From: Apostichopus japonicus
Taxonomy: Eukaryota > Echinodermata > Holothuroidea > Aspidochirotida > Stichopodidae
Direction of reading: 5' to 3'
Length of the DNA stretch: 64,000 bases
Assembly: GCF_037975245.1 (NCBI RefSeq)
Contig: NC_092569.1
Span: 18,781,001 to 18,845,000 of the forward strand
Shown: positions 1 through 64,000 of the stretch, one piece after another
How the letters are laid out: every line of letters begins with the position of its first letter
Numbering within the stretch: the first letter of the stretch is position 1
Notes under the pieces: generated by a model
What the model was told of the DNA's origin: nothing
What the model saw: only the letters and a program-made list of their open reading frames with translations
Database searches by the model: none
Made by a program: the position numbers and the translations under genes

Positions 1-189
1 GGGTTTATGTAAAATTGTTCTTGTATTTAAAATGGCACAAAATCACCAAGCTTCCTACATCTCTTTCTTTCAATACAAATTAAAACTTCACAAATTTCAT
101 GTTTTTTGTGTGTTTTTTTTTTCATTTTTTTTTTGTTAGGTTCACAGAATGTTTCTTCCTTTCTTTTTTCTATTTCTTCAAATCCTTAG

Positions 190-292
190 ACTTCCCAACA
201 CCAGTTTCTGTTTTGTGCAATTTAAAGATCAGGAAGCTGCTGAAAGTACCATGAAGAGAATCAATGGAAAGCCTATACCAAATGCACCACAT
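190..292 (+). CDS. trnau1ap: trnau1ap coding exon a (RRM1, second half)
   Basis: Acceptor AG at 188-189, donor GTGAGT at 293. One leading base completes a codon, then 34 codons. It encodes the RNP1-like strand (FCFVQF) and the helix plus INGKPIP strand of RRM1. An earlier AG at 139-140 would add a hydrophobic stretch unlike any RRM. Confidence 0.85.
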
Positions 293-3200
293 GTGAGTGT
301 GTACAATCTAACCTGTCACCACTGTGCACGGAACAGTCCCGGCTTTGGCACAAAAACAAAGCTGCTGAAGTTTCAAAGGGTGTATATAGCATTTCAAGAA
401 GGTCTTTATTGCAAAGGATTTAAATTTTCAAAGTTCTTTAGTGCAGCGAGCTTAATAAGTACTGTGTTGGGACTTAGTTTAATACTCATAACAATCAACT
501 TTAATGACAGAATGTACAGTAGGCTAGAGTGACAGTAGACCTAACCTCCACTGAGCTGAAATTGTACGTAGTCTATATTCTTGGTTATTGTCAGTCCAGT
601 TCAGAGCTTTATAAGTACTGTGTTGGGACTTAGTTTAATACTGATAAAAATTAATACTCATAAAAATCAACTTAAATGACAGAATGTACAGTAGGCTAGA
701 GTGACAGTACTCCACTGAGCTGAAATTGCTGTACGTAGATATTCTTGGTTATTGTAAGTACAATCTGGAAAGAAAAATTAAACCAGATAAAATCATAAAA
801 CAAAATGAAGAAGATTTCTTTATTTTTCGTATAGTAATAAATACAGCAACATTGAAATGATGAGTTTGATTTGACTTTAGAAGATTTATTTTTTTCCTTC
901 TAAAAAGTCCAGGTTTTGTGTTTTGGAAATTTCTAGGTTTGCACCATTTTGGGAGGGAGGGGGGTAAGGGGCATTCAGCAGGTCTGACCACAGACTGTAC
1001 TGTGTCGTTGGTATACCATTTCAAGTTCAGTACACTGGATAGCATGCATACATATTGGTATACTGACACACAGTTTTATCATGTTTTTTGCAGTTTGTTT
1101 CTATATTATTTACTTTTCTCTTTTCTTCTTTTATCAGCTCAAGTTCAATCTGGCACCTACAAGGAGTGGATCAGAACGAGAGTCGCCCCATCAGAGGTAT
1201 GTCATGAGGAGTCATGATTCTGGAGACACAGGAGAGTCCTCCCCCCTCCCCTTTCCCTTCCCCTCTGCCTCCCCTCCCCAGTTTGTGAAAATAAATGCCC
1301 CCTTTTAAAGTTAGAAAGTGTCCCTTTTTGTATAATCTTTCCAGTTTGTAAATTTATGATAAAGTTTTCTTTTGTTATTTGAACAGTAGCCTATCATGAA
1401 GAAGTTTTAAAAATAGCAGAATTTAATTACAATGTGGCCATTTGGGGAACAATTCACAACCCCCCAAAATGTTTTACTGAGAATTTGTGGTACACAATGC
1501 ACTTAGTGTCCATTTTGTAAGGAGGATTTTAGGTGACTTTGTGACGTGCTCTTGAAATAAAAGTCACACTACCCTTCAAAGTCTGTTCTCTCCTCCTCAC
1601 CCCCTCCCCCCTCACCCTCTCTGTAGTGTTAAACTTAAGGATGCCCATTGGTCACACTGCCCAAATAGAAACAGTAAAAATAGTTCCATCCTTTAACTGT
1701 TCTCAGGAAATCAGAGTTCTCTTTGTTTGTGGGGAATCTGACAGAAGATGTGACAGAGTCCGAGTTGCTTCATTTCTTCAGCTCCAGATACTCAACAGTT
1801 AAGGAAGCAACATGTAAGTGCTTTTCATCAACTTACATCATGTGTTGGTTTGACAATTTTTCCATAAAGAATCACAATTTTGAGGTCCAAATTAACAATG
1901 TAGTCACAGTATACACTAGAATACTGTAAGATAAACACAATGTTATGAATCACATTACTAGGGAATCAAACTTAAAGCCTCATCGTGCATTACATTATAA
2001 TCACACACTAATCGCTCCCTAACTCCTTAAACGTCCCTAATCCTATTGTGTACAGTAGTATATAATCATATGCAAAGCTTTGGCCCATTACAGAGATGGA
2101 GCAAATAAAAAACAGCAAACCAAAACATGGTGTCCGGTTGTAGTTATGGGTTTGGTTGATATGAAAACACCTGTGCTATACCTTGTACAGGATATATGCT
2201 GGGGTACATATTTTAAGCAATCACCATGCCTAGTACCATTATGCAATGTCTCCCTCACTCACAACATTATTGCAGCAGAGAGCGAGAGAGAGCGGTTGGA
2301 GGAAACATTTCAATAAATACCACTGAGACATTAGTTGCTACCCTTGCTCTGAGTGTCTCAACAGTTGTTTACTGTGTACAATATGTGTAGGCTCCATATT
2401 GATGTCTAGACAAATGATTGCACATGCAGCAGGTTTCATGTTTTGGTAAACATAGAGGGGTATTTTTGTTTGCTTTAATTTGGATTCCTGCAAATGGACC
2501 AACATTTGTAGGAAAAAAGTACCTTGTCATGATTATGTGATAGTTTACTACAGAATAGCATCAAAATAAGATTCCTTAGACAGTCAGGATGGAATGCACT
2601 CTAGACCTTAAAAAGATTTTTTTTAAATTTCAAGTTTGGGTACTAATGATAAATTTCTCCAGGTTTGATGCCAGTTTAAGCCTAAGAATGTGTAGTTTTT
2701 CTTTATACCATTCTATATACCATTTCATGATCCAGTTATGTTTACTAAATACAATCTTCTCTCTCTCCCTCTTTGCATTTTGTTCCATTTCCTCTCATGC
2801 TCTCTCCTATGTAGTATGTAAAAGTCCAGACGGACTTTCAAAAGGGTTTGGCTTTGTTCGATTTTACAATGAACGTGATCATCTGGAGGCCTTGAGAAGA
2901 ATGGATGGCGTTAGAGGACTAGGCAGCAGAACCATATATGTCAAGCTTGCTACACCAAGACCCAGGTAATAAAATCGTTTCTGCTATTCATGGATTCTTT
3001 ATTTCCTTGTCTTAATGAATTGATCTACCGGTAACATTGCACTACATTTGGTTTATCTGTTTATAAGTCAGGTGAACATGTTCTTAGTATTCTTACTTTT
3101 CTTACTAATTAATATGCCGATCTCTCTAACTAGCAACCGTTTGAACAGTTTATTTAAAATTCCAACGGGAGATTATGAATATGCAATAATAGTATTGGCA

Positions 3201-6200
3201 ATCTGCTGTAGTGTTAGTGATTATAAAATTAACATACAGCTGAATGCTTTATTGCCAGTAAACAAGAGTCAAATATTTCAATATTTATTGAAAATTTTCT
3301 ACCAACCTACAAGAAGAAAAGAGGAAAACTTATAGAGCCATATTTAGGTGTCAATGGAAACCTATGAATTTGCTTTTCCGAAAGCAATTGAAGAATTAGA
3401 AATTATTTCAGAATTAACAAATTGCGGGTTTGGCTTAGGCAATTTATTTATAGATTATTTATAATTAAATCTGTATTGTTTAATAGTTTATAAATTTCAA
3501 CTTCACTGTTCAAGTCTTACAAAAGAGATAACCACACCATGAAATATCCACCCCCCCCCCAACAAAAAACCACAAATTATTCAAACACTGTAAGTTTAAT
3601 AATCAGGCAGTATCCTAAAGGGTGGATAAGCTAAGGTCTTTGAGATGAGAGATGTCTAAACTAGATTTTTGTGCAATATGTTACAAATATCTCAGGGAGT
3701 AATTAAGAATTCAAATTTTGTGTAGCATTTTTAAGATTCTGGAGTTTTTTCTTTTATAAAATACTATGGTATCACATAGAAAAATTGCTATACAATTTTT
3801 GCATTTGTATAGCAATTTTCCCATTTTGCATTATGATTCTAGATAAATTATTCTGTCTCTTGTATCAGAAATGCAGTTAACTGCCATTTCAGTAGAGGGT
3901 GGTACTATGGAAGGTTGAATGCTCCTTGTACAGACCCCTCTCTTTTTCTGGTGGACAAGTTTATCAATTATACCAAGTGTTTATAAAACTTGGTAATTAT
4001 GATGCATCAAAATAATACCTCCTGGCAGATTTCTTTCTTTTTATTTCATCAAGTGAATTTAAGATTGATGAGAAAGTAATAATTGGAGCCTGGTTTTGGA
4101 ATTCGGTTGGTTTGGTAATTCGGTTGACTTGACCAAATATTTATGAATAGCCACTTGAATAATAAAGAGAGAATATTTTCATCCCTGAAGCACTGGAGAC
4201 AAAGTAAAACAAATACGGTCACCCCTCAAAGAGCGTATTTTCGGTAGTGGTTAACTGTACCCTCACTCGTTATGGCGATCGTGCCTTTTCTGTCGCTGCG
4301 CCTTCTCTTTGGAACAAACTCCCATTTCACGTTCGTGACTCTCCCTCCCTGTGTATTCTCAAGAGACAACTTGAAACATTTCTGTTTGATTCCTAGTTTC
4401 TTTACTATTTTCCCATTGGTTTCCTTTGTCTCTTTCCTACTTTGTAAAGCTCTTTGAAACGCTCTATTAAGCGCTATATAAGTGTAATTTATGATTATTA
4501 TTATGATTATTAGAATTTATATTTCGCTCTGTTTTCACGCAATTCAAGAGGACGATATACAGAGACTTCTGACAGACAGGAGGAGCACCAAGATACGTAC
4601 GGTTATTACGGTCAGCAGCAACAAACCAATCAGTATCCAACCCAAACACATAGCAGTAACAACAACAATCCATACTATGGCAGCGATGCCTGGTCAGGAC
4701 AGTACCAGCAATACCAGTCACAATATCCACAACCGTACCAGTACCCAAGCCAGCTGAACGAATCACCATCACTGACCAACACCCAGCAGCAGATAGAGGT
4801 AACCTGAACACTTTACTGGTCACTCAGGGGGGTAGGAGCCGGGGGGAATGTGCCCCCCCTGCCCACTTTTTTTCAAACTAGCAAATGTGTCCTACTGAAG
4901 AATAAAATGTGCCCCTTTGATGAGGAACTGTCTTTTGGATATCTTAAGCCTTTGTTAATTTCATATTATATTTTAATTAATTATTTATGTTATTTTGAGT
5001 CATTACATGCTAAAGATGTAACCGAGGTTGCTAAAGACTTTTGTTCAAGGAATGAACACAGGAGGAATGTTTTGGAAAGTTCTAAATTATGGATGGACAG
5101 AAGTACAGATGTAGGTTGATAGAGTCATGTGCACCATAATAGTATTGATAGCATACTAACACATCATATATATTTAAGTGATATTGCCCGCTGTGTATCG
5201 GCTTATAGCATAACGAATGGTGGTTGTGGAGTGAGAAAGTGCCCCTCTGATGTTGTGCCACCCCACTTTTTGGAAGCTTCCTACCCCCCTGCTGATCCCC
5301 CAAGTAGTGAATTCATGCATCAGCTAGTCAATTATACCACTGTCAACACACAATCGACTATTGTACATTATTTGTCAGTGCTGACTTGGATAAAATACAC
5401 AATCGATTGCTTATGATGAAGCTGGTCAAAACAAGTTTATAAACCTCTAGTTGAAGGTTACTCTTAAAGGGATACCCCCACAGGCTGAAGTTATTTATTT
5501 ATGAACCAAAATATTGTGCTGGAAAATTGTATACATCCCAATACAGCTTTGTAGGAGATACGGCTTTATATTTGGAATATTTGGTGGAGTTCTTTGAATG
5601 CATCTGACAATGACAGAGGCAGTGATGTCATTATGACATCATAACATCATGACAATTTGCATGGTATAACAGGAGGTTGCACATGCCTTACTAAGGCCTT
5701 AAGTGTACCAAAAATGACTCGAAAAACTGCCTTACTTGTTGTTTTTTCTGTTTAATTTTTCTCTCTTTTGGACAGAACCCTTCAGGAAAGGAAGAGAAGG
5801 ATGCAGAGAAAGATGAATCTGAAGAGCTCGCAGGTAAATTTTAAGTTGTTTGAAGGAGTAAATCTGAACTGCCACCTCTTACATTGTTAATAATCACATT
5901 ATCACGACAATCTACTGTTTGGCCAAAATTTTGTCTTATTTGCCAAGAACAAGGGAACGAAAAATTCCTTTGTCAAGTTCAAATCGTTCTCTACCAATTT
6001 CCTGAATTTCAAGTCAGGTACACAAAAGCTCTGGCAATAGGAGAATGGGGCAGCTTACATGAAGTTATTTGGAATAGCCTGTGCTTATTTCTTTATATAT
6101 TCTTATTTTCAATGGGCTCTCTGACATTTCTACAGAGGGGGGATGTTATATCCGTCCTAATTTGAGTAATCTGTATTATCTGCTTACAGATCTCTTGTTT

Positions 6201-6698
6201 GAATTAACACAATCACGTGAAAGCGCTCACAACCCAAGTGAACACGCAGGACAAAGTCGTATACAGACATGGTGAGCAAACCAAGTGCTCAGAAAACACA
6301 AGTTGAGGTGCTTAAAACATCACACTTGAAAACTTCATAAAATAGTTTCAAAAGATCCCTTCTTCAGTAGTTACAAACGAAATTGTATCTGTTTATACTA
6401 TACCACTGTCCCTTGAAGGCTGTTTTATATGATCTGTAGTTTCTCGTAACTGGATAGGACCAATGTGATAGTGCCCTCTCTTCATTTTGGTTGTTTTCTG
6501 GAGAGCCCCATTGGCTCCTCAAATCATTTACTTCTGTTTATTTCTCTCTAATTAGATCAAGAGTTACATCTGAATGTGGACTTGATGAACGAAGACTTCA
6601 TCAGAAATAACGAAGAGCTCTACTCGAGCTTGGAGAAGTCCAGATGGCACTTTGTGGACTCGGTGACGACCACCATCGACGAAATTTGTATGACCTGA
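190..6698 (+). CDS. trnau1ap: TRNAU1AP/SECp43-like RNA-binding protein, 5' partial, seven coding exons
   Basis: Exons: 190-292, 1138-1196, 1707-1813, 2815-2965, 4549-4798, 5776-5833, 6556-6698. All phases agree, giving 289 residues to TGA at 6696-6698. The order matches tRNA-selenocysteine-1-associated protein 1: the end of RRM1 (RNP1-like FCFVQF, then INGKPIP), a linker, RRM2 with RNP2 LFVGNL and RNP1 KGFGFVRF, a Tyr/Gln-rich tract (TYGYYGQQ), an acidic linker, and a conserved C-terminal helix region (NEDFIRNNEELYSSL). In vertebrates the family binds tRNA-Sec and supports selenoprotein synthesis; that role is family knowledge. The start and the first half of RRM1 (about 45 residues by comparison with the 287-residue human protein) lie left of the window. 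RRM families can be confused, but the C-terminal block is specific to SECp43. Confidence 0.93.
451..756. repeat. tandem duplication of about 150 bp in a trnau1ap intron
   Basis: The block at about 451-594 recurs at about 609-756 with small indels. Shared words include gtactgtgttgggactt, cagtaggctagagtgacag and attcttggttattgt. It is intronic, between exons a and b. Confidence 0.85.
1138..1196 (+). CDS. trnau1ap: trnau1ap coding exon b (end of RRM1 and linker)
   Basis: Acceptor after a pyrimidine-rich tract ending TTATCAG at 1137, donor GTATGT at 1197. It encodes LKFNLAPTRSG, equivalent to the KRFKLNYATYG strand of the human protein, then a basic linker. It starts in phase 0 and leaves two bases, completed as Arg by the next exon. 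Confidence 0.88.
1707..1813 (+). CDS. trnau1ap: trnau1ap coding exon c (RRM2, first half)
   Basis: Acceptor TCTCAG, donor GTAAGT at 1814. It encodes the RNP2 strand SLFVGNL followed by TEDVTESELLHFF, the first helix of RRM2. Phase joins both neighbours without a frameshift. Confidence 0.9.
2815..2965 (+). CDS. trnau1ap: trnau1ap coding exon d (RRM2, second half)
   Basis: Acceptor TATGTAG at 2814, donor GTAATA at 2966. It encodes the RNP1 strand KGFGFVRF, a helix, and the GLGSRTIYVKLATPRPR strand, matching GLGSKPVRLSVAIPKA in human SECp43. Confidence 0.92.
3781..3819. repeat. perfect 14-bp inverted repeat (AT-rich hairpin)
   Basis: Arms 3781-3794 (aaaattgctataca) and 3806-3819 are perfect reverse complements around an 11-base loop. 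It lies in the trnau1ap intron between exons d and e. No function can be assigned. Confidence 0.8.
4243..4500 (+). mobile_element. 5'-truncated LINE 3' end (non-LTR retrotransposon)
   Basis: Frame 4259-4396 encodes the recurrent C-terminal block of animal non-LTR reverse transcriptases (YGDRAFSVAAPSLWNKLP, then LETFLFDS and a stop). It is followed by a gcgctatataagt motif and an ATT-rich tail. The copy is fixed in the trnau1ap intron, on the gene's strand, ending about 50 bp before exon e. The family (RTE/CR1-like) was not resolved. Confidence 0.75.
4549..4798 (+). CDS. trnau1ap: trnau1ap coding exon e (Tyr/Gln-rich tract)
   Basis: Acceptor TTCAAG at 4548, donor GTAACC at 4799. The reading frame gives a tract rich in Tyr, Gln, Ser and Asn (YGYYGQQQQTNQYP), as expected after RRM2 in this family. 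The acceptor lacks a clear polypyrimidine tract and lies about 50 bp downstream of a LINE tail. Only this acceptor keeps phase with exon d. Confidence 0.85.
4825..5291 (+). mobile_element. short inverted-repeat element, copy 1
   Basis: It begins CAGGGGGGTAGGAGC and ends with the near reverse complement GCTTCCTACCCCCCTG. GC-rich ends flank an AT-rich middle. A second copy lies inverted at 55046-55476. No target duplication is obvious. It lies in the trnau1ap intron between exons e and f, 26 bp from the donor. It looks like a non-autonomous DNA element (MITE-like). Confidence 0.7.
5776..5833 (+). CDS. trnau1ap: trnau1ap coding exon f (acidic linker)
   Basis: Acceptor TTTGGACAG at 5775, donor GTAAAT at 5834. 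It encodes a short Lys/Glu/Asp-rich linker (GKEEKDAEKDESEELA). It starts at a codon boundary and leaves one base, completed as Asp by the last exon. Confidence 0.85.
6556..6698 (+). CDS. trnau1ap: trnau1ap last coding exon g
   Basis: Acceptor CTAATTAG at 6555, TGA at 6696-6698. It encodes DLMNEDFIRNNEELYSSLE and a W-containing end, matching the conserved human C-terminus ([22 protein letters not shown]). This block is the best discriminator from other double-RRM proteins. Confidence 0.92.
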
Positions 6699-8722
6699 AA
6701 ATGTCCAAATTTCATGTCGATGATAGCCATGAGTGACTGACAATTCGGAATACATCGCTGCTCGGCGAATGGTTAAAGGTCATATTTGGCTGGAGGAGGT
6801 GAAGTGATGTTAAATCTTTGAGATGCAGAAGCATTAAACCAGCTCACAATGGTATGCTCTATGGGATAAAGCTGGCATTTATGTTATAGATATTTTACAG
6901 GCTCCAAATGATTAGCAGCATTTGCTCAGTAGCATGATTTCAAACTCTCGTTCAGTCGAGAACAAATCCAACCATTTAGGTTGGACCTATTACATACCCA
7001 TCTGAAACTCTATTAAATAGCTTTAAGATTCAATTCTTATCAGTTTGGGAGTCGATATCTTTCAATGAAATTTGAAAAACTGTAGAGAAGGAAACTTAAA
7101 TGCAAAGAAACAGGACATTCCATTAAGAAATGACAAAAGTTGGCAACTACCAAATGAAGGCGAAAATTATTCATAAGGGGTGTTTTTTTGGTTTGTTTTT
7201 TTACAATTTTGTGGTCTAGCCCTAGAGGAGTTAAACACAACACTTACTGTAGTCTGTCCACAACTAACAGAAAAGTCATTAACAGAGCCATGATAGGTTT
7301 ATGTAACAATTTTGTTGTTTTAAGTATTAAAGATGCTTGAATGAAACATTGGAAATACGAGTGGACATGTCGTCCTGCGTGTTTAAAGGTGGTGTGTTGA
7401 GCATGAACATGTTATTTCAGTGAGTTTCAGTTCATAGCTATAGCGTGCGCCACTCGTTTTTCTTCTTCCTTTTTCTTTAAGTCATTGAGGTGACACTGCA
7501 TAGTGAGCATCACAATGGTTAACATTTGGTTTACTTCATATTTTGGAATTGAAGAGACATGTTCAACAGAATTATGTATCATCTCACTGCTTAGTTAGGT
7601 CAAAGATATGTAAGAGAAAATTGCAATTATTTAAGGACCTGAGTTGGCTACTGTTAATTGGAGTTTTAAGATTATTGGCAAATGGACCGAAATTTTAACA
7701 TGTTGAAGGATTTTAAAATGTATTTTCCTCATTATCTAGCCTCCAAAGTATATGCCTGACAATAGAAGTGTTCAATTTAGACAAATTGAAGTTTTAACGA
7801 GGTAAAACGTTTTAAGAATATTGTTAAAAATTTCTCCATTTATGAGCATGGTTGACCAATTTTTGACTGGCAATAGTGATGATTTTTTTTTGGAATTTTT
7901 TGTTCAGCCTCTGTCAAAATGTTTGAACGGAAGAGTTTACCGAATGCCCAGATAAAGTTAATTTTTCTTTTATTGAAATAGGAATCCATTCAGGATAATA
8001 GAGGGACTAATACCAAATGATGTAAAACATCACATCACCTTATGTTTCCAAAAATTTGGTGAATTCTGCCTTGTTTAGTTTCCATAGCAACCTGTTAACT
8101 TTTGAACGACAACGATTTGTCGAAACATTTTGAGCATTAAACCAACCAAATGACTGAACACTCAAAAACTGAGTAGAAGAATTCCAGAAAGTTTTCTCCC
8201 TTGTTTGAATCATCATTCTAACATGTAGCATGTGTTTCCTGTTTTAATTGAGATGTATTAAAGTGTTTTCAATCTCAAATGTTCAAATAGTTTTACTTTG
8301 TTATTTTCAAGGTTAGATGAGTGGCATTGGGAACAGCCTCCTGCTATTAAGTTTCAAGATCTATTTAGCAGTTGTTCAATGTCAGATGTTTGAACAAATG
8401 ATAAAATAAACAAGTGTTTACACTACTAGATCAATTTTCGAAGTCCCGGTTTCTTTTTTTGTCTAATGGAATTCCTAGAGCCTCGACAGTATAACAGCGT
8501 GTGTCCTATCTCTTAAAACCATATACATCATTGTGAGGTGAAAGGAACAGAGTGGGGTGGGGGTGGGGGTGTTATATACCTATTAGTTTCCAAACATGAA
8601 CAAGGAAGATACTTGCAATATCTAATAAAATGCTGTGGCTTCAGGATTCTTGCCCTAGACCTCCACTACAGTTGTTGATTTACTAGCAAGGTTTGTAATT
8701 GACACAGAGACATTGTAAGGGA
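6699..8722 (+). other. presumed trnau1ap 3' UTR and AT-rich flank
   Basis: No coding sequence is supported. AATAAA signals occur at 8405-8410 and 8624-8629, which would give a 3' UTR of about 1.7-1.9 kb. Which signal is used cannot be told from sequence. Confidence 0.5.
8405..8410 (+). terminator. candidate polyadenylation signal AATAAA for trnau1ap
   Basis: Canonical hexamer downstream of the trnau1ap stop, with a second one at 8624-8629. Assignment rests on position only. Confidence 0.4.
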
Positions 8723-9917
8723 ACCAATGGATTTCAAAGACTGACTACAAATGTACTGGAATATTTAAATAGGGCAGGACTTGTAATATATCAGTGACGT
8801 ATAAACCATGGAGGTTTGAGTACAAACTACCAATGGATTTCAAAGACTGACTACAGATGTTGTACTGAAATATTTAAATAGGGCAGGACTTGTAATATAT
8901 CAGTGACGTATAAACCATGGAGGTTTGAGTACAAACTACCAATGGATTTCAAAGACTGACTACAGATGATGTACTGGAATATTTAAATAGGGCAGGACTT
9001 GTAATTTATCAGTGACGTATAAACCATGGAGGTTTGAGTACAAACTACCAATGGATTTCAAAGACTGCCTACAGATGATGTACTGGAATATTTAAATAGG
9101 GCAGAACTTGTAATATATCAGTGACGTATAAACCATGGAGATTTGAGTACAAACTACCAATGGATTTCAAAGACTGACTACAGATGTTGTACTGAAATAT
9201 TTAAATAGAGCAGGACTTGTAATATATCAGTGACGTGTAAACCATGGAGGTTTGAGTACAAACTACCAATGGATTTCAAAGACTGACTACAGATGTTGTA
9301 CTGAAATATTTAAATAGGGCAGGACTTGTAATATATCAGTGACGTATAAACCATGGAGGTTTGAGTACAAACTACCAATGGATTTCAAAGACTGACTACA
9401 GATGTTGTACTGAAATATTTAAATAGGGCAGGACTTGTAATATATCAGTGACGTATAAACCATGGAGTTTTGAGTACAAACTACCAATGGATTTCAAAGA
9501 CTGACTACAGATGTTGTACTGAAATATTTAAATAGGGCAGGACTTGTAATATATCGTGACGTATCAACCATGGAGGTTTGATTAAAAACTACCAATGGAT
9601 TTCAAAGACTGACTACAGATGTTGTACTGAAATATTTAAATAGGGCAGGACTTGTAATATATCAGTGACGTATAAACCATGGAGGTTTGAGTACAAACTA
9701 CCAATGGATTTCAAAGACTGACTACAGATGTTGTACTGAAATATTTAAATAGGGCAGGACTTGTAATATATCAGTGACGTATAAACCATGGAGTTTTGAG
9801 TACAAACTACCAATGGATTTCAAAGACTGACTACAGATGTTGTACTGAAATATTTAAATAGGGCAGGACTTGTAATATATCGTGACGTATCAACCATGGA
9901 GGTTTGATTAAAAACTA
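8723..9917. repeat. 109-bp minisatellite, 11 copies
   Basis: Unit starts (accaatggatttcaaag): 8723, 8829, 8938, 9047, 9156, 9265, 9374, 9483, 9591, 9700, 9809; the last ends at 9917. Units are 106-109 bp and nearly identical. Each holds tatttaaatag and gtgacgta words. The last six units form two copies of a three-unit block (9265-9590 and 9591-9917) with the same order of variants. It lies between the convergent trnau1ap and parpbp genes. Confidence 0.97.
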
Positions 9918-11125
9918 CAAAGCCTCAATTGGGACTATTATTTATAGTGTAACTGAACACACAAGTATGTGAATGATAACACATTGGAATACTACCAGTT
10001 CTGAGCTGAGGGAGGATTATAAATTATGCCCTCAATAACCAACAAGAATATACTTTATGTTTTTACATGTGTGCCTCACTGTTTATTCAGCCTTTTCTTT
10101 GTCATAAATATATAGTAATCAAATACAATACAGTAAATGCTATAGAAAACTACATTAAAATAAATACAGGAATGTCAAAATATTCCAATCGCTGAATGTG
10201 GACATCTCTACCTACACACCCCCTCCCCACCCCCCCCTTCCAGGCCCACCATCATCTAAACTACAGATGTCAGTACTAATAACATGTGACTTAAAAAAAT
10301 TCTCATAGGTAAACCTTGATGTTAACAAACTGTTCTTTAATACAGGTTGTATTATCACTAAACAAATTCGGTAGAGATATTCCACTTTCAAAAGTAGGCT
10401 ATTCTTGCAAAACAAGTGCATTTTTTTTTTTGTCACAAACCTCAGAAAGTATTTGAGAGTATGGATTGGATGGTGATCCTACTGTGGATCACAAAGGATC
10501 ACCATCTAGGTCGTTACGAAGACACGTATATCTCTCAAAGTTAAAGTTTCCAGATAACAATCTATCTAACTTTTTTTGCACTTTCTTTCTGGGTTTCTGT
10601 ACATACTATATGTTTATTTAATTGTGTAGGCCAGACTGCGTGCAACTGGCTGTGTTAGGGCAACAACAGGTTTTCCATTGGGTTTAACATCAACCGTATT
10701 ATTGGCCTCACATCTGAGCACTACAAAACTTTTAGAAGTTTTCAAAATTAAATTCTTAAAGGCTTTTGATCCGCCAGAATATTCCCAGCCATGAAGAATT
10801 TATTAATGATGGAGTACAAACTATATCGGTGATTCTAACTAGCCTGAGAACGGCAGTGAAACGCTTGTTGAAGTGAACATTTATTGACTAAATTGGGAAG
10901 CAATTAAAGTTGGACAGACTAGAAAGAAAACTGCCATGAAAGAGAAATAATATCCGCAAAGACTTCTTTCCTCTGCGAGTCTTTTTTTTTAGTCCCCAAA
11001 GTTTCATGATTTGTTGACTCATCACTGATATCCCACATTGACCTGTATCTGTTTATTACCATCTTTAAAACTATATAACATTCTTCTTGGCTCAGACTTT
11101 ACAAACATCATTATTCAGATACAGA
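9918..11125. other. intergenic, presumed parpbp 3' UTR at the right
   Basis: No coding sequence seen. On the minus strand an AATAAA lies at 11052-11057 (TTTATT on plus), about 70 bp past the parpbp stop, a plausible polyadenylation signal. Confidence 0.5.
10469..10506. repeat. perfect 12-bp inverted repeat
   Basis: Arms gatggtgatcct (10469-10480) and aggatcaccatc (10495-10506) flank a 14-base loop that itself contains ggatca. Function unknown. Confidence 0.85.
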
Positions 11126-11589
11126 TCATTTCCTAAAAAACTTTGTCAATAACCCTTGACCCTTTATTAATGGATGATTCTTCTTCTTTTTGTCTGTCCT
11201 TGGTTTCTTGGTAACAGCATCTGCCTCCAATTCTAACTTTTTCCTCTTTAGTGAAGGTTTCTTGTTCTTTACCACCTTGCCAGCGGATGGAGTTAATACA
11301 TTCCTTCCGGTAACCTTGCCTTCTTCCTTATCATTTCTACCTCTGGTTTCCTCTGTGATATTACCGTCATTTTCTCGAACGTTTCCCTCGGTTTCCTTTA
11401 TAGTAACTTCATCCGGCTTTTTATCAGTCTGCTCGTTGTGACTGATCTCTCTGAGGACCTCGGTCGGTGATGAACTTCCGCATTCTTCTGATGAGACCGA
11501 GATATGTTTGGATGCACCGAGAGGTTGCAATTCATCTGCGAGTATCAGGGAAGGTGCTACCCAGCCATAATGGGACTTTGTATATGACA
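11126..11589 (-). CDS. parpbp: parpbp last coding exon, disordered tail with PIP box
   Basis: Acceptor CGCCAG, chosen over an upstream CAG because it keeps the frame. It encodes a Lys/Glu-rich disordered tail with basic NLS-like runs (KKPSLKRKK, KKPRTDKKKK) and ends IKGQGLLTKFFRK, the counterpart of human ISGQAKLTQFFRL. TGA at 11126-11128. Confidence 0.92.
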
Positions 11590-14500
11590 CTGGCGTCTGA
11601 GTGAAACGAAATGAACAAAAAGCAGCGCTAGATATATATTCATGGATGAGTCTGGGGTAAAAAAAAAATTACGGAATTTGGAAAAAATTGCGGTATAGGC
11701 TCAGGTTTGCATATGCTACAGTGTGTTAGGATACTAGTTTTGTCCCCGAGGTAGAATAGAAATCACGGATATTCCGCGAATTCGCAAAAAAAGGCTCATG
11801 GCTGTATATTGTAATTACATTGGTTAACCCTCATCAATAACATGACTCTCTCCAAGCACTTTAGCAATTTAACTTGTTGTTCTTGGAGGGAACATACTGT
11901 ATACTGAGAGATCTAGAGAATGGCATGTTTTAAAAACTGCTAAATAACTGGTTTTGGTATCAATAATTGGAAGTTTGTTTTGGAAAGATCACCTATAAAA
12001 GCTTCTTTTTTTTATATATATGTCCTTTTGTGGACTTTAATTGAGTGACCAGAACTGTAGCCCTAGGATTTACACTTGACAAATTTAAAAACCAACATCA
12101 GAAGTGAATAAATAGCATATATTTATTAAGACAAAAATGTGAATGTACATACTTTACATTTCTCTTCAGCTTCAGTAACATTTTCTGTAGGTGGCAGTTC
12201 CTGGACTGAGGGGGATCTGTAAAACGGGAAGAAAACGACAATTCAGTGTTGCTTACTGTGTAAGGAATGCTGACTCGAATTACAAGTAAAAAATTACAAT
12301 TGTTAATTTTGTATTAGGAAGAGAGCATTTTCTCCATGTTAAGAAAAAAACGAATACTGCAGTGTGTGTTACCCAGGCCGCATACTGTAATATACTACAT
12401 ACCTTAACACATATGGTACTGCATTGTATGTTACCCAGGCCACATGCTGTAATATACTACATACCTTAACACATGGTACTGCAGTGTGTGTTACTTAGGC
12501 CACATACTGTAATATACTGCATACCTTAACACATGGTACTGCAGTGTGTGTTACCTAGACCACATCTTGTAATATACTGCATACCTTAACACATGGTACT
12601 GCAGTGTATGTTACCTAGACCACATTTTGTTGTATATTACATACCTTAACACATGGTACTGCAGTGTGTGTTACCTAGGCTGCATACTGTAATATACTAC
12701 ATACCTTAACACATGGTACTGCAGTGTGTGTTACCTAGACCACATCTTGTAATATACTACATACCTTAACACATGGTACTGCAGTGTGTGTTACTTAGGC
12801 CACATACTGTAATATACTGCATACCTTAACACATGTATGGTACTGCAGTGTGTGTTACCTAGACCACATACTGTAATACACTACATACCTTAACACACCA
12901 TACTAAATCTCATCTCATGCCACACAACATCATACTTAGGAATTATAGCCATGATGTCAACCACTAATCAAAGCTCAGTCATACCTGAATTGTGATAGTA
13001 AAGATGGGAATCTCACTGGTGTACCCTGGCTAGCTTGTTGATCGACTAACTCGTCTTGCCCCTGGTTCTGACTGATGTTGGTGGCCTCAACGTCCAGGAG
13101 CGTACGAAATAATCTGAGGACCTTTTGACCCCTCATGCTTCCTCCAGAACCAACCGGCTGGAAAGGTAAAATATTAAAAAGAAACAACCATTACAAAAAG
13201 ACTGAAACTTTCAGAGTTAAATACCAATGCAGCAATTGATAAGTTTCTTTCCATGTTACCCAACCACTAGTAACCATAACTTTGTCCCTCCCTCCATCCC
13301 ACCCTTCTCAAGGTGCCATGTACCCAATAAGAACTTTTTTAGTGTGACGTACAGTAATGACAGATTGTAAAAATTCCTCACCCCTTCCCCCCACCCCCCA
13401 CACCACAATGTCAAAATATTCTTGGTTTATACCATACAAAAAGACTGATGATAATGATTTGGTTCAACTTTACCCCCACCAAAGAAAGGACAGAAAATAC
13501 CTTTGGTGTGATTTTCAAGTCAACTATCTGTGCCTCAAAAAGATGTTTGGTCTCTTCCAAGAGTTCCTCACAGACTATCTTCATACTCGCTTGGCGCAAA
13601 GAACATGTCCTTGATTTGCTGAGGGTACACTTTAGAGTTTTCAAAACTTTTCTGGCAGCTAGACTGAATGAAGGTAGCAGAAAAAAGAAGGATATTACAA
13701 ATTTTTAAGATGCAGCAAAAGTTTCAAATTGAGTCCAAAAAACTGGAACAGAGAATGATACTATGTAACCACGCTGGGCGCCAGTATTTATGTCATTGTT
13801 TTTTTCCTTTGATCTTTGACTCAATCAAATTGACGACACTCTCAGGGACAAGAAGAAAATGAACATTTAGTCTCACTGCAGGACGTTAGAGACTTTGTTT
13901 TAAATGAATGAAAGTCCTTACTCAACATCGGCAATGTCTTGAGTGATTGTAAGAAGTTTGTCTGCGATATCCACAAACTCTGACAAAGCTTTGGCGTGTT
14001 CAAACAGTGGAGAGTAGGAATCGGATGTGGTCTTCACTCGCCGCATCTCAAAAACAAAGGAAAATGCAGTCTGCATGGAAAGAGAAATTAATATGCATAT
14101 TGATTATAATTGTCACATTTGGTACCATATATACAGTAGGTACTTCAGGAAATCCAATGTAGACTCAATCTGAAACTTAAAAGTAGGCCAGACATGCAAT
14201 TTGGGGCTATACATATTGTTTTAGTTTTATTTCCTGTAATTGAAGGAGGCATGATGGGAAACAAAATAACCCAACCTGCAACAGAGAGAAATCCATTTTT
14301 TTTTTTTATCAATCATCCAAGTTGATATTTTGTGATTGTGTAATTTGTCAAATTAAATTTTTTGATCACGGTTTGAGTGAAACTCTCAGCTTACCAGGAA
14401 CATAGACATTTTCTTTTTGGTTGCAAGGTGTTTCAAGGCCGTAAATCCTTGATGACCCAACCCGCTATCTGGAAGACACAGACATCTGGCCAGGGCTAAT

Positions 14501-17500
14501 TCATCTGCAGAATTCACCAACAGGCTGACGTAGGACAGAAATAACTTGCGGATGAATTTCTGTGGAAACAAAACACACAGAGCGAGTGCTTACTTGACCT
14601 CCCTTTATTACTGGATGAAGAATTATTATACAACGATGCATCCTTCACTCCCCCAGCTACTGGCCTCTCTTCCCCTCATCCCACCCCACCCCCCACCTCA
14701 GAGGTGAATGGAAGTCAAACATGATATACTGTGAACAACTTGGCAGTCAGAGAAAGAAAAAGTGGTCTTTTACATTTTGCAGTAGGAAATGACGTTAGGA
14801 GTGCAGTAGGATATTACTGTAGGATATGCCCCCTGTCCAAATCTGATGAACTACTGCATTGTGAGAATTTCACTTTTGGTCTCTGATAAGCTGTGAGTAT
14901 AAGGAGAAACACAGATAGCTGCATGCAAGTGAATTGGGAAAAGGAAAGGCTGAGCAAGTTATCTTTGGCTTTATACATATAAGTGGTTGGGGAAGATGGG
15001 GGACTGGGATAAAAATATTCCCCTTCTGTTTTTGATTATGGATGCAATGCCATTTGTACTGCACCCCCCCCCCACCCCCAACCACCTCCTTTTGTCCCAT
15101 TAAACAAAGGCACATTATTGGAGGGAACTGTAAGTAATGTTACGCTTGATATTTAATTATAATCCCACAAACATGCATCCAAATTTTATGCATGAAATGT
15201 GCATAACTCTATATATATGCATCAAGTATACAGACAACAGTAGAAGGATATTGCAATGACAAGTTACCTACCTTTGCCTTGCACTTTGCAATCAGACTGA
15301 CTCTTGAAGTAGCCTGGTAACTTTTGTTTGGAATATGTAATTGGTCACTCTACCCATTCCACTTCCTTATCCACCTCACACACATAGGGCACACTTTAGC
15401 CTTAAAATCATTCATTCATACCACACACACTTATAAAACCTAGTTCCTTTACAAAAATGATCATTTTACATAAAAGGTTTACCCTGATTTTCTTCCCCTT
15501 CCCCAATCCACAGCTCTGCGTATAAAGTAAGCCCAGTTCTGTGTGTGAATGTGAACAAAGCCTTTTAATTTCTATTACAAGGAATAAGGAGGCGGAGCAT
15601 TGACACTGTGACACATCCCAGGGTGAATGAATTTAAGAAGTAACCTCTGAAACAGATGACACCGACAAAGCTGTCTCTGGTTCCCGGCAGAGGTATCCAG
15701 CTAGGTCAGTCGACCTCCAGAGGAATGATAGCGGTACAGTCGCCTTGACGATGTCACAACCTCCCAGCCGATCCTTCATCCAACAGAGGCCTTCCATCGG
15801 AATCTCCTTGGTTGAGATGCAACAAACGGAGTCATCTCCAACTAAGCATTTCAGCATTTCTCTCTGTAACAGATATAAATGTCGCACTTTAAAAGTAAGG
15901 CACTCATTATCCTTTGATCTCCTCTTCGCGACACTCTTAGTCGCAAAGAGCGAAAGAATAGTGTTGTTATTCCCAAGTTACAGAGTAGGCACGCTACAGT
16001 GATTTATCATTGAGAAACCCTGGCTAATGTCAAAAACTTGCATAGCCATCAAAAACAAGTTGAATGACTCTAGTTGGTAGAGCATCTATAGGACTTCAAT
16101 TGCTCTTTTAAATATTGCTCTAAAGAGTGTCGCAAAAACTTAAAATTACATGAAGGAAAAAGTAAAGCAAATAAGAGCCAATGTAAAACTACCATTATGT
16201 GATAAATATTTACTATGTAATATATAACTCCCAGTCTCCTTACAGTAACTATATACACGAACAAGAAAAACAATTTTTCATCAAAATGGAGGGAAAAAGT
16301 GCAAATTTCTTTTGGACGGTGGAGAGAGGGGAGGAGTGTGGTGAGGATTATGCCACAAAGGTTATTCAATTGTAAGATCTTTATCTTAAAGGGCAACCTC
16401 CCCCTCCCCCCCCCCCTTGACCCCTATCTTACCTCAATTTGATCTCTTGGTAACTTGTCAATCATGAGCACATGTTCTTTCTTGAAAATAACTAGTTCAT
16501 TGTTATTCTGTTCAAAGAATTCTCTGACTCTGGTAAATACATCTAGGACATCCACTTTACCACATTTCTGTATAAATTCATCGTAGAGAGATAGGACGTC
16601 AACCACTGTGTCATCAGCAATATCTGTCGATGGTGTCCGAGGAGAATCAACCATCTGAAGCATTCCTGGTTGATATGACTTTGGTGTTGTAGCTGGGAAG
16701 GCCCTACCATGTATCTTGGAGGAACTTCCAGGGGTGCGAGATAGGTGTTCGGAGCAACCGGACCGTTTATCTGAACCAGGAGTCCTAAAAGGAGATCTGA
16801 AAGGAGTAGATCTAACCCTCCTGGGTGTTTTGACTTTTATTCCAGAGGAAGTTTTTAATGGTGATGATGGCTCGGTTGTCTCAACAGCACCCGGTAACAA
16901 TTTCTCCATCTTTCGTTTCAAAACAGCTTTGGATATCTTCGAAACTAACTGAGGGTCTGCCTCGAAGGTGCCTCTTTCCTTTAATAGATAAGAAGGAAAG
17001 GAAAGCAAGAAGGAAGTGAGAAATGAAGGAATTTTAAACATGTTCAACTTTAATAATAAACAAACAGAAACATCTGACAGTAACAGAGAAAATGACAAAT
17101 AGTTTAAACAATTTAGAAAAGCTTTCTTTTAACCCATGGATAGGATTGACACAGACAATTATCAGGTTTAATAAGAACATTTCATCTCAGAATATAAACA
17201 CATGTGTAGGTGAGTTAAATGCTTCGGAATCTTGACTTCAAAACCCAAAAGAATCTTATCATAGTAAATAATTAAGTAAGTAATAAATAATGATTAAGTA
17301 GGTAAAGTAAGTAAATTTTCCTCTGGATTTTCCTTTCAGGGGATCAGCTACTACTTAACTTACTTTCTTGTTCCAGGCAGCAATAGACAGTTGCACAGCA
17401 ACGAGATGTTCATCATGAGAGAGAAACATCTCTGTTTTGTCTCCTCCCAGTTTATGCTCTCTATACAGGTGGAGAAACAACTGCCGGATGGTAACCTGTC

Positions 17501-20500
17501 TCCATAATTCATTGTTCCTGATTGGTTTGCTCCTGAAAGTCAGCAACTCTTGGTGTCTCTCTGCAAATAAACATAAAAATAAAAAAATAAAAATATAACT
17601 GTTAGCAAACTGCTTATCCACTATAGAGCCTGTGTAGGAGAATGTGTAAAAGTAAGTTGGCCTGACGTTTCGATCCTAGCAGGATCTTCTTCAAAGGCTT
17701 AATGACAAGTAACAGTAACAGAAGGGACAAAACACGCACAGAATACAGACAGGTTAATGTGCATGGTGAACACAGAGAGATAGATGTAAGGGGATTAGTA
17801 GACAAGGGATGGAGAGAAGAAAGAAAGAAACCAACAGGGGAAGAGCAGATGTAGGAGATAAACAGTGGAGGGACAAAGAGAGGTTAAGGGAAGGGGGTAG
17901 GGAATCAACTGAAGAAGGACAAAGACAGAAAGTTGTGGAGAAAATAGGGTGGAAGAGAGCTATGAGAAGAGGAGTGATGGGGGGGGGGGACATAAAGTGC
18001 AAATAAACCTGGATGATATACAACCAACATATAAATAATATATATCACAATGATGACATATGATATGTACAGTAATTAATTACAAATGTGCTGGAATGTA
18101 ACATTTCCATGTTGACACTTCTGTCCACACAAAAAAAATTATCTGAATCCACAATCAAAGCAATATATAATCAACTATTTATGTACAAAATAAACCATTA
18201 TCAATGCCTATGAATATATTGGAGGGTTAGTTCCTCCAGGCAGAGCACTTTAGCGGAAATGTTCAATTTTGTAAACTGTCCATGCGAAAAGTAAGAGGCA
18301 TTGCTGATGACCTATCAGACCCCCAAAAAAAATAATCCCAAAGTGTAACTACTTTTATTTTTTATATTTTAAGCCTCTTTCACAAAAGCAAGACATCCAT
18401 AAAATCATCAAATTATTAACAAGAACTGTTTACACTTTCACTTTTGTTTTTCTGTTACAAACAAAGAAAAACAGAACAGGATAATACATAAAAGTACAAA
18501 ACAAAGAATGTGGATTTTGGACAGAAGAATAAGTTGAGCAAGCTGTAGGTGGATGGATTATGAGGACTTCAGGCAGATAAATAATTCATCACATAAATTT
18601 CAAACATAAAAAATACAGACAGGATATTACATAAGTAATACATAAAAATACATATAATAGAATGCAGATTTTGGACAAAAGAAAATTGAGGACGCTGTTG
18701 ATGGATGGATTAAATGGGGTCTGTAGGAAGAAAAATAATTCATCATAATAATTTGCCACATTGATTTTGTAAAGTCATTGTATTCAGTCCCTTAGTCTAT
18801 TATCATATTTGGTTGCAGTTCCTCTGCAGTGTGCAAATGCCCGTTCTGTTCTATTGTGTTGTTCTCCTCAAACACCATCTATACTACCTATGTACAAGCA
18901 TAGCTACTTGTTTTCATGAATTTCATTCAAGTGTTTGAGTCAGGGTGCATTTTATACCTCACACTAGTCATAATTAAGTACTAATCAATACTATAGTTTT
19001 GTCACCTTTAGCAGCAGTGCTAACGACACTGTACAGAGGTGCATTCTGTATTTCTTCACAACCATCCTGTATAATACAAAGAAAGCTGCTTAGCTCCATG
19101 ATCTTCAGTACACTCTGAGTCAGCGGTCATTGACACAGGACTACTGTACTGTACCTCCTGTGTGATACCTCGACCCAATAAAAACCAGTCACAGTGTCTG
19201 TAAAAGTGAAAAAGAGCATGCAGTATATTAAAACCATGATCAATGTGAGACATTTCCAGGAACATGTAAATTAGCAGTAGAATATACTTTGACTATACTG
19301 TATAAAACTATAGTTTGTTGAAAATTTAATAGAAAGTCTAATAAAATGTAAACTGTGTCAGACTGCAGGAATAAGAGGTTTGAAAGTTACATTTGCTGAG
19401 TATCAGTTCAAACCACACACAGAAACTTACAATTTAAAAATCAAAAGAATTAAAGGGTCTACATTTTTTATTTTTTTATCCATTTATTGATGTCTTTTGT
19501 TTCAAAAGAACAATAAATTTCAAACTGTAATTCGAATTTGCTTCAAATGGTATAAACGATATCGTTTACTTCATAACAAAATAACAGTTGTTCTCAAAAC
19601 AATACAAAAAAACAAATAGAATTAATGCAAATTCCGAATTAAATAAACAAATATTTATATTTTTTTTTTGTAGAGAAAGTTATTGTCGTTTAAGAGTCTA
19701 CAAACCATGTGAATATCTGATGTCTTTGACTCTCTTTAGTATACCATACTATTATAATACATGTATACCAAACTGTGCCAATACTGTTAGTGTTCAAAGA
19801 TTCTTTTATGAAACTTGCAGTTTCATAAAAATTCTTATCAAAATGCTTAAATTTTTAATGACATATTGGTAGCACATTCGATTCCAAACATTTGATGTAC
19901 CATATGCAACAATAATGGACATTTCTTAAGCAATAAGTACGATTAATCTTGCTAGTTCAAAGTTGTATTAAAGTCCATCATAAAATTGACCCCTCCATCC
20001 ATGAGCTGCTAAATATTAGGCCTATTACTAGGCCAGGCTAGTAAAAAAATTAAGTAAGTAATTAGCATGAGAATAGGCCTGCTTAGAGCACATAGAAATG
20101 CTGTCCTTAACTGTTGGTGCAGCATTGTAACTAATACCAACTTAGCATGTACTGTAGGCCTAGAGGCTAGCCTACACTAGATTTAGTCCAACCCAAATGA
20201 TGATTGATGCACTGATTCAATGTTGCCATTATTGAGCTACTTTTGACTATTACAGTAATATTTAGGAACTCTTGAGAGGCCTATTATGCAATGTTACCGA
20301 TCATGACAAATATTTGGAAATTTCATGTATATAGCAATGAAAGTAAACTTGTTAATCACTGTATTTTTGCCCCAGACAAAAACGAAGTCAAACGACTTTG
20401 CACAACTACGTAGGTCCTGGTCCAAGTCATCACGGTCCAGTAACATTTTTCATGTTGGATTACTTACAGTAGGTCTAACCCCATATTGATCAGCTCACAA

Positions 20501-21164
20501 CAGTGTTATGTCAAAGGTGTTCAAGTACCATGGAAAGAGTGATAGAAATACACCCAGACTATTTGTTAACATCATTCTTATTGTACATCATTCTTATATT
20601 GTTACATTCTTCATAAAACAAAGGACGGTATCTGTAACTCCTTTGAGGTCATACAAGTAAATTTGTGATGCAACTCACTGCGACCTAGGTTTGGTATTCA
20701 AATTGGACCCATTATTAGCAAAGCTACCGTACCTCTGCGCAAATTGCCCACATTTTCATCATGAAACCACAGTAGCCTAGCCTCATGAGTATTGAATGAT
20801 AAGGTGATTAGGCCTACAGCTGAAATTAAATGTAGGGTAGGCAAGCAAATAGTACATGTTATAATATTGTTATTAATGTAGCCTTGGCTTGGCATAGTTG
20901 AGACCTACACAGGCTACAGGCCTACTGTGTGCCTAGCTTACATTCCTACGAAAGCTTAAGGCTTTGGTGCAAAAATAGAGCCCCACTCTAGTTACATAGT
21001 CTATTCATTACACAACAGTAGACGCCTAGACGGTGCCGTGTGCTTCGAAGCGTTCGGCCTTGCCTAGCGCAGGAGCCTACAGTTACGCTTACGGTTTACT
21101 ATAGGTGGCCTAACCCGTTTAGCCTACATAGTACGACTTAAGTACCGCGACCTACCTTCGACAT
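11126..21164 (-). CDS. parpbp: PARPBP (PARI), PCNA-binding anti-recombinase, 11 coding exons
   Basis: Exons 5' to 3' (minus): 21164-21156, 19066-19006, 17560-17364, 16978-16433, 15863-15645, 14559-14395, 14070-13922, 13651-13501, 13157-12985, 12216-12158, 11589-11126. They sum to 2193 nt, or 730 residues, all in phase (human PARPBP about 579). Diagnostic blocks: residues about 68-90 (HLVAVQLSIAAWNKK), about 358-399 (VNSADELALARCLCLPDSG and GFTALKHLATKKKMSMFL), LFRSP-like SQFRSPS about 555, and a C-terminal PIP box QGLLTKFF (Q721, L724, F727, F728). Known for the family: it binds (SUMO-)PCNA and RAD51 and limits homologous recombination in the nucleus; its UvrD-like fold lacks helicase motifs. 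Odd: a Ser/Thr-Pro-rich insertion of about 100 residues in exon 4. Confidence 0.93.
12158..12216 (-). CDS. parpbp: parpbp coding exon 10
   Basis: Acceptor TTTTACAG, donor GTAAAG. It completes the RSPSVQ motif (human LFRSPTQ) and adds ELPPTENVTEAEEK. Phase 2 in, phase 1 out. Confidence 0.85.
12356..12904. repeat. 60-bp minisatellite, 9 copies, in parpbp intron 9
   Basis: Unit starts (actgcagtgtgtgtta): 12356, 12418, 12478, 12538, 12598, 12658, 12718, 12778, 12842. Units are 60-64 bp, with length changes from an extra 'atgt/atat'. Each unit carries ttacctag and acataccttaacac words. Confidence 0.95.
12985..13157 (-). CDS. parpbp: parpbp coding exon 9
   Basis: Acceptor CTTTCCAG, donor GTATGA. 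It encodes RGQKVLRLFRTLLDVEA, like human GRDTVKALLVLLDEEA, then a GTPVRFPSLLSQF segment like GTSILTLF. Confidence 0.92.
13501..13651 (-). CDS. parpbp: parpbp coding exon 8
   Basis: Acceptor CTGCCAG, donor GTATTT. It encodes KVLKTLKCTLSKSRTC and CEELLEETKHLFEAQIV, equivalent to human QILSVIKMQLIKGQNS and KAIEEVAQDLDLRI. Confidence 0.92.
13922..14070 (-). CDS. parpbp: parpbp coding exon 7
   Basis: Acceptor CATGCAG, donor GTAAGG. It encodes TAFSFVFEMRRVKTTSDSYS and LFEHAKALSEFVDIADKL, like human ATSFIRTIEL and LRTHVKGLSNFINFIDKL. Confidence 0.92.
14395..14559 (-). CDS. parpbp: parpbp coding exon 6 (most conserved block)
   Basis: Acceptor TTTCCACAG, donor GTAAGC. It encodes KFIRKLFLSYVSLLVNSADE and the LPDSGLGHQGFTALKHLA segment, matching human RKIIFSYLNLLVNSKND and IPDRGLGREAFTDLKHAA almost position for position. 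Confidence 0.95.
15645..15863 (-). CDS. parpbp: parpbp coding exon 5
   Basis: Acceptor CTGTTACAG, donor GTTACT (weak but GT). 73 codons in phase 0, starting REMLKCLVGDDS. It lies between the exon 4 helix block and the conserved exon 6, where the human protein has a less conserved linker. Confidence 0.8.
16433..16978 (-). CDS. parpbp: parpbp coding exon 4 with Ser/Thr-Pro-rich insertion
   Basis: Acceptor TATTAAAG, donor GTAAGA; 182 codons in phase 0. The ends are conserved (ERGTFEADPQLV; VVDVLSLYDEFIQKCGKVDV, like human KIYDDFLKNSNMLDLIDVY). The middle, about residues 115-220, holds repeated TP/SP sites (TPRR, TPFRSPFRTPGSDKR, SPRTPSTD) absent from the human protein. Confidence 0.9.
17364..17560 (-). 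CDS. parpbp: parpbp coding exon 3
   Basis: Acceptor TTTGCAG, donor GTAAGT. It encodes about 65 residues ending EHLVAVQLSIAAWNKK, matching human MLLALQLSMAENNKQ near the N-terminus of PARPBP. Confidence 0.88.
17660..17698 (-). ncRNA. hammerhead-ribozyme-like motif, Penelope-type repeat fragment
   Basis: Read on the minus strand: GCCT, UUGAAGA core, an extra A, hairpin GAUCCU-GCU-AGGAUC, GAAAC, GUC, AGGC. The outer GCCT/AGGC can form stem I, the hairpin stem II, and GAAA plus GUC match the conserved core and cleavage triplet. Deviations: U instead of C at core position 3, one bulged A, and a minimal stem III. Hammerhead motifs are known in Penelope-like retroelements. It lies in parpbp intron 2, on the gene's strand. 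Confidence 0.45.
17800..17998. repeat. purine-rich tract (plus strand) in parpbp intron 2
   Basis: Mostly A and G on the plus strand with few pyrimidines, ending in an uninterrupted G run near 17981-17989. Low complexity; the reading frames across it are not coding. Confidence 0.6.
18469..18745. repeat. tandem duplication of about 140 bp in parpbp intron 2
   Basis: The block from about 18469 recurs from about 18611. Shared words: acaggata, ataatacataaaa, gcagattttggaca, gatggatggatta, aataattcatca. Diverged but collinear. Confidence 0.75.
19006..19066 (-). CDS. parpbp: parpbp coding exon 2
   Basis: Acceptor TTATACAG, donor GTGACA. It encodes DGCEEIQNAPLYSVVSTAAK and leaves one base, which forms Glu with exon 3. 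Weakly conserved; supported mainly by phase on both sides. Confidence 0.65.
21156..21164 (-). CDS. parpbp: parpbp coding exon 1 (Met-Ser-Lys only)
   Basis: ATG TCG AAG followed by donor GTAGGT. Only nine coding bases. Chosen because it joins exon 2 in phase 0, while the ATG inside exon 2 is out of frame with exon 3. Confidence 0.65.
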
Positions 21165-21430
21165 TCTTCGCCTTCCACTCCAGATCAATATCTTTGACTG
21201 TTACTCATGTAACGGTTTACATTCGTTACTATAATGTCGTGAACTTTCCGACCAGCTGTTTATATGACTATTTACCTTTCGAGGTTTGAAAATATCAAAT
21301 TCGCCGCCTGTATTGGCTTGACCACATTACCGTTAGCAAATTCGACTAGGCCCTAGAACGAACCTTTCGGCCAACTTCACATACTGTAGGCTAATGCAGA
21401 TGGCTGATTGCCGTGCTCGATTGACCGGCT
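21165..21430 (-). promoter_or_regulatory. presumed parpbp promoter / 5' UTR
   Basis: The interval between the parpbp start codon and the left end of the Mutator-like element. No clear TATA box. It is flanked by element sequence that carries gggcgtgg and tacgtcac words. Assigned by position only. Confidence 0.4.
21422..21430. repeat. target-site duplication, left copy (TGACCGGCT)
   Basis: Nine bases identical to 24311-24319, directly abutting the left inverted repeat. Confidence 0.9.
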
Positions 21431-21460
21431 GCGAAATTATTTTTCCCACTTCGACGCGGC
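21431..21460. repeat. left terminal inverted repeat of the Mutator-like element
   Basis: 30 bp, perfect reverse complement of 24281-24310. Followed inward by gggcgtgg and tacgtcac. Confidence 0.9.
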
Positions 21461-22109
21461 CACATGGGCGTGGCTTATGAAATACGTCACAGGCCAGCAA
21501 GTTTGTAACTTCGACTTTGAGCTCTTACGTCTAGCTCTTTAATAATATAGTCAGCTAATATACTCAGGCCTAATATACTCAGGCCTAAGACATGACTTCA
21601 TGAGATCCATGATGATGTGCGACTGCTCCTCCCAGTCAATCGGGTCTTAAGGAGCTCTTGAGGTAAATTCCATCACAAAATCAAACTGTGTTGTTCTGAT
21701 ATTGATAAGCTAGGCCTAGGCTAACGCTGAAACAGTTAAAGTTAGGCCCAACCTAATGTGCTAGACACAGCACAGGATGGTTCAATCAAGGTAAGAATTA
21801 GGCCTAGGCTAAGCAATGTCTGAGGACATTGGAGCAAATTGGCCCTTGTTCAAGTTGCTGACCCTTTGGTTTGTTTGGCTTGATTTGTAAATTGCACCCA
21901 GCTAGGCCTACCTTGACTAATGACTTACCATTCCATGGGGCCACCCTCTTGGTCTTTTCTCCCATCCCCTTTCACATTTCCACAACCTCCCACAACACCC
22001 TCCCCGTCCCCAACCCCGCAACACCCTCCTCCACCCCCCAACTCCCTCCCCCACCCCCAGAAATATTTGTGATTACATATTCTTACTACTTGACAATTTC
22101 ATTTGACAG

Positions 22110-22320
22110 GCATTACTTCCAGCTCCATTGCCTAGTGGAAATCAACACAGAGTATGTCGCTTCAAAGAAACGTCACTACACTGCTTTGAAGCTGTTCTGC
22201 GTCTGCCATTTACTACGAAAGATGAAGCTTGTGGCTGGCTCAATGACTTTGAAGAATCATCCCACAGTACATGGAGAGTGTCACGGACTTTCCCACATTC
22301 TGGATTGAAGAATATGTCAT
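22110..22320 (+). pseudogene. transposase N-terminal remnant (possible MULE)
   Basis: An open stretch preceded by an AG acceptor-like site encodes CRFKETSLHCFEAVLRLPF and KDEACGWLNDFEESSHSTWR plus VSRTFPHSGLKN. The pattern W(L)xxFExSSxxTWRVxRTxPxSGxKN resembles, from memory, the N-terminal region of MULE/SWIM-type transposase proteins of marine invertebrates. No catalytic domain follows. Confidence 0.45.
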
Positions 22321-22990
22321 ATGAGTGGATTGCTGGTGGTGTGTGTATGGACGATAGGGGGGAGGGGCGGCTTGTGCAATGATTGGTTCACAGATTATTT
22401 TCAGTAAACAGAACTCACACAGTTTATTTATTTCATGGTCTGCTCTTATTGTTCTCCGATTCCGAACATAATCATTCAGTGAGGCGGCCAGGGGGTGCAC
22501 GGGGGGGGCAAAGTTCACCCACATAAATTATGAGGACACAATTTACATTTTGTAGAATAAAAAAAGGTAGATTGAAAAAACTTTGAGAGTTGGGAACTGA
22601 GGTGGGTAGTCATGTGAATGGGTTTACTTAACCTTGATTTTTCTACTTATATTCCTGCATATTATAAATAATAAATCTTGTTGGAAAATACCCCACCTTT
22701 TAGCATGTTGTCCATATCTGTGGTATGGCTCTTAAATTTTATGAAAGGCAAACCCTATTACAGGTGTTACAATAGGCCAGTCAGAATATACCACTGTCAG
22801 TTCCATATAATGTAATTTGTTATAAAAGAAAGGTAGTGATTATGCTCATATTTTTATTTAATGCTTGATAATGGTCCAAAATTGTTGAATCTATGAATAT
22901 ATCCTGCACTAATTGTTTTCATTCCTTGACTCCAGTTGAGGAATCTATGCAGTCATGTCAGTGTGTGTGTGTGTGTGTGATGCCTGGCTT

Positions 22991-23400
22991 GTTAACACGA
23001 TAACTTGCCCCCACTTAGATATATGAGGCTCATACTTGGGATGTGTGTTCCCCATAATGAGTACATGATCCGTATCGTTTTGGGGCCAGGTCAGAGATTT
23101 TCTGAGGTCAACAGAGGTCAAATTATGGAAATCTTGTTAACACGATAAGTCCCGAATGCTTGGTCCGATCAGGCAGAGATTTGGTATGTAGCTTTCTTGT
23201 GGGAGATCATGAACCCTCTTGTTTCTGATGTAGACCAGTGGCCAGTTTTGGCCTATGTTGGCTTGCTAACACAATAACTTTAATTGGGACTTCAATCAAT
23301 ATTTGGAGTCTTCTGATATCGTGTCTCTCACAAGCTTTCACAATTTGGACCTCTCCTGACCTTGAATGACCTTAAACTGATACCCAAAAAACAAGTATTC
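22991..23400. repeat. diverged tandem repeat around 'gttaacacgataa' inside the element
   Basis: The word g(t/c)taacac(g/a)ataa occurs at 22991, 23136 and 23265, spaced 145 and 129 bp, each following a 'ctt(g)' word. Units are poorly conserved otherwise. Confidence 0.5.
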
Positions 23401-24044
23401 TTGCCATCTACATGGATAATTAAGCTCATATCGCTGCCGCTTGCGTTTTCTAGTTAAATTGGGAGGAGACAGAAACATGACTAAGTGGCGTCAGCAGAAT
23501 GTTTAGAGAGTTACATGCTCTCCGAGACGTTGGGGGCATTGGTGCCCCTCCGAGGACCATTCGCCCAAAAAAGTTTTCGATGTATGAGTCTCGACAACAT
23601 GCACGTAAGAGCATCAGATCAGAGTGCATGCAAACCCCCCCCCCTCCTCGCTCCTACCCCCAATGCTTTTTGAGGATTTGTGCTACGGTCGTGACAGCAG
23701 GGTCTGGAAAAGTTATAAATGAACTCCCGTGGTATTGATTATCGTCCTTGACAAGTTCTGGCGAAAAAGTTAGATGTGTCACTTCATATTACACCAGGTA
23801 GGCCCACTGACCTTTCAATGCTAAAAACCTACAAAGATACATGTATTGTATTGTGCCCCATATTGTTTTATCCATCAATCTCAATTATTTGTTCATCTAT
23901 AAATGAACCCCCTTTTAAACGACAGTAAGGAGCCTACGTGCTTTCATCATTAGTTTACGTACGCTACTGGGTATTGTTACGGACTTGAAATATTCTACCC
24001 ATTTTATTAAACAGTTGTCACTTGCGTCTGTATTAACTATAACC

Positions 24045-24077
24045 AGGGAGCTGCTACTGTTAGAGAAGCAGCTCCCT
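24045..24077. repeat. perfect 11-bp inverted repeat inside the Mutator-like element
   Basis: Arms agggagctgct (24045-24055) and agcagctccct (24067-24077) around an 11-base loop. Confidence 0.85.
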
Positions 24078-24280
24078 GCTATAACTATGCCTAAATAGCA
24101 ATGTCCCTCTGTACTATACTATTTATTATACTGGTACGTGTACTAGAATCCCTGACACGTAACTTAATTGAGAACTTTCAGCACCCAAACAAACACCAGA
24201 GTGATATCACTGCATAGTCTGTGACGTGGACCAATAAGCCGTAACAACGACCGATAGTCCACGCCCATTATGCTAATGTA

Positions 24281-24310
24281 GCCGCGTCGAAGTGGGAAAA
24301 ATAATTTCGC
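24281..24310. repeat. right terminal inverted repeat of the Mutator-like element
   Basis: 30 bp, perfect reverse complement of 21431-21460. Just inside it lie ccacgccc, a ccaat word and gtgacgtgg. Confidence 0.9.
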
Positions 24311-24319
24311 TGACCGGCT
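24311..24319. repeat. target-site duplication, right copy (TGACCGGCT)
   Basis: Identical to 21422-21430. Confidence 0.9.
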
Positions 24320-24731
24320 TATGGGCTACAGCTAGCGATGTGGAACGGTGGGAGGGGATCAATGAGGCCCACATCACGTTTAAATTTAAGTGCCAGATTG
24401 TATTGCCAACTTAACGAAAGAAAAATAATTGAGATGACCCGAAGAAACCTACAACTTTGAAATGGAGGAAATTTCATGCCGGATATGAACGTAGTCGAAA
24501 TATTTACATTAAGAGGCAAAATTTCGGTATGAACCACTCCCCCCTCCCCTTCCCCCCAAGAAAAAAAGAAAGGGTTCAAGATTCGAGATAAAAAGGCCTA
24601 GGAAATTTCCTCCATCATAGCAAATGCAAACTTTCTTCAGGAAACCCCCTCCCCCCCCAAAAAAAACCCACCGGTTTCATAAATAAATATATATATATAT
24701 ATATATACTGTAAATTACTGTATATGTACAT
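24320..24731. other. intergenic, no gene seen
   Basis: Contains a C-rich run near 24538-24558 and a (ta)n stretch near 24685-24710. Nothing coding. Confidence 0.5.
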
Positions 24732-25110
24732 AGGCGTAGGAGGCGGGGGGGGGGGCTGCAGCCCCCCTCCAACCAAAATTTTTTGTGAAAATTCGGGCAA
24801 TATGCTGAGAATTTTTCGGGCACCTACTGAAAGAAAAATAATTTGCAATGTGTTTTTCAATGGTTAAACTGATATTATTATTATCATTATTTTGTCACAG
24901 CTTCTTCAATAATTATAACCAATATGGAAGGGTAATAACACGGCAAATGATTGTATGTTATTGACATGCGATGTAATAACCGATGCATGCCTATAAGATA
25001 TGCACATTAACATGTTGAACGCCCGCGGAGCGCGTGAAAAATTGTTGTTCTATTTTTCGGGCAAGTCATTACAGCCCCCCCCCCCCCCAAATCAAATTGG
25101 GCTCCTACGC
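24732..25110. mobile_element. short GC-ended inverted-repeat element
   Basis: The left end aggcgtaggag and right end ctcctacgc are inverted repeats. Inside are G-run/C-run ends and paired 'ttttcgggca' words near 24815 and 25055. A truncated relative ends near 49960-50002 (cctcctacgcctatatgtg). Probably a non-autonomous DNA element. Confidence 0.55.
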
Positions 25111-25114
25111 ATAT

Positions 25115-25156
25115 GTATAGGTATACTACATATATGTATATATAGTATACCTATAC
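25115..25156. repeat. perfect 14-bp inverted repeat, AT-rich
   Basis: Arms 25115-25128 (gtataggtatacta) and 25143-25156 around a 14-base loop, directly after the preceding element. Confidence 0.85.
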
Positions 25157-26805
25157 TGTAATTTACAGCATGTTGTTACTCAAGTTTCACCCCTCAATGC
25201 GATCATCAGACAACTGATGAGTTCTATAATAAGATGCACTCATGAATATAGGAAAAAAAGTAGTAAATAGCTAAATATTTTATATATATATATATTTTAT
25301 ATTTTGTCGTTTAAAAAAATTCACACATTTTCATTAAATTAGAGTTAAAACCAAATTCAAATGAGACATCACAACATATAAAGAAGGTAATAAATAACAT
25401 GAAGTTCCTGCATTCCAAAGAAAACAAATGCATAAACCAACAACCACACTCAGAAGAGGTTTAATAAATGGGATACCGTCTTTTCTCACTACGAATGACA
25501 ATCGAATATAAAATAAATTCCAACTATATATCTGAAAATTCATTCAATGGGGCATCCATATTCTTTGTAAATGTTCTAAAATGGTAAATGATTTTTGCTA
25601 ATATAATTTGTTATATATTTGCATTCAGTATCAAATTCTAAGATTAATGCTGGTAGATAATATTTAATATCTGGGACACAAAAAATTCTACAAAGGTTTA
25701 TGTTTTGAATTTGTTGATATTGGTGAGCAATGAATATTAATTGGCAGTGAACTGACTATATGCACAAACATTATGAAGAAATTACTTTGAACTCCTGTGT
25801 AGGGAACATAAAAAATTGAAATTTGGGTGTTGCCAACTCTCAGCTTTGAAATGGTATAAAAAGGCCAGTCTTTGACCTACAAAACTGTATCCCACACGGC
25901 CACCCATACCGTATGCAGCACAACCAAGGTTACCAACGGTAATCATACAAGCAAGCCAGTGCTAATATAAAGGCCCCTATAATTCTTTCTGCCATATAAT
26001 ACCAGGCCCTCTCCATATTTCTCAGAGCCCCTTACTTCACTCAGGCCCTAGAACTATAGCCTAGCCCCTCCCCCCCTCTCCTACCCCATCAGGCATGCCA
26101 ATAGGCAATAAGTAGTTATATACTTAACATAGAAGTTGATCCATATGTCAGATATCCTACACTAGTGTATACCATAGTTAACGCTTGTTAACCAACCTTT
26201 AACTTTGTTGGTGTGGATTATTCTCCGTGTGTCAGAGACCGTGACCATACTCAAATAGCTCCCCCCACCCCCCCTTCCCCCAAAAAGATAATGTAATTAC
26301 TAAATCTTCATGGCAACAATTCCTAAACATAAGCACCATTGTGAAATTTAATAAAATATTAAAATTATCATTTTCAACGTAATTTTCTAGAAAATTCCAA
26401 TATTCTATTATCATTTTCTTTTTCCTGTTCCACATATTTTGCACCCCCTCCCTGCCTGTCTCCCTCACGCCCTTTCAAAAAGAAGAGTAAGAATATAATA
26501 AAGAATTTTAATTGACATTCATAGTACATTGTGACTGATCTTATGTTTAGATACTCCCCAAAATATTCAAACGATGTCAAATAAACAAGTTTTATACACA
26601 AATTCACAATTCTGTGTTATTTACCATTTAATTTTGTTGATATGGATTGATACAATAACACTGATATATATTGCACAGGTGGGTGTTCGGGAAACATCAA
26701 CATTTCAACCATAGATTCTCCTCCATTTGATTGCATCCAACAGCTTCATCCCGCTGAACTCTTCCATTTCCTGGATGTCCATCTCTCTACAGATATAAAT
26801 ACCTC
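25157..26805. other. AT-rich intergenic, presumed mcph1 3' UTR and downstream flank
   Basis: No coding sequence supported. Short open frames lack codon bias or similarity. The mcph1 polyadenylation site could not be fixed. Confidence 0.5.
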
Positions 26806-26861
26806 TCAAGTCAAGATCTTGTAGCTGTCAATAGGCAAAGTCTTCATTTCGCTGATGCAGT
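26806..26861 (-). CDS. mcph1: mcph1 last coding exon
   Basis: Acceptor TTACATAG. It completes Asp, then CISEMKTLPIDSYKILT and TGA at 26806-26808, matching human DSITQHKVCAPENYLLSQ in length and pattern. Confidence 0.92.
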
Positions 26862-29800
26862 CTATGTAAAAATAAAGCAATAATTGAATGAATGAATGAA
26901 AAATACAAAAAAAAACAGATATCAGTTATAAATCACAATGAATTGCATATGATGTTACAAATCTAGAAATGAACATTTAGAAAGGTATCTCCAGAAATAT
27001 TTCATGTCATAAATCACTTAATAATTTGAATGTTTTGGGGGCCCTGAAGCTGCTGCCTTTTGCTTTAATTTGGTTACATTTTTCTTTTAATATTGTGTGA
27101 AACTATGAACATCCTAGAACAATGCACTTCATTATCATGAATAGTGTAGGTCGAGTGATAAAAACTTTGATTGAATCATTCTTCCCCCTCCCTTCATTTA
27201 CATATTTTGATTGACAAAGAAGTGTAGGGGGTGTGCTATGACAGATTACATTTGTAGTTCCACTTTGTTTCAAAGGTTTTATTATTTTTGCACGTTTGTT
27301 TGCTTGTTTTTGTTTAATACATTGCATATAAACCAACCATGGACAAAGTAAACCTCCATATTTTTTTCCGCATCTTTTCTATTTAGTAATTTTATGTAAC
27401 ATTGCTATTTCAGGGTATTCTTAAAGGTGAGCAGAACCAATTTAATTTAATTTTCTTTTTCTGTAAAACGGTATTTAAAGTTTTCTTATACTATTTTGCC
27501 TCAAATTTTACAATTTCACATTTCAATCTTGGTGTTCAAGTTGGTCGGATCAGACAAATATCCACGACTCTGTGAGGTAAAATGCTATGTAATGTATGCC
27601 ATATCAAACAGTGAATTAATCTATAGCAGTTATCGATCATCGTGAGTTGTAACAGGTCTAGCATATTGAGAGTAAACTTAACATTAATGTATTTCCAGCT
27701 CAAATTTGTTCCGTTCATATAATATCGTTCACACCTGCATGCCAATATGTGTTACCTAGGTTCATGACCCCCATGCACTCTGAATAATAGGCAGCTGTTG
27801 AGTGAGCATTGAATATTCATTCTTATCTTATGATGATATATATCAACTCGAACAAAGACCGCAAGCATCCAATATATTCTCTCATGCATAAAACACCCAC
27901 AACCACCAGTATTTTGGAAATATTGTTATGAAGCTCTAAATTGAGGTGAATCATTTAAAAACAGTAAAAAAACTGATTGTTCAAAGTTTGTTATGATCGA
28001 AGGCAAAGAGTGTATGAGCTACATTTGCTGCTACTGAGAGATTTAGATATATATATATTGCATAATTACCTAATACCCATCTCTCTTGAACTGCATGGAC
28101 ATCTGCAGGACGGGCACACTCCCCTATGCAGAGGTCAGCTTGCTGAGGGCTTTTACAGATGGCACCCCCGCAGAGTTGTAAGAGATCCAGCAGCCTCTCT
28201 TTAGGCGGGGAGGATGATTCACTGACGAAGAAACCCTCAAATTCCGAGAAGAGATTCAGATGACAACCCTCTGTTTCTGACTGTAATTTAAGTTCTCTTG
28301 AAATCTACCATAAGAAATTACAGAAATGAAAAGGAGACTATTAACGAGGTGCCCATCTTCTTGAGAGGCTAGCTGGGGGGATTAAAAGGTTGACTGTTTG
28401 AGAACCTGCAAATCCTGGTCAGGATCGAATGGACCCAGGCTGGGTCTTTATCTGCAACATTGCGAGGCCTGGGAAGTGTCTGGTGTCATTTCCGGCGATC
28501 TAGGAGGTTTTTTTAACCAAACATATCTCTGTACGCTACTCACCAACCTATGGTGGCTCTTCGCTTAGATTGTGGGATATGCGCGCTTTGATAATTAAAG
28601 TTTGTGGATATGTTCACAACTTTGCCCACCCAGGCTCCGGGGGCTGGCTACGCCCCTGGACCCAGCAGTGCCCTTCACCAGAGGTGTACAGAAGAAATTG
28701 TGAGATCACTTTTAAAACTCACTAGCCCTGTATTTATTTCAAAAACATTATACCTTACCCCTGAAAGATGATAAATGCAAGGCCTGATAGTCAATGTTAT
28801 TGACTGACAGTCACTGTTATGTAAAAATAACTGCTTGTCATTATTTAATAATAAAAAAATAACCGGTTCTGTAGCCGAGTGGAAAAAGGCAGTGGCATTT
28901 GAACAATGAGGCTTAACAATCGGGTTCGATACCTGGCCAGGTTATATAGTATGGTGGGTTTTTCATCCAAGAGCAATCTACGATTTTCCCATCTGAAATG
29001 ACTTTCTAAATTGAAAAGATTCCAAATTTGAGTTTAAATGTTGTTGGAAGCCACCCGACATGTAAGTTGTAATCCATAAGCCCTTGCGGGTTTCTCCCTC
29101 ACTTGTGGTCGCTTTAGCGTCGTAAACACAACTGCTGATTATTATTTATTTAATGTACAAATTTATCATTACCTTGGCAGCTGGGAATGCACTGTGAACT
29201 TCAAAAGGTTCTTCAGGCAGCCAGTACCCACTTTCCAAAGAGTTTAGAACCTGTGAAGTAAATGCAACATGATGATAGATCAGTAAATACACAATGGAAT
29301 TTGGTGCAATCTTGTTTGTTTAATTAATTTAAAGTAATAGATGAAATATTCAGGTAGCTTAACCCCTCTAAAAGAGTGGTATAAGGTTCCACCCAAGGGT
29401 GAAAATAAAGAGAGCGCCAGGGAGCAACCAGACCCCATAAATTTCCAAACAGCCCCATTAGATTCCTGCAAGAATAATTGTCAGCAGTCATTTTTAATGT
29501 TTAGTAGTGCCCAGTAAAGATACCACTTTCTTCCCTTTCTTTTTAAGGCAAAATAAAATAGCAAACATACATCATACATCTGCATGATAGTTATGGGTAA
29601 GATGATGGTGAACCAGGAGCAACTTTTAACAGAAAGTGACCTGCGGTCATCGAAGCCTTAATTTCAGCTTGGTACCACCAGATTATGAAGAACAAAAGTG
29701 CTGCTTAAAAAACACTAAAAGTAGTCATAGCTATTATAATGACCCAATATAAATTTCATTGTTTTCCAATATGACTGGTAGACTAGAGTTAAGACCAGTT

Positions 29801-32800
29801 AGCCCAAGCACCTACGTCTCCATGAATCAAACCAATGTTGTGCAGACATATTCTAAAGACAACGAACATGGTTCCGGAGGCACATAAAGACTGACAGGCC
29901 GGTTGCAAGATGGTTTTGACCACCAATGACATCCTGCCATTCCATTTGAACATCCCTTCCCTACTAAAGTTCCTAATCAAAAACCTAAGTCCCTCCAACC
30001 TCACCCCCACCCCTCCCCCTTCAACCCCACCCCAAATATCATAATAATCATAATAAATAAGTTCTTAATATAGCGCCAACTACCAAAAGGCCTCTAGGCG
30101 CTTTACAAAACCTAAAACAAATAAAAAAATAAAAAGACAGATAAATCAAAGGAATAAAAGTCTAGAAAACACATAAACGAAAATTAAACAGTATGTAAAG
30201 TACGAACACAAAAATCTAAAAACACGAGAAGACTATAAAACAGACCAAAACCTATAAAAAACAAAACAAATAAGCACATAAATATCCCCTGGATACCTCC
30301 AACCTTCATCTTTACATAAAGTACATTAAGTGCCATAGCATTTAACATGATAAATACTGACCCACTCTTTTGAAAGCAGCCAGCATCCATTAGCAATTGC
30401 TGATAGTACATTCAAGGTCCTCCTCTGGTCCCCGGTGATGATGTGAGTGGTTGTAGGACCGACGGTGTCTGTGACTTTGTAACCTCCAAGATTACGAACA
30501 ACAGAAACCATAACATCCTGATCGCTGCAATGGAATATCATTTTCGTAGAGTCTCGTGAACATCGCAAGATACAAGAATAATCACTGGTTTTATAATACT
30601 TGTGATAGAGAATGAAATAAACTATTGTGATATATTTTATCTTCTTTTCCTTCTTTTTTTACTAAAACAGGTAGAGTTTGAGAAACAATTTTACTGAGAT
30701 AGAAACATCAGATGTGTTATATGAAATAATTTTTAAAAAAATTCAAAATGCCTTGCTGCAATTGACTTTCTAAGAATGGTCATAGCTTGGGCAAGAATAT
30801 GTTTCACAACAAGCCATCGACAAAAGGGTCAGTCACAAAAGGGTCAGTCACAAAAGGGTCAGTGGCAAAAGACAAAGTTAAACCTTTACATTGCTCACTC
30901 ATGTTCTTTGGATGAAGAAAAATGCCCAAGATTGTCCGATATTGGTCAACACCAATTACCACGTTGGTGAACAAATATTGAGAATGGCCAATTGATCCTC
31001 TGATATAAATTTTAACAGGCCAAAATTTAGGGCTACAAATGTGTGATTCACGATCTAAACTACAAGAAAAAAAGAAAAAAATTAGGAACTTGGTTACCTT
31101 CTGTGCATGCTAGTCAGCACTATCGTTGGTTTCCTTGTCTGCAGAGGAAGGCAAAACAAAGCTGAGATTGAGCAATGTTTAGTTAAGGTGTTATGATAGT
31201 TGAAAATCAAAACAATATATATTCATCAGTGCGGGGGGCGCATCATAACTTGCCATATGAGGCTGAGAAAATACGAAAATGGGCAGGACAGCTAATGGGG
31301 CTCTCTCCAGCGTTACTGCAGTGGGTGCTGTTGTATTGGTTCTAATGACCATGATCTATACTGTTTTACGGATCTCTGAAGCAAAGTAACACGATCGCGT
31401 GAAAAGCGCTCCAAAGAATGCAGACGTTGCTGGATGAACGTGCACACGGATGCGTTGGGTTGATAGTTCAAGGTTCCTCTAGTGGGATCTACTTAAAGAG
31501 GACCTAAAGAGTAGATTCAATTTACCTTGTTTCCAGGGGCAACTTTTCTGTTCTTACTTCTAGCATTCTTCCTCTTCCTTTCTTGAGTTTCGACATCTCC
31601 AACCTCTTCAGCTGAAAGAAGATCAAAAGGTACAAATATGACAGAGACGTTGTGTGTGACGTTGTTTCAGCGGATTAGACTTGGCTTGTTATCTGTGTTA
31701 CCAGGGTGATTGCGTGTGCTACATGTATCATATATGGGAAGGCGAGGAGACTGAGTGGAGTTGCCCCACCCCCCCTCACACTTTTAGAAATTTTGTTAAA
31801 ATGGACGGTGCTAAGACACAAAATGCTGCTACATTTTTGCAAGTTTTGAAGAGTATGCAATTTTCAACTGCTCAGGATGTACTTTACATGTTATATTCTT
31901 TTTGGGGGGAGAAGTGGGTTCTGAAACCACCAAACCCTCCCCCCTCCATCCAGGCCAGACAATATATGTGTATGCACCATGGACTCATGCTTTGTTTAAC
32001 ATTCTCTTTGAGTAATGTATAGATCGCAGCTGTTTCAAATTCTAAAATTCTACATTTTAGCTGAACTTTGCTGCATATTCTCCTCCCTATTTTGTCCCCC
32101 CCCCCCAATCCCCTCTCCTACCATACAGGCTCTGAGCATCTTATCAGAACCATCTCCCTGTAGAGATGATGACTTTAATCTCTTTCCTTTCTTCCCTGCT
32201 GCAGCTGTTCTTATCCTCCTCCCTATTTTGTCTCCCCCCCTCATCCCCTCTCCTACCATAAAGGCTCTGAGCATCTTACCAGAACCATCTCCCTGTAGAG
32301 ATGATGCCTTTAATCTCTTTCCTTTCTTCCCTGCTGCAGCTGCTCCTCTGTTAACATCTGTCTCCTTTCTTGCTTTTGTGCCATTCTCTTTGAAGTCCTC
32401 CACACTTCTCCTACTTGGCTGAATCATTTCTATAAGTGATTCTGTTTGTGATCCTATTACTGTTGCTGAAATGAAGGATAGCCATGCGGTACACAATGTT
32501 AATTGGTAACAATATTTAATTTGGTCGCCATTGATACTGCACTATGTGTCAGCTTGTCAAAGTTATCCAAAGCCATATCTGTACTAAAAGCAATGAAAAT
32601 TGCTTTAGTAATTTAAGACTTAAAAAATTAGTAATGATTAGAAAATTGAGCCCAACTAAAGCCAAAAATATGCTGTTCACATGTGACCAATGGTTCAAAG
32701 TAAGATAGTAAATTCAGTGTCTGGGTATTCCATTTACGAACACATTTCAGCATGTTCAATTACAAGGTGATTCACTTTTACGAATCTCCACCAGAACTTG

Positions 32801-35800
32801 TAAATTTTCACTCGAGTATCAGACATGAAGCTTACTTTTTTGCATGCTCTAACCTCCTAGTCCTATTCATTTTACGAGTCTCTCCTGTCTGGGGGTCACT
32901 TGTGAATTTCACCTCAATGTACACAACCTCGACTAGAGTAATTTTCACGAGAGAACCTTCTAAACCCCTAGCTTGATCCACTTTAAGAGGCTTTCTCACT
33001 TCATTTGTACATATTAATTTGAACAGAGTGGCAGTCTAAATTTGTTAATTTCACTAAACACTCTCTTTGATACAATAATTGCATGCCAGCATGCTCCAGA
33101 CCTCCAAATGAACTCACGTTAAGGGTCTTGTCCATTGCATATACTTATATATACAGTCAACCCTCACTCATTCATTTCACAGCACAACGAACGACACATT
33201 GGTATGATGCGACTATCAAAATTAAGCTACTTACGGGTCACTATTGACTAGTGCCCTTAATATTACAAAGCAATTGAAAACACAGAAAATGAGAGAATCA
33301 AATTCAAAGTAAAGTCGTACACGAATGATTGGAACACACATAATCTCGAAAAATCAAGTTCACAATAGCTTTAGGGCACTTATTATAACCTTTCTCTTGG
33401 TATTTTAAAACTGGTCATACTAACTGAAAACTATCACATCGAGCTAGGTGTTAGTGTCCATGCATAGCAGATTGTGGTTAATATACCACAAACTAAAGCA
33501 CAACAATATTTGTGTTAATATTTTGGGACATTCACCAGTGAACAGTCAAGGAGTTTTCAATTAGCTGATACATCTCGAAACTTTAATTGAGAATGAATAA
33601 TATGAGTTGATTTTCTGATGATACCTTCATTTTTCTTGGCTTCTCCTCTTGATGTAGAATCATCACCTCCCACTGGCTGTTTCCTTTTAGCCAAAGATGA
33701 CCTTTTGATGGAGAGTCCATCTTTATGCTCTTTCACATTATCGCAGGAAGACGATTTGGGTTCGATCAGAATAGAGGGCGGTTCATCCGATGGTTGCATC
33801 TTCAACAGTCTCCTTCGTTTGGGTTTCCTCTTCGCAATATCTTCTCCAGATGTCTCAGTTAATGACCTCTTCTGACCTGGGGTCTCACTCAGTTCCTCTT
33901 TGCTGTTCTCTGCATCATCCCTGTCAAGACTTCCGTCATTAGGAGTAAATTGTGTCCTTTTATTGTCTTTCTTCATCTCTTTCACATCCTCGTCCCCTTT
34001 CTCTGAGTTGTTACATCCATCTTCGTCGACCTGTTCTCTCGTGAGACGATCTTCTGGCGAGTCCAGGACGACGGTAGGGGACTCCGATTCCGGCCTGACC
34101 TTTGACCCTCTCTTGATCTTTGATTTTCTTGATAACTGTTTAGAGTGACCTTTGACCTTTGCTCCCTTCTCTCCACAAACAATTCCTTTCTGAAGTTGCA
34201 CAGAATTTGTGATGTCAATCATGGTGGTCTGTTTCACCGATTCTGATATTCGACCAGGACACTCTGTGACGACATCGAAACAAAAATGATCCTTCCTGGA
34301 TGTTGTCAAACATCTTACTTCCTTCTTCTGACCGCTCAGGTCTTCCTCTTGCCCGCCTTGGCTGAAAGGATTACTCATCGTTGACCGTCTTGAGCTCCTC
34401 CTTCTTCCTAGTTTCGATCCCCTTGGAGTTGCTCTCATCTCAGAATCTGTTGCCTCCATCGAGACGTCCGCATTCTCCGGCCCTTTCCGTTCCCTTGCGA
34501 CAGGTTCCTTTGGTTTCTCAGACAAGTTAGAGACAGAATCATTTCCTACATTTAAAGGTCCCTCTCCATTACTGGATTTCATATTAATAACGTCATTGAG
34601 ACTAGAGTCAACACCCTTCCTGGAAATATAACTGCTCCTCTTTGTTTTTCGAATGTCCCCTTTAGCCCCTCCCAAGTCCCTCCTTGAAAGTCCAGATGGC
34701 TGAATCTTTTTCACAGATGGACTGTCTTCTCTTGTAACTTTTGCCGATGACCTTCGACCTTTCCGCGGTACGGATGCTGCTATGACTTCCTCTACCCCGG
34801 TGCATTTATCGTCACCGTGAGTTGGTACAGGAGATGAATATTCACGACCTTTCTGTAACTCCGTCCCCTCGCAAGGATTGCCTGTTATATCATCCTGTGG
34901 CATTGACTTGTCTTGACCATATACTGATGGATTAGCCTGGAAGAGAACCTTGGAATACTTGGTCTTATCACCATGGTGATGAACGGTCTTCTTTGAGGCC
35001 AGACAAACCTTCTCCAGTGGGCTTGGTTCATCTGTATCAGAATACAGCAGGCGGTCAATCAGCGAGCTGACGATCTCGGGTTTTTCTATCGGCGAACAGT
35101 GTCCGGAACTGGAGGAGTTGAAAGTGGCGCAAGTGGGAGAGTCCCCCAGACATGGCTTTTCTGAAAAAAACATAAACAAATGAATCAATTAAAGTCTTTT
35201 ACTATGGAATTCAGTGCTGTAAACTATAACACTGAGTAATCTTTGAACAGGAGATGTAAATGGGATGATCAATAGGTTTCCATAAACCACCAGGAGCCAT
35301 ATTATCTTCATCTATTTCAAATTGCTGCTGTGCAGTGGGTTTTAGGTGGGTTTTCTGATCGATTTTACATTTTTAGTTTGTGAAGAGGAAAACTGTGTGT
35401 TATATTCATTCAAGTCTTTGTATTGCTTGCACTGCAGTTATGTTGTATAGGGTGGATTTAGATTCCTCAGTGTTTGACAAAGTGACAGTCCTCGACCCAT
35501 TAGGTGCAAACGTTAATCGCAGGCCCCTTGATTCCAGCACTCATCAAACAGAGAAGAGTTTATTTATCTGGCTTCTATTTGCAATATTTGATCACATGAA
35601 TAAGGTATTAATTGAGCTTCTAAACTAAATAAAATATTTTTTTCATTGTTGATTTATGTTCAGTTAAATAGTCTCTGCTCTGGAGTCAGGCTATACTCAC
35701 GATGATCCACCGGGGATTGGGTTCGAATAGCTTTGAGTTTATCCAGGCATGCCCTCATACTGTCTGGAGTACTGGGAATGAGAGACGGGGAAAATGGCAG

Positions 35801-38079
35801 ACCTGGGAGATACTGGGAGATTGAAAAGACAAAGAGAAGGACAAAGACAAAACAGTTAATAACACTGACAATAAGGTGTACCTTTGACCAGGACTAATCC
35901 ATCTACTCACACTGGTTACGTACTGACAATAATGATTATTGACCAGGACTAATCCACTGCTTACCCAGGTTACCTACCCTGACAATCTTCAGGACTAATG
36001 CTACTTACCCAGGTTACCTACCCTGACAATCTTCAGGACTAATGCAACTTACCCAGGTTACCTACTCTGACAATCTTCAGGACTAATGCTACTTACCCAG
36101 GTTACCTACCCTGACAATCTTCAGGACTAATGCTACTTACCCAGGTTACCTACCCTGACAATCTTCAGGACTAATGCTACTTACCCAGGTTACCTACCCT
36201 GACAATCTTCAAGACTTAATCTACTTACCCAGGTTACCTACCCTGACAATCTTCAGGACTAAAGCACTACTTACCCAGGTTACCTACTCTGACAATCTTC
36301 AGGACTAATGCTACTTACTAAGGTTACCTACTCTGACAATCTTCAGGACTAATGCTACTTACCCAGGTTACCTACTCTGACAATCTTCAGGACTAAAGCA
36401 CTACTTACCCAGGTTACCTACCCTGACAATCTTCAGGACTAATCCACTGCTTACCCAGGTTACCTACTCTGACAATCTTCAGGACTAATGCTACTTACCC
36501 AGGTTACCTACTCTGACAATCTTCAGGACTAATCCACTGCTTACCCAGGTTACCTACTCTGACAATCTTCAGGACTAATGCTGCTTACCCAGGTTACCTA
36601 ATCTGACAATCTTCAGGACTAATGCTGCTTACCCAGGTTACCTAATCTGACAATCTTCAGGACTAATGCTACTTACCCAGGCTGGGCTCTGACGATAAGG
36701 TGTATCTTTAACCAAGACTCGTCCAGGTATTGAAACTGTGGAAAACAAAACGGAAGAAAAAAATGACAAAAATTTTGCATACCTTTAGAAATGTACATGT
36801 GTCAAATTCATGATTCTTGGTAAAGGCAGCACAAGAAATAAAATCAAAATAGGATTATAAATGTCCCATACATCGTTAATATTCTCATTAGGGTACCCCA
36901 ACTTTGTGGGACAGTACAGAGCCATAAAACATCACTCCATTTTGTTGTAAAATTTGTATATTACTAAAGTCTTAATAACCTCATTTCCAATTATACTTAT
37001 CTTTTATATATTTTTATTTTTGAATTATTTGCATTTTGTTAGAAATATTTCCACAAAATTTTGCACTAACCTCAGAATTTCCATAGTAGGATGCCAAAGC
37101 TGATACTATTGGATTGATATCATCAATAATGTGTTACACAAACATACTACAATAATGTCCTGTGATGACCAGTCTGAGCTACATATTTAATCCAACTAAC
37201 CATCTAACAGAAGCAAAAGACACCAATATATATGTTAAGTCTATAGTTATACATATGTCTACACTTATACAACTATACTTATATAAATCAGTCTATACTT
37301 ATAAATGTATTTAAGTATAGACTGATATACCAGTATAAGTTTAGACCTATAAGTATAGATTGATATGTATATGTCTAAACATATACCAGTCTATACTTAT
37401 ACATATATCAGTCTATAATTATAAATATATGAGATCCACACTGAGGGCTTCATCGTTTTTGAAAAAAATAAGAAAAGCTCATCCAAATTATGTCTCTGTA
37501 TTTTGATGGCCAGAAATCAAACTGTTAACTTTGGTCTGCTTTCTTGGTTTGGTTTTTCTAAATAGAAATGCATTAATACCTGCAATAAGTTTTTAAAAAC
37601 AAATGTTTAAGCCTAAGCTCCTAACGCATTTATGGCCGATGTTCTAGGATCTGTCATAAATTACGCATCAAACTCTGTGCTGCAGCTCTTAACGTTACAA
37701 CTGAACCATGTTTGAGCACGAGAAAATACTCCATAACACTTTAAAGGAACAAGTTACTATCGCTAGGAAAACCCATGAAGATATCATGTGTAGCAGACAA
37801 TGCTAATTTCAGATTGGGAAAAGACCTTTAAAATCGACTGCTTGTGAGCAAATGTTAAGGTGTATATTGTTACTCAATTTTTATCATTATTTCAGTCTGT
37901 TTCCATCTCAGTACCCCTAGAGTATCGTTTAATTTATTTATCTTTTTCTTTAACTCTCGCCACGGTATTTTGTAGGTTTTCTAGGTTTAGTTTTCTAGGC
38001 CCCCTGAGAGAGATGTTTATCAAGTTACAGAAATTCTATGAGATGTTTGGAACTTCCCAGGGAAGTATGATACTAGCAA

Positions 38080-38112
<33 letters not shown>

Positions 38113-41100
38113 ATCAGGAGTATTTAATTTCAGAAATGTGCGATAAAATTTACTTGGCGATGGGACATCTCTTTTCCTTCTCTTGGCTAATCTCTCCCTG
38201 CTGTCTTGGAGATCTTCTTCTAAATCTTTAGGTTCCATGAATTTTCTTCTCTGCAAAGAAGAGAATAACTACAGGTTCACACATATTTCAGGCAAGATTC
38301 GTGTGACGATGCTCTAAATTTTGCTCCCGACATCTGCGAAGGGGGAAGGGGAGGAGGCGAGGGTGAATACAGTTTGTCACAAAGACCTTTGAACAAAACT
38401 TATCATCACAAGAACTTCAAAATTTACATCTTGAATAATTTAATGAATGAATTGCTACATGGTCTGGCCATTGGCTTTCCAGCAGTTCAGAAACACTTTT
38501 AACTTAATCATAAAATCACTTCAGGTGAAATGGGGAGGAAAATAAGCCAATAATCCAATGGTCTATTCATCGCCCACCGTTCTGGCACCTGCTATGTCAG
38601 AAAATAACATCTTTAAACAAGTTTCTACCATCTATTCACAAGGACAGAGGAGCAATATGACGAGAATACTGATGAAAAAAACAAAAGTTAGACACAGTGG
38701 TATGTGCAAAGAAAAGGGGACGGGGTTGTAGCGGCCATTGTTAGTCAAAGGAAATAATTCCGCTCGGATAAATTTCTTACATTTAGTCGGATTGAAGTAG
38801 ACCACTGCTCCTAGTCTTTCCATGAAGTTTCATGCCCCCCTCCCTAAATCAGATGGGGAAATTTATAATTTGCATTCTCCCCTACCCCGCCCCCTCTCCC
38901 CCCTCTCCCCACCTTCTCTCTCAACCTTTGCATCCCATACACATCACTGGTTGGATAGTATAAATGTAATACATATAGACATCTAAGAAGCCAGGAAGTG
39001 GATATATCTTCACTAAATTAGCTCACAATTAACTTGAAAATTAAAATGAAAGGCTTATTTTCAACATTCATAAAACAATCACATCATTCCAAATTGAACA
39101 TGAAACCAAGCAATTTGTAACTACTGCTTTGAAGCAGAAGGCTGTGCTGACAATATAATATCTCTTGCCTGGAAAAAAAAAAATTAAAAAGAAAAACATA
39201 AAAAAATTGTAACTTTAGTTATTTACATATTCCAATGTCTGATTGAACCGCTGATCATTTTGTTCAAAACAACATCTTCCACGAGCACAAGTGGCCAAAA
39301 GCACTCTAGGGCTTACCTCGTTTATAACATGTGGTAAACCTTGCCTAATACCATGTAAAATTCCTTGTCTGCATGGTACAATTGGGAAAGATGTTACTTT
39401 TATTGACTTGAACAGATGAATAATTACTGGCTAGTTGAACCCTTCCTTAGGATGTTATGTTGTGTTGTGTTATTGGCCTGGGAGGCAGCTGTTTTATGAC
39501 ACTCAGCAGTCACATGTGCATGTGATAGAGATGAATGGATTATTACTTACACTTGTCGGTGGCTATCAAATTTACAGTTTTAGCCCACTTTGGATTATTT
39601 AACATTGGAAGGCCATTTCAGATGGGGAAACCATGGATTTCTCCTGGATGAAAAAAACCCACCTTACTGTACTTTGGCCGGCCAGGGATCAAACATATGA
39701 CCTCACATATAATAGACTTCATTGCTTCTAATGTCAATGCCTTTATCCACTCTACCATAGCACTGGTGTTGTGATGTGTTGTGTGAAGTGATGTGATGTG
39801 ATGTTATATTATGGTATGCTATGATGTTACATTGTTCATTGCTATTAAAGCTGTTGCGTTTATCCACTCTACCATCATAGCACAGGTGTTGTGTTGTGTT
39901 GTTTTGTGTGATGTGATGTGATGTTATATTATGGTATGCTATGATACGTTACATTGTTCATTGCTTTTCATGCTAAATTGCCTTTATCCACTCTACCATC
40001 ATAGCACAGGTGTTGTTTTGTGTGATGTGATGTTATATTATGTTATGCTATGATTTGTTACATAGTTCATCGCTTTAACGTTGTTGCCTTTATCCACTCT
40101 ACCACAGCACAGGTGTTGTGCTATGTCACCTTAAGTTACGTCATGTTATATTGTGTCATGTCACGTTCTGTTACCAAGTACCTGCTTCAGGCAAGTCACA
40201 ATTTTCTTACCCTAGTTCTGGGGACGAACAATGGACTTCCTTCCTCTTTACCAACGACAGGAAACATCTTTTCTGCAACATGTTCCTGGTTTTGTTTACA
40301 ACTGTTCGGGAACAGAAATATGCAGGAATTATCAAAAGAGTTTGAAATTCCACCTTCTGAATATAAACACATAAAGAAGATTTCATTTGATCAAACATTT
40401 ACTACCAATCAATTTATGATTCAAGCTTGGTTCCGACACTTTTCCAAACTATTTCCCAAAAATCAAGATTTTTTTTCAAGACCAAATCATCTCTATGGTC
40501 TACTATGAAACCTGCACAGTAATGAGGGATATACAGTAATGTCAGGCTATCGATGGTAGGTCTAACAATAATTGTAACTCAGATTGCAAAACATATGCTA
40601 ACACCTATCGTTAACTTACAAAGATTAAAGGAAATTTAAAATCCACAGGAGAGTACAGTACATCCAAACTTGCACACTCCAGACAGAAAATACTCTTTTT
40701 GACCAAAACAGAAACCAGTATATAAGTAGTCATAAACATAAGAGCTGTTCAAGTGTGGATTGTCCTCCATTTTGAGGACTAAATTAAAAATTCAAGGACT
40801 TTTGAGACCCAGAAGAGGTTTTCTATTTTCCCTGCTGTTTCGCTTCCAGATCGCAAGGGAACCATGTTCAAGAATGGTTCTGGAATTGTTTTTCTTGCAA
40901 ATCATAGAACTATCATAACTGTACATGAACATATCTAAAGTGTATCTTAGTGAATATAAATGGGAATTTTTTTTTTATTTACTTTGAAAATTTTCTTCAA
41001 AGTTTTCAAACTTTAACCAAATAAAACTTGCCTCTAGTAAAAAAAATGATAGTTGCGATATTGAAGTTGCATAAAGTTCTTTGCTTTATAAATATACATG

Positions 41101-43687
41101 TGAAATAATGCATGTGCCCTTAACCTCACAGACCTCTGCAATGGTTATCCAAGGTTGCATCATTACATCTCAATCCGGGCAATAATGTTCTCTTGAAATT
41201 GGTCAGCCGTTATAAGCTACAGTATGTATAGTTTATATTGTTTTATATTCAAAGAAATTGTAACATACTTCCAAGCTCTATCCATATCTGAGTACAAACC
41301 CTGCTGATACCACCTGAGCTGCATAAATTTGTGCATTTTGCATGTCACATTCCCATGTTATGCTAGAACCATTATTCCCCATCAACTGCCCTAAGGTTGC
41401 CAAGGTGACCATCAGTTTGTTTCAAGCACTCTCCTCTCTTCTCCCCATAACGTTACAGTGTGCCGTTTTTGATAAAATAGGGTTCGGTTTACAGAGAGGT
41501 TTTTTTTCCCCTTAATGAACACCATACTGTACAGTACCTCTCCACCCAGAGTACCGAGACCACATGAATTCCTCTTTTTCTTGCCCTCTCTAAGGTTGGT
41601 TTCTTTCCATCTTTCCAGATAAGATGGGTCACATTGTTGCTCAGTTTAGAAACAACCTAAATGAGAAGAGAACATGAAAGTAAGGATCAAGAAATTCTGC
41701 ATTAAACAGATCTACTGTATAGTTGCATTTATGTAATCCATAGACAAAAGTCATGCTCAAAATATGTCAAGTAAAAGCTAAGATACTGTCCTAGCGATAG
41801 GCAAATCTCTGTAATTTAGTTGTGTGTACTACAGTGTGCATACTGTACAGAGCTTGCAAAAAGAAAATCCTGCTGTGGTTTAAATCTTACTTACAGACTT
41901 TTACAACTGATTTCTCACTGATATGGAACAAATTAAATAATATATAATAATATTAAATAATATTCAGCTTAGTAGATATGGCTGATTTTAACCTGTCCAG
42001 ACTATGCTTCACAGTTTTCAGTGTACCTCAAGCTCTGCCCCCCCCCCACTCCCCACCCACTCACCAACTCTGCCAAACTTACGTTTGCTCCCAGCTGTTC
42101 TAGCTGGTATTGTACTCCTCTTGACCTGTTCTCTGTCTTTGTCCTGACTTCCACATAGGCTACCACATCTGAAAAGGATCAATTTTATGGATGAGAATAA
42201 ATATGCTAGATTTATGACGCTATATTCTCTTCATGATTTTGCTCCAGCATATCATCTCATGGTTATAATGTTATACTGGATTGTACAGCCATACACATTA
42301 CATACACTGCGTATATATATTTATTAATGAAGTCATGGAATTTGGAAGGTTACTGACCTAACACACTGTGCAATGTATTCCTTACAGTACCTGTATTTAA
42401 ATATTGTTTATCGACCCTGATGCACACTTGCAATAATATCAATCACATGTGGCATCAATATCAGTGTATGAAATTTATTATTAAAAAATGTAAATAATCA
42501 CAATAAAATGTACATATCGATATTAATACCACATGCTTGCAATTATTGCAAGCTACAGTAGGACACCGGGGTTGATTAACACTTTGAGAAAAAACCAGAA
42601 CATAGTGTTTCATCTCTGTATGCATTGACTATAGTTCACAGTGAAGTACTGTACTGTATATATACTCCGCAGTAATGATAGCAAACCCACACTACAGGCC
42701 TGTACTGTATGTTTCCACAAATGGGTATTGGTTTGTACGTACAGTTCCTTAACACTTTATGACACTCAGATACCTGTGTTCAGTTCAACTAAAGACTAGT
42801 ATTATTGCATATTATGCGCAAAGGCAATTCTAATTCTACTGCTAAATACTTACTGAGTACGAAATAGTCTAGTTTTATATTTAAGGAATATGTAAAAATA
42901 ACTGTTCAGATTTTGTACAGCCGTTTAGAATACAGTATGATGCACTTTTGTCTTTCATAAAATACTTGGTTCATGTGTACACTTGTCTTTAAAAATAAAA
43001 TAATTTGCCTCCTGTGTACACACGTTTATCTTCTATACAATGCTTTGGTTCAAAGCCTTACTTAGGCTATTATTTTTTTCTTGCTGATTTATCCTTGAAA
43101 CCTGTACGTGTGGATTTTTGGTTTAGCTGTCAAAGCCCTCTGTACATACTTAAAATTTCATCAAAATGTATCCCTTTTTTTGAAGAAATGTTCTTTTCCT
43201 CTGTGGATTAATGATTGACAAATTATAAAGAAAAATAAATCATTTTTCAGCTGAAGTTTCCTGGTGACATCAGCCATTCTGCTGTTGCCAAATGTATAAA
43301 TTTACAAAATATCATAAAATTTGAACAATTCATATCTTCACAAGACTTATTGCTATGAGGATGTGGTTTTTATCAAAAATTACAGAAAAATTTCAGTATA
43401 TTTGCTTTATAGCAATCATCTTCATCCACCAGATTAATTTTAGTTATATTCAGCTCTCAAATTGTCTCACTTTCATTTCATTTTACAGTACAGTATGGTA
43501 CCTATAACTTATCATTGGAAAAGCACTTCACATGAAAGAGAAATGCAAAGCATGATAGAAATTAACATTCCAATTGAACAAAAGACACTTCTAAGTGTTT
43601 GAATTTTTAAAAAGAAAACTACTTACCTTTTAAAACAAATTTGTCATCTTCACTGATGCAATGGACTTCATTGTCATGCAAATCCAT
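26806..43687 (-). CDS. mcph1: MCPH1 (microcephalin), three BRCT domains, 15 coding exons
   Basis: Exons 5' to 3' (minus): 43687-43627, 42168-42083, 41656-41538, 40301-40211, 38250-38154, 36735-36677, 35812-35701, 35160-33625, 32465-32280, 31611-31526, 31138-31098, 30524-30362, 29250-29173, 28304-28070, 26861-26806. They sum to 3006 nt, 1001 residues, all in phase (human 835). BRCT1 about residues 20-107 (KDVVAYVEV, NNVTHLIWKDG, GIHVVSVLWVE); a disordered centre, mostly the 511-codon exon 8, with RRRSSRRSTM about 461-470 and DITN about 524; BRCT2 about 813-905 (TTTHIITGDQRRTLNVL, ANGCWLLSKEW); BRCT3 about 920-1001 (LLDLLQLCGGAICKSP, ERWVLDCISE). Family role: nuclear DNA-damage response through phospho-peptide binding, and restraint of condensin II. 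Confidence 0.96.
28070..28304 (-). CDS. mcph1: mcph1 coding exon 14 (BRCT3)
   Basis: Acceptor ATGGTAG, donor TTAG/GTAATT. It encodes FFVSESSSPPKERLLDLLQL, CGGAICKSPQQADLCIGE and QERWVL, like human [20 protein letters not shown] and LSEKWVL. An earlier GT inside the last codons (TGG/GTATTA) was rejected because phase with exon 15 requires the later one. Confidence 0.95.
28464..28661 (+). mobile_element. fragment of a 'ggctacgcccctg'-ended element (copy A)
   Basis: The segment 28464-28570 matches three others (49481-49577, 50351-50447, 51195-51289) through words catttcc(g/a)gcgatct, tgtacgct, ccaac(c)(g/t)atggtggc and cgcttagat. It ends ggctggctacgcccctg at 28660. It lies in the mcph1 intron between exons 13 and 14, antisense to the gene. 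Confidence 0.65.
28864..29152 (+). mobile_element. tRNA-derived SINE
   Basis: A box tagccgagtgg at 28872 and B box ggttcgatacc near 28923 give a tRNA-like head. The body holds ggtgggtttttcatcca, cccatctgaaatg and agccaccc, shared with the inverted copy near 39475-39770. It ends in an ATT-rich tail. Inserted in the mcph1 intron between exons 13 and 14, antisense to the gene. Confidence 0.85.
29173..29250 (-). CDS. mcph1: mcph1 coding exon 13 (end of BRCT2)
   Basis: Acceptor CTTCACAG, donor GTAATG. Encodes VLNSLESGYWLPEEPFEVHS, like human [20 protein letters not shown]. Confidence 0.97.
30041..30115 (-). mobile_element. LINE 3' tail
   Basis: On the minus strand: tttgtaaagcgcctagaggc, ggcgctatatta, then an (att)n-like tail. 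This is the same kind of 3' end as at 4243-4500. It lies in the mcph1 intron between exons 12 and 13. Confidence 0.65.
30362..30524 (-). CDS. mcph1: mcph1 coding exon 12 (BRCT2)
   Basis: Acceptor CATTGCAG, donor GTCAGT. It encodes GPTTTHIITGDQRRTLNVL and SAIANGCWLLSKEW, near-identical to human TTTHVLSGKPLRTLNVL and GIARGCWVLSYDW. The TTTH..G segment forms part of the phosphate-binding site in this BRCT. Confidence 0.97.
30819..30870. repeat. 15-bp minisatellite, about 3.5 copies
   Basis: Unit caaaagggtcagtca repeated in a head-to-tail run in the mcph1 intron between exons 11 and 12. Confidence 0.85.
31098..31138 (-). CDS. mcph1: mcph1 coding exon 11 (start of BRCT2)
   Basis: Acceptor CTCTGCAG, donor GTAACC. 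Encodes TRKPTIVLTSMHR, equivalent to human KKPTRTLVMTSMPS. Confidence 0.9.
31526..31611 (-). CDS. mcph1: mcph1 coding exon 10
   Basis: Acceptor TCTTTCAG, donor GTAAAT. Encodes a basic linker EEVGDVETQERKRKNARSKN before BRCT2. Low conservation; supported by phase and splice sites. Confidence 0.8.
32089..32345. repeat. tandem duplication covering part of mcph1 exon 9 and its donor
   Basis: Two units of about 125-130 bp. Plus-strand words cctccctattttgtc, cccctctcctaccata, aggctctgagcatctta, cagaaccatctccctgtaga and ctttcctttcttccctgctg recur in order. The unit near 32222-32345 belongs to the functional exon. The unit near 32089-32213 lies in the intron downstream. Confidence 0.9.
32280..32465 (-). 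CDS. mcph1: mcph1 coding exon 9
   Basis: Acceptor CATTTCAG, donor TCTG/GTAAGA. 61 codons ending AAAGKKGKRLKASSLQGDGS. The 3' third plus the start of the following intron is tandemly duplicated downstream. The second copy has ATAAGA in place of the donor, so the copy retained here is the one that can splice. Confidence 0.82.
33625..35160 (-). CDS. mcph1: mcph1 coding exon 8, large disordered centre
   Basis: Acceptor TTTTTTCAG, donor GTATCA; 511 codons open throughout. Rich in Ser, Lys, Glu and Asp. Recognisable human-like short motifs: RRRSSRRSTM (human KRSTRRSIM) and TTMIDITN (human RTVDITN). Such central motifs are where human MCPH1 contacts condensin II. Confidence 0.93.
35701..35812 (-). 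CDS. mcph1: mcph1 coding exon 7
   Basis: Acceptor ATCTCCCAG at 35813-35815; a second CCCAG ten bases inside would break the frame. Donor GTGAGT. It encodes SLIPSTPDSMRACLDKLKAI, like human [20 protein letters not shown]. Confidence 0.9.
35883..36676. repeat. 43-bp tandem array, about 18 copies, seeded on the exon 6 splice donor
   Basis: The plus-strand unit is aggactaatgctacttacc followed by caggttacctaccctgac and aatcttc, 42-46 bp. On the transcribed strand each unit reads ...aacctgggtaagtagcatta..., copying the CCTGG/GTAAGT junction of mcph1 exon 6, which is the array's right edge. Variants carry GTAAGC or AGTAAGT. The left-most two units are diverged. Confidence 0.95.
36677..36735 (-). 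CDS. mcph1: mcph1 coding exon 6
   Basis: Acceptor CCACAG, donor CCTGG/GTAAGT. Encodes SIPGRVLVKDTPYRQSPAW. Its last bases and donor are the seed of the 43-bp tandem array that fills the start of the next intron. Confidence 0.85.
37287..37326. repeat. perfect 15-bp inverted repeat in an AT-rich repeat region
   Basis: Arms 37287-37301 (atcagtctatactta) and 37312-37326, with a 10-base loop. The surrounding 37195-37440 holds further 'tatacttata' and 'cagtctata' words in both orientations. In mcph1 intron 5. Confidence 0.85.
38154..38250 (-). CDS. mcph1: mcph1 coding exon 5
   Basis: Acceptor CTTTGCAG, donor GTAAAT. It encodes RRKFMEPKDLEEDLQDSRER, like human KKRKCMQPKDFNFKTPEND. A 30-base T run (38082-38111, A run in the transcript) lies 42 bases past the donor. 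Confidence 0.92.
39475..39770 (-). mobile_element. tRNA-derived SINE, inverted relative of the copy at 28864
   Basis: On the minus strand: tggtagagtgg A box, tttgatccctggc B box, then ggtgggttttttcatcca, cccatctgaaatgg and gatagccacc in the same order as the 28864 copy. In mcph1 intron 4, on the gene's strand. Confidence 0.8.
39741..40170. repeat. tandem array of 106-124 bp units growing from the SINE head
   Basis: Unit starts with tttatccactctaccat at 39741, 39858, 39982 and 40088, followed by gcacaggtgttgtg, tgatgtgatgttatatta and ttcattgct. The first unit is the A-box end of the SINE, so the array includes SINE-derived sequence. Confidence 0.85.
40211..40301 (-). CDS. mcph1: mcph1 coding exon 4 (end of BRCT1)
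   Basis: Acceptor CGAACAG, donor GTAAGA. Encodes CKQNQEHVAEKMFPVV then a linker, like human CRTAGAHIDESLFPAA. Confidence 0.92.
41538..41656 (-). CDS. mcph1: mcph1 coding exon 3 (BRCT1)
   Basis: Acceptor CATTTAG, donor GTACTG. It encodes NNVTHLIWKDGKKPTLERA and RKRGIHVVSVLWVE. The human equivalents are KQVTHVIFKDG and KRGVKLVSVLWVE, including the BRCT tryptophan. Confidence 0.96.
42083..42168 (-). CDS. mcph1: mcph1 coding exon 2 (BRCT1)
   Basis: Acceptor CTTTTCAG, donor GTAAGT. It encodes VVAYVEVRTKTENRSRGVQ and YQLEQLGAN, the first strand and helix of BRCT1. Confidence 0.95.
43627..43687 (-). CDS. mcph1: mcph1 coding exon 1, start codon
   Basis: ATG at 43687, donor GTAAGT. It encodes MDLHDNEVHCISEDDKFVLK and joins exon 2 to make KDVVAYVEV, identical to the human start of BRCT1. 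No in-frame upstream ATG is seen in the adjacent sequence. Confidence 0.85.
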
Positions 43688-45565
43688 TGAGTCTTTGAAA
43701 CTACAGTAGGGGAAACCTGTCAATCTTTCCTGGTGACGATCTACAAATCGATCTCTTGCAAACTACTGTACCATTAGATCATGATATCTGAGAAAATAAT
43801 ATGGTGTCCTTGATGAGTTACTAAGTCTGCAGTATAGAATGATAGAGTCACTAGAAATAAATAGGTCAAGGGGGTGGGGACATACAATGTGTGCAATGCA
43901 AACTGGCGGCTCAGGTGCCAGCACCATTGAAAAGCGATCTCAGTGTGGGGTCCAGCCTTCAGGGTATGATCTTCAAATCAGCAGAATTTTTGAGGTATAT
44001 GCATATATATTATAGTTATGAATTATGAAACTTACAATATAATTATGTTCTGTAGAAGTCAAAAAGTTACAGCCATTATTTCTTCTTTTCTGTATGACGA
44101 TATGGCAAATTTTATTTGGCAAGGGTAGACACCAAGTGGAGGGGCGGGGGAGGGGGAGTGGTCGGAGGGAGCATGTTTATACATACCGCCCTTGGCAAAG
44201 CTATAGCAACCATGAGAGAACTGATGGGGAGATGTAATACACAGACAAAACAATGTTCTACGTCAGCATTATTTTCTACCTATGGTTACATAGTTTGTAA
44301 AGCACAAATAATGTTACAGTACCAGTACAGTATTATTGTCAGCATAGGTTTAATGAGAGGCATCAACAACACAATTTATATAATAGTTTGGCATTTTCTT
44401 GAAACTATAAGAAATTATGGATGTTCTGTTCATATCAACCCTTCAGCATTTAAAAACTCAATGAAGTTGGTAACATGATGTTCCCAGACTCAGAACCATT
44501 TTCATCAGGATGCAATGTTGGGATGTCATCACAAAGGAACTTTTTTTCTGAATAGGCTAGACCTGATTCAAGAGCTTTCACAAGGCATAAATATTTTCGT
44601 CATTTTTATGTTGTTGTTGTTGTAGGAATGGCTTCATATGATAATTAATGTACAAAAAGGCCCCTCAAATCTGAGCGAACTAGGTAGCTACAGTAACCCT
44701 AAATTCAAATTCATCAAACTACAGTCTAGCTTAGCTGAATTAGCCTACATTAATAATATTAATAATGTTTGATCTGGCATAGGCCAAGCCTACTGTACTG
44801 ATGTCAAAATATTAAAAACTTATCACTGAAAGTTAATTGGAAACTTGTGCAAGCTTTCTACAACTTTGTTATGGTTAAGCTATTCCAACAAAGTTAGAAT
44901 AGGCCTACAGTAGAAGGCAAACTTATAGTCTGATTAGGCATGCCCTAACTTACTCGCCACTACCACTAACTAGTATCTGAATCTGAATGGGTTAAGTCGG
45001 CAAAAATCCAACTAGAGGACATAAACGCCAACTGTGTGCTACAAAGTATGAGTAAGAGTATAAGTTATTAGATAACAATTAACAAAACAAGAGTTAGTAA
45101 GCTTATCTATGAAACAGTCTAGACTACGTGCATGCACAATGTCTGATGGCAAAGCAATCCAATCTTTTATGGTCTGGGGGAAGAAGAAATTATTTATATT
45201 TTGTTCTGATTAGATTGTCTTTATCAATTGATACAAGATTGTTATTGATATTATTAAGCATTTGTAGACGTGTGTGCTTTCTTCTTGTTTATAGCAGGGG
45301 CCAATCTAGGCTATAGCTCAAGCATATTTGTCACACTGGATTTACAAGTGTAGACTGCCATACAAATCTGGTTGGTCTTCTTTGAATTGCTTCTACTTTA
45401 TCCACATCACACTGGTGATGGGGCTCCCAGACTGGCCTGACAATAGTTTTGCATGCTGTAGTTTTAAAGTACTAGCCTACATACCTTTGCACAGTAGGCC
45501 CTACAGTTGAAAATTGTGTTTTTCTGCGGGATGGTGGAAACACACTGTGGCGGAAAAAAGTAATG
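43688..45565. other. region upstream of mcph1, no further gene seen
   Basis: Must contain the mcph1 promoter and any 5' UTR exon, but neither can be placed from sequence. Rich in 'taggcct' words. Confidence 0.4.
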
Positions 45566-45573
45566 GTAACCTG
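45566..45573. repeat. target-site duplication, left copy (GTAACCTG)
   Basis: Eight bases identical to 46767-46774, abutting the hAT end. Confidence 0.9.
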
Positions 45574-46766
45574 TAGTGTTTGCATGGGTTATCCGGGTAC
45601 CCGGGTACCCGCCCGACCCGATACTACCCGGTTCCTAATTTATTACCCGAATCCTAAGCAAAGTGTGATCTAAAAAAAAATTGGCAAGCCGACGGTTAGG
45701 CAGATTTCCCATTGACTTAGTGTGGTGTTAGGCTACAATGTGGTTGAAGATAACGGCAATAACGAAGGGGCCCGCTATTCGCGATACTACCCGGTTCCTA
45801 ATTTATTACCCGAATCATGTGCAAAGTGTGATTGTTTAAAAAAAAATGGCAAACCGATGGTTAGGCTGATTTCCCATTGACTTAATGTGTTGTTAGGCTA
45901 CCATGTGTTCGAAGATAACAGCAATAACGAAAGCTTTCCATAGATATCTTATAACTGCGTCACAATTTCAGCTAATAAACAGATGGCTAGGCTATACTAT
46001 CCCCATTGACTTAGTGTGGTGTTAGGCAACCATGTGGTCGAACGTAACAGCAATAACGAAAGTATTCCATGGATATCTTGTAACTGCGTCACAACTCCAG
46101 CAAATAAACAGATGGTTAGGCTTAGCTAGATTTCTCATTGACTTAGTGTGGTGTTAGGCTACCATGTGGAAGAAATTATTATTTATTCATTCGTTTATTT
46201 CAAAGAAGGAAAGGCTGGAAGTTTACGCGATGTTTATGGATTATAGACGGGATAACTAAAAAATAGTAATCGCAAGTGGCTTTTTACTAATCGTTTATTC
46301 CAAATGCGATCAAATTGCCCGAATCGCGCAATCTCGCGGCTAATGCAAACCCTGGGCCTGCATAATAGATAGTAGTAGTATTAAAAACTGTTTAAGAGCT
46401 AAATTGGATATTTATATGGTTTGATCCAATAGACGTGCACGAGCTAGCATAAGCAGCGGCGGCAGTGTGATGTTAGTAGTAATGCTAATTATAATTAAAT
46501 AATTAATTTATTAACAAGTTAATGAAAGAAACAGAAGCAAATAAAAATTATTGAGGGAGGTTTTATACCTTATCTTACACCTAGGTATTTGAACATGAAA
46601 ACATTGTCAGTAGAGAATATAATGCATTTATTACAGCATCCAATATGTAATTTCTTTAAAATCGTGATACACGAGGGTAAACAAATTTTTTCCGGGTACC
46701 CGGATACCCGACGGGTAACGGCCCTCGGGTACCCGGTTCCCGATTTTTGGACCCGTGTAAACACTA
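45574..46766. mobile_element. hAT-type non-autonomous DNA transposon, 1.2 kb
   Basis: It begins TAGTGTTTGCATGGGT and its reverse-complement end begins TAGTGTTTACACGGGT. Both ends continue into gggtacccgg-rich subterminal repeats. A perfect 8-bp duplication GTAACCTG flanks it, as expected for hAT elements. No transposase frame. The interior carries about three diverged direct repeats (see 45617-46165). Confidence 0.9.
45617..46165. repeat. internal direct repeats of the hAT element
   Basis: The words cccattgacttagtgtg, gttaggctaccatgtg and aacagcaataacgaaag recur around 45709, 45868, 46002 and 46137, and gatactacccggttcctaat at 45617 and 45783. Confidence 0.8.
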
Positions 46767-46774
46767 GTAACCTG
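46767..46774. repeat. target-site duplication, right copy (GTAACCTG)
   Basis: Identical to 45566-45573. Confidence 0.9.
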
Positions 46775-47354
46775 CAGCCTCCACTCAGACCAATGTACAT
46801 ACAGACAGTACTAAATACTTGAGTCTTTACTCACACAGCACAGGCAGGGTAGGCTGATTGTCATGGAAGTCCACTTCTGATAGTTCATTACAGTAGGCCT
46901 AATCTACACTAACTAGGCCTATAGGAGTAACACTAGTATTAGTAACAGCAGTCATGTTAGACAGTAAGGCCTTGCTTAGACTACAGTACGTAGTTTAGTG
47001 TAATACTAATAGTAATAGTAATAGTAGTTAGAACTAGCCTAGCTGTGGCCTGTAGGCCTAACCTAGAATTAGACTAGTTCGAGCTAGACATTCGTTCAAA
47101 AGATCTAGTTGTCCCATACATTGTTTTAAATCTTCCTTGCTAAATAAATGTCGTACATTTAAAATTCGATAAATCATACGTTTGGACGAATTAAGTTACC
47201 AAAATCACGAGTACTGTACGTTGTTCAACCCAAACGTCAGGTGAAGTCAAATTTAGCGGACAGCAGCTACACTTGTGCAAAGTCGTTTTTGAGAAACAAT
47301 GAGTTTGCTGAAATGTAGTTTAAATATTTATAAACGCGACATAAGTTCAGTACA
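46775..47354. other. intergenic, no gene seen
   Basis: AT-rich with 'taggcct' and 'tagtaatag' words. No coding signal. Confidence 0.5.
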
Positions 47355-47425
47355 GCACTGGTGGTTCAGTGGTAGAATTCTCGCCTGCCACGCGGGAGGC
47401 CCGGGTTCGATTCCCGGCCAGTGCA
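47355..47425 (+). tRNA. tRNA-Gly (anticodon GCC)
   Basis: A 71-nt tRNA with acceptor stem GCACTGG/CCAGTGC, D-arm A box TGGTTCAGTGG, anticodon loop CTGCCAC (GCC at 47387-47389) and T-arm B box GGTTCGATTCC, then discriminator A. No intron. A TTTT run at 47432-47435 gives the RNA polymerase III terminator. Close to the standard animal tRNA-Gly(GCC), with all stems paired, so probably functional. It decodes GGC/GGU codons in the cytosol. Confidence 0.97.
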
Positions 47426-48889
47426 AGATTCTTTTACTTTTTTCGATTGTTCTACTTTGTCTTTTTGCGGGGTTGTGCCGTTTATAATTATTGTCTGATG
47501 GGGTCTATTGAAGTTTTGAAATACGATGGTAAAGAGGTATTTCAGACCGTCTATTTAAACAATTAAAAAGTTCGTCCAATTAAGCGATCGTGTTATACTT
47601 TTCCTTTTCTTTCGAAGATAATACCCCACTACCTTCAGTCGTCAGTCGGGGTAAATGCTTCAGTCGGAGGAAATGTTTCCGTCGGGTGTTTTTGCATTCA
47701 GCCGGTGAAGAATAAGACCGCTCATCCGGGAGACACCCCCACCCCCGGGATACACATTTTGATTTCCTTTAGGAGGCCACTTTACAGGCAGGACAGTATT
47801 TCGTGTGGAGGGGGTAGCCGAACGGGGCCAGCTACGTCCCGCCAATATTTATTTAACAATATTTGTCACAGTATCAACACGATATAGAAAGAGATAGGTA
47901 CTATACTGTTGTGGTTAAATCCTTTTCAACAAGTACAAGGTGCAATGTGATGTGCCAGCTTGAAGAAAGCGTTGGGAGGGGGAGGCGGGGGTGCTGCCAT
48001 GAGGGGCTTAAGTTGGTTGGCCTAACTTTACTGCCAGCTAGCACACACACCTCTTGAATAGTGTCAGAGGTTACTTAATTGTCTAATACTTTGTCTTCAG
48101 AAAGCATTGAAATGCTGGTATTGTAGATCCGTATTGTCGGGAGTTGTTTCACTCCACCAAGTGTGTTGTCTCAATTATAGGGAGTTATCTCAATACTCTG
48201 GTTTGGCACACTTCCCCGTTTGGTATTTGTGATGGTACTTGGATTATTGTACTTAACAGTTTCTCCTATTATAAGCAGTGTAGTTTTAGAACATTTTTAA
48301 GTACATTTTTATAACAGTTGTATAGTCTTTAACAACAACATAAAAGGAAATCAATATATTCTTTGTACATTAACCCGTGCACCCCTCAATCCTTTACCAT
48401 TTTAATTTAATCTGAGAAAGGTATGTTTAGTAAGGTAGTTTATGGAAGGCGTGATTCATCAATCCTGCCATGAGTAGCCTTTAAGACTTGGCAGGACTAA
48501 CGTTAGTGCCAGTTAGCACACACATACCGTACCTATTGAATAGTGCCAGAGGTTATTTCATTCTTGAATGCTTTGTGTTGAGAAAGCATTGAAATGCTGG
48601 AATTTGGTATTCATTTGGATCCGTATTGTCGGGAGTTGTCTAACTCTATCAAGTATACTGCATGGGTATAACAACAGCGGTCTACTGCATGTCACTAAAA
48701 TTACAAATATACACATCTGCAAAAACAATAAAACAACTAAAAGTACAGGAGCTATATAATTATACAGGCAGCTTGAATCAAGCGCCCACGTAGTTTTCTA
48801 TATGATAATGCCCTAGTAAATGATTTTGCTTAGTTATACATTTCTGTCATATCAACGCACGTATGAATCAACCAATCAGGTTACTATAT
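47426..48889. other. intergenic, no gene seen
   Basis: A degenerate direct duplication is visible. The words gcacacacac, attgaatagtg(t/c)cagaggtta, gagaaagcattgaaatgctgg and ccgtattgtcgggagttgt occur near 48040-48150 and 48510-48640. No coding signal. Confidence 0.55.
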
Positions 48890-48936
48890 CAGGTGCGTAT
48901 CCAGGGGGGGGGGCGTTGGGGGCGCGCGCCCCCCGG

Positions 48937-49095
48937 GTAAGAAAAAGAGGAGAGAAAAAAAAGAGAAAAAAAAAGGAAAAAAAGAGGGGGGAAAGAGGAG
49001 GAGGAGAGGAAGGAAGGGAAAAGAAAAAGAAGAAAGAGAGAAAAAGGAGGAAAGGAGGGAGTTAAAGAAAAACGCCAAGACACCGGGAAGAGAAA
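48937..49095. repeat. polypurine tract
   Basis: About 150 bases almost wholly A and G on the plus strand. The frames here encode only Lys/Arg/Glu/Gly runs and are not genes. Confidence 0.85.
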
Positions 49096-49480
49096 GAGGA
49101 ACAGTGACATTATTACAGCGCTGATCCCTATTATATACACAGGGTAGCCAGTGACGGATCAAGGATTTCGGAAGAGGCGTGTGCCTCACCCTACCCCTTA
49201 CACCGACAACTGAATTTTTGACGTTTCCTTTTTTCTTCTCTTACTCATGATCTATATATATACTATATATGGTATATCATAACGCGTGTGTGTGTATATA
49301 CGCCTTAATCAATTGTAGAACGGTGCTATGAAACCAACTGTGGCTGGTCTCGAACTCGACCGTGTCGTCGGGGAACATGACAAATTTCGGGAAGGGGGCG
49401 ACCGATCCCCCCCCTTCAGCATATTATTTAATGATATCGCTAGTAATTTCAAAATAGAAAGTGCTTGATGCAACTTACAA

Positions 49481-49577
49481 GGCATGGGAAGTGTCATTTC
49501 CAGCGATCTGGGAGGCATTTTCGGCCAAAATTTGCTTGTACGCTTCGCGCCAACTAATGGGGGCGCTACGCTTAGAT
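49481..49577 (+). repeat. conserved segment, copy B
   Basis: Shares catttccagcgatctgggag, ttgtacgcttcgcgccaact and ggcgctacgcttagat with copies A, C and D. Confidence 0.75.
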
Positions 49578-50350
49578 GATTTGCCTACAGGCTTCGCCCT
49601 TTCCTTGGCAAATTCCTCGCTACGCGCCTGTTCGAATTTGTAAAGCAAACAGCAGATATGACATCATATCAGTGAGCATGAAAATGGCGTTCCAGGATGA
49701 ACAGCCTCAAAATTGTCCGACTTGCCCGAAAAAAATAACCAAAAATTTTCGCGCGCCCCGCGCGCGTCCAACATGTTAATGTCAATATCATATAAGCAAG
49801 CATCGGTAATTACATCAGATGCCATCGTGTACCGTACGGTCCGTCAAAGTGGCACAGTATACCGCGGGATGCTAATGTAAACAACGAAATGTCTTATGTA
49901 GATGGAGAAAAATCATGGAAGTCCAATTATGTTAAAACTCTCTTTTACATTAGTAATGGCGAATTAGGGGCTGCAGCCCCCACCCCCCGCCTCCTACGCC
50001 TATATGTGTATTTTTCGACTTCGGAAATATCTGCTATATTTTCATTTCCTTCAACCAAGTTTTATAATAGCCGTTATAAGAGGTTTTAATATTTCTACAC
50101 CAAGAAACTAACTGTGTCTGAATTTTTGAAAATTTCTGACCCACATTCTTCATCACACGTCCCTCTACTCGTGCAATATTGACCGGTCTGTTAGGGGTTC
50201 AAGGAGGTTTTTCCAAGGGCGGAGGAACCGGGGGGCACAGGGGGCACGTGCCCCCCCCCCCACTTTTCCTCAGGTTAAAAATGTGCCCTTTTTCTACATA
50301 AAAATGTATGTGTCTCAAGTTAGCAAGAGGCCAGGGAACCAGAATGAACA

Positions 50351-50447
50351 CTCGGGAAGGGCCGTTTCCGGACATCTGAGGTGTTTGTAAAACCAAAAAA
50401 TTTCTTGCACGTTCCGCGCCAACCGATGGTGGCGCTCCGCTCAGATA
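50351..50447 (+). repeat. conserved segment, copy C
   Basis: Shares tttccgg.catctg, aaaaccaaaaaatttcttg and ccaaccgatggtggcgctcc with copies A, B and D. It is followed by tcctggctacgccgctg at about 50468-50484. Confidence 0.75.
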
Positions 50448-51194
50448 GTCGTGCATACAACTTTGCAAATCCTGGCTACGCCGCTGACTTTCTAATGAAT
50501 TTCTGTGGGTCAAACTCAAAGCTATTTCGAATGGAAAAAAATCGTAAGATATTAACAAGAAATAAATTCTAATTCGGAAGATTCCTACATTAGCAACTAG
50601 CATGATTTCACCTCATTTTGTCTCAAAAGAAAACTTGTTCCATGTTTCCTAATTTGCACATTGGATATTGCAGTGCTAGTATGCATATTTTCCTTGAGGG
50701 GGGGGGGGGGGAGGGGCGTTGATGGGATGATGTGTATACGCAAATAAGATAAATACAATAAGATTTATAAAGGGTACTAAATATAAGGCTGCATCAGTCT
50801 AATCGAATATCTGCAAAGTGCCCTTTGATGTCGGTGCCCCCCAGATTAAAAGTGCTTCCGCCGCCCTTGAGTTTTTCTATATTGGTTGTCCGTAGATGAA
50901 ATTTTGTGCAACATTATGGGTATTTTTTGAATTGAGTTTAATCACGAGAAACGTAAATTTTCAAATTCTGAACAAATAATGGGCTTAAAACCTTGAAAAG
51001 TGGGGCTGACGGATATTGTGGGCCGCGACGTAGAATCACCTACAAAAGCAATGATCCACAGGACATGCGATGAGGTTGAACATGATGTGTGACTGGTAAC
51101 AAACTTCAAAAAGGTTATGGATGGAAAAAAAAACTATTGGGAAATTCTTGGTTCTCAGGCAAAAAGTGTACATCTGGTTGGTCATTTTCAAGCC

Positions 51195-51289
51195 CGAGAA
51201 GTGCCATTTCCGGTGATCTGGGTGGTATCAAAACCAGAAAATTTCTTGTACGCTGCACGCCAACCGATGGTGGCGCTCCGCTTAGATAG
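51195..51289 (+). repeat. conserved segment, copy D
   Basis: Shares gtgccatttccggtgatctg, aaaaccagaaaatttcttgt and ccaaccgatggtggcgctcc with copies A-C. Confidence 0.75.
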
Positions 51290-51332
51290 TAATTCGCGCC
51301 CCCCGGGTTAGAAAATCCTGGATACGCCCCTG

Positions 51333-51807
51333 TATATGATGCAGCTCTAAGAAGGGCAAAAGTAGCTCGATGCCTACAGACTGTCTGATTTGTGAATGAA
51401 CGTTATTACAATTGTAACCTTTGCCCCAAATGTATAACGTGTATATACCCTTGCATTAGTTGAATTTGACTTGTTTCTCATGGTTTATAGTATATTAAGT
51501 TCTCTTTTGTGTTTCATGGTATCACGTGACAATAAATGCTGCGTATATTCCGCTTCAAGGATGCACCGAACGTAGTATGTATTGTGATATGACGTAAACA
51601 TAGAAAAGAACCAATCATGAAACAGCAATTGTGTTTTTAATGCGTTAACCATTATCTTATGCCGGATAATTATTTGTAAATTTATGTTACTTTAGATTTC
51701 TAACACTTTATCGTAAAAATGTAGTGCATCAACTTTCGCAAATATCAAAATAGCCATCTTGATGAAGGTTTTACTTATATTTAGCTATTTCTGTGGTACA
51801 AATTACT
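51333..51807. other. intergenic, no gene seen
   Basis: AT-rich, no coding or repeat signal that I can support. Confidence 0.5.
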
Positions 51808-51985
51808 GTTAGGTTCGAGTACTGCAGGTTCGAGTCCTGGCCAGATCATTGCGTTGTGTCGTTGGGCAAGGCATTTTATCTCCATTGCCTCTCTTCCCCA
51901 GGTGTATAAATGGAGAATTGTCCTGTTCTCTCACAGTGCGCATGCAATATTTAGAAATGTTTTATAAATATCATTCAATTTACAA
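51808..51985 (+). mobile_element. SINE fragment (tRNA-type B box and conserved tail)
   Basis: A B box ggttcgagtcctggcc is followed by tgtcgttgggcaaggcattt and ctctcttccccaggtgtata plus aatgg, a body common to many animal tRNA-derived SINEs and their LINE partners. The A box is not clear, so it is probably 5'-truncated. Confidence 0.65.
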
Positions 51986-54900
51986 ACCTCTTTTGAATAA
52001 ACCTACAGCTTTATAAAATCAGGTACCTAAAATGCTGTAAGCCTATATCCAATATTGATATGTCACTTATCCTTAACCTGTGGATAAATGTTATCACACC
52101 CAGACTCATACATGGGTAGAACTGTAAGAGATTGGGCACATTTACCATATACATATGGCGTCAATTCATTTCAGAATTTGAAAACTTGGAAATTGAAGTA
52201 AAGTCTTGTCTTGTCTTGTCTTGCAATGTTGTACTCTCGACGAATAAAAGTATCAAAATATAATTTAAATTAAATTATGTAATACGATGATGTTAACTCT
52301 TTTGTATTTTCCCTGTCAGATGAAGTCCAAGTATGTTACAACAGGTTTTAGATTTCACACATAAAGGTTACCATATACAGTTACCCCGTGTAGCAGATTA
52401 TAGCGTATTTAACTAATTATATTCACAACTCTCAAAGAATAAAGACTTTTGTGTTTTTCAAGGGGTGTATAGTCTTGTTTAACAAAACTCAAAGAAACAA
52501 AAAGAAAATCCCACAGAGAAGTTGTAAAGTTCAATATTCATGAAGAAACAGAAAACCTATAAATCGCGATCAACTTGCGTGACTCCAGGGCAGTCGTTCA
52601 AAGTCGTTACGTCACGTCGCCATGGGCACAATTTTGTGGTGAGCCGCAGAGAATGCTCAGACGTCAGGGGGTTTATTTCGGGACTTTTTGAGTTTTTTTT
52701 TTTTTTTCATTTCTTCAGCTTCTTCATCTTCTTCTCTTTCAGGTTATGTCATTTCAATATTAGAACCTGGGATTATGTATCATTGTAAACTTCAGGTATC
52801 ACTGCCCATGCATGCATAAAACTATATTAATATAAATATATCTTGAAATCCCTATAGGCTCAGTGTTATAGGCTGCAATGAAGAGTTGATGACCGTACAG
52901 ATATATACGGACTGCACATGCGCAGTGGGTATCGGCACGATCTAGCTAGGGATTACTGCTGTTATCGAGCTCCCTGGTCTAGCCTATAGAGTTAGGCTGC
53001 ACAACTTAGATATGATGGGTCTTTACTGCTATGATGTGTACCACTAACTTGACTATGACCAGGGAGTTGTTCCATAACAATTCACTGCTATGACTTCAAT
53101 GACATTTCGCACGGCGTTGCTCAACACAAGTTATAGTTTTAAGGTTCATTGTGCAGAATACAGTGCAGACGTTTCTTTAAACTCCTCATTGTGAATAACT
53201 CATTAATAATGTTGTGAATTGGAAAGTCACGTGAGTTCATTTTCGCAGCCTACGGTGTCCTTGAATTGAATTCTTCCTCCTGGATTTACCAGGCACGGAT
53301 CTGGGACCGGCGTTCATCGTCCCCCCCCCCCCACCCCACCCCACACCTTCCTCTCTTTCCAACCCCATTGAAATAAAAACATAGGTATTATAATTATCTT
53401 GTTTGTACACGTCATGTATACCTAATTTATAGCCAATGCATTTCACGTCCAAATTTCTATTTGCCTTTAATGTGAAAAGGACCACCAAATACCCTCACAA
53501 TATGGCAGTCGGTTTCAACGACCCCGCCGGGGCCACATCCACTCCTTTTTAAATCCATGGCCTGAATACCACATAGTCTATTTGAATATGTTCAAACATG
53601 GAGGTTAAATTCTTCCTGCATCTCTTAAAATGATCCCCCTCCCCTCAATACTTTAGACTAATTTCTCTTTGTAAATTGTTTCACCAATGCATGCATGGAT
53701 GAAACCAAACACACAAATGAATTTAATTTCAATGTTATCACAAAATGTTCCATTCTTAATATCTGTATCAGTCAAAATTTCGCGAAAGCTATACGGCCCT
53801 TTATTTATTACTATAAGGAGAATCAGTCAACTTATATTGAATCTGATTCTATACCGCATTGGAACAGCGACATGCACTCCGCACAATTGCACAACAGTTT
53901 CACCTATATAACTCAACACACGAAATGAGCCCGACCGTTCCACACACAACGATTACTCAACATTCATGTATAGCTCCACCACATTTTGGCCTCTGGCGGC
54001 ATATCATATAGAGTCCATTAACAGCAATGGACAACACTCAACGGGAGTCCTCCTTTCAGCAAGGAAAAGTGACATGCCAATGACAAGTAGAAAAGAGCAA
54101 ATCTTTAACGATGTGTTACTAAACAGTTTTTTTTTTTTTTTTTTTTTTTTTTGGGGGGGGGGGGGGGTAATATATTAAAACCGTTGTGTATGGGACGGGT
54201 ACCTTGTATGGATAAATTATGAAGGGGATGGTCTTTCTGCAACTCCATTTTTTCATTAAATGCAATCTTGGTAGATTTTCACAATAATCTACATAACTAT
54301 AGTCTGGATACAATCTAATGAGCAAACAAACTGTTTCCATGTCGATGTCAGAGAGAGAAAAGTCACCGGAGAGAACTTAAGCCACGATTACTGAGGTTTG
54401 CGGAAGGGTGTACGTGAACAGGTGTATAGTGAGTGGCATATACGTGTCTTTGCTTGATTTCATTTTAGAACGTCGGATCAAGAAAGTAATATTAGCCAGA
54501 TTATCGTAAACATTAATCAAATTTGCATAGCGAAATTGTAGCAACATATTCTATTTTTCTCATCATTTTTGATAAATCTGTCTCTACCCCAGTAAGACAT
54601 ATAGGCCTTCGGCACGTATCCACGGTGTACACACCCGGCCTCAACACCCCTACCCCCCCCCCACTCCACCCCACCTCCGTTCTCCTTCCTTTCAAACTCA
54701 CACAATATTTCATAAGGATAGTTATAAGCACAACCTTGCCCTTTGACCTATATAACTATACATTCCTAATTTATGTTCTTAATATGCCAAAGAATGCTCC
54801 AGTTTACATTTGGATCTTTTATTTGGTTTACTGGAACAAGATGCATCCAGCCCCCCCCCCCACTACCTGGGTATCGGCTTCAATTATCCCAGGGCCTCAC

Positions 54901-55045
54901 CTTTGCTTTATAAAATCATGGATCTGCCCCAAATTATGTGTATCAATATATAAGTTGTGTTGTGGCTATATCAAACCAGTGGAACCAGTGGTAATGCTGG
55001 GCCGTGTACGAACTAAAGTAGCACTCTCTGCACAGTAAATGTGTA
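51986..55045. other. intergenic, no gene seen
   Basis: Holds a (tcttg)n microsatellite at about 52203-52223, several C-runs, and the T26/G15 run at 54127. The longest open frame (54523-55038, plus) has no codon structure or similarity. Confidence 0.5.
54127..54167. repeat. T26 followed directly by G15
   Basis: 26 T then 15 G with no interruption. Possibly a true microsatellite junction, possibly a base-calling artefact. Confidence 0.9.
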
Positions 55046-55476
55046 CAGGGGAGTAAGAAGCTTCCAAAAAGTGTGGGGGGGGGGGCAGAACACCAGAGGG
55101 GCACTTTCTCATTCCATAAACACCACTCTTATACTATAAACCGATACACACCGGCCATATCGCTTAAATATATATGATGTCTTATGTATGCTATCAATAG
55201 GCTACTATTATGGTGCGCTGCAACATTATTATTTTTTTTATTGAGATTGTTTATTGTTAACCGTGCTACAAAATGATATGGGGTGCCATTTTAAAAATAG
55301 CATGTGCAGACTAAAAATAAATAATTACAGTTAAGTATTACATTAACAAAGGCTTAAGATATCCGAAAGACAGTTCTTCATCAAAGGGCACATTTTATTT
55401 GCCAGTAGGACACATTTGCTATTTTGGAAAAAAGTGTGGGGGCACGTGCCCCCCCCCCCCCGGCTACTACCCCCTG
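55046..55476 (-). mobile_element. short inverted-repeat element, copy 2
   Basis: Inverted relative of 4825-5291. Its ends are caggggagtaagaagc and ggctactaccccctg. Shared interior words (read on minus) include gcaccataatagta, ttgatagcata, acatcatatatatttaag and gtgtatcgg. No target duplication found. Confidence 0.75.
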
Positions 55477-56156
55477 ACTGATGTAACAGTCGAAAGAAAA
55501 GGGGAAAATGTCACTTCATTAACTGATTATCCAACCTAGAAATATTACATTATTTAACAGGCTTCATTCTTTTCTTTTCTGCTTTTTTTTTTAGTGTCTT
55601 GTCTCTCTTTCTCCCTCTCTCGGTTTTCTGAAAACATTTCCCTCTTATTATCCTTTATTGATATCAGATATCAATCCTAATATCTGTGTTTAATAACTGA
55701 TACAGTTGATATAATAATAAAATACTCTTCCAGATTCGATTTAAACTTTGCGGAGTTTTAAATGACATTTCGTCTGATGCAATATCTAATCATACGCACG
55801 TCATTCTTATCATGTCTACGTACGGCAAACCCTGAAGCTTACGTAGGCGACCTCTCTTTAAATGGCTTATGTCCAAACTGCTTACGTGTTAAGTTAGTTA
55901 ATTGCTACGGTCTTGATTAATTTTACATATCAATTGCCTTCAAGTATATATAGTCTAATACAACTATATCGCTTTTCGCCTTATCTGATTGAAGTTTAGA
56001 TCATCTAAATTTATATCCAGGGTCCGTAACATGCTACTTAGTCATATGTGATATAAACATATATATATATTCTTTATTATTGAATAAAGAATAAGGGAGG
56101 AGTTCCCAAAACCTACATATGGGTGAGTCATGCGTCATGCTTCACGTGTCAGCGCG
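55477..56156. other. intergenic, no gene seen
   Basis: AT-rich, no coding signal. Confidence 0.5.
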
Positions 56157-56189
56157 ACCATGGAGCTATTAACGAAATAGCTCCATGGT
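56157..56189. repeat. perfect 14-bp inverted repeat with 5-base loop
   Basis: Arms accatggagctatt (56157-56170) and aatagctccatggt (56176-56189) around aacga. It sits in a CpG-containing stretch (about 56110-56350) that also has a tgagtca word and tttataagtgg. A promoter or LTR is possible but unproven. Confidence 0.85.
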
Positions 56190-59100
56190 TCGACTCTCAC
56201 CGAAAAACCGTTGGACGGGGTCGGAAGATTCCATACGGTACTTCAAATCCGGTTACTCACGCCCCGCCAGGGCGCATTTATAAGTGGCGCGACTTCTCGG
56301 CTCTGTCAAGCTTGTTGAGAGACAACCTTGTATTATACCCCAGGGGCTAATGCCGAGCACGCAAATAATATAGAGTCGAATAATTTATGGAGGGCAGAGC
56401 GGAGTCCGTATACTGATAGGAGAGTAAAAAGATGAAATAATAATTGTATGAATAAAAGCATACAGGCTCATATGCATGTATTTCTATATGATGCCTTTAA
56501 AAAATAATTCGATAAACACAAACAAATTATTTGAAAACTGGATCCCGATCTCAGAGGTATCATTTTAAACACTTCTCTTATATGGATTTTGTTGTATAGT
56601 TGTGCAAGAAAGCGGAGACTAAGGGATGTATACGAGGGACGGGCGGAGGAGGAGGGGGAGGTGACTTTGAGCAGCCAGGGAATGGATGGAGCGAGTAACC
56701 GATTTGACGATGAGCATGAAGCATGCAGAGAGACCAGACTAAATGAAGGCGGTAAAAGGGAAGGAGACGCGGAGGGGAGGGGTGGGGAGGGAGGGGTGGG
56801 GAGGGGAGGGGGAGGGGAGGGGGAGGGGAGTGGAGAGGGTATGGGTAATAGTCTTACTATTCAGCTTGCTCATTTTCCCAGCAGGGTATGTTTAAGAATC
56901 TGCAAAGCTTGCTTCGATTGCGACGCAAATGTTCCCTCATAGACACATTCATAAACACACACACGCATACAAATACAACTACTTAGAAGCCTATATACTG
57001 TTGTAATAATTCTTGAGACAATGATAGTATGGTTTATTTCTTATGCTTTATGTCTGGTGCATGGAAGAATCCATCTCCAATAGAAAGAATGAGAATTTAA
57101 CATGACTACATTACCAACACCCCTCCCCCTCCCCCCAATTTGTTTATAGTTTATATTAACTATGTACAATTGCCTTTACGTGGCTGCCCTCTGCATTGGG
57201 AATCCCAGCCAATAATTGCTCTAACAAACCTCTGATTTCCGCGTCATAACTTACACGTCACAACTCAATTGCAATAACTCCTCGATAAATAGCGTTGTTT
57301 ACTTTGATCGGGGACCATTTGACATTTCATCATCCTAATTGAGAAGTCATTAGCACCCTTATTGATAGCTTATATACGTTATTCTATTTATTGCCAAAAT
57401 CAACAAAACACGTTGACAAGTGATATCAGAAATAGCTTATTTAGAGGGTTTGGACGCAATCTTGAATGCCAATTCAAATGTCAAACTAATTGGAATGCAA
57501 TACAAAAACTCATCCATTAAGGGAACAAGGAAATAAATTAAGTTAACGAAATTAATTATCATTGAAACAAAGTATCCCTTTATACTTTTTAGCAACCTAT
57601 GTTTGTCTGAAATTATGCCTGTACAAGCTTAATTTTGTTATTGGTAGTGAAGTTTAGTTGTGCTTTGTGGACATGATTCTGTCTATAGGCAGCTAATTAT
57701 AACATAAAATGATAAATGATCTGCCCGAACTCACCAAATAAGTGTATTTTTCCTAAAGTTGAAATTTAAATTGCGATTTTCCCTAATCTAAGCTAAATTT
57801 GCAAAAGGGCTTCCCAGTTTGTGTTTTCTGACACATTCAGTGACAAATAGTACAGACATTGTCATAAGCGCGCTTCCATAATTCCTCCCCTCCAACTACC
57901 CCCCACCCCCACCCCGGCCATCGTCCATTCCTTTAGGACCGTCCGTAAGTTAATTACATCGGTTCAAAGGCTATAGGGTGTGGATTGGTTTACCGGCTCA
58001 GAACTGGTGCACCGCTGGTGTAGTGAAAGGTCCCGCCAACTTGAGGTATAGCAGATTTCCTCTTCGTGGCGAAATGTGCTAGTTTCGTCAGATATACGAT
58101 ACCTTTTTTTCAGGTCCCAACCGGCGCCGGTTGAATCACTGACCGGGTATACTGTAGCAACTTAAACCCCATTACACCCAGGTCAAGCCCCAACTAGAAA
58201 ACATTGCGGAAAATCCCTGCATTATATAGTTATAAATTAACCATTGTCACGGTTCTAAAAAAAGAAACTGACATTGGTTGCTGACATATACACGCTAAGT
58301 ATATACATTTGCAAAGGTGTTCAAATTATGAACCAACTCTGACAGTAATGTGAGCTAACTATAGCGCCACGTTTGTCGTTTCGAACGGAACTATAACACC
58401 GTTCTCCAACCAGAGGTACTGGGCGCCTTCAATTTACGGCACCCGAAAGCTGTCGGGACCTTTGGCCCCTAGAATCCAGCAGCACACCGATCCCTGAGTG
58501 AGTCTGTATGATGGCGGTGGGCCAATTCACCCCTGGTTGGGTAATGTGAACCGTATCAAACACTGATCAATTACAACCATAGTTTTAATGTCTTCTATTG
58601 TAGCATCCAATACTGAGAAATTTTCCGTTTGTTGGCGAGGTCACTGCTGTCGTTATATAGATAAGATATAGAAAGAAGGAATTAGGGAGAATAGTAAAAC
58701 GGTTATGAAAATGGATCTTCTTTTCTTCATCTGTTCTTGGTAAAAGAATGTAAAAGTTATACGAATAGACAGGAATCTCCAACAGGGTACATTCTGTAAT
58801 GAATAACAATAACAAGGGCTTTAAGAAAAATCCAAAATCCAACCGGAAAGAAACGAATGATTGGCATTGAATTTCAAATCAAAACATAGCGAAAATGGTA
58901 ATTGAAGAGTGTTAAATCGAACGACCTGGATAACGAGTAGGAGATTCTTGGCAAATAGCTCGACAACAGTGTCTAGTCTCATTTCCGTAAACACTCACAA
59001 AAAATAGAGCGTATATAGACTTATATTTCAGGGTTACAATAATTCTGTAGGATATAGGCCCAAATTCAATATGAAAATGAGTTATTTTGATGTGACAGGC

Positions 59101-60330
59101 AAAGGGTTGAAACGAAAACTTGTAGCTTATATGAAATTCCAGCTTCCCCCATAAAAGGGAGTGAAGACTCGCGCACAAAGAAACGTCTGATGCCGGTAAT
59201 CTGACCTAGTTTCGAATGAGGTGCATGTAACAGAGGTGTTAGACACTACCATCGATCCCAGAAAATACACACACAGCTTGATACAGTCGGTAATAAAGAC
59301 ACTAATGTACAGTCAATACATGGCAACTACATTCAATACCCACAATACAGCGTACATAACAGCGATGGACATCTCAGTTCCAGATAAAGATAACAAGGTA
59401 TCACGTTTCATTACTGTCTGCATTTTGTAGCGACAAGAAAAAACGTCACTTGCAAGCAACGGTAAGTTAACTTTTTAGAGGGCGGCAAGCGGTTTGGGGC
59501 GAGTCTTCGATGCCTTTAACCTCAACCTGTATACGCGGACTGTAAATTTTGTTCGTAATACAGAGCAGGCAAATTCTCACGACAGTAATTCTCCAGAAAA
59601 CCGTTTTGTACACAGTTGAATATGTCGAGCAATGTCATCTTGCATGATACAGCCCAATGAATGACATATCTTGTGGACCGGGAAAACCCTAGGGTTAGGG
59701 TAGGGGATTAACTATGACCTAACCCGAGAAATACTGCATCACATGTATAAGTATCATGCAATACCGTACTTTTTGAGGCAATGACACTTGCCACATTAAA
59801 ACTTGTCTTGAGGAGATGAAAACAACTTTGACGGCTTGGTGTACAGAGAGGGAAGAATATGAATTATTCATATATATATTGCACGATTAAGCTTATTAAT
59901 AATGGATGTCTTAAACTGCGCATGCTCCATGGTTTAATCCACAGTAGTATGAGCCGAAAACTTCGCCAACTAGTTCACGCCAAATGTTGCTCAATTTGAC
60001 CAATCAGTGTCCAGGACTATGGGTGTTCCCTGTTGCACGTCCGAAACAGACGTGATTCGTGATCGACGGCAACACGTTAATGAGCTTGGTGTTTTCCGTA
60101 AACTGTGTGGTGTTGGTGCTGACTCATATGGTAGGCTTACGCAACTCTACAGCCTGGTTATAATCCATATACAGTTTCAAGCGTAACTGGTGGCGCTATA
60201 CAGGTGAGGTGAAAGGGCTCCGGCGCGCGCATCCATCCGCTTGTAGCTTTTAACTCACGATGTTTGTTGTATCTTATTGTTTTGTCTCTTCATTAATGGA
60301 CGGCTCCCACTACTTTACAATAATCCATCC
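56190..60330. other. intergenic, no gene seen
   Basis: Contains the G-rich tract at 56757, a 14-bp palindrome aaccggcgccggtt at 58119-58132, and an 11-bp inverted pair ttgcatgatac / gtatcatgcaa near 59640 and 59750. No gene supported. Confidence 0.5.
56757..56838. repeat. G-rich tract with quadruplex potential
   Basis: Many runs of three to five G separated by single A or T on the plus strand, far exceeding the four-run minimum for a G-quadruplex. Confidence 0.8.
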
Positions 60331-60430
60331 CCTCTCATCCCTCCCTCCCTCGCCTCCCCTCTCATCCCTCCCTCCCTCCCTCGCCTCCCCTCTCATCCCT
60401 CCCTCGCCTCCCCCTCCACCCTCCCACCCC
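60331..60430. repeat. C/T minisatellite (about 25-30 bp units)
   Basis: Units built from ctcatccctccctccctcgc and ctccc in three to four copies. Open frames across it are low complexity. Confidence 0.85.
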
Positions 60431-62005
60431 CCTCATATATCACAACTGTCTGTATCAAGATACTGCCTATCCCATACAATACCTTTATGCTCTGTGACAT
60501 GACTGTTCTTATATTTGGATTCAATTAGATGTGATTTTCTCTCTGTCCTTCCCTCTTTCTTGCCTACTGTATCTCTTGACTTACGTCGTTGTTCTAAATC
60601 GGGTGTCTATGTATGATATAATGAATGTAGATACATTAAAAACTGATCATCGTTGAATAATGAATATACAATTTAAAAAAAAAATTATTAAAAATAAAAT
60701 GCACTAGTTCTATAATCATGCAAAGAAACTTTGTAATTTCGAGTTGTCACGTTGCGTTAAGAATATGAAACATGATGCTAGTCAGCCAACCGTACACAAT
60801 GAAATATTCAACTAGATGTAAAAGAATCGGGATTTTCCCCAACGATCTCCTGCCTCTCAGATGTGGACATTAATGCTGTTTATGACTGAGAGATTAAGGC
60901 GTAGACATCTTGCCCTGGGAAGAAGAAAAAAAAAACATTCTTTCTAAAATAAAACGAATTGTAAGTAGTTATTAAAGAAACTAGGAATGCACGGAGAGAA
61001 GTTGTATATCTTTTTAAATTTCTAATATTACGTTAAGTGATTTACATGTATGGCAGGTATATATCATAAAATATGCATAGGAGTTTTTTATATTTTTTTA
61101 TGCGATGATTAAAATTCAAGACCATTATTTATGTTTTTCTTTCTTTCTTTACACGAGTTGGGTGGGGTGAGGAGTTGAGGGTTGGATTTAGTTACGTTCG
61201 CTTTCTAAAAAAATGAATGCAATACAATACAACGAGGGAATCACCGGCGATGTGTTGCTTGAAATACGAAGATGTTACATGCTCATTAAATGCACACATT
61301 TGTAGAAATTTGAAATATTACAGTACTTTACAGTATATATAGGCCTATTTATCTTGACGTTAAATTGATGTAGGCTAATACCTTGTGGAAGATAGCGGGC
61401 TATGACGTAATGATTGTGAAACATAATACTATGCATCAGGAACGTAAGCAGCATAATGCATGTAACTTTAAATGGAGTTCTTGTCACCCGTACGTAATGT
61501 AATGTCACAATGAGTAAAGTGTATACACATCATAGATTTTTAAAGCAATGTAACATAGTTCTTAGTTCATGAAGGGAAATGAATTTCACACGGTTTATGT
61601 CTTATAATGGAGTTATACAAAACTATATATGTCAAAATGCGTACTTCCATATGGCAACATAATTTAAATAAGGCTCTGTACTACAAACTACCTGTAAGAT
61701 TTGATCACACAATGTTGAATTTATATTACGGGGTATATTAAAGCAGTGTACTGGATATTGTAACCTCGTTTGCTATAACATGAACGGCACTATGGTACAT
61801 ATTTCATTGTCTATAGCAAGACGTTGAAGCAATTAATGAATACATGCTTTCTTACAGTGCTATATATACATTATTTTAATGGCCGCCTATGACGTGCCAC
61901 AATGCAATGCAATTATACGGCGTAGCTAATATTTGATTTGAGTGTGTGACAAACTTACTTGGCTACTATTGTAAATCCTTCACTATATATGTGAAGATGC
62001 TATAC
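60431..62005. other. intergenic, no gene seen
   Basis: AT-rich, no coding signal. Confidence 0.5.
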
Positions 62006-62465
62006 GACCGTATGGTGAGATGTAATTGCCTTAGTTTTTGCATGTTTAATAACAGTTGTTTATACCTATTACGTGGATACTTCCTGCAAACATTTCATAA
62101 GTTTATGGTATATCGTGGCTTCAAAGTTCAACCGTATGGTATAATATTATTGACTTAGTTTTGTATGTTTTTTAAAAGTTGTTACGTATGGAGTGGAAAC
62201 ATTCTTAAAACATTTATTAGTTTATGGAATCGTGGCTACAACCGTATGGCATTGCCTTAGTTTTTTTTTTATAGTTTCTAAAAGTTGTTAACGTATTGAG
62301 TGGAGACTTTCTGAAAACATTTATTAGTTTATGGAATCCTGGCTACTGCAGCCATATGGTGTTAGGCCTATATAATTGCCTTAGTCTATGTCTTATGATA
62401 AGGATGTTTTTCTACAAGTTGTTAAAATCTCTGACTTTATGGAATCGTGCATGGAATCATGCATG
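62006..62465. repeat. diverged 110-123 bp tandem repeat, four copies
   Basis: The word accgtatgg(t) or gccatatgg starts units at 62006, 62129, 62239 and 62349. Each is followed by ttg(c/a)cttagt, aagttgtta, gtgga and agtttatggaatcgtgg words. Confidence 0.75.
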
Positions 62466-64000
62466 GCTGTCCAAACTATAAGTCTGTTATAACTTTATAA
62501 TATTATGTTAAGTTATTCAGATCATATTTGGTTACGTTATATATTTGGTATCGGTGTATTGTGTTACGTCGGGCTATACATCGCTTTCATTTATTTCTTT
62601 GTCCATAGTGAATGAAAGAGAAGGAGAAATATGAATATTTCATAACACAAAGATTATGTCATTATTAGATAACAGGATGCGTGTCAATCCATCTTTGAAA
62701 TCCAGACAAGGCACACAATAAGAAATTTAGACTGACCACACCGGAAAATGAACATTACTCATACGGTTTCTCACTGCATACGTATCCTGTCCTATATACC
62801 AAACCCTGCCTATTCACCGACCTATCGTATCTCAGGTCCCATTACATTTTACCCTTTTAATCCACGATTGCACGCCCTCTATCCTTTGGGTCCATACGGG
62901 GATTTGGTATACCATTCAAAATATGCAATGGTGTATAGCCTTCATGACGGTCGGCGCACACGTTTTACCCTATACCCCACCATAATTTTCCTTGTACGGC
63001 CCTTATATATCATTTTGTGTATAACCTTCTCAGACTGGGTTACCGTGTCCTTCCCTTTTAACACCCCCCCCCCCCCGTCTCACACACAAACGCGCCTCAT
63101 TTTTGCCCAATTTGCTGCTCTAAATTGGCTTGTCTTAGTCACTGACCTGTATGTGCAAACATCACCACCACACACACCTATACCACTACCAATACGCCAC
63201 CTCCTCCCCTTGACAACGTCTTGTGAGTCTCTCTAAGGAGCGCCGATTCTATCCTTTTCCCGTTTCTGTATCTTCTTCACTGAGAAGTGGATTGTTGATA
63301 GTCTGTTACCATGGTTACAAACTCAGCTGTTGAAGAAGGGAGGAATCGGATCTTCAAACACTATACGCAAGTACTGGCAGCGTTCTTTGAGTACCATTAA
63401 TAATATATACCAACAAGAAAATAAAAAAATAAAAATTTAAAAAATTCACTTCACGTGCATAACGTCAAGATAGTGAAGATCACCTTGAGGGTTCGTATTT
63501 TTCATTTTTGACATGAACTTGATTTTATTACCGAGGTATATTTCAAGTGAATGATGACGCCTTCTTCCTTCCTGGTTTTAAAGGAACACACTATTGAAAC
63601 TGAAAACAAGAAGAAAAAACACAAGAATAAATACGGTACTCGATAACATGGCATACCTTAAATGTGATGTGTTGTTTCTTCATTAGTACGACGCCAATAA
63701 TATACAATCATATCGGTTTATCGGTTTGTTGCTTTTTTTTTTAATTCACATTTTCCTAACTATTTGCTTGTTTTGGCGAATATGACCATGTATCTGTTGT
63801 CTCCACCCTCCACCCCTACCCCTCCCCCTTCTCTCCCCCCCCCCTTTCTCTCCACCTATTTCGCCCTCACTCTGAACTGGGCTTCAATAACAATACTTCA
63901 GTATGAAACGTATGCATAACTGCTCCTCTACCCCGGTTCATCACGCGTTGCAAACCTCACTCCCCCTTTAAATTTGATTTCCTACCAGCGGTTTCTTTTT
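62466..64000. other. intergenic, no gene seen
   Basis: Contains C-runs and pyrimidine-rich stretches (63061-63077, 63810-63860). The 162-codon frame at 62748-63236 shows no recognisable domain and ends in low complexity. Confidence 0.5.

Follow-up and report, generated by a model that had tools for sequence, protein, structure and literature searches.

The intron that follows a short exon of mcph1, the microcephalin gene, in the holothurian Apostichopus japonicus consists mostly of a minisatellite whose units carry copies of the 5' splice site of that exon. We consider it quite probable that this array traces back to a duplication spanning the exon border and that it is a nearly neutral by-product of repeat growth. 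The locus holds the donor copies, an older-looking copy of exon sequence in the far flank of the array and a stop codon in frame beyond the true donor, and the same arrangement was observed at exons of other genes in this genome.

Results

All positions given without a contig are those of the window, by which we mean the whole 64,000-nt stretch of contig NC_092569.1 that was analysed. As judged by protein matches, the minus-strand gene carrying the array is microcephalin. Its C-terminal BRCT exon region (30329–30658, minus strand) matched 3sht, a BRCT structure of microcephalin, at 2.7e-12, the next family following at 5.3e-4, and the region of the N-terminal BRCT exon (41492–41656, minus strand), which matched PTCB-BRCT at 3.6e-9, lies on the same strand, so that the assignment to mcph1 made in the preliminary description of this DNA was upheld. 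A tektin exon was also seen. It agrees at 104 of 123 positions with one chain of the PDB structure 8snb, which we take to be of sea urchin, the next best match being tektin-4 of 7rro, presumably bovine (70 of 121).

The exon concerned, called exon 6 after the numbering of the earlier reader, is 59 nt long (36677–36735, minus strand), reads SIPGRVLVKDTPYRQSPAW, ends in phase 0 and has the acceptor TTTTCCACAG upstream. Two of its three frames are open, of which only one, the frame used here, can be read into the next exon with no intervening stop. The true 5' splice site GTAAGT (36671–36676, minus strand; exon end CCTGG/GTAAGT), with a predicted U1 duplex of −11.9 kcal/mol, opens an intron of 864 nt (35813–36676, minus strand), of which the array forms the greater part, and the next exon (YLPGLPFSPSLIPSTPDSMRACLDKLKAIRTQSPVDH) spans 35701–35812 on the same strand. 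The acceptor of this next exon is itself doubled by a 10-bp repeat (ATCTCCCAG/TATCTCCCAG, window positions 35803–35821), which presents two AG choices that are 10 nt apart and out of frame.

The array is a minisatellite (35944–36681, minus strand) in which each unit consists of a shortened 3' end of the exon, the donor and the start of the intron; for this region, Tandem Repeats Finder reported a period of 44, 16.5 copies and 92% matches. The unit had been given as 43 bp long and the array as starting exactly at the donor. Both points need correction, as the units measure 44 or 46 bp and also hold exon-derived sequence, and a 37-nt exon copy lies in the far flank. The ladder of copied donors itself was confirmed. 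After the true donor at 36676 come 16 decoy donors of the form GTAAG[C/T] (35964–36632, minus strand), at 36632, 36588, 36544, 36498, 36454, 36408, 36362, 36318, 36274, 36228, 36184, 36140, 36096, 36052, 36008 and 35964, and a seventeenth, degenerate copy, GTGAGT (35905–35910, minus strand). The statement that the exon–intron junction is repeated in every unit was borne out for the donor copies but not for the exact 16-mer AACCTGGGTAAGTAGC, which occurs only six times (zero expected in 100 shuffles), the remaining units varying. Past the true donor, the reading frame runs into a TAA after 12 codons (VSSISPEDCQIR followed by the stop; 36638–36640, minus strand), as had been described, and the use of a decoy would indeed meet a premature stop. 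A 921-bp query from the array locus returned one place only in the 671.6-Mb genome, in a search that skips simple and common words.

The exon-derived copy lies past the far edge of the array (35865–35901, minus strand) and is identical to the coding sequence of exon 6 at 36689–36725 in 31 of 37 positions. When the exon sequence minus its last six bases was aligned to the far flank, this match of 37 nt with 31 identities scored 44, a score reached by none of 2000 shuffles (best 25) and by none of 842 other pieces of the window (best 23). The array units keep TTGTCAG from the end of this segment and the exon end with its donor (CCTGGGTAAGTAG), the middle being absent. Among 16 aligned units there are 12 unit types with a mean pairwise identity of 0.925, and the units are homogeneous across their full length, beyond the donor alone. 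The last match to the exon ends at 35865, about 50 nt short of the acceptor at 35813; the acceptor thus lying outside any copy, the intron would have grown rather than been gained. The configuration of the AGGT model, in which one copy supplies the GT and another copy the AG of a newly formed intron, was not found at mcph1.

In the order of events that we infer, a single tandem duplication would have taken the 3' end of the exon, its 5' splice site and a few intron bases after it, and the duplicated copies would then have shed part of the exon sequence by internal deletion. The shortened 44-bp unit would have expanded into the minisatellite that makes up most of the present intron, with the decoy donors as passengers of the duplicated segment. 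The spliceosome would be expected to act at the exon-side donor in mcph1 RNA, in which case the array is spliced out as part of the intron and is nearly neutral, and any leak to a decoy would bring in the premature stop.

A second duplication in the gene, of 135 bp in two copies (32076–32342, minus strand), extends over the donor at the end of what may be a later mcph1 exon (about 32280–32465). Copy 1 has the donor GTAAGA at 32279 and copy 2 reads ATAAGA at 32144, the change of GT to AT leaving the copied donor dead. Two more minisatellites in the window, at 8723–9918 (109 bp × 11) and 12355–12897 (60 bp × 8.9), have edges without an obvious exon.

Throughout the genome, three occurrences of GGTAAGT within short distances gave 721 matches (reversed-word control, 957) and three occurrences of AGGTAAGT gave 221 (control, 373). 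A genome-wide enrichment of these donor words in arrays was therefore not found, the reversed-word controls exceeding both words, and because a few long arrays dominate such counts they are weak evidence in either direction. From the matches listed (for GGTAAGT, contig C1 and part of C2; for AGGTAAGT, C1 to part of C5), we took 18 array loci, which amount to 16 independent arrays when one 18-bp family is counted once.

Among these matches listed, 5 of the 16 arrays start at the donor of a protein-matched exon, and the number rises to as many as 8 with the weaker cases. The five exons matched TIL (L032, 4.6e-7), Glyco_transf_21 (L039, 9.3e-11), chains of SPTLC1, serine palmitoyltransferase 1 (L040, 1.1e-5 to 4.8e-5), Y_phosphatase (L041, 6.2e-10) and GDA1_CD39 (L049, 2.2e-13), the last adjoining an 89-copy array of 47-bp units (G000:C5:21708500-21716000). 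The weaker cases were L042 (G000:C2:13553000-13557500), where the exon is open and an exon matching short-chain dehydrogenase (7.3e-8) lies downstream; L034, where an acceptor is accompanied by no more than a short open frame; and L038, in which the array found by the word (2208–2796) leaves the exon untouched and a related upstream array (307–1140), its copies mostly reading GTTAAG, starts at the 5' splice site of a VWC-like exon (VWC2L at 1.8e-4, under the Pfam cut-off). The 18-bp family (L033, L035 and L036, counted once) and L037, L044, L045, L046, L047 and L048 were not anchored at an exon, and L043 was unclear. This dispersed family, built on AATGGTAAGTATATGGAC, was seen at three places in contig C1 of G000 with similar left flanks and is possibly carried by a mobile element.

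The exon end contained in the unit is mostly 20 nt long in L032 and 33–36 nt in L039; the mcph1 units likewise retain an exon end. The 33-bp unit of L042 is open in frame, encoding (VSHESVQIVTK)n, with donors inside the units. As read from its translation, the use of a decoy there would lengthen the protein, which makes this locus a candidate for protein length variation of the kind discussed below for human IFI6.

For some of these arrays, the encoded protein bears on which donor is used. The exon past the array restores VHC-S-AGAGRTG in the tyrosine phosphatase (L041) and GTI-D-VHL in SPTLC1 (L040), and since reading through past the first donor would break both motifs, the conserved protein requires the exon-side donor. 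Further GTRAG sites number 13 in the phosphatase, 9 of them predicted to be equal to or stronger than the true donor, and 38 in SPTLC1, where the strongest, at −10.8, falls just short of the true donor at −10.9; as no decoy quite equals it, SPTLC1 is the weaker test of position over strength. At L049, the true donor is followed by 87 further sites, 82 of which are predicted to equal it in strength, and the protein frame suggests that the exon-side donor would prevail over all 87 copies.

The acceptor word TTTTGCAG, required three times, gave 126 genome matches (reversed-word control, 596), and most rows among the matches listed belong to one dispersed repeat family. A dispersed family built on TAGGGTCTTAGTTTTGCAGTTGGTGGGG occurs at many places (G000, contigs C1 and C10–C15). 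Seven other places with TTTTGCAG were present among the matches listed, of which two looked non-tandem and five were inspected; an exon directly after the array was evident by eye at none of the five. Exon-anchored arrays thus made up 0 of 5 for the acceptor word versus 6 of 12 for AGGTAAGT (L042 counted), among the matches listed, and this comparison of one acceptor word at five loci judged by eye is suggestive of a better tolerance for donor-spanning than for acceptor-spanning arrays. At L058 and L062 (G000:C11:27695100-27697800), a long array of 42-bp units with one open frame (DVYWLPIEQEHFT...) is not located at an acceptor and is possibly coding.

Within the mcph1 array, no donor-specific constraint was detected across the 16 aligned units. 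The donor columns held 6 variable cells among 144, with 28 among 592 elsewhere, and 25 of 46 windows of nine columns varied as little as the donor. Concealment of the decoys by RNA structure was considered and rejected, the predicted unpaired probabilities being alike for true and decoy donors (0.002–0.08). With the U1 5' end, the predicted duplex energies of the donor copies ranged from −7.2 to −11.9 kcal/mol beside the −11.9 kcal/mol of the true donor. The nine of the 17 decoys that match the true donor in this measure make some leak plausible in these predictions. The first three decoys after the exon all have the weaker form GTAAGC, which could reflect selection against leak or a chance clustering of related units.

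Discussion

The functional part of the preliminary description, in which the array would tune nonsense-mediated decay or help the exon through U1, was not supported. None of our results suggests upkeep of the decoy donors: donor columns that are no less variable than others, the dead donor of the second duplication and the same architecture in other genes all count against a function.

If the array served as a rheostat, a share of transcripts spliced at decoys would carry the TAA into nonsense-mediated decay, and the copy number would set the amount of full-length microcephalin. The position of that stop, in frame after 12 codons, and the equality of 9 of 17 decoys with the true donor in predicted U1 pairing agree with such a mechanism, and an intronic VNTR with a 38-bp unit in human TERT is described as altering splicing and nonsense-mediated decay (PMC11830802). 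We nevertheless regard it as unlikely, given that the donor columns carry no extra conservation, that a copied donor in this very gene has died and that unrelated genes share the architecture, with a decoy stop after no more than two codons in L032, L041 and L049 and an immediate one in L039 (frame ARR*). An arrangement found in unrelated genes is no feature of mcph1 dosage control.

A slightly more doubtful alternative holds that the intronic sites recruit U1, either aiding the definition of the 59-nt exon or blocking premature polyadenylation in the intron. There are 18 U1-complementary sites inside 800 nt, and human MCPH1 is described as using a polyadenylation site within intron 8 (PMC3431399), but again the donor columns are unconstrained, and exons of other genes precede similar arrays. 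Tandem arrays are prone to assembly error, yet a mis-assembly that created the array or changed its copy number is very improbable in view of the 12 distinct unit types among 16, the old diverged copies at the far edge and the similar arrays at other exons.

Repeat growth after a duplication that spanned the exon border, the reading that we prefer, would make the mcph1 array a simple route of intron growth that leaves the protein intact. More broadly, minisatellites at exon donors may perhaps constitute a recurrent class that enlarges introns, in which the exon-side donor prevails over as many as 87 copies and duplications of acceptors are rarer; we hold this wider proposal with about equal belief and doubt. 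Competition among identical 5' splice sites has been studied mostly with artificial constructs. Were the class real, it would amount to a natural experiment on spliceosomal choice among near-identical donors and on asymmetric intron growth. It would include several natural donor ladders, of which some present a stop at once when a decoy is used and one or more remain open in frame, from which the strictness of the choice and any leak that depends on copy number could be measured by RNA sequencing.

The closest known system is the minisatellite of human IFI6 (6-16), described as carrying multiple splice donors, of which those of two downstream repeat units are used, giving three mRNAs (PMC4526556). 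As far as that description goes, IFI6 and mcph1 are alike in having a minisatellite at an exon donor with donors carried in the repeat units: the mcph1 array abuts the exon 5' splice site and has a donor-like site in every unit (16 GTAAG[C/T] and one GTGAGT, −7.2 to −11.9 kcal/mol). As downstream copies are reported to serve as donors in IFI6, non-use of the decoys cannot be assumed in mcph1. The mcph1 array differs in its 44/46-bp unit, which is derived from a coding exon, and in that its decoys are putative and their use would hit a stop, so that no in-frame lengthening of the protein would result. With its 33-bp unit open in frame, L042 is nearer to IFI6 than mcph1 is. Repeats of the IFI6 type are polymorphic in length between individuals.

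Introns in which a short piece of exon, splice signals included, is repeated in tandem have also been described as intron gain by duplication, including fission-yeast genes with multiple 24-bp copies (PMC2891723). On that account, mcph1 is similar in that its intron holds repeats of this kind, but its duplicated segment spans an existing exon–intron border and the acceptor is uncopied, as would be expected if the intron grew. In TERT, splicing and nonsense-mediated decay are associated with the length of the intronic repeat VNTR6-1, an effect ascribed to G-quadruplexes that lie some 3.5 kb away from the exon (PMC11830802), and in this description the repeat differs from that of mcph1, where the repeats contain copied donors. 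A further case of a minisatellite at a donor was not found in literature searched by title and start of abstract, a search outside which most subscription papers lie. With IFI6 as precedent, the mcph1 array belongs to an already known kind; what was not expected is that such arrays recur in this genome.
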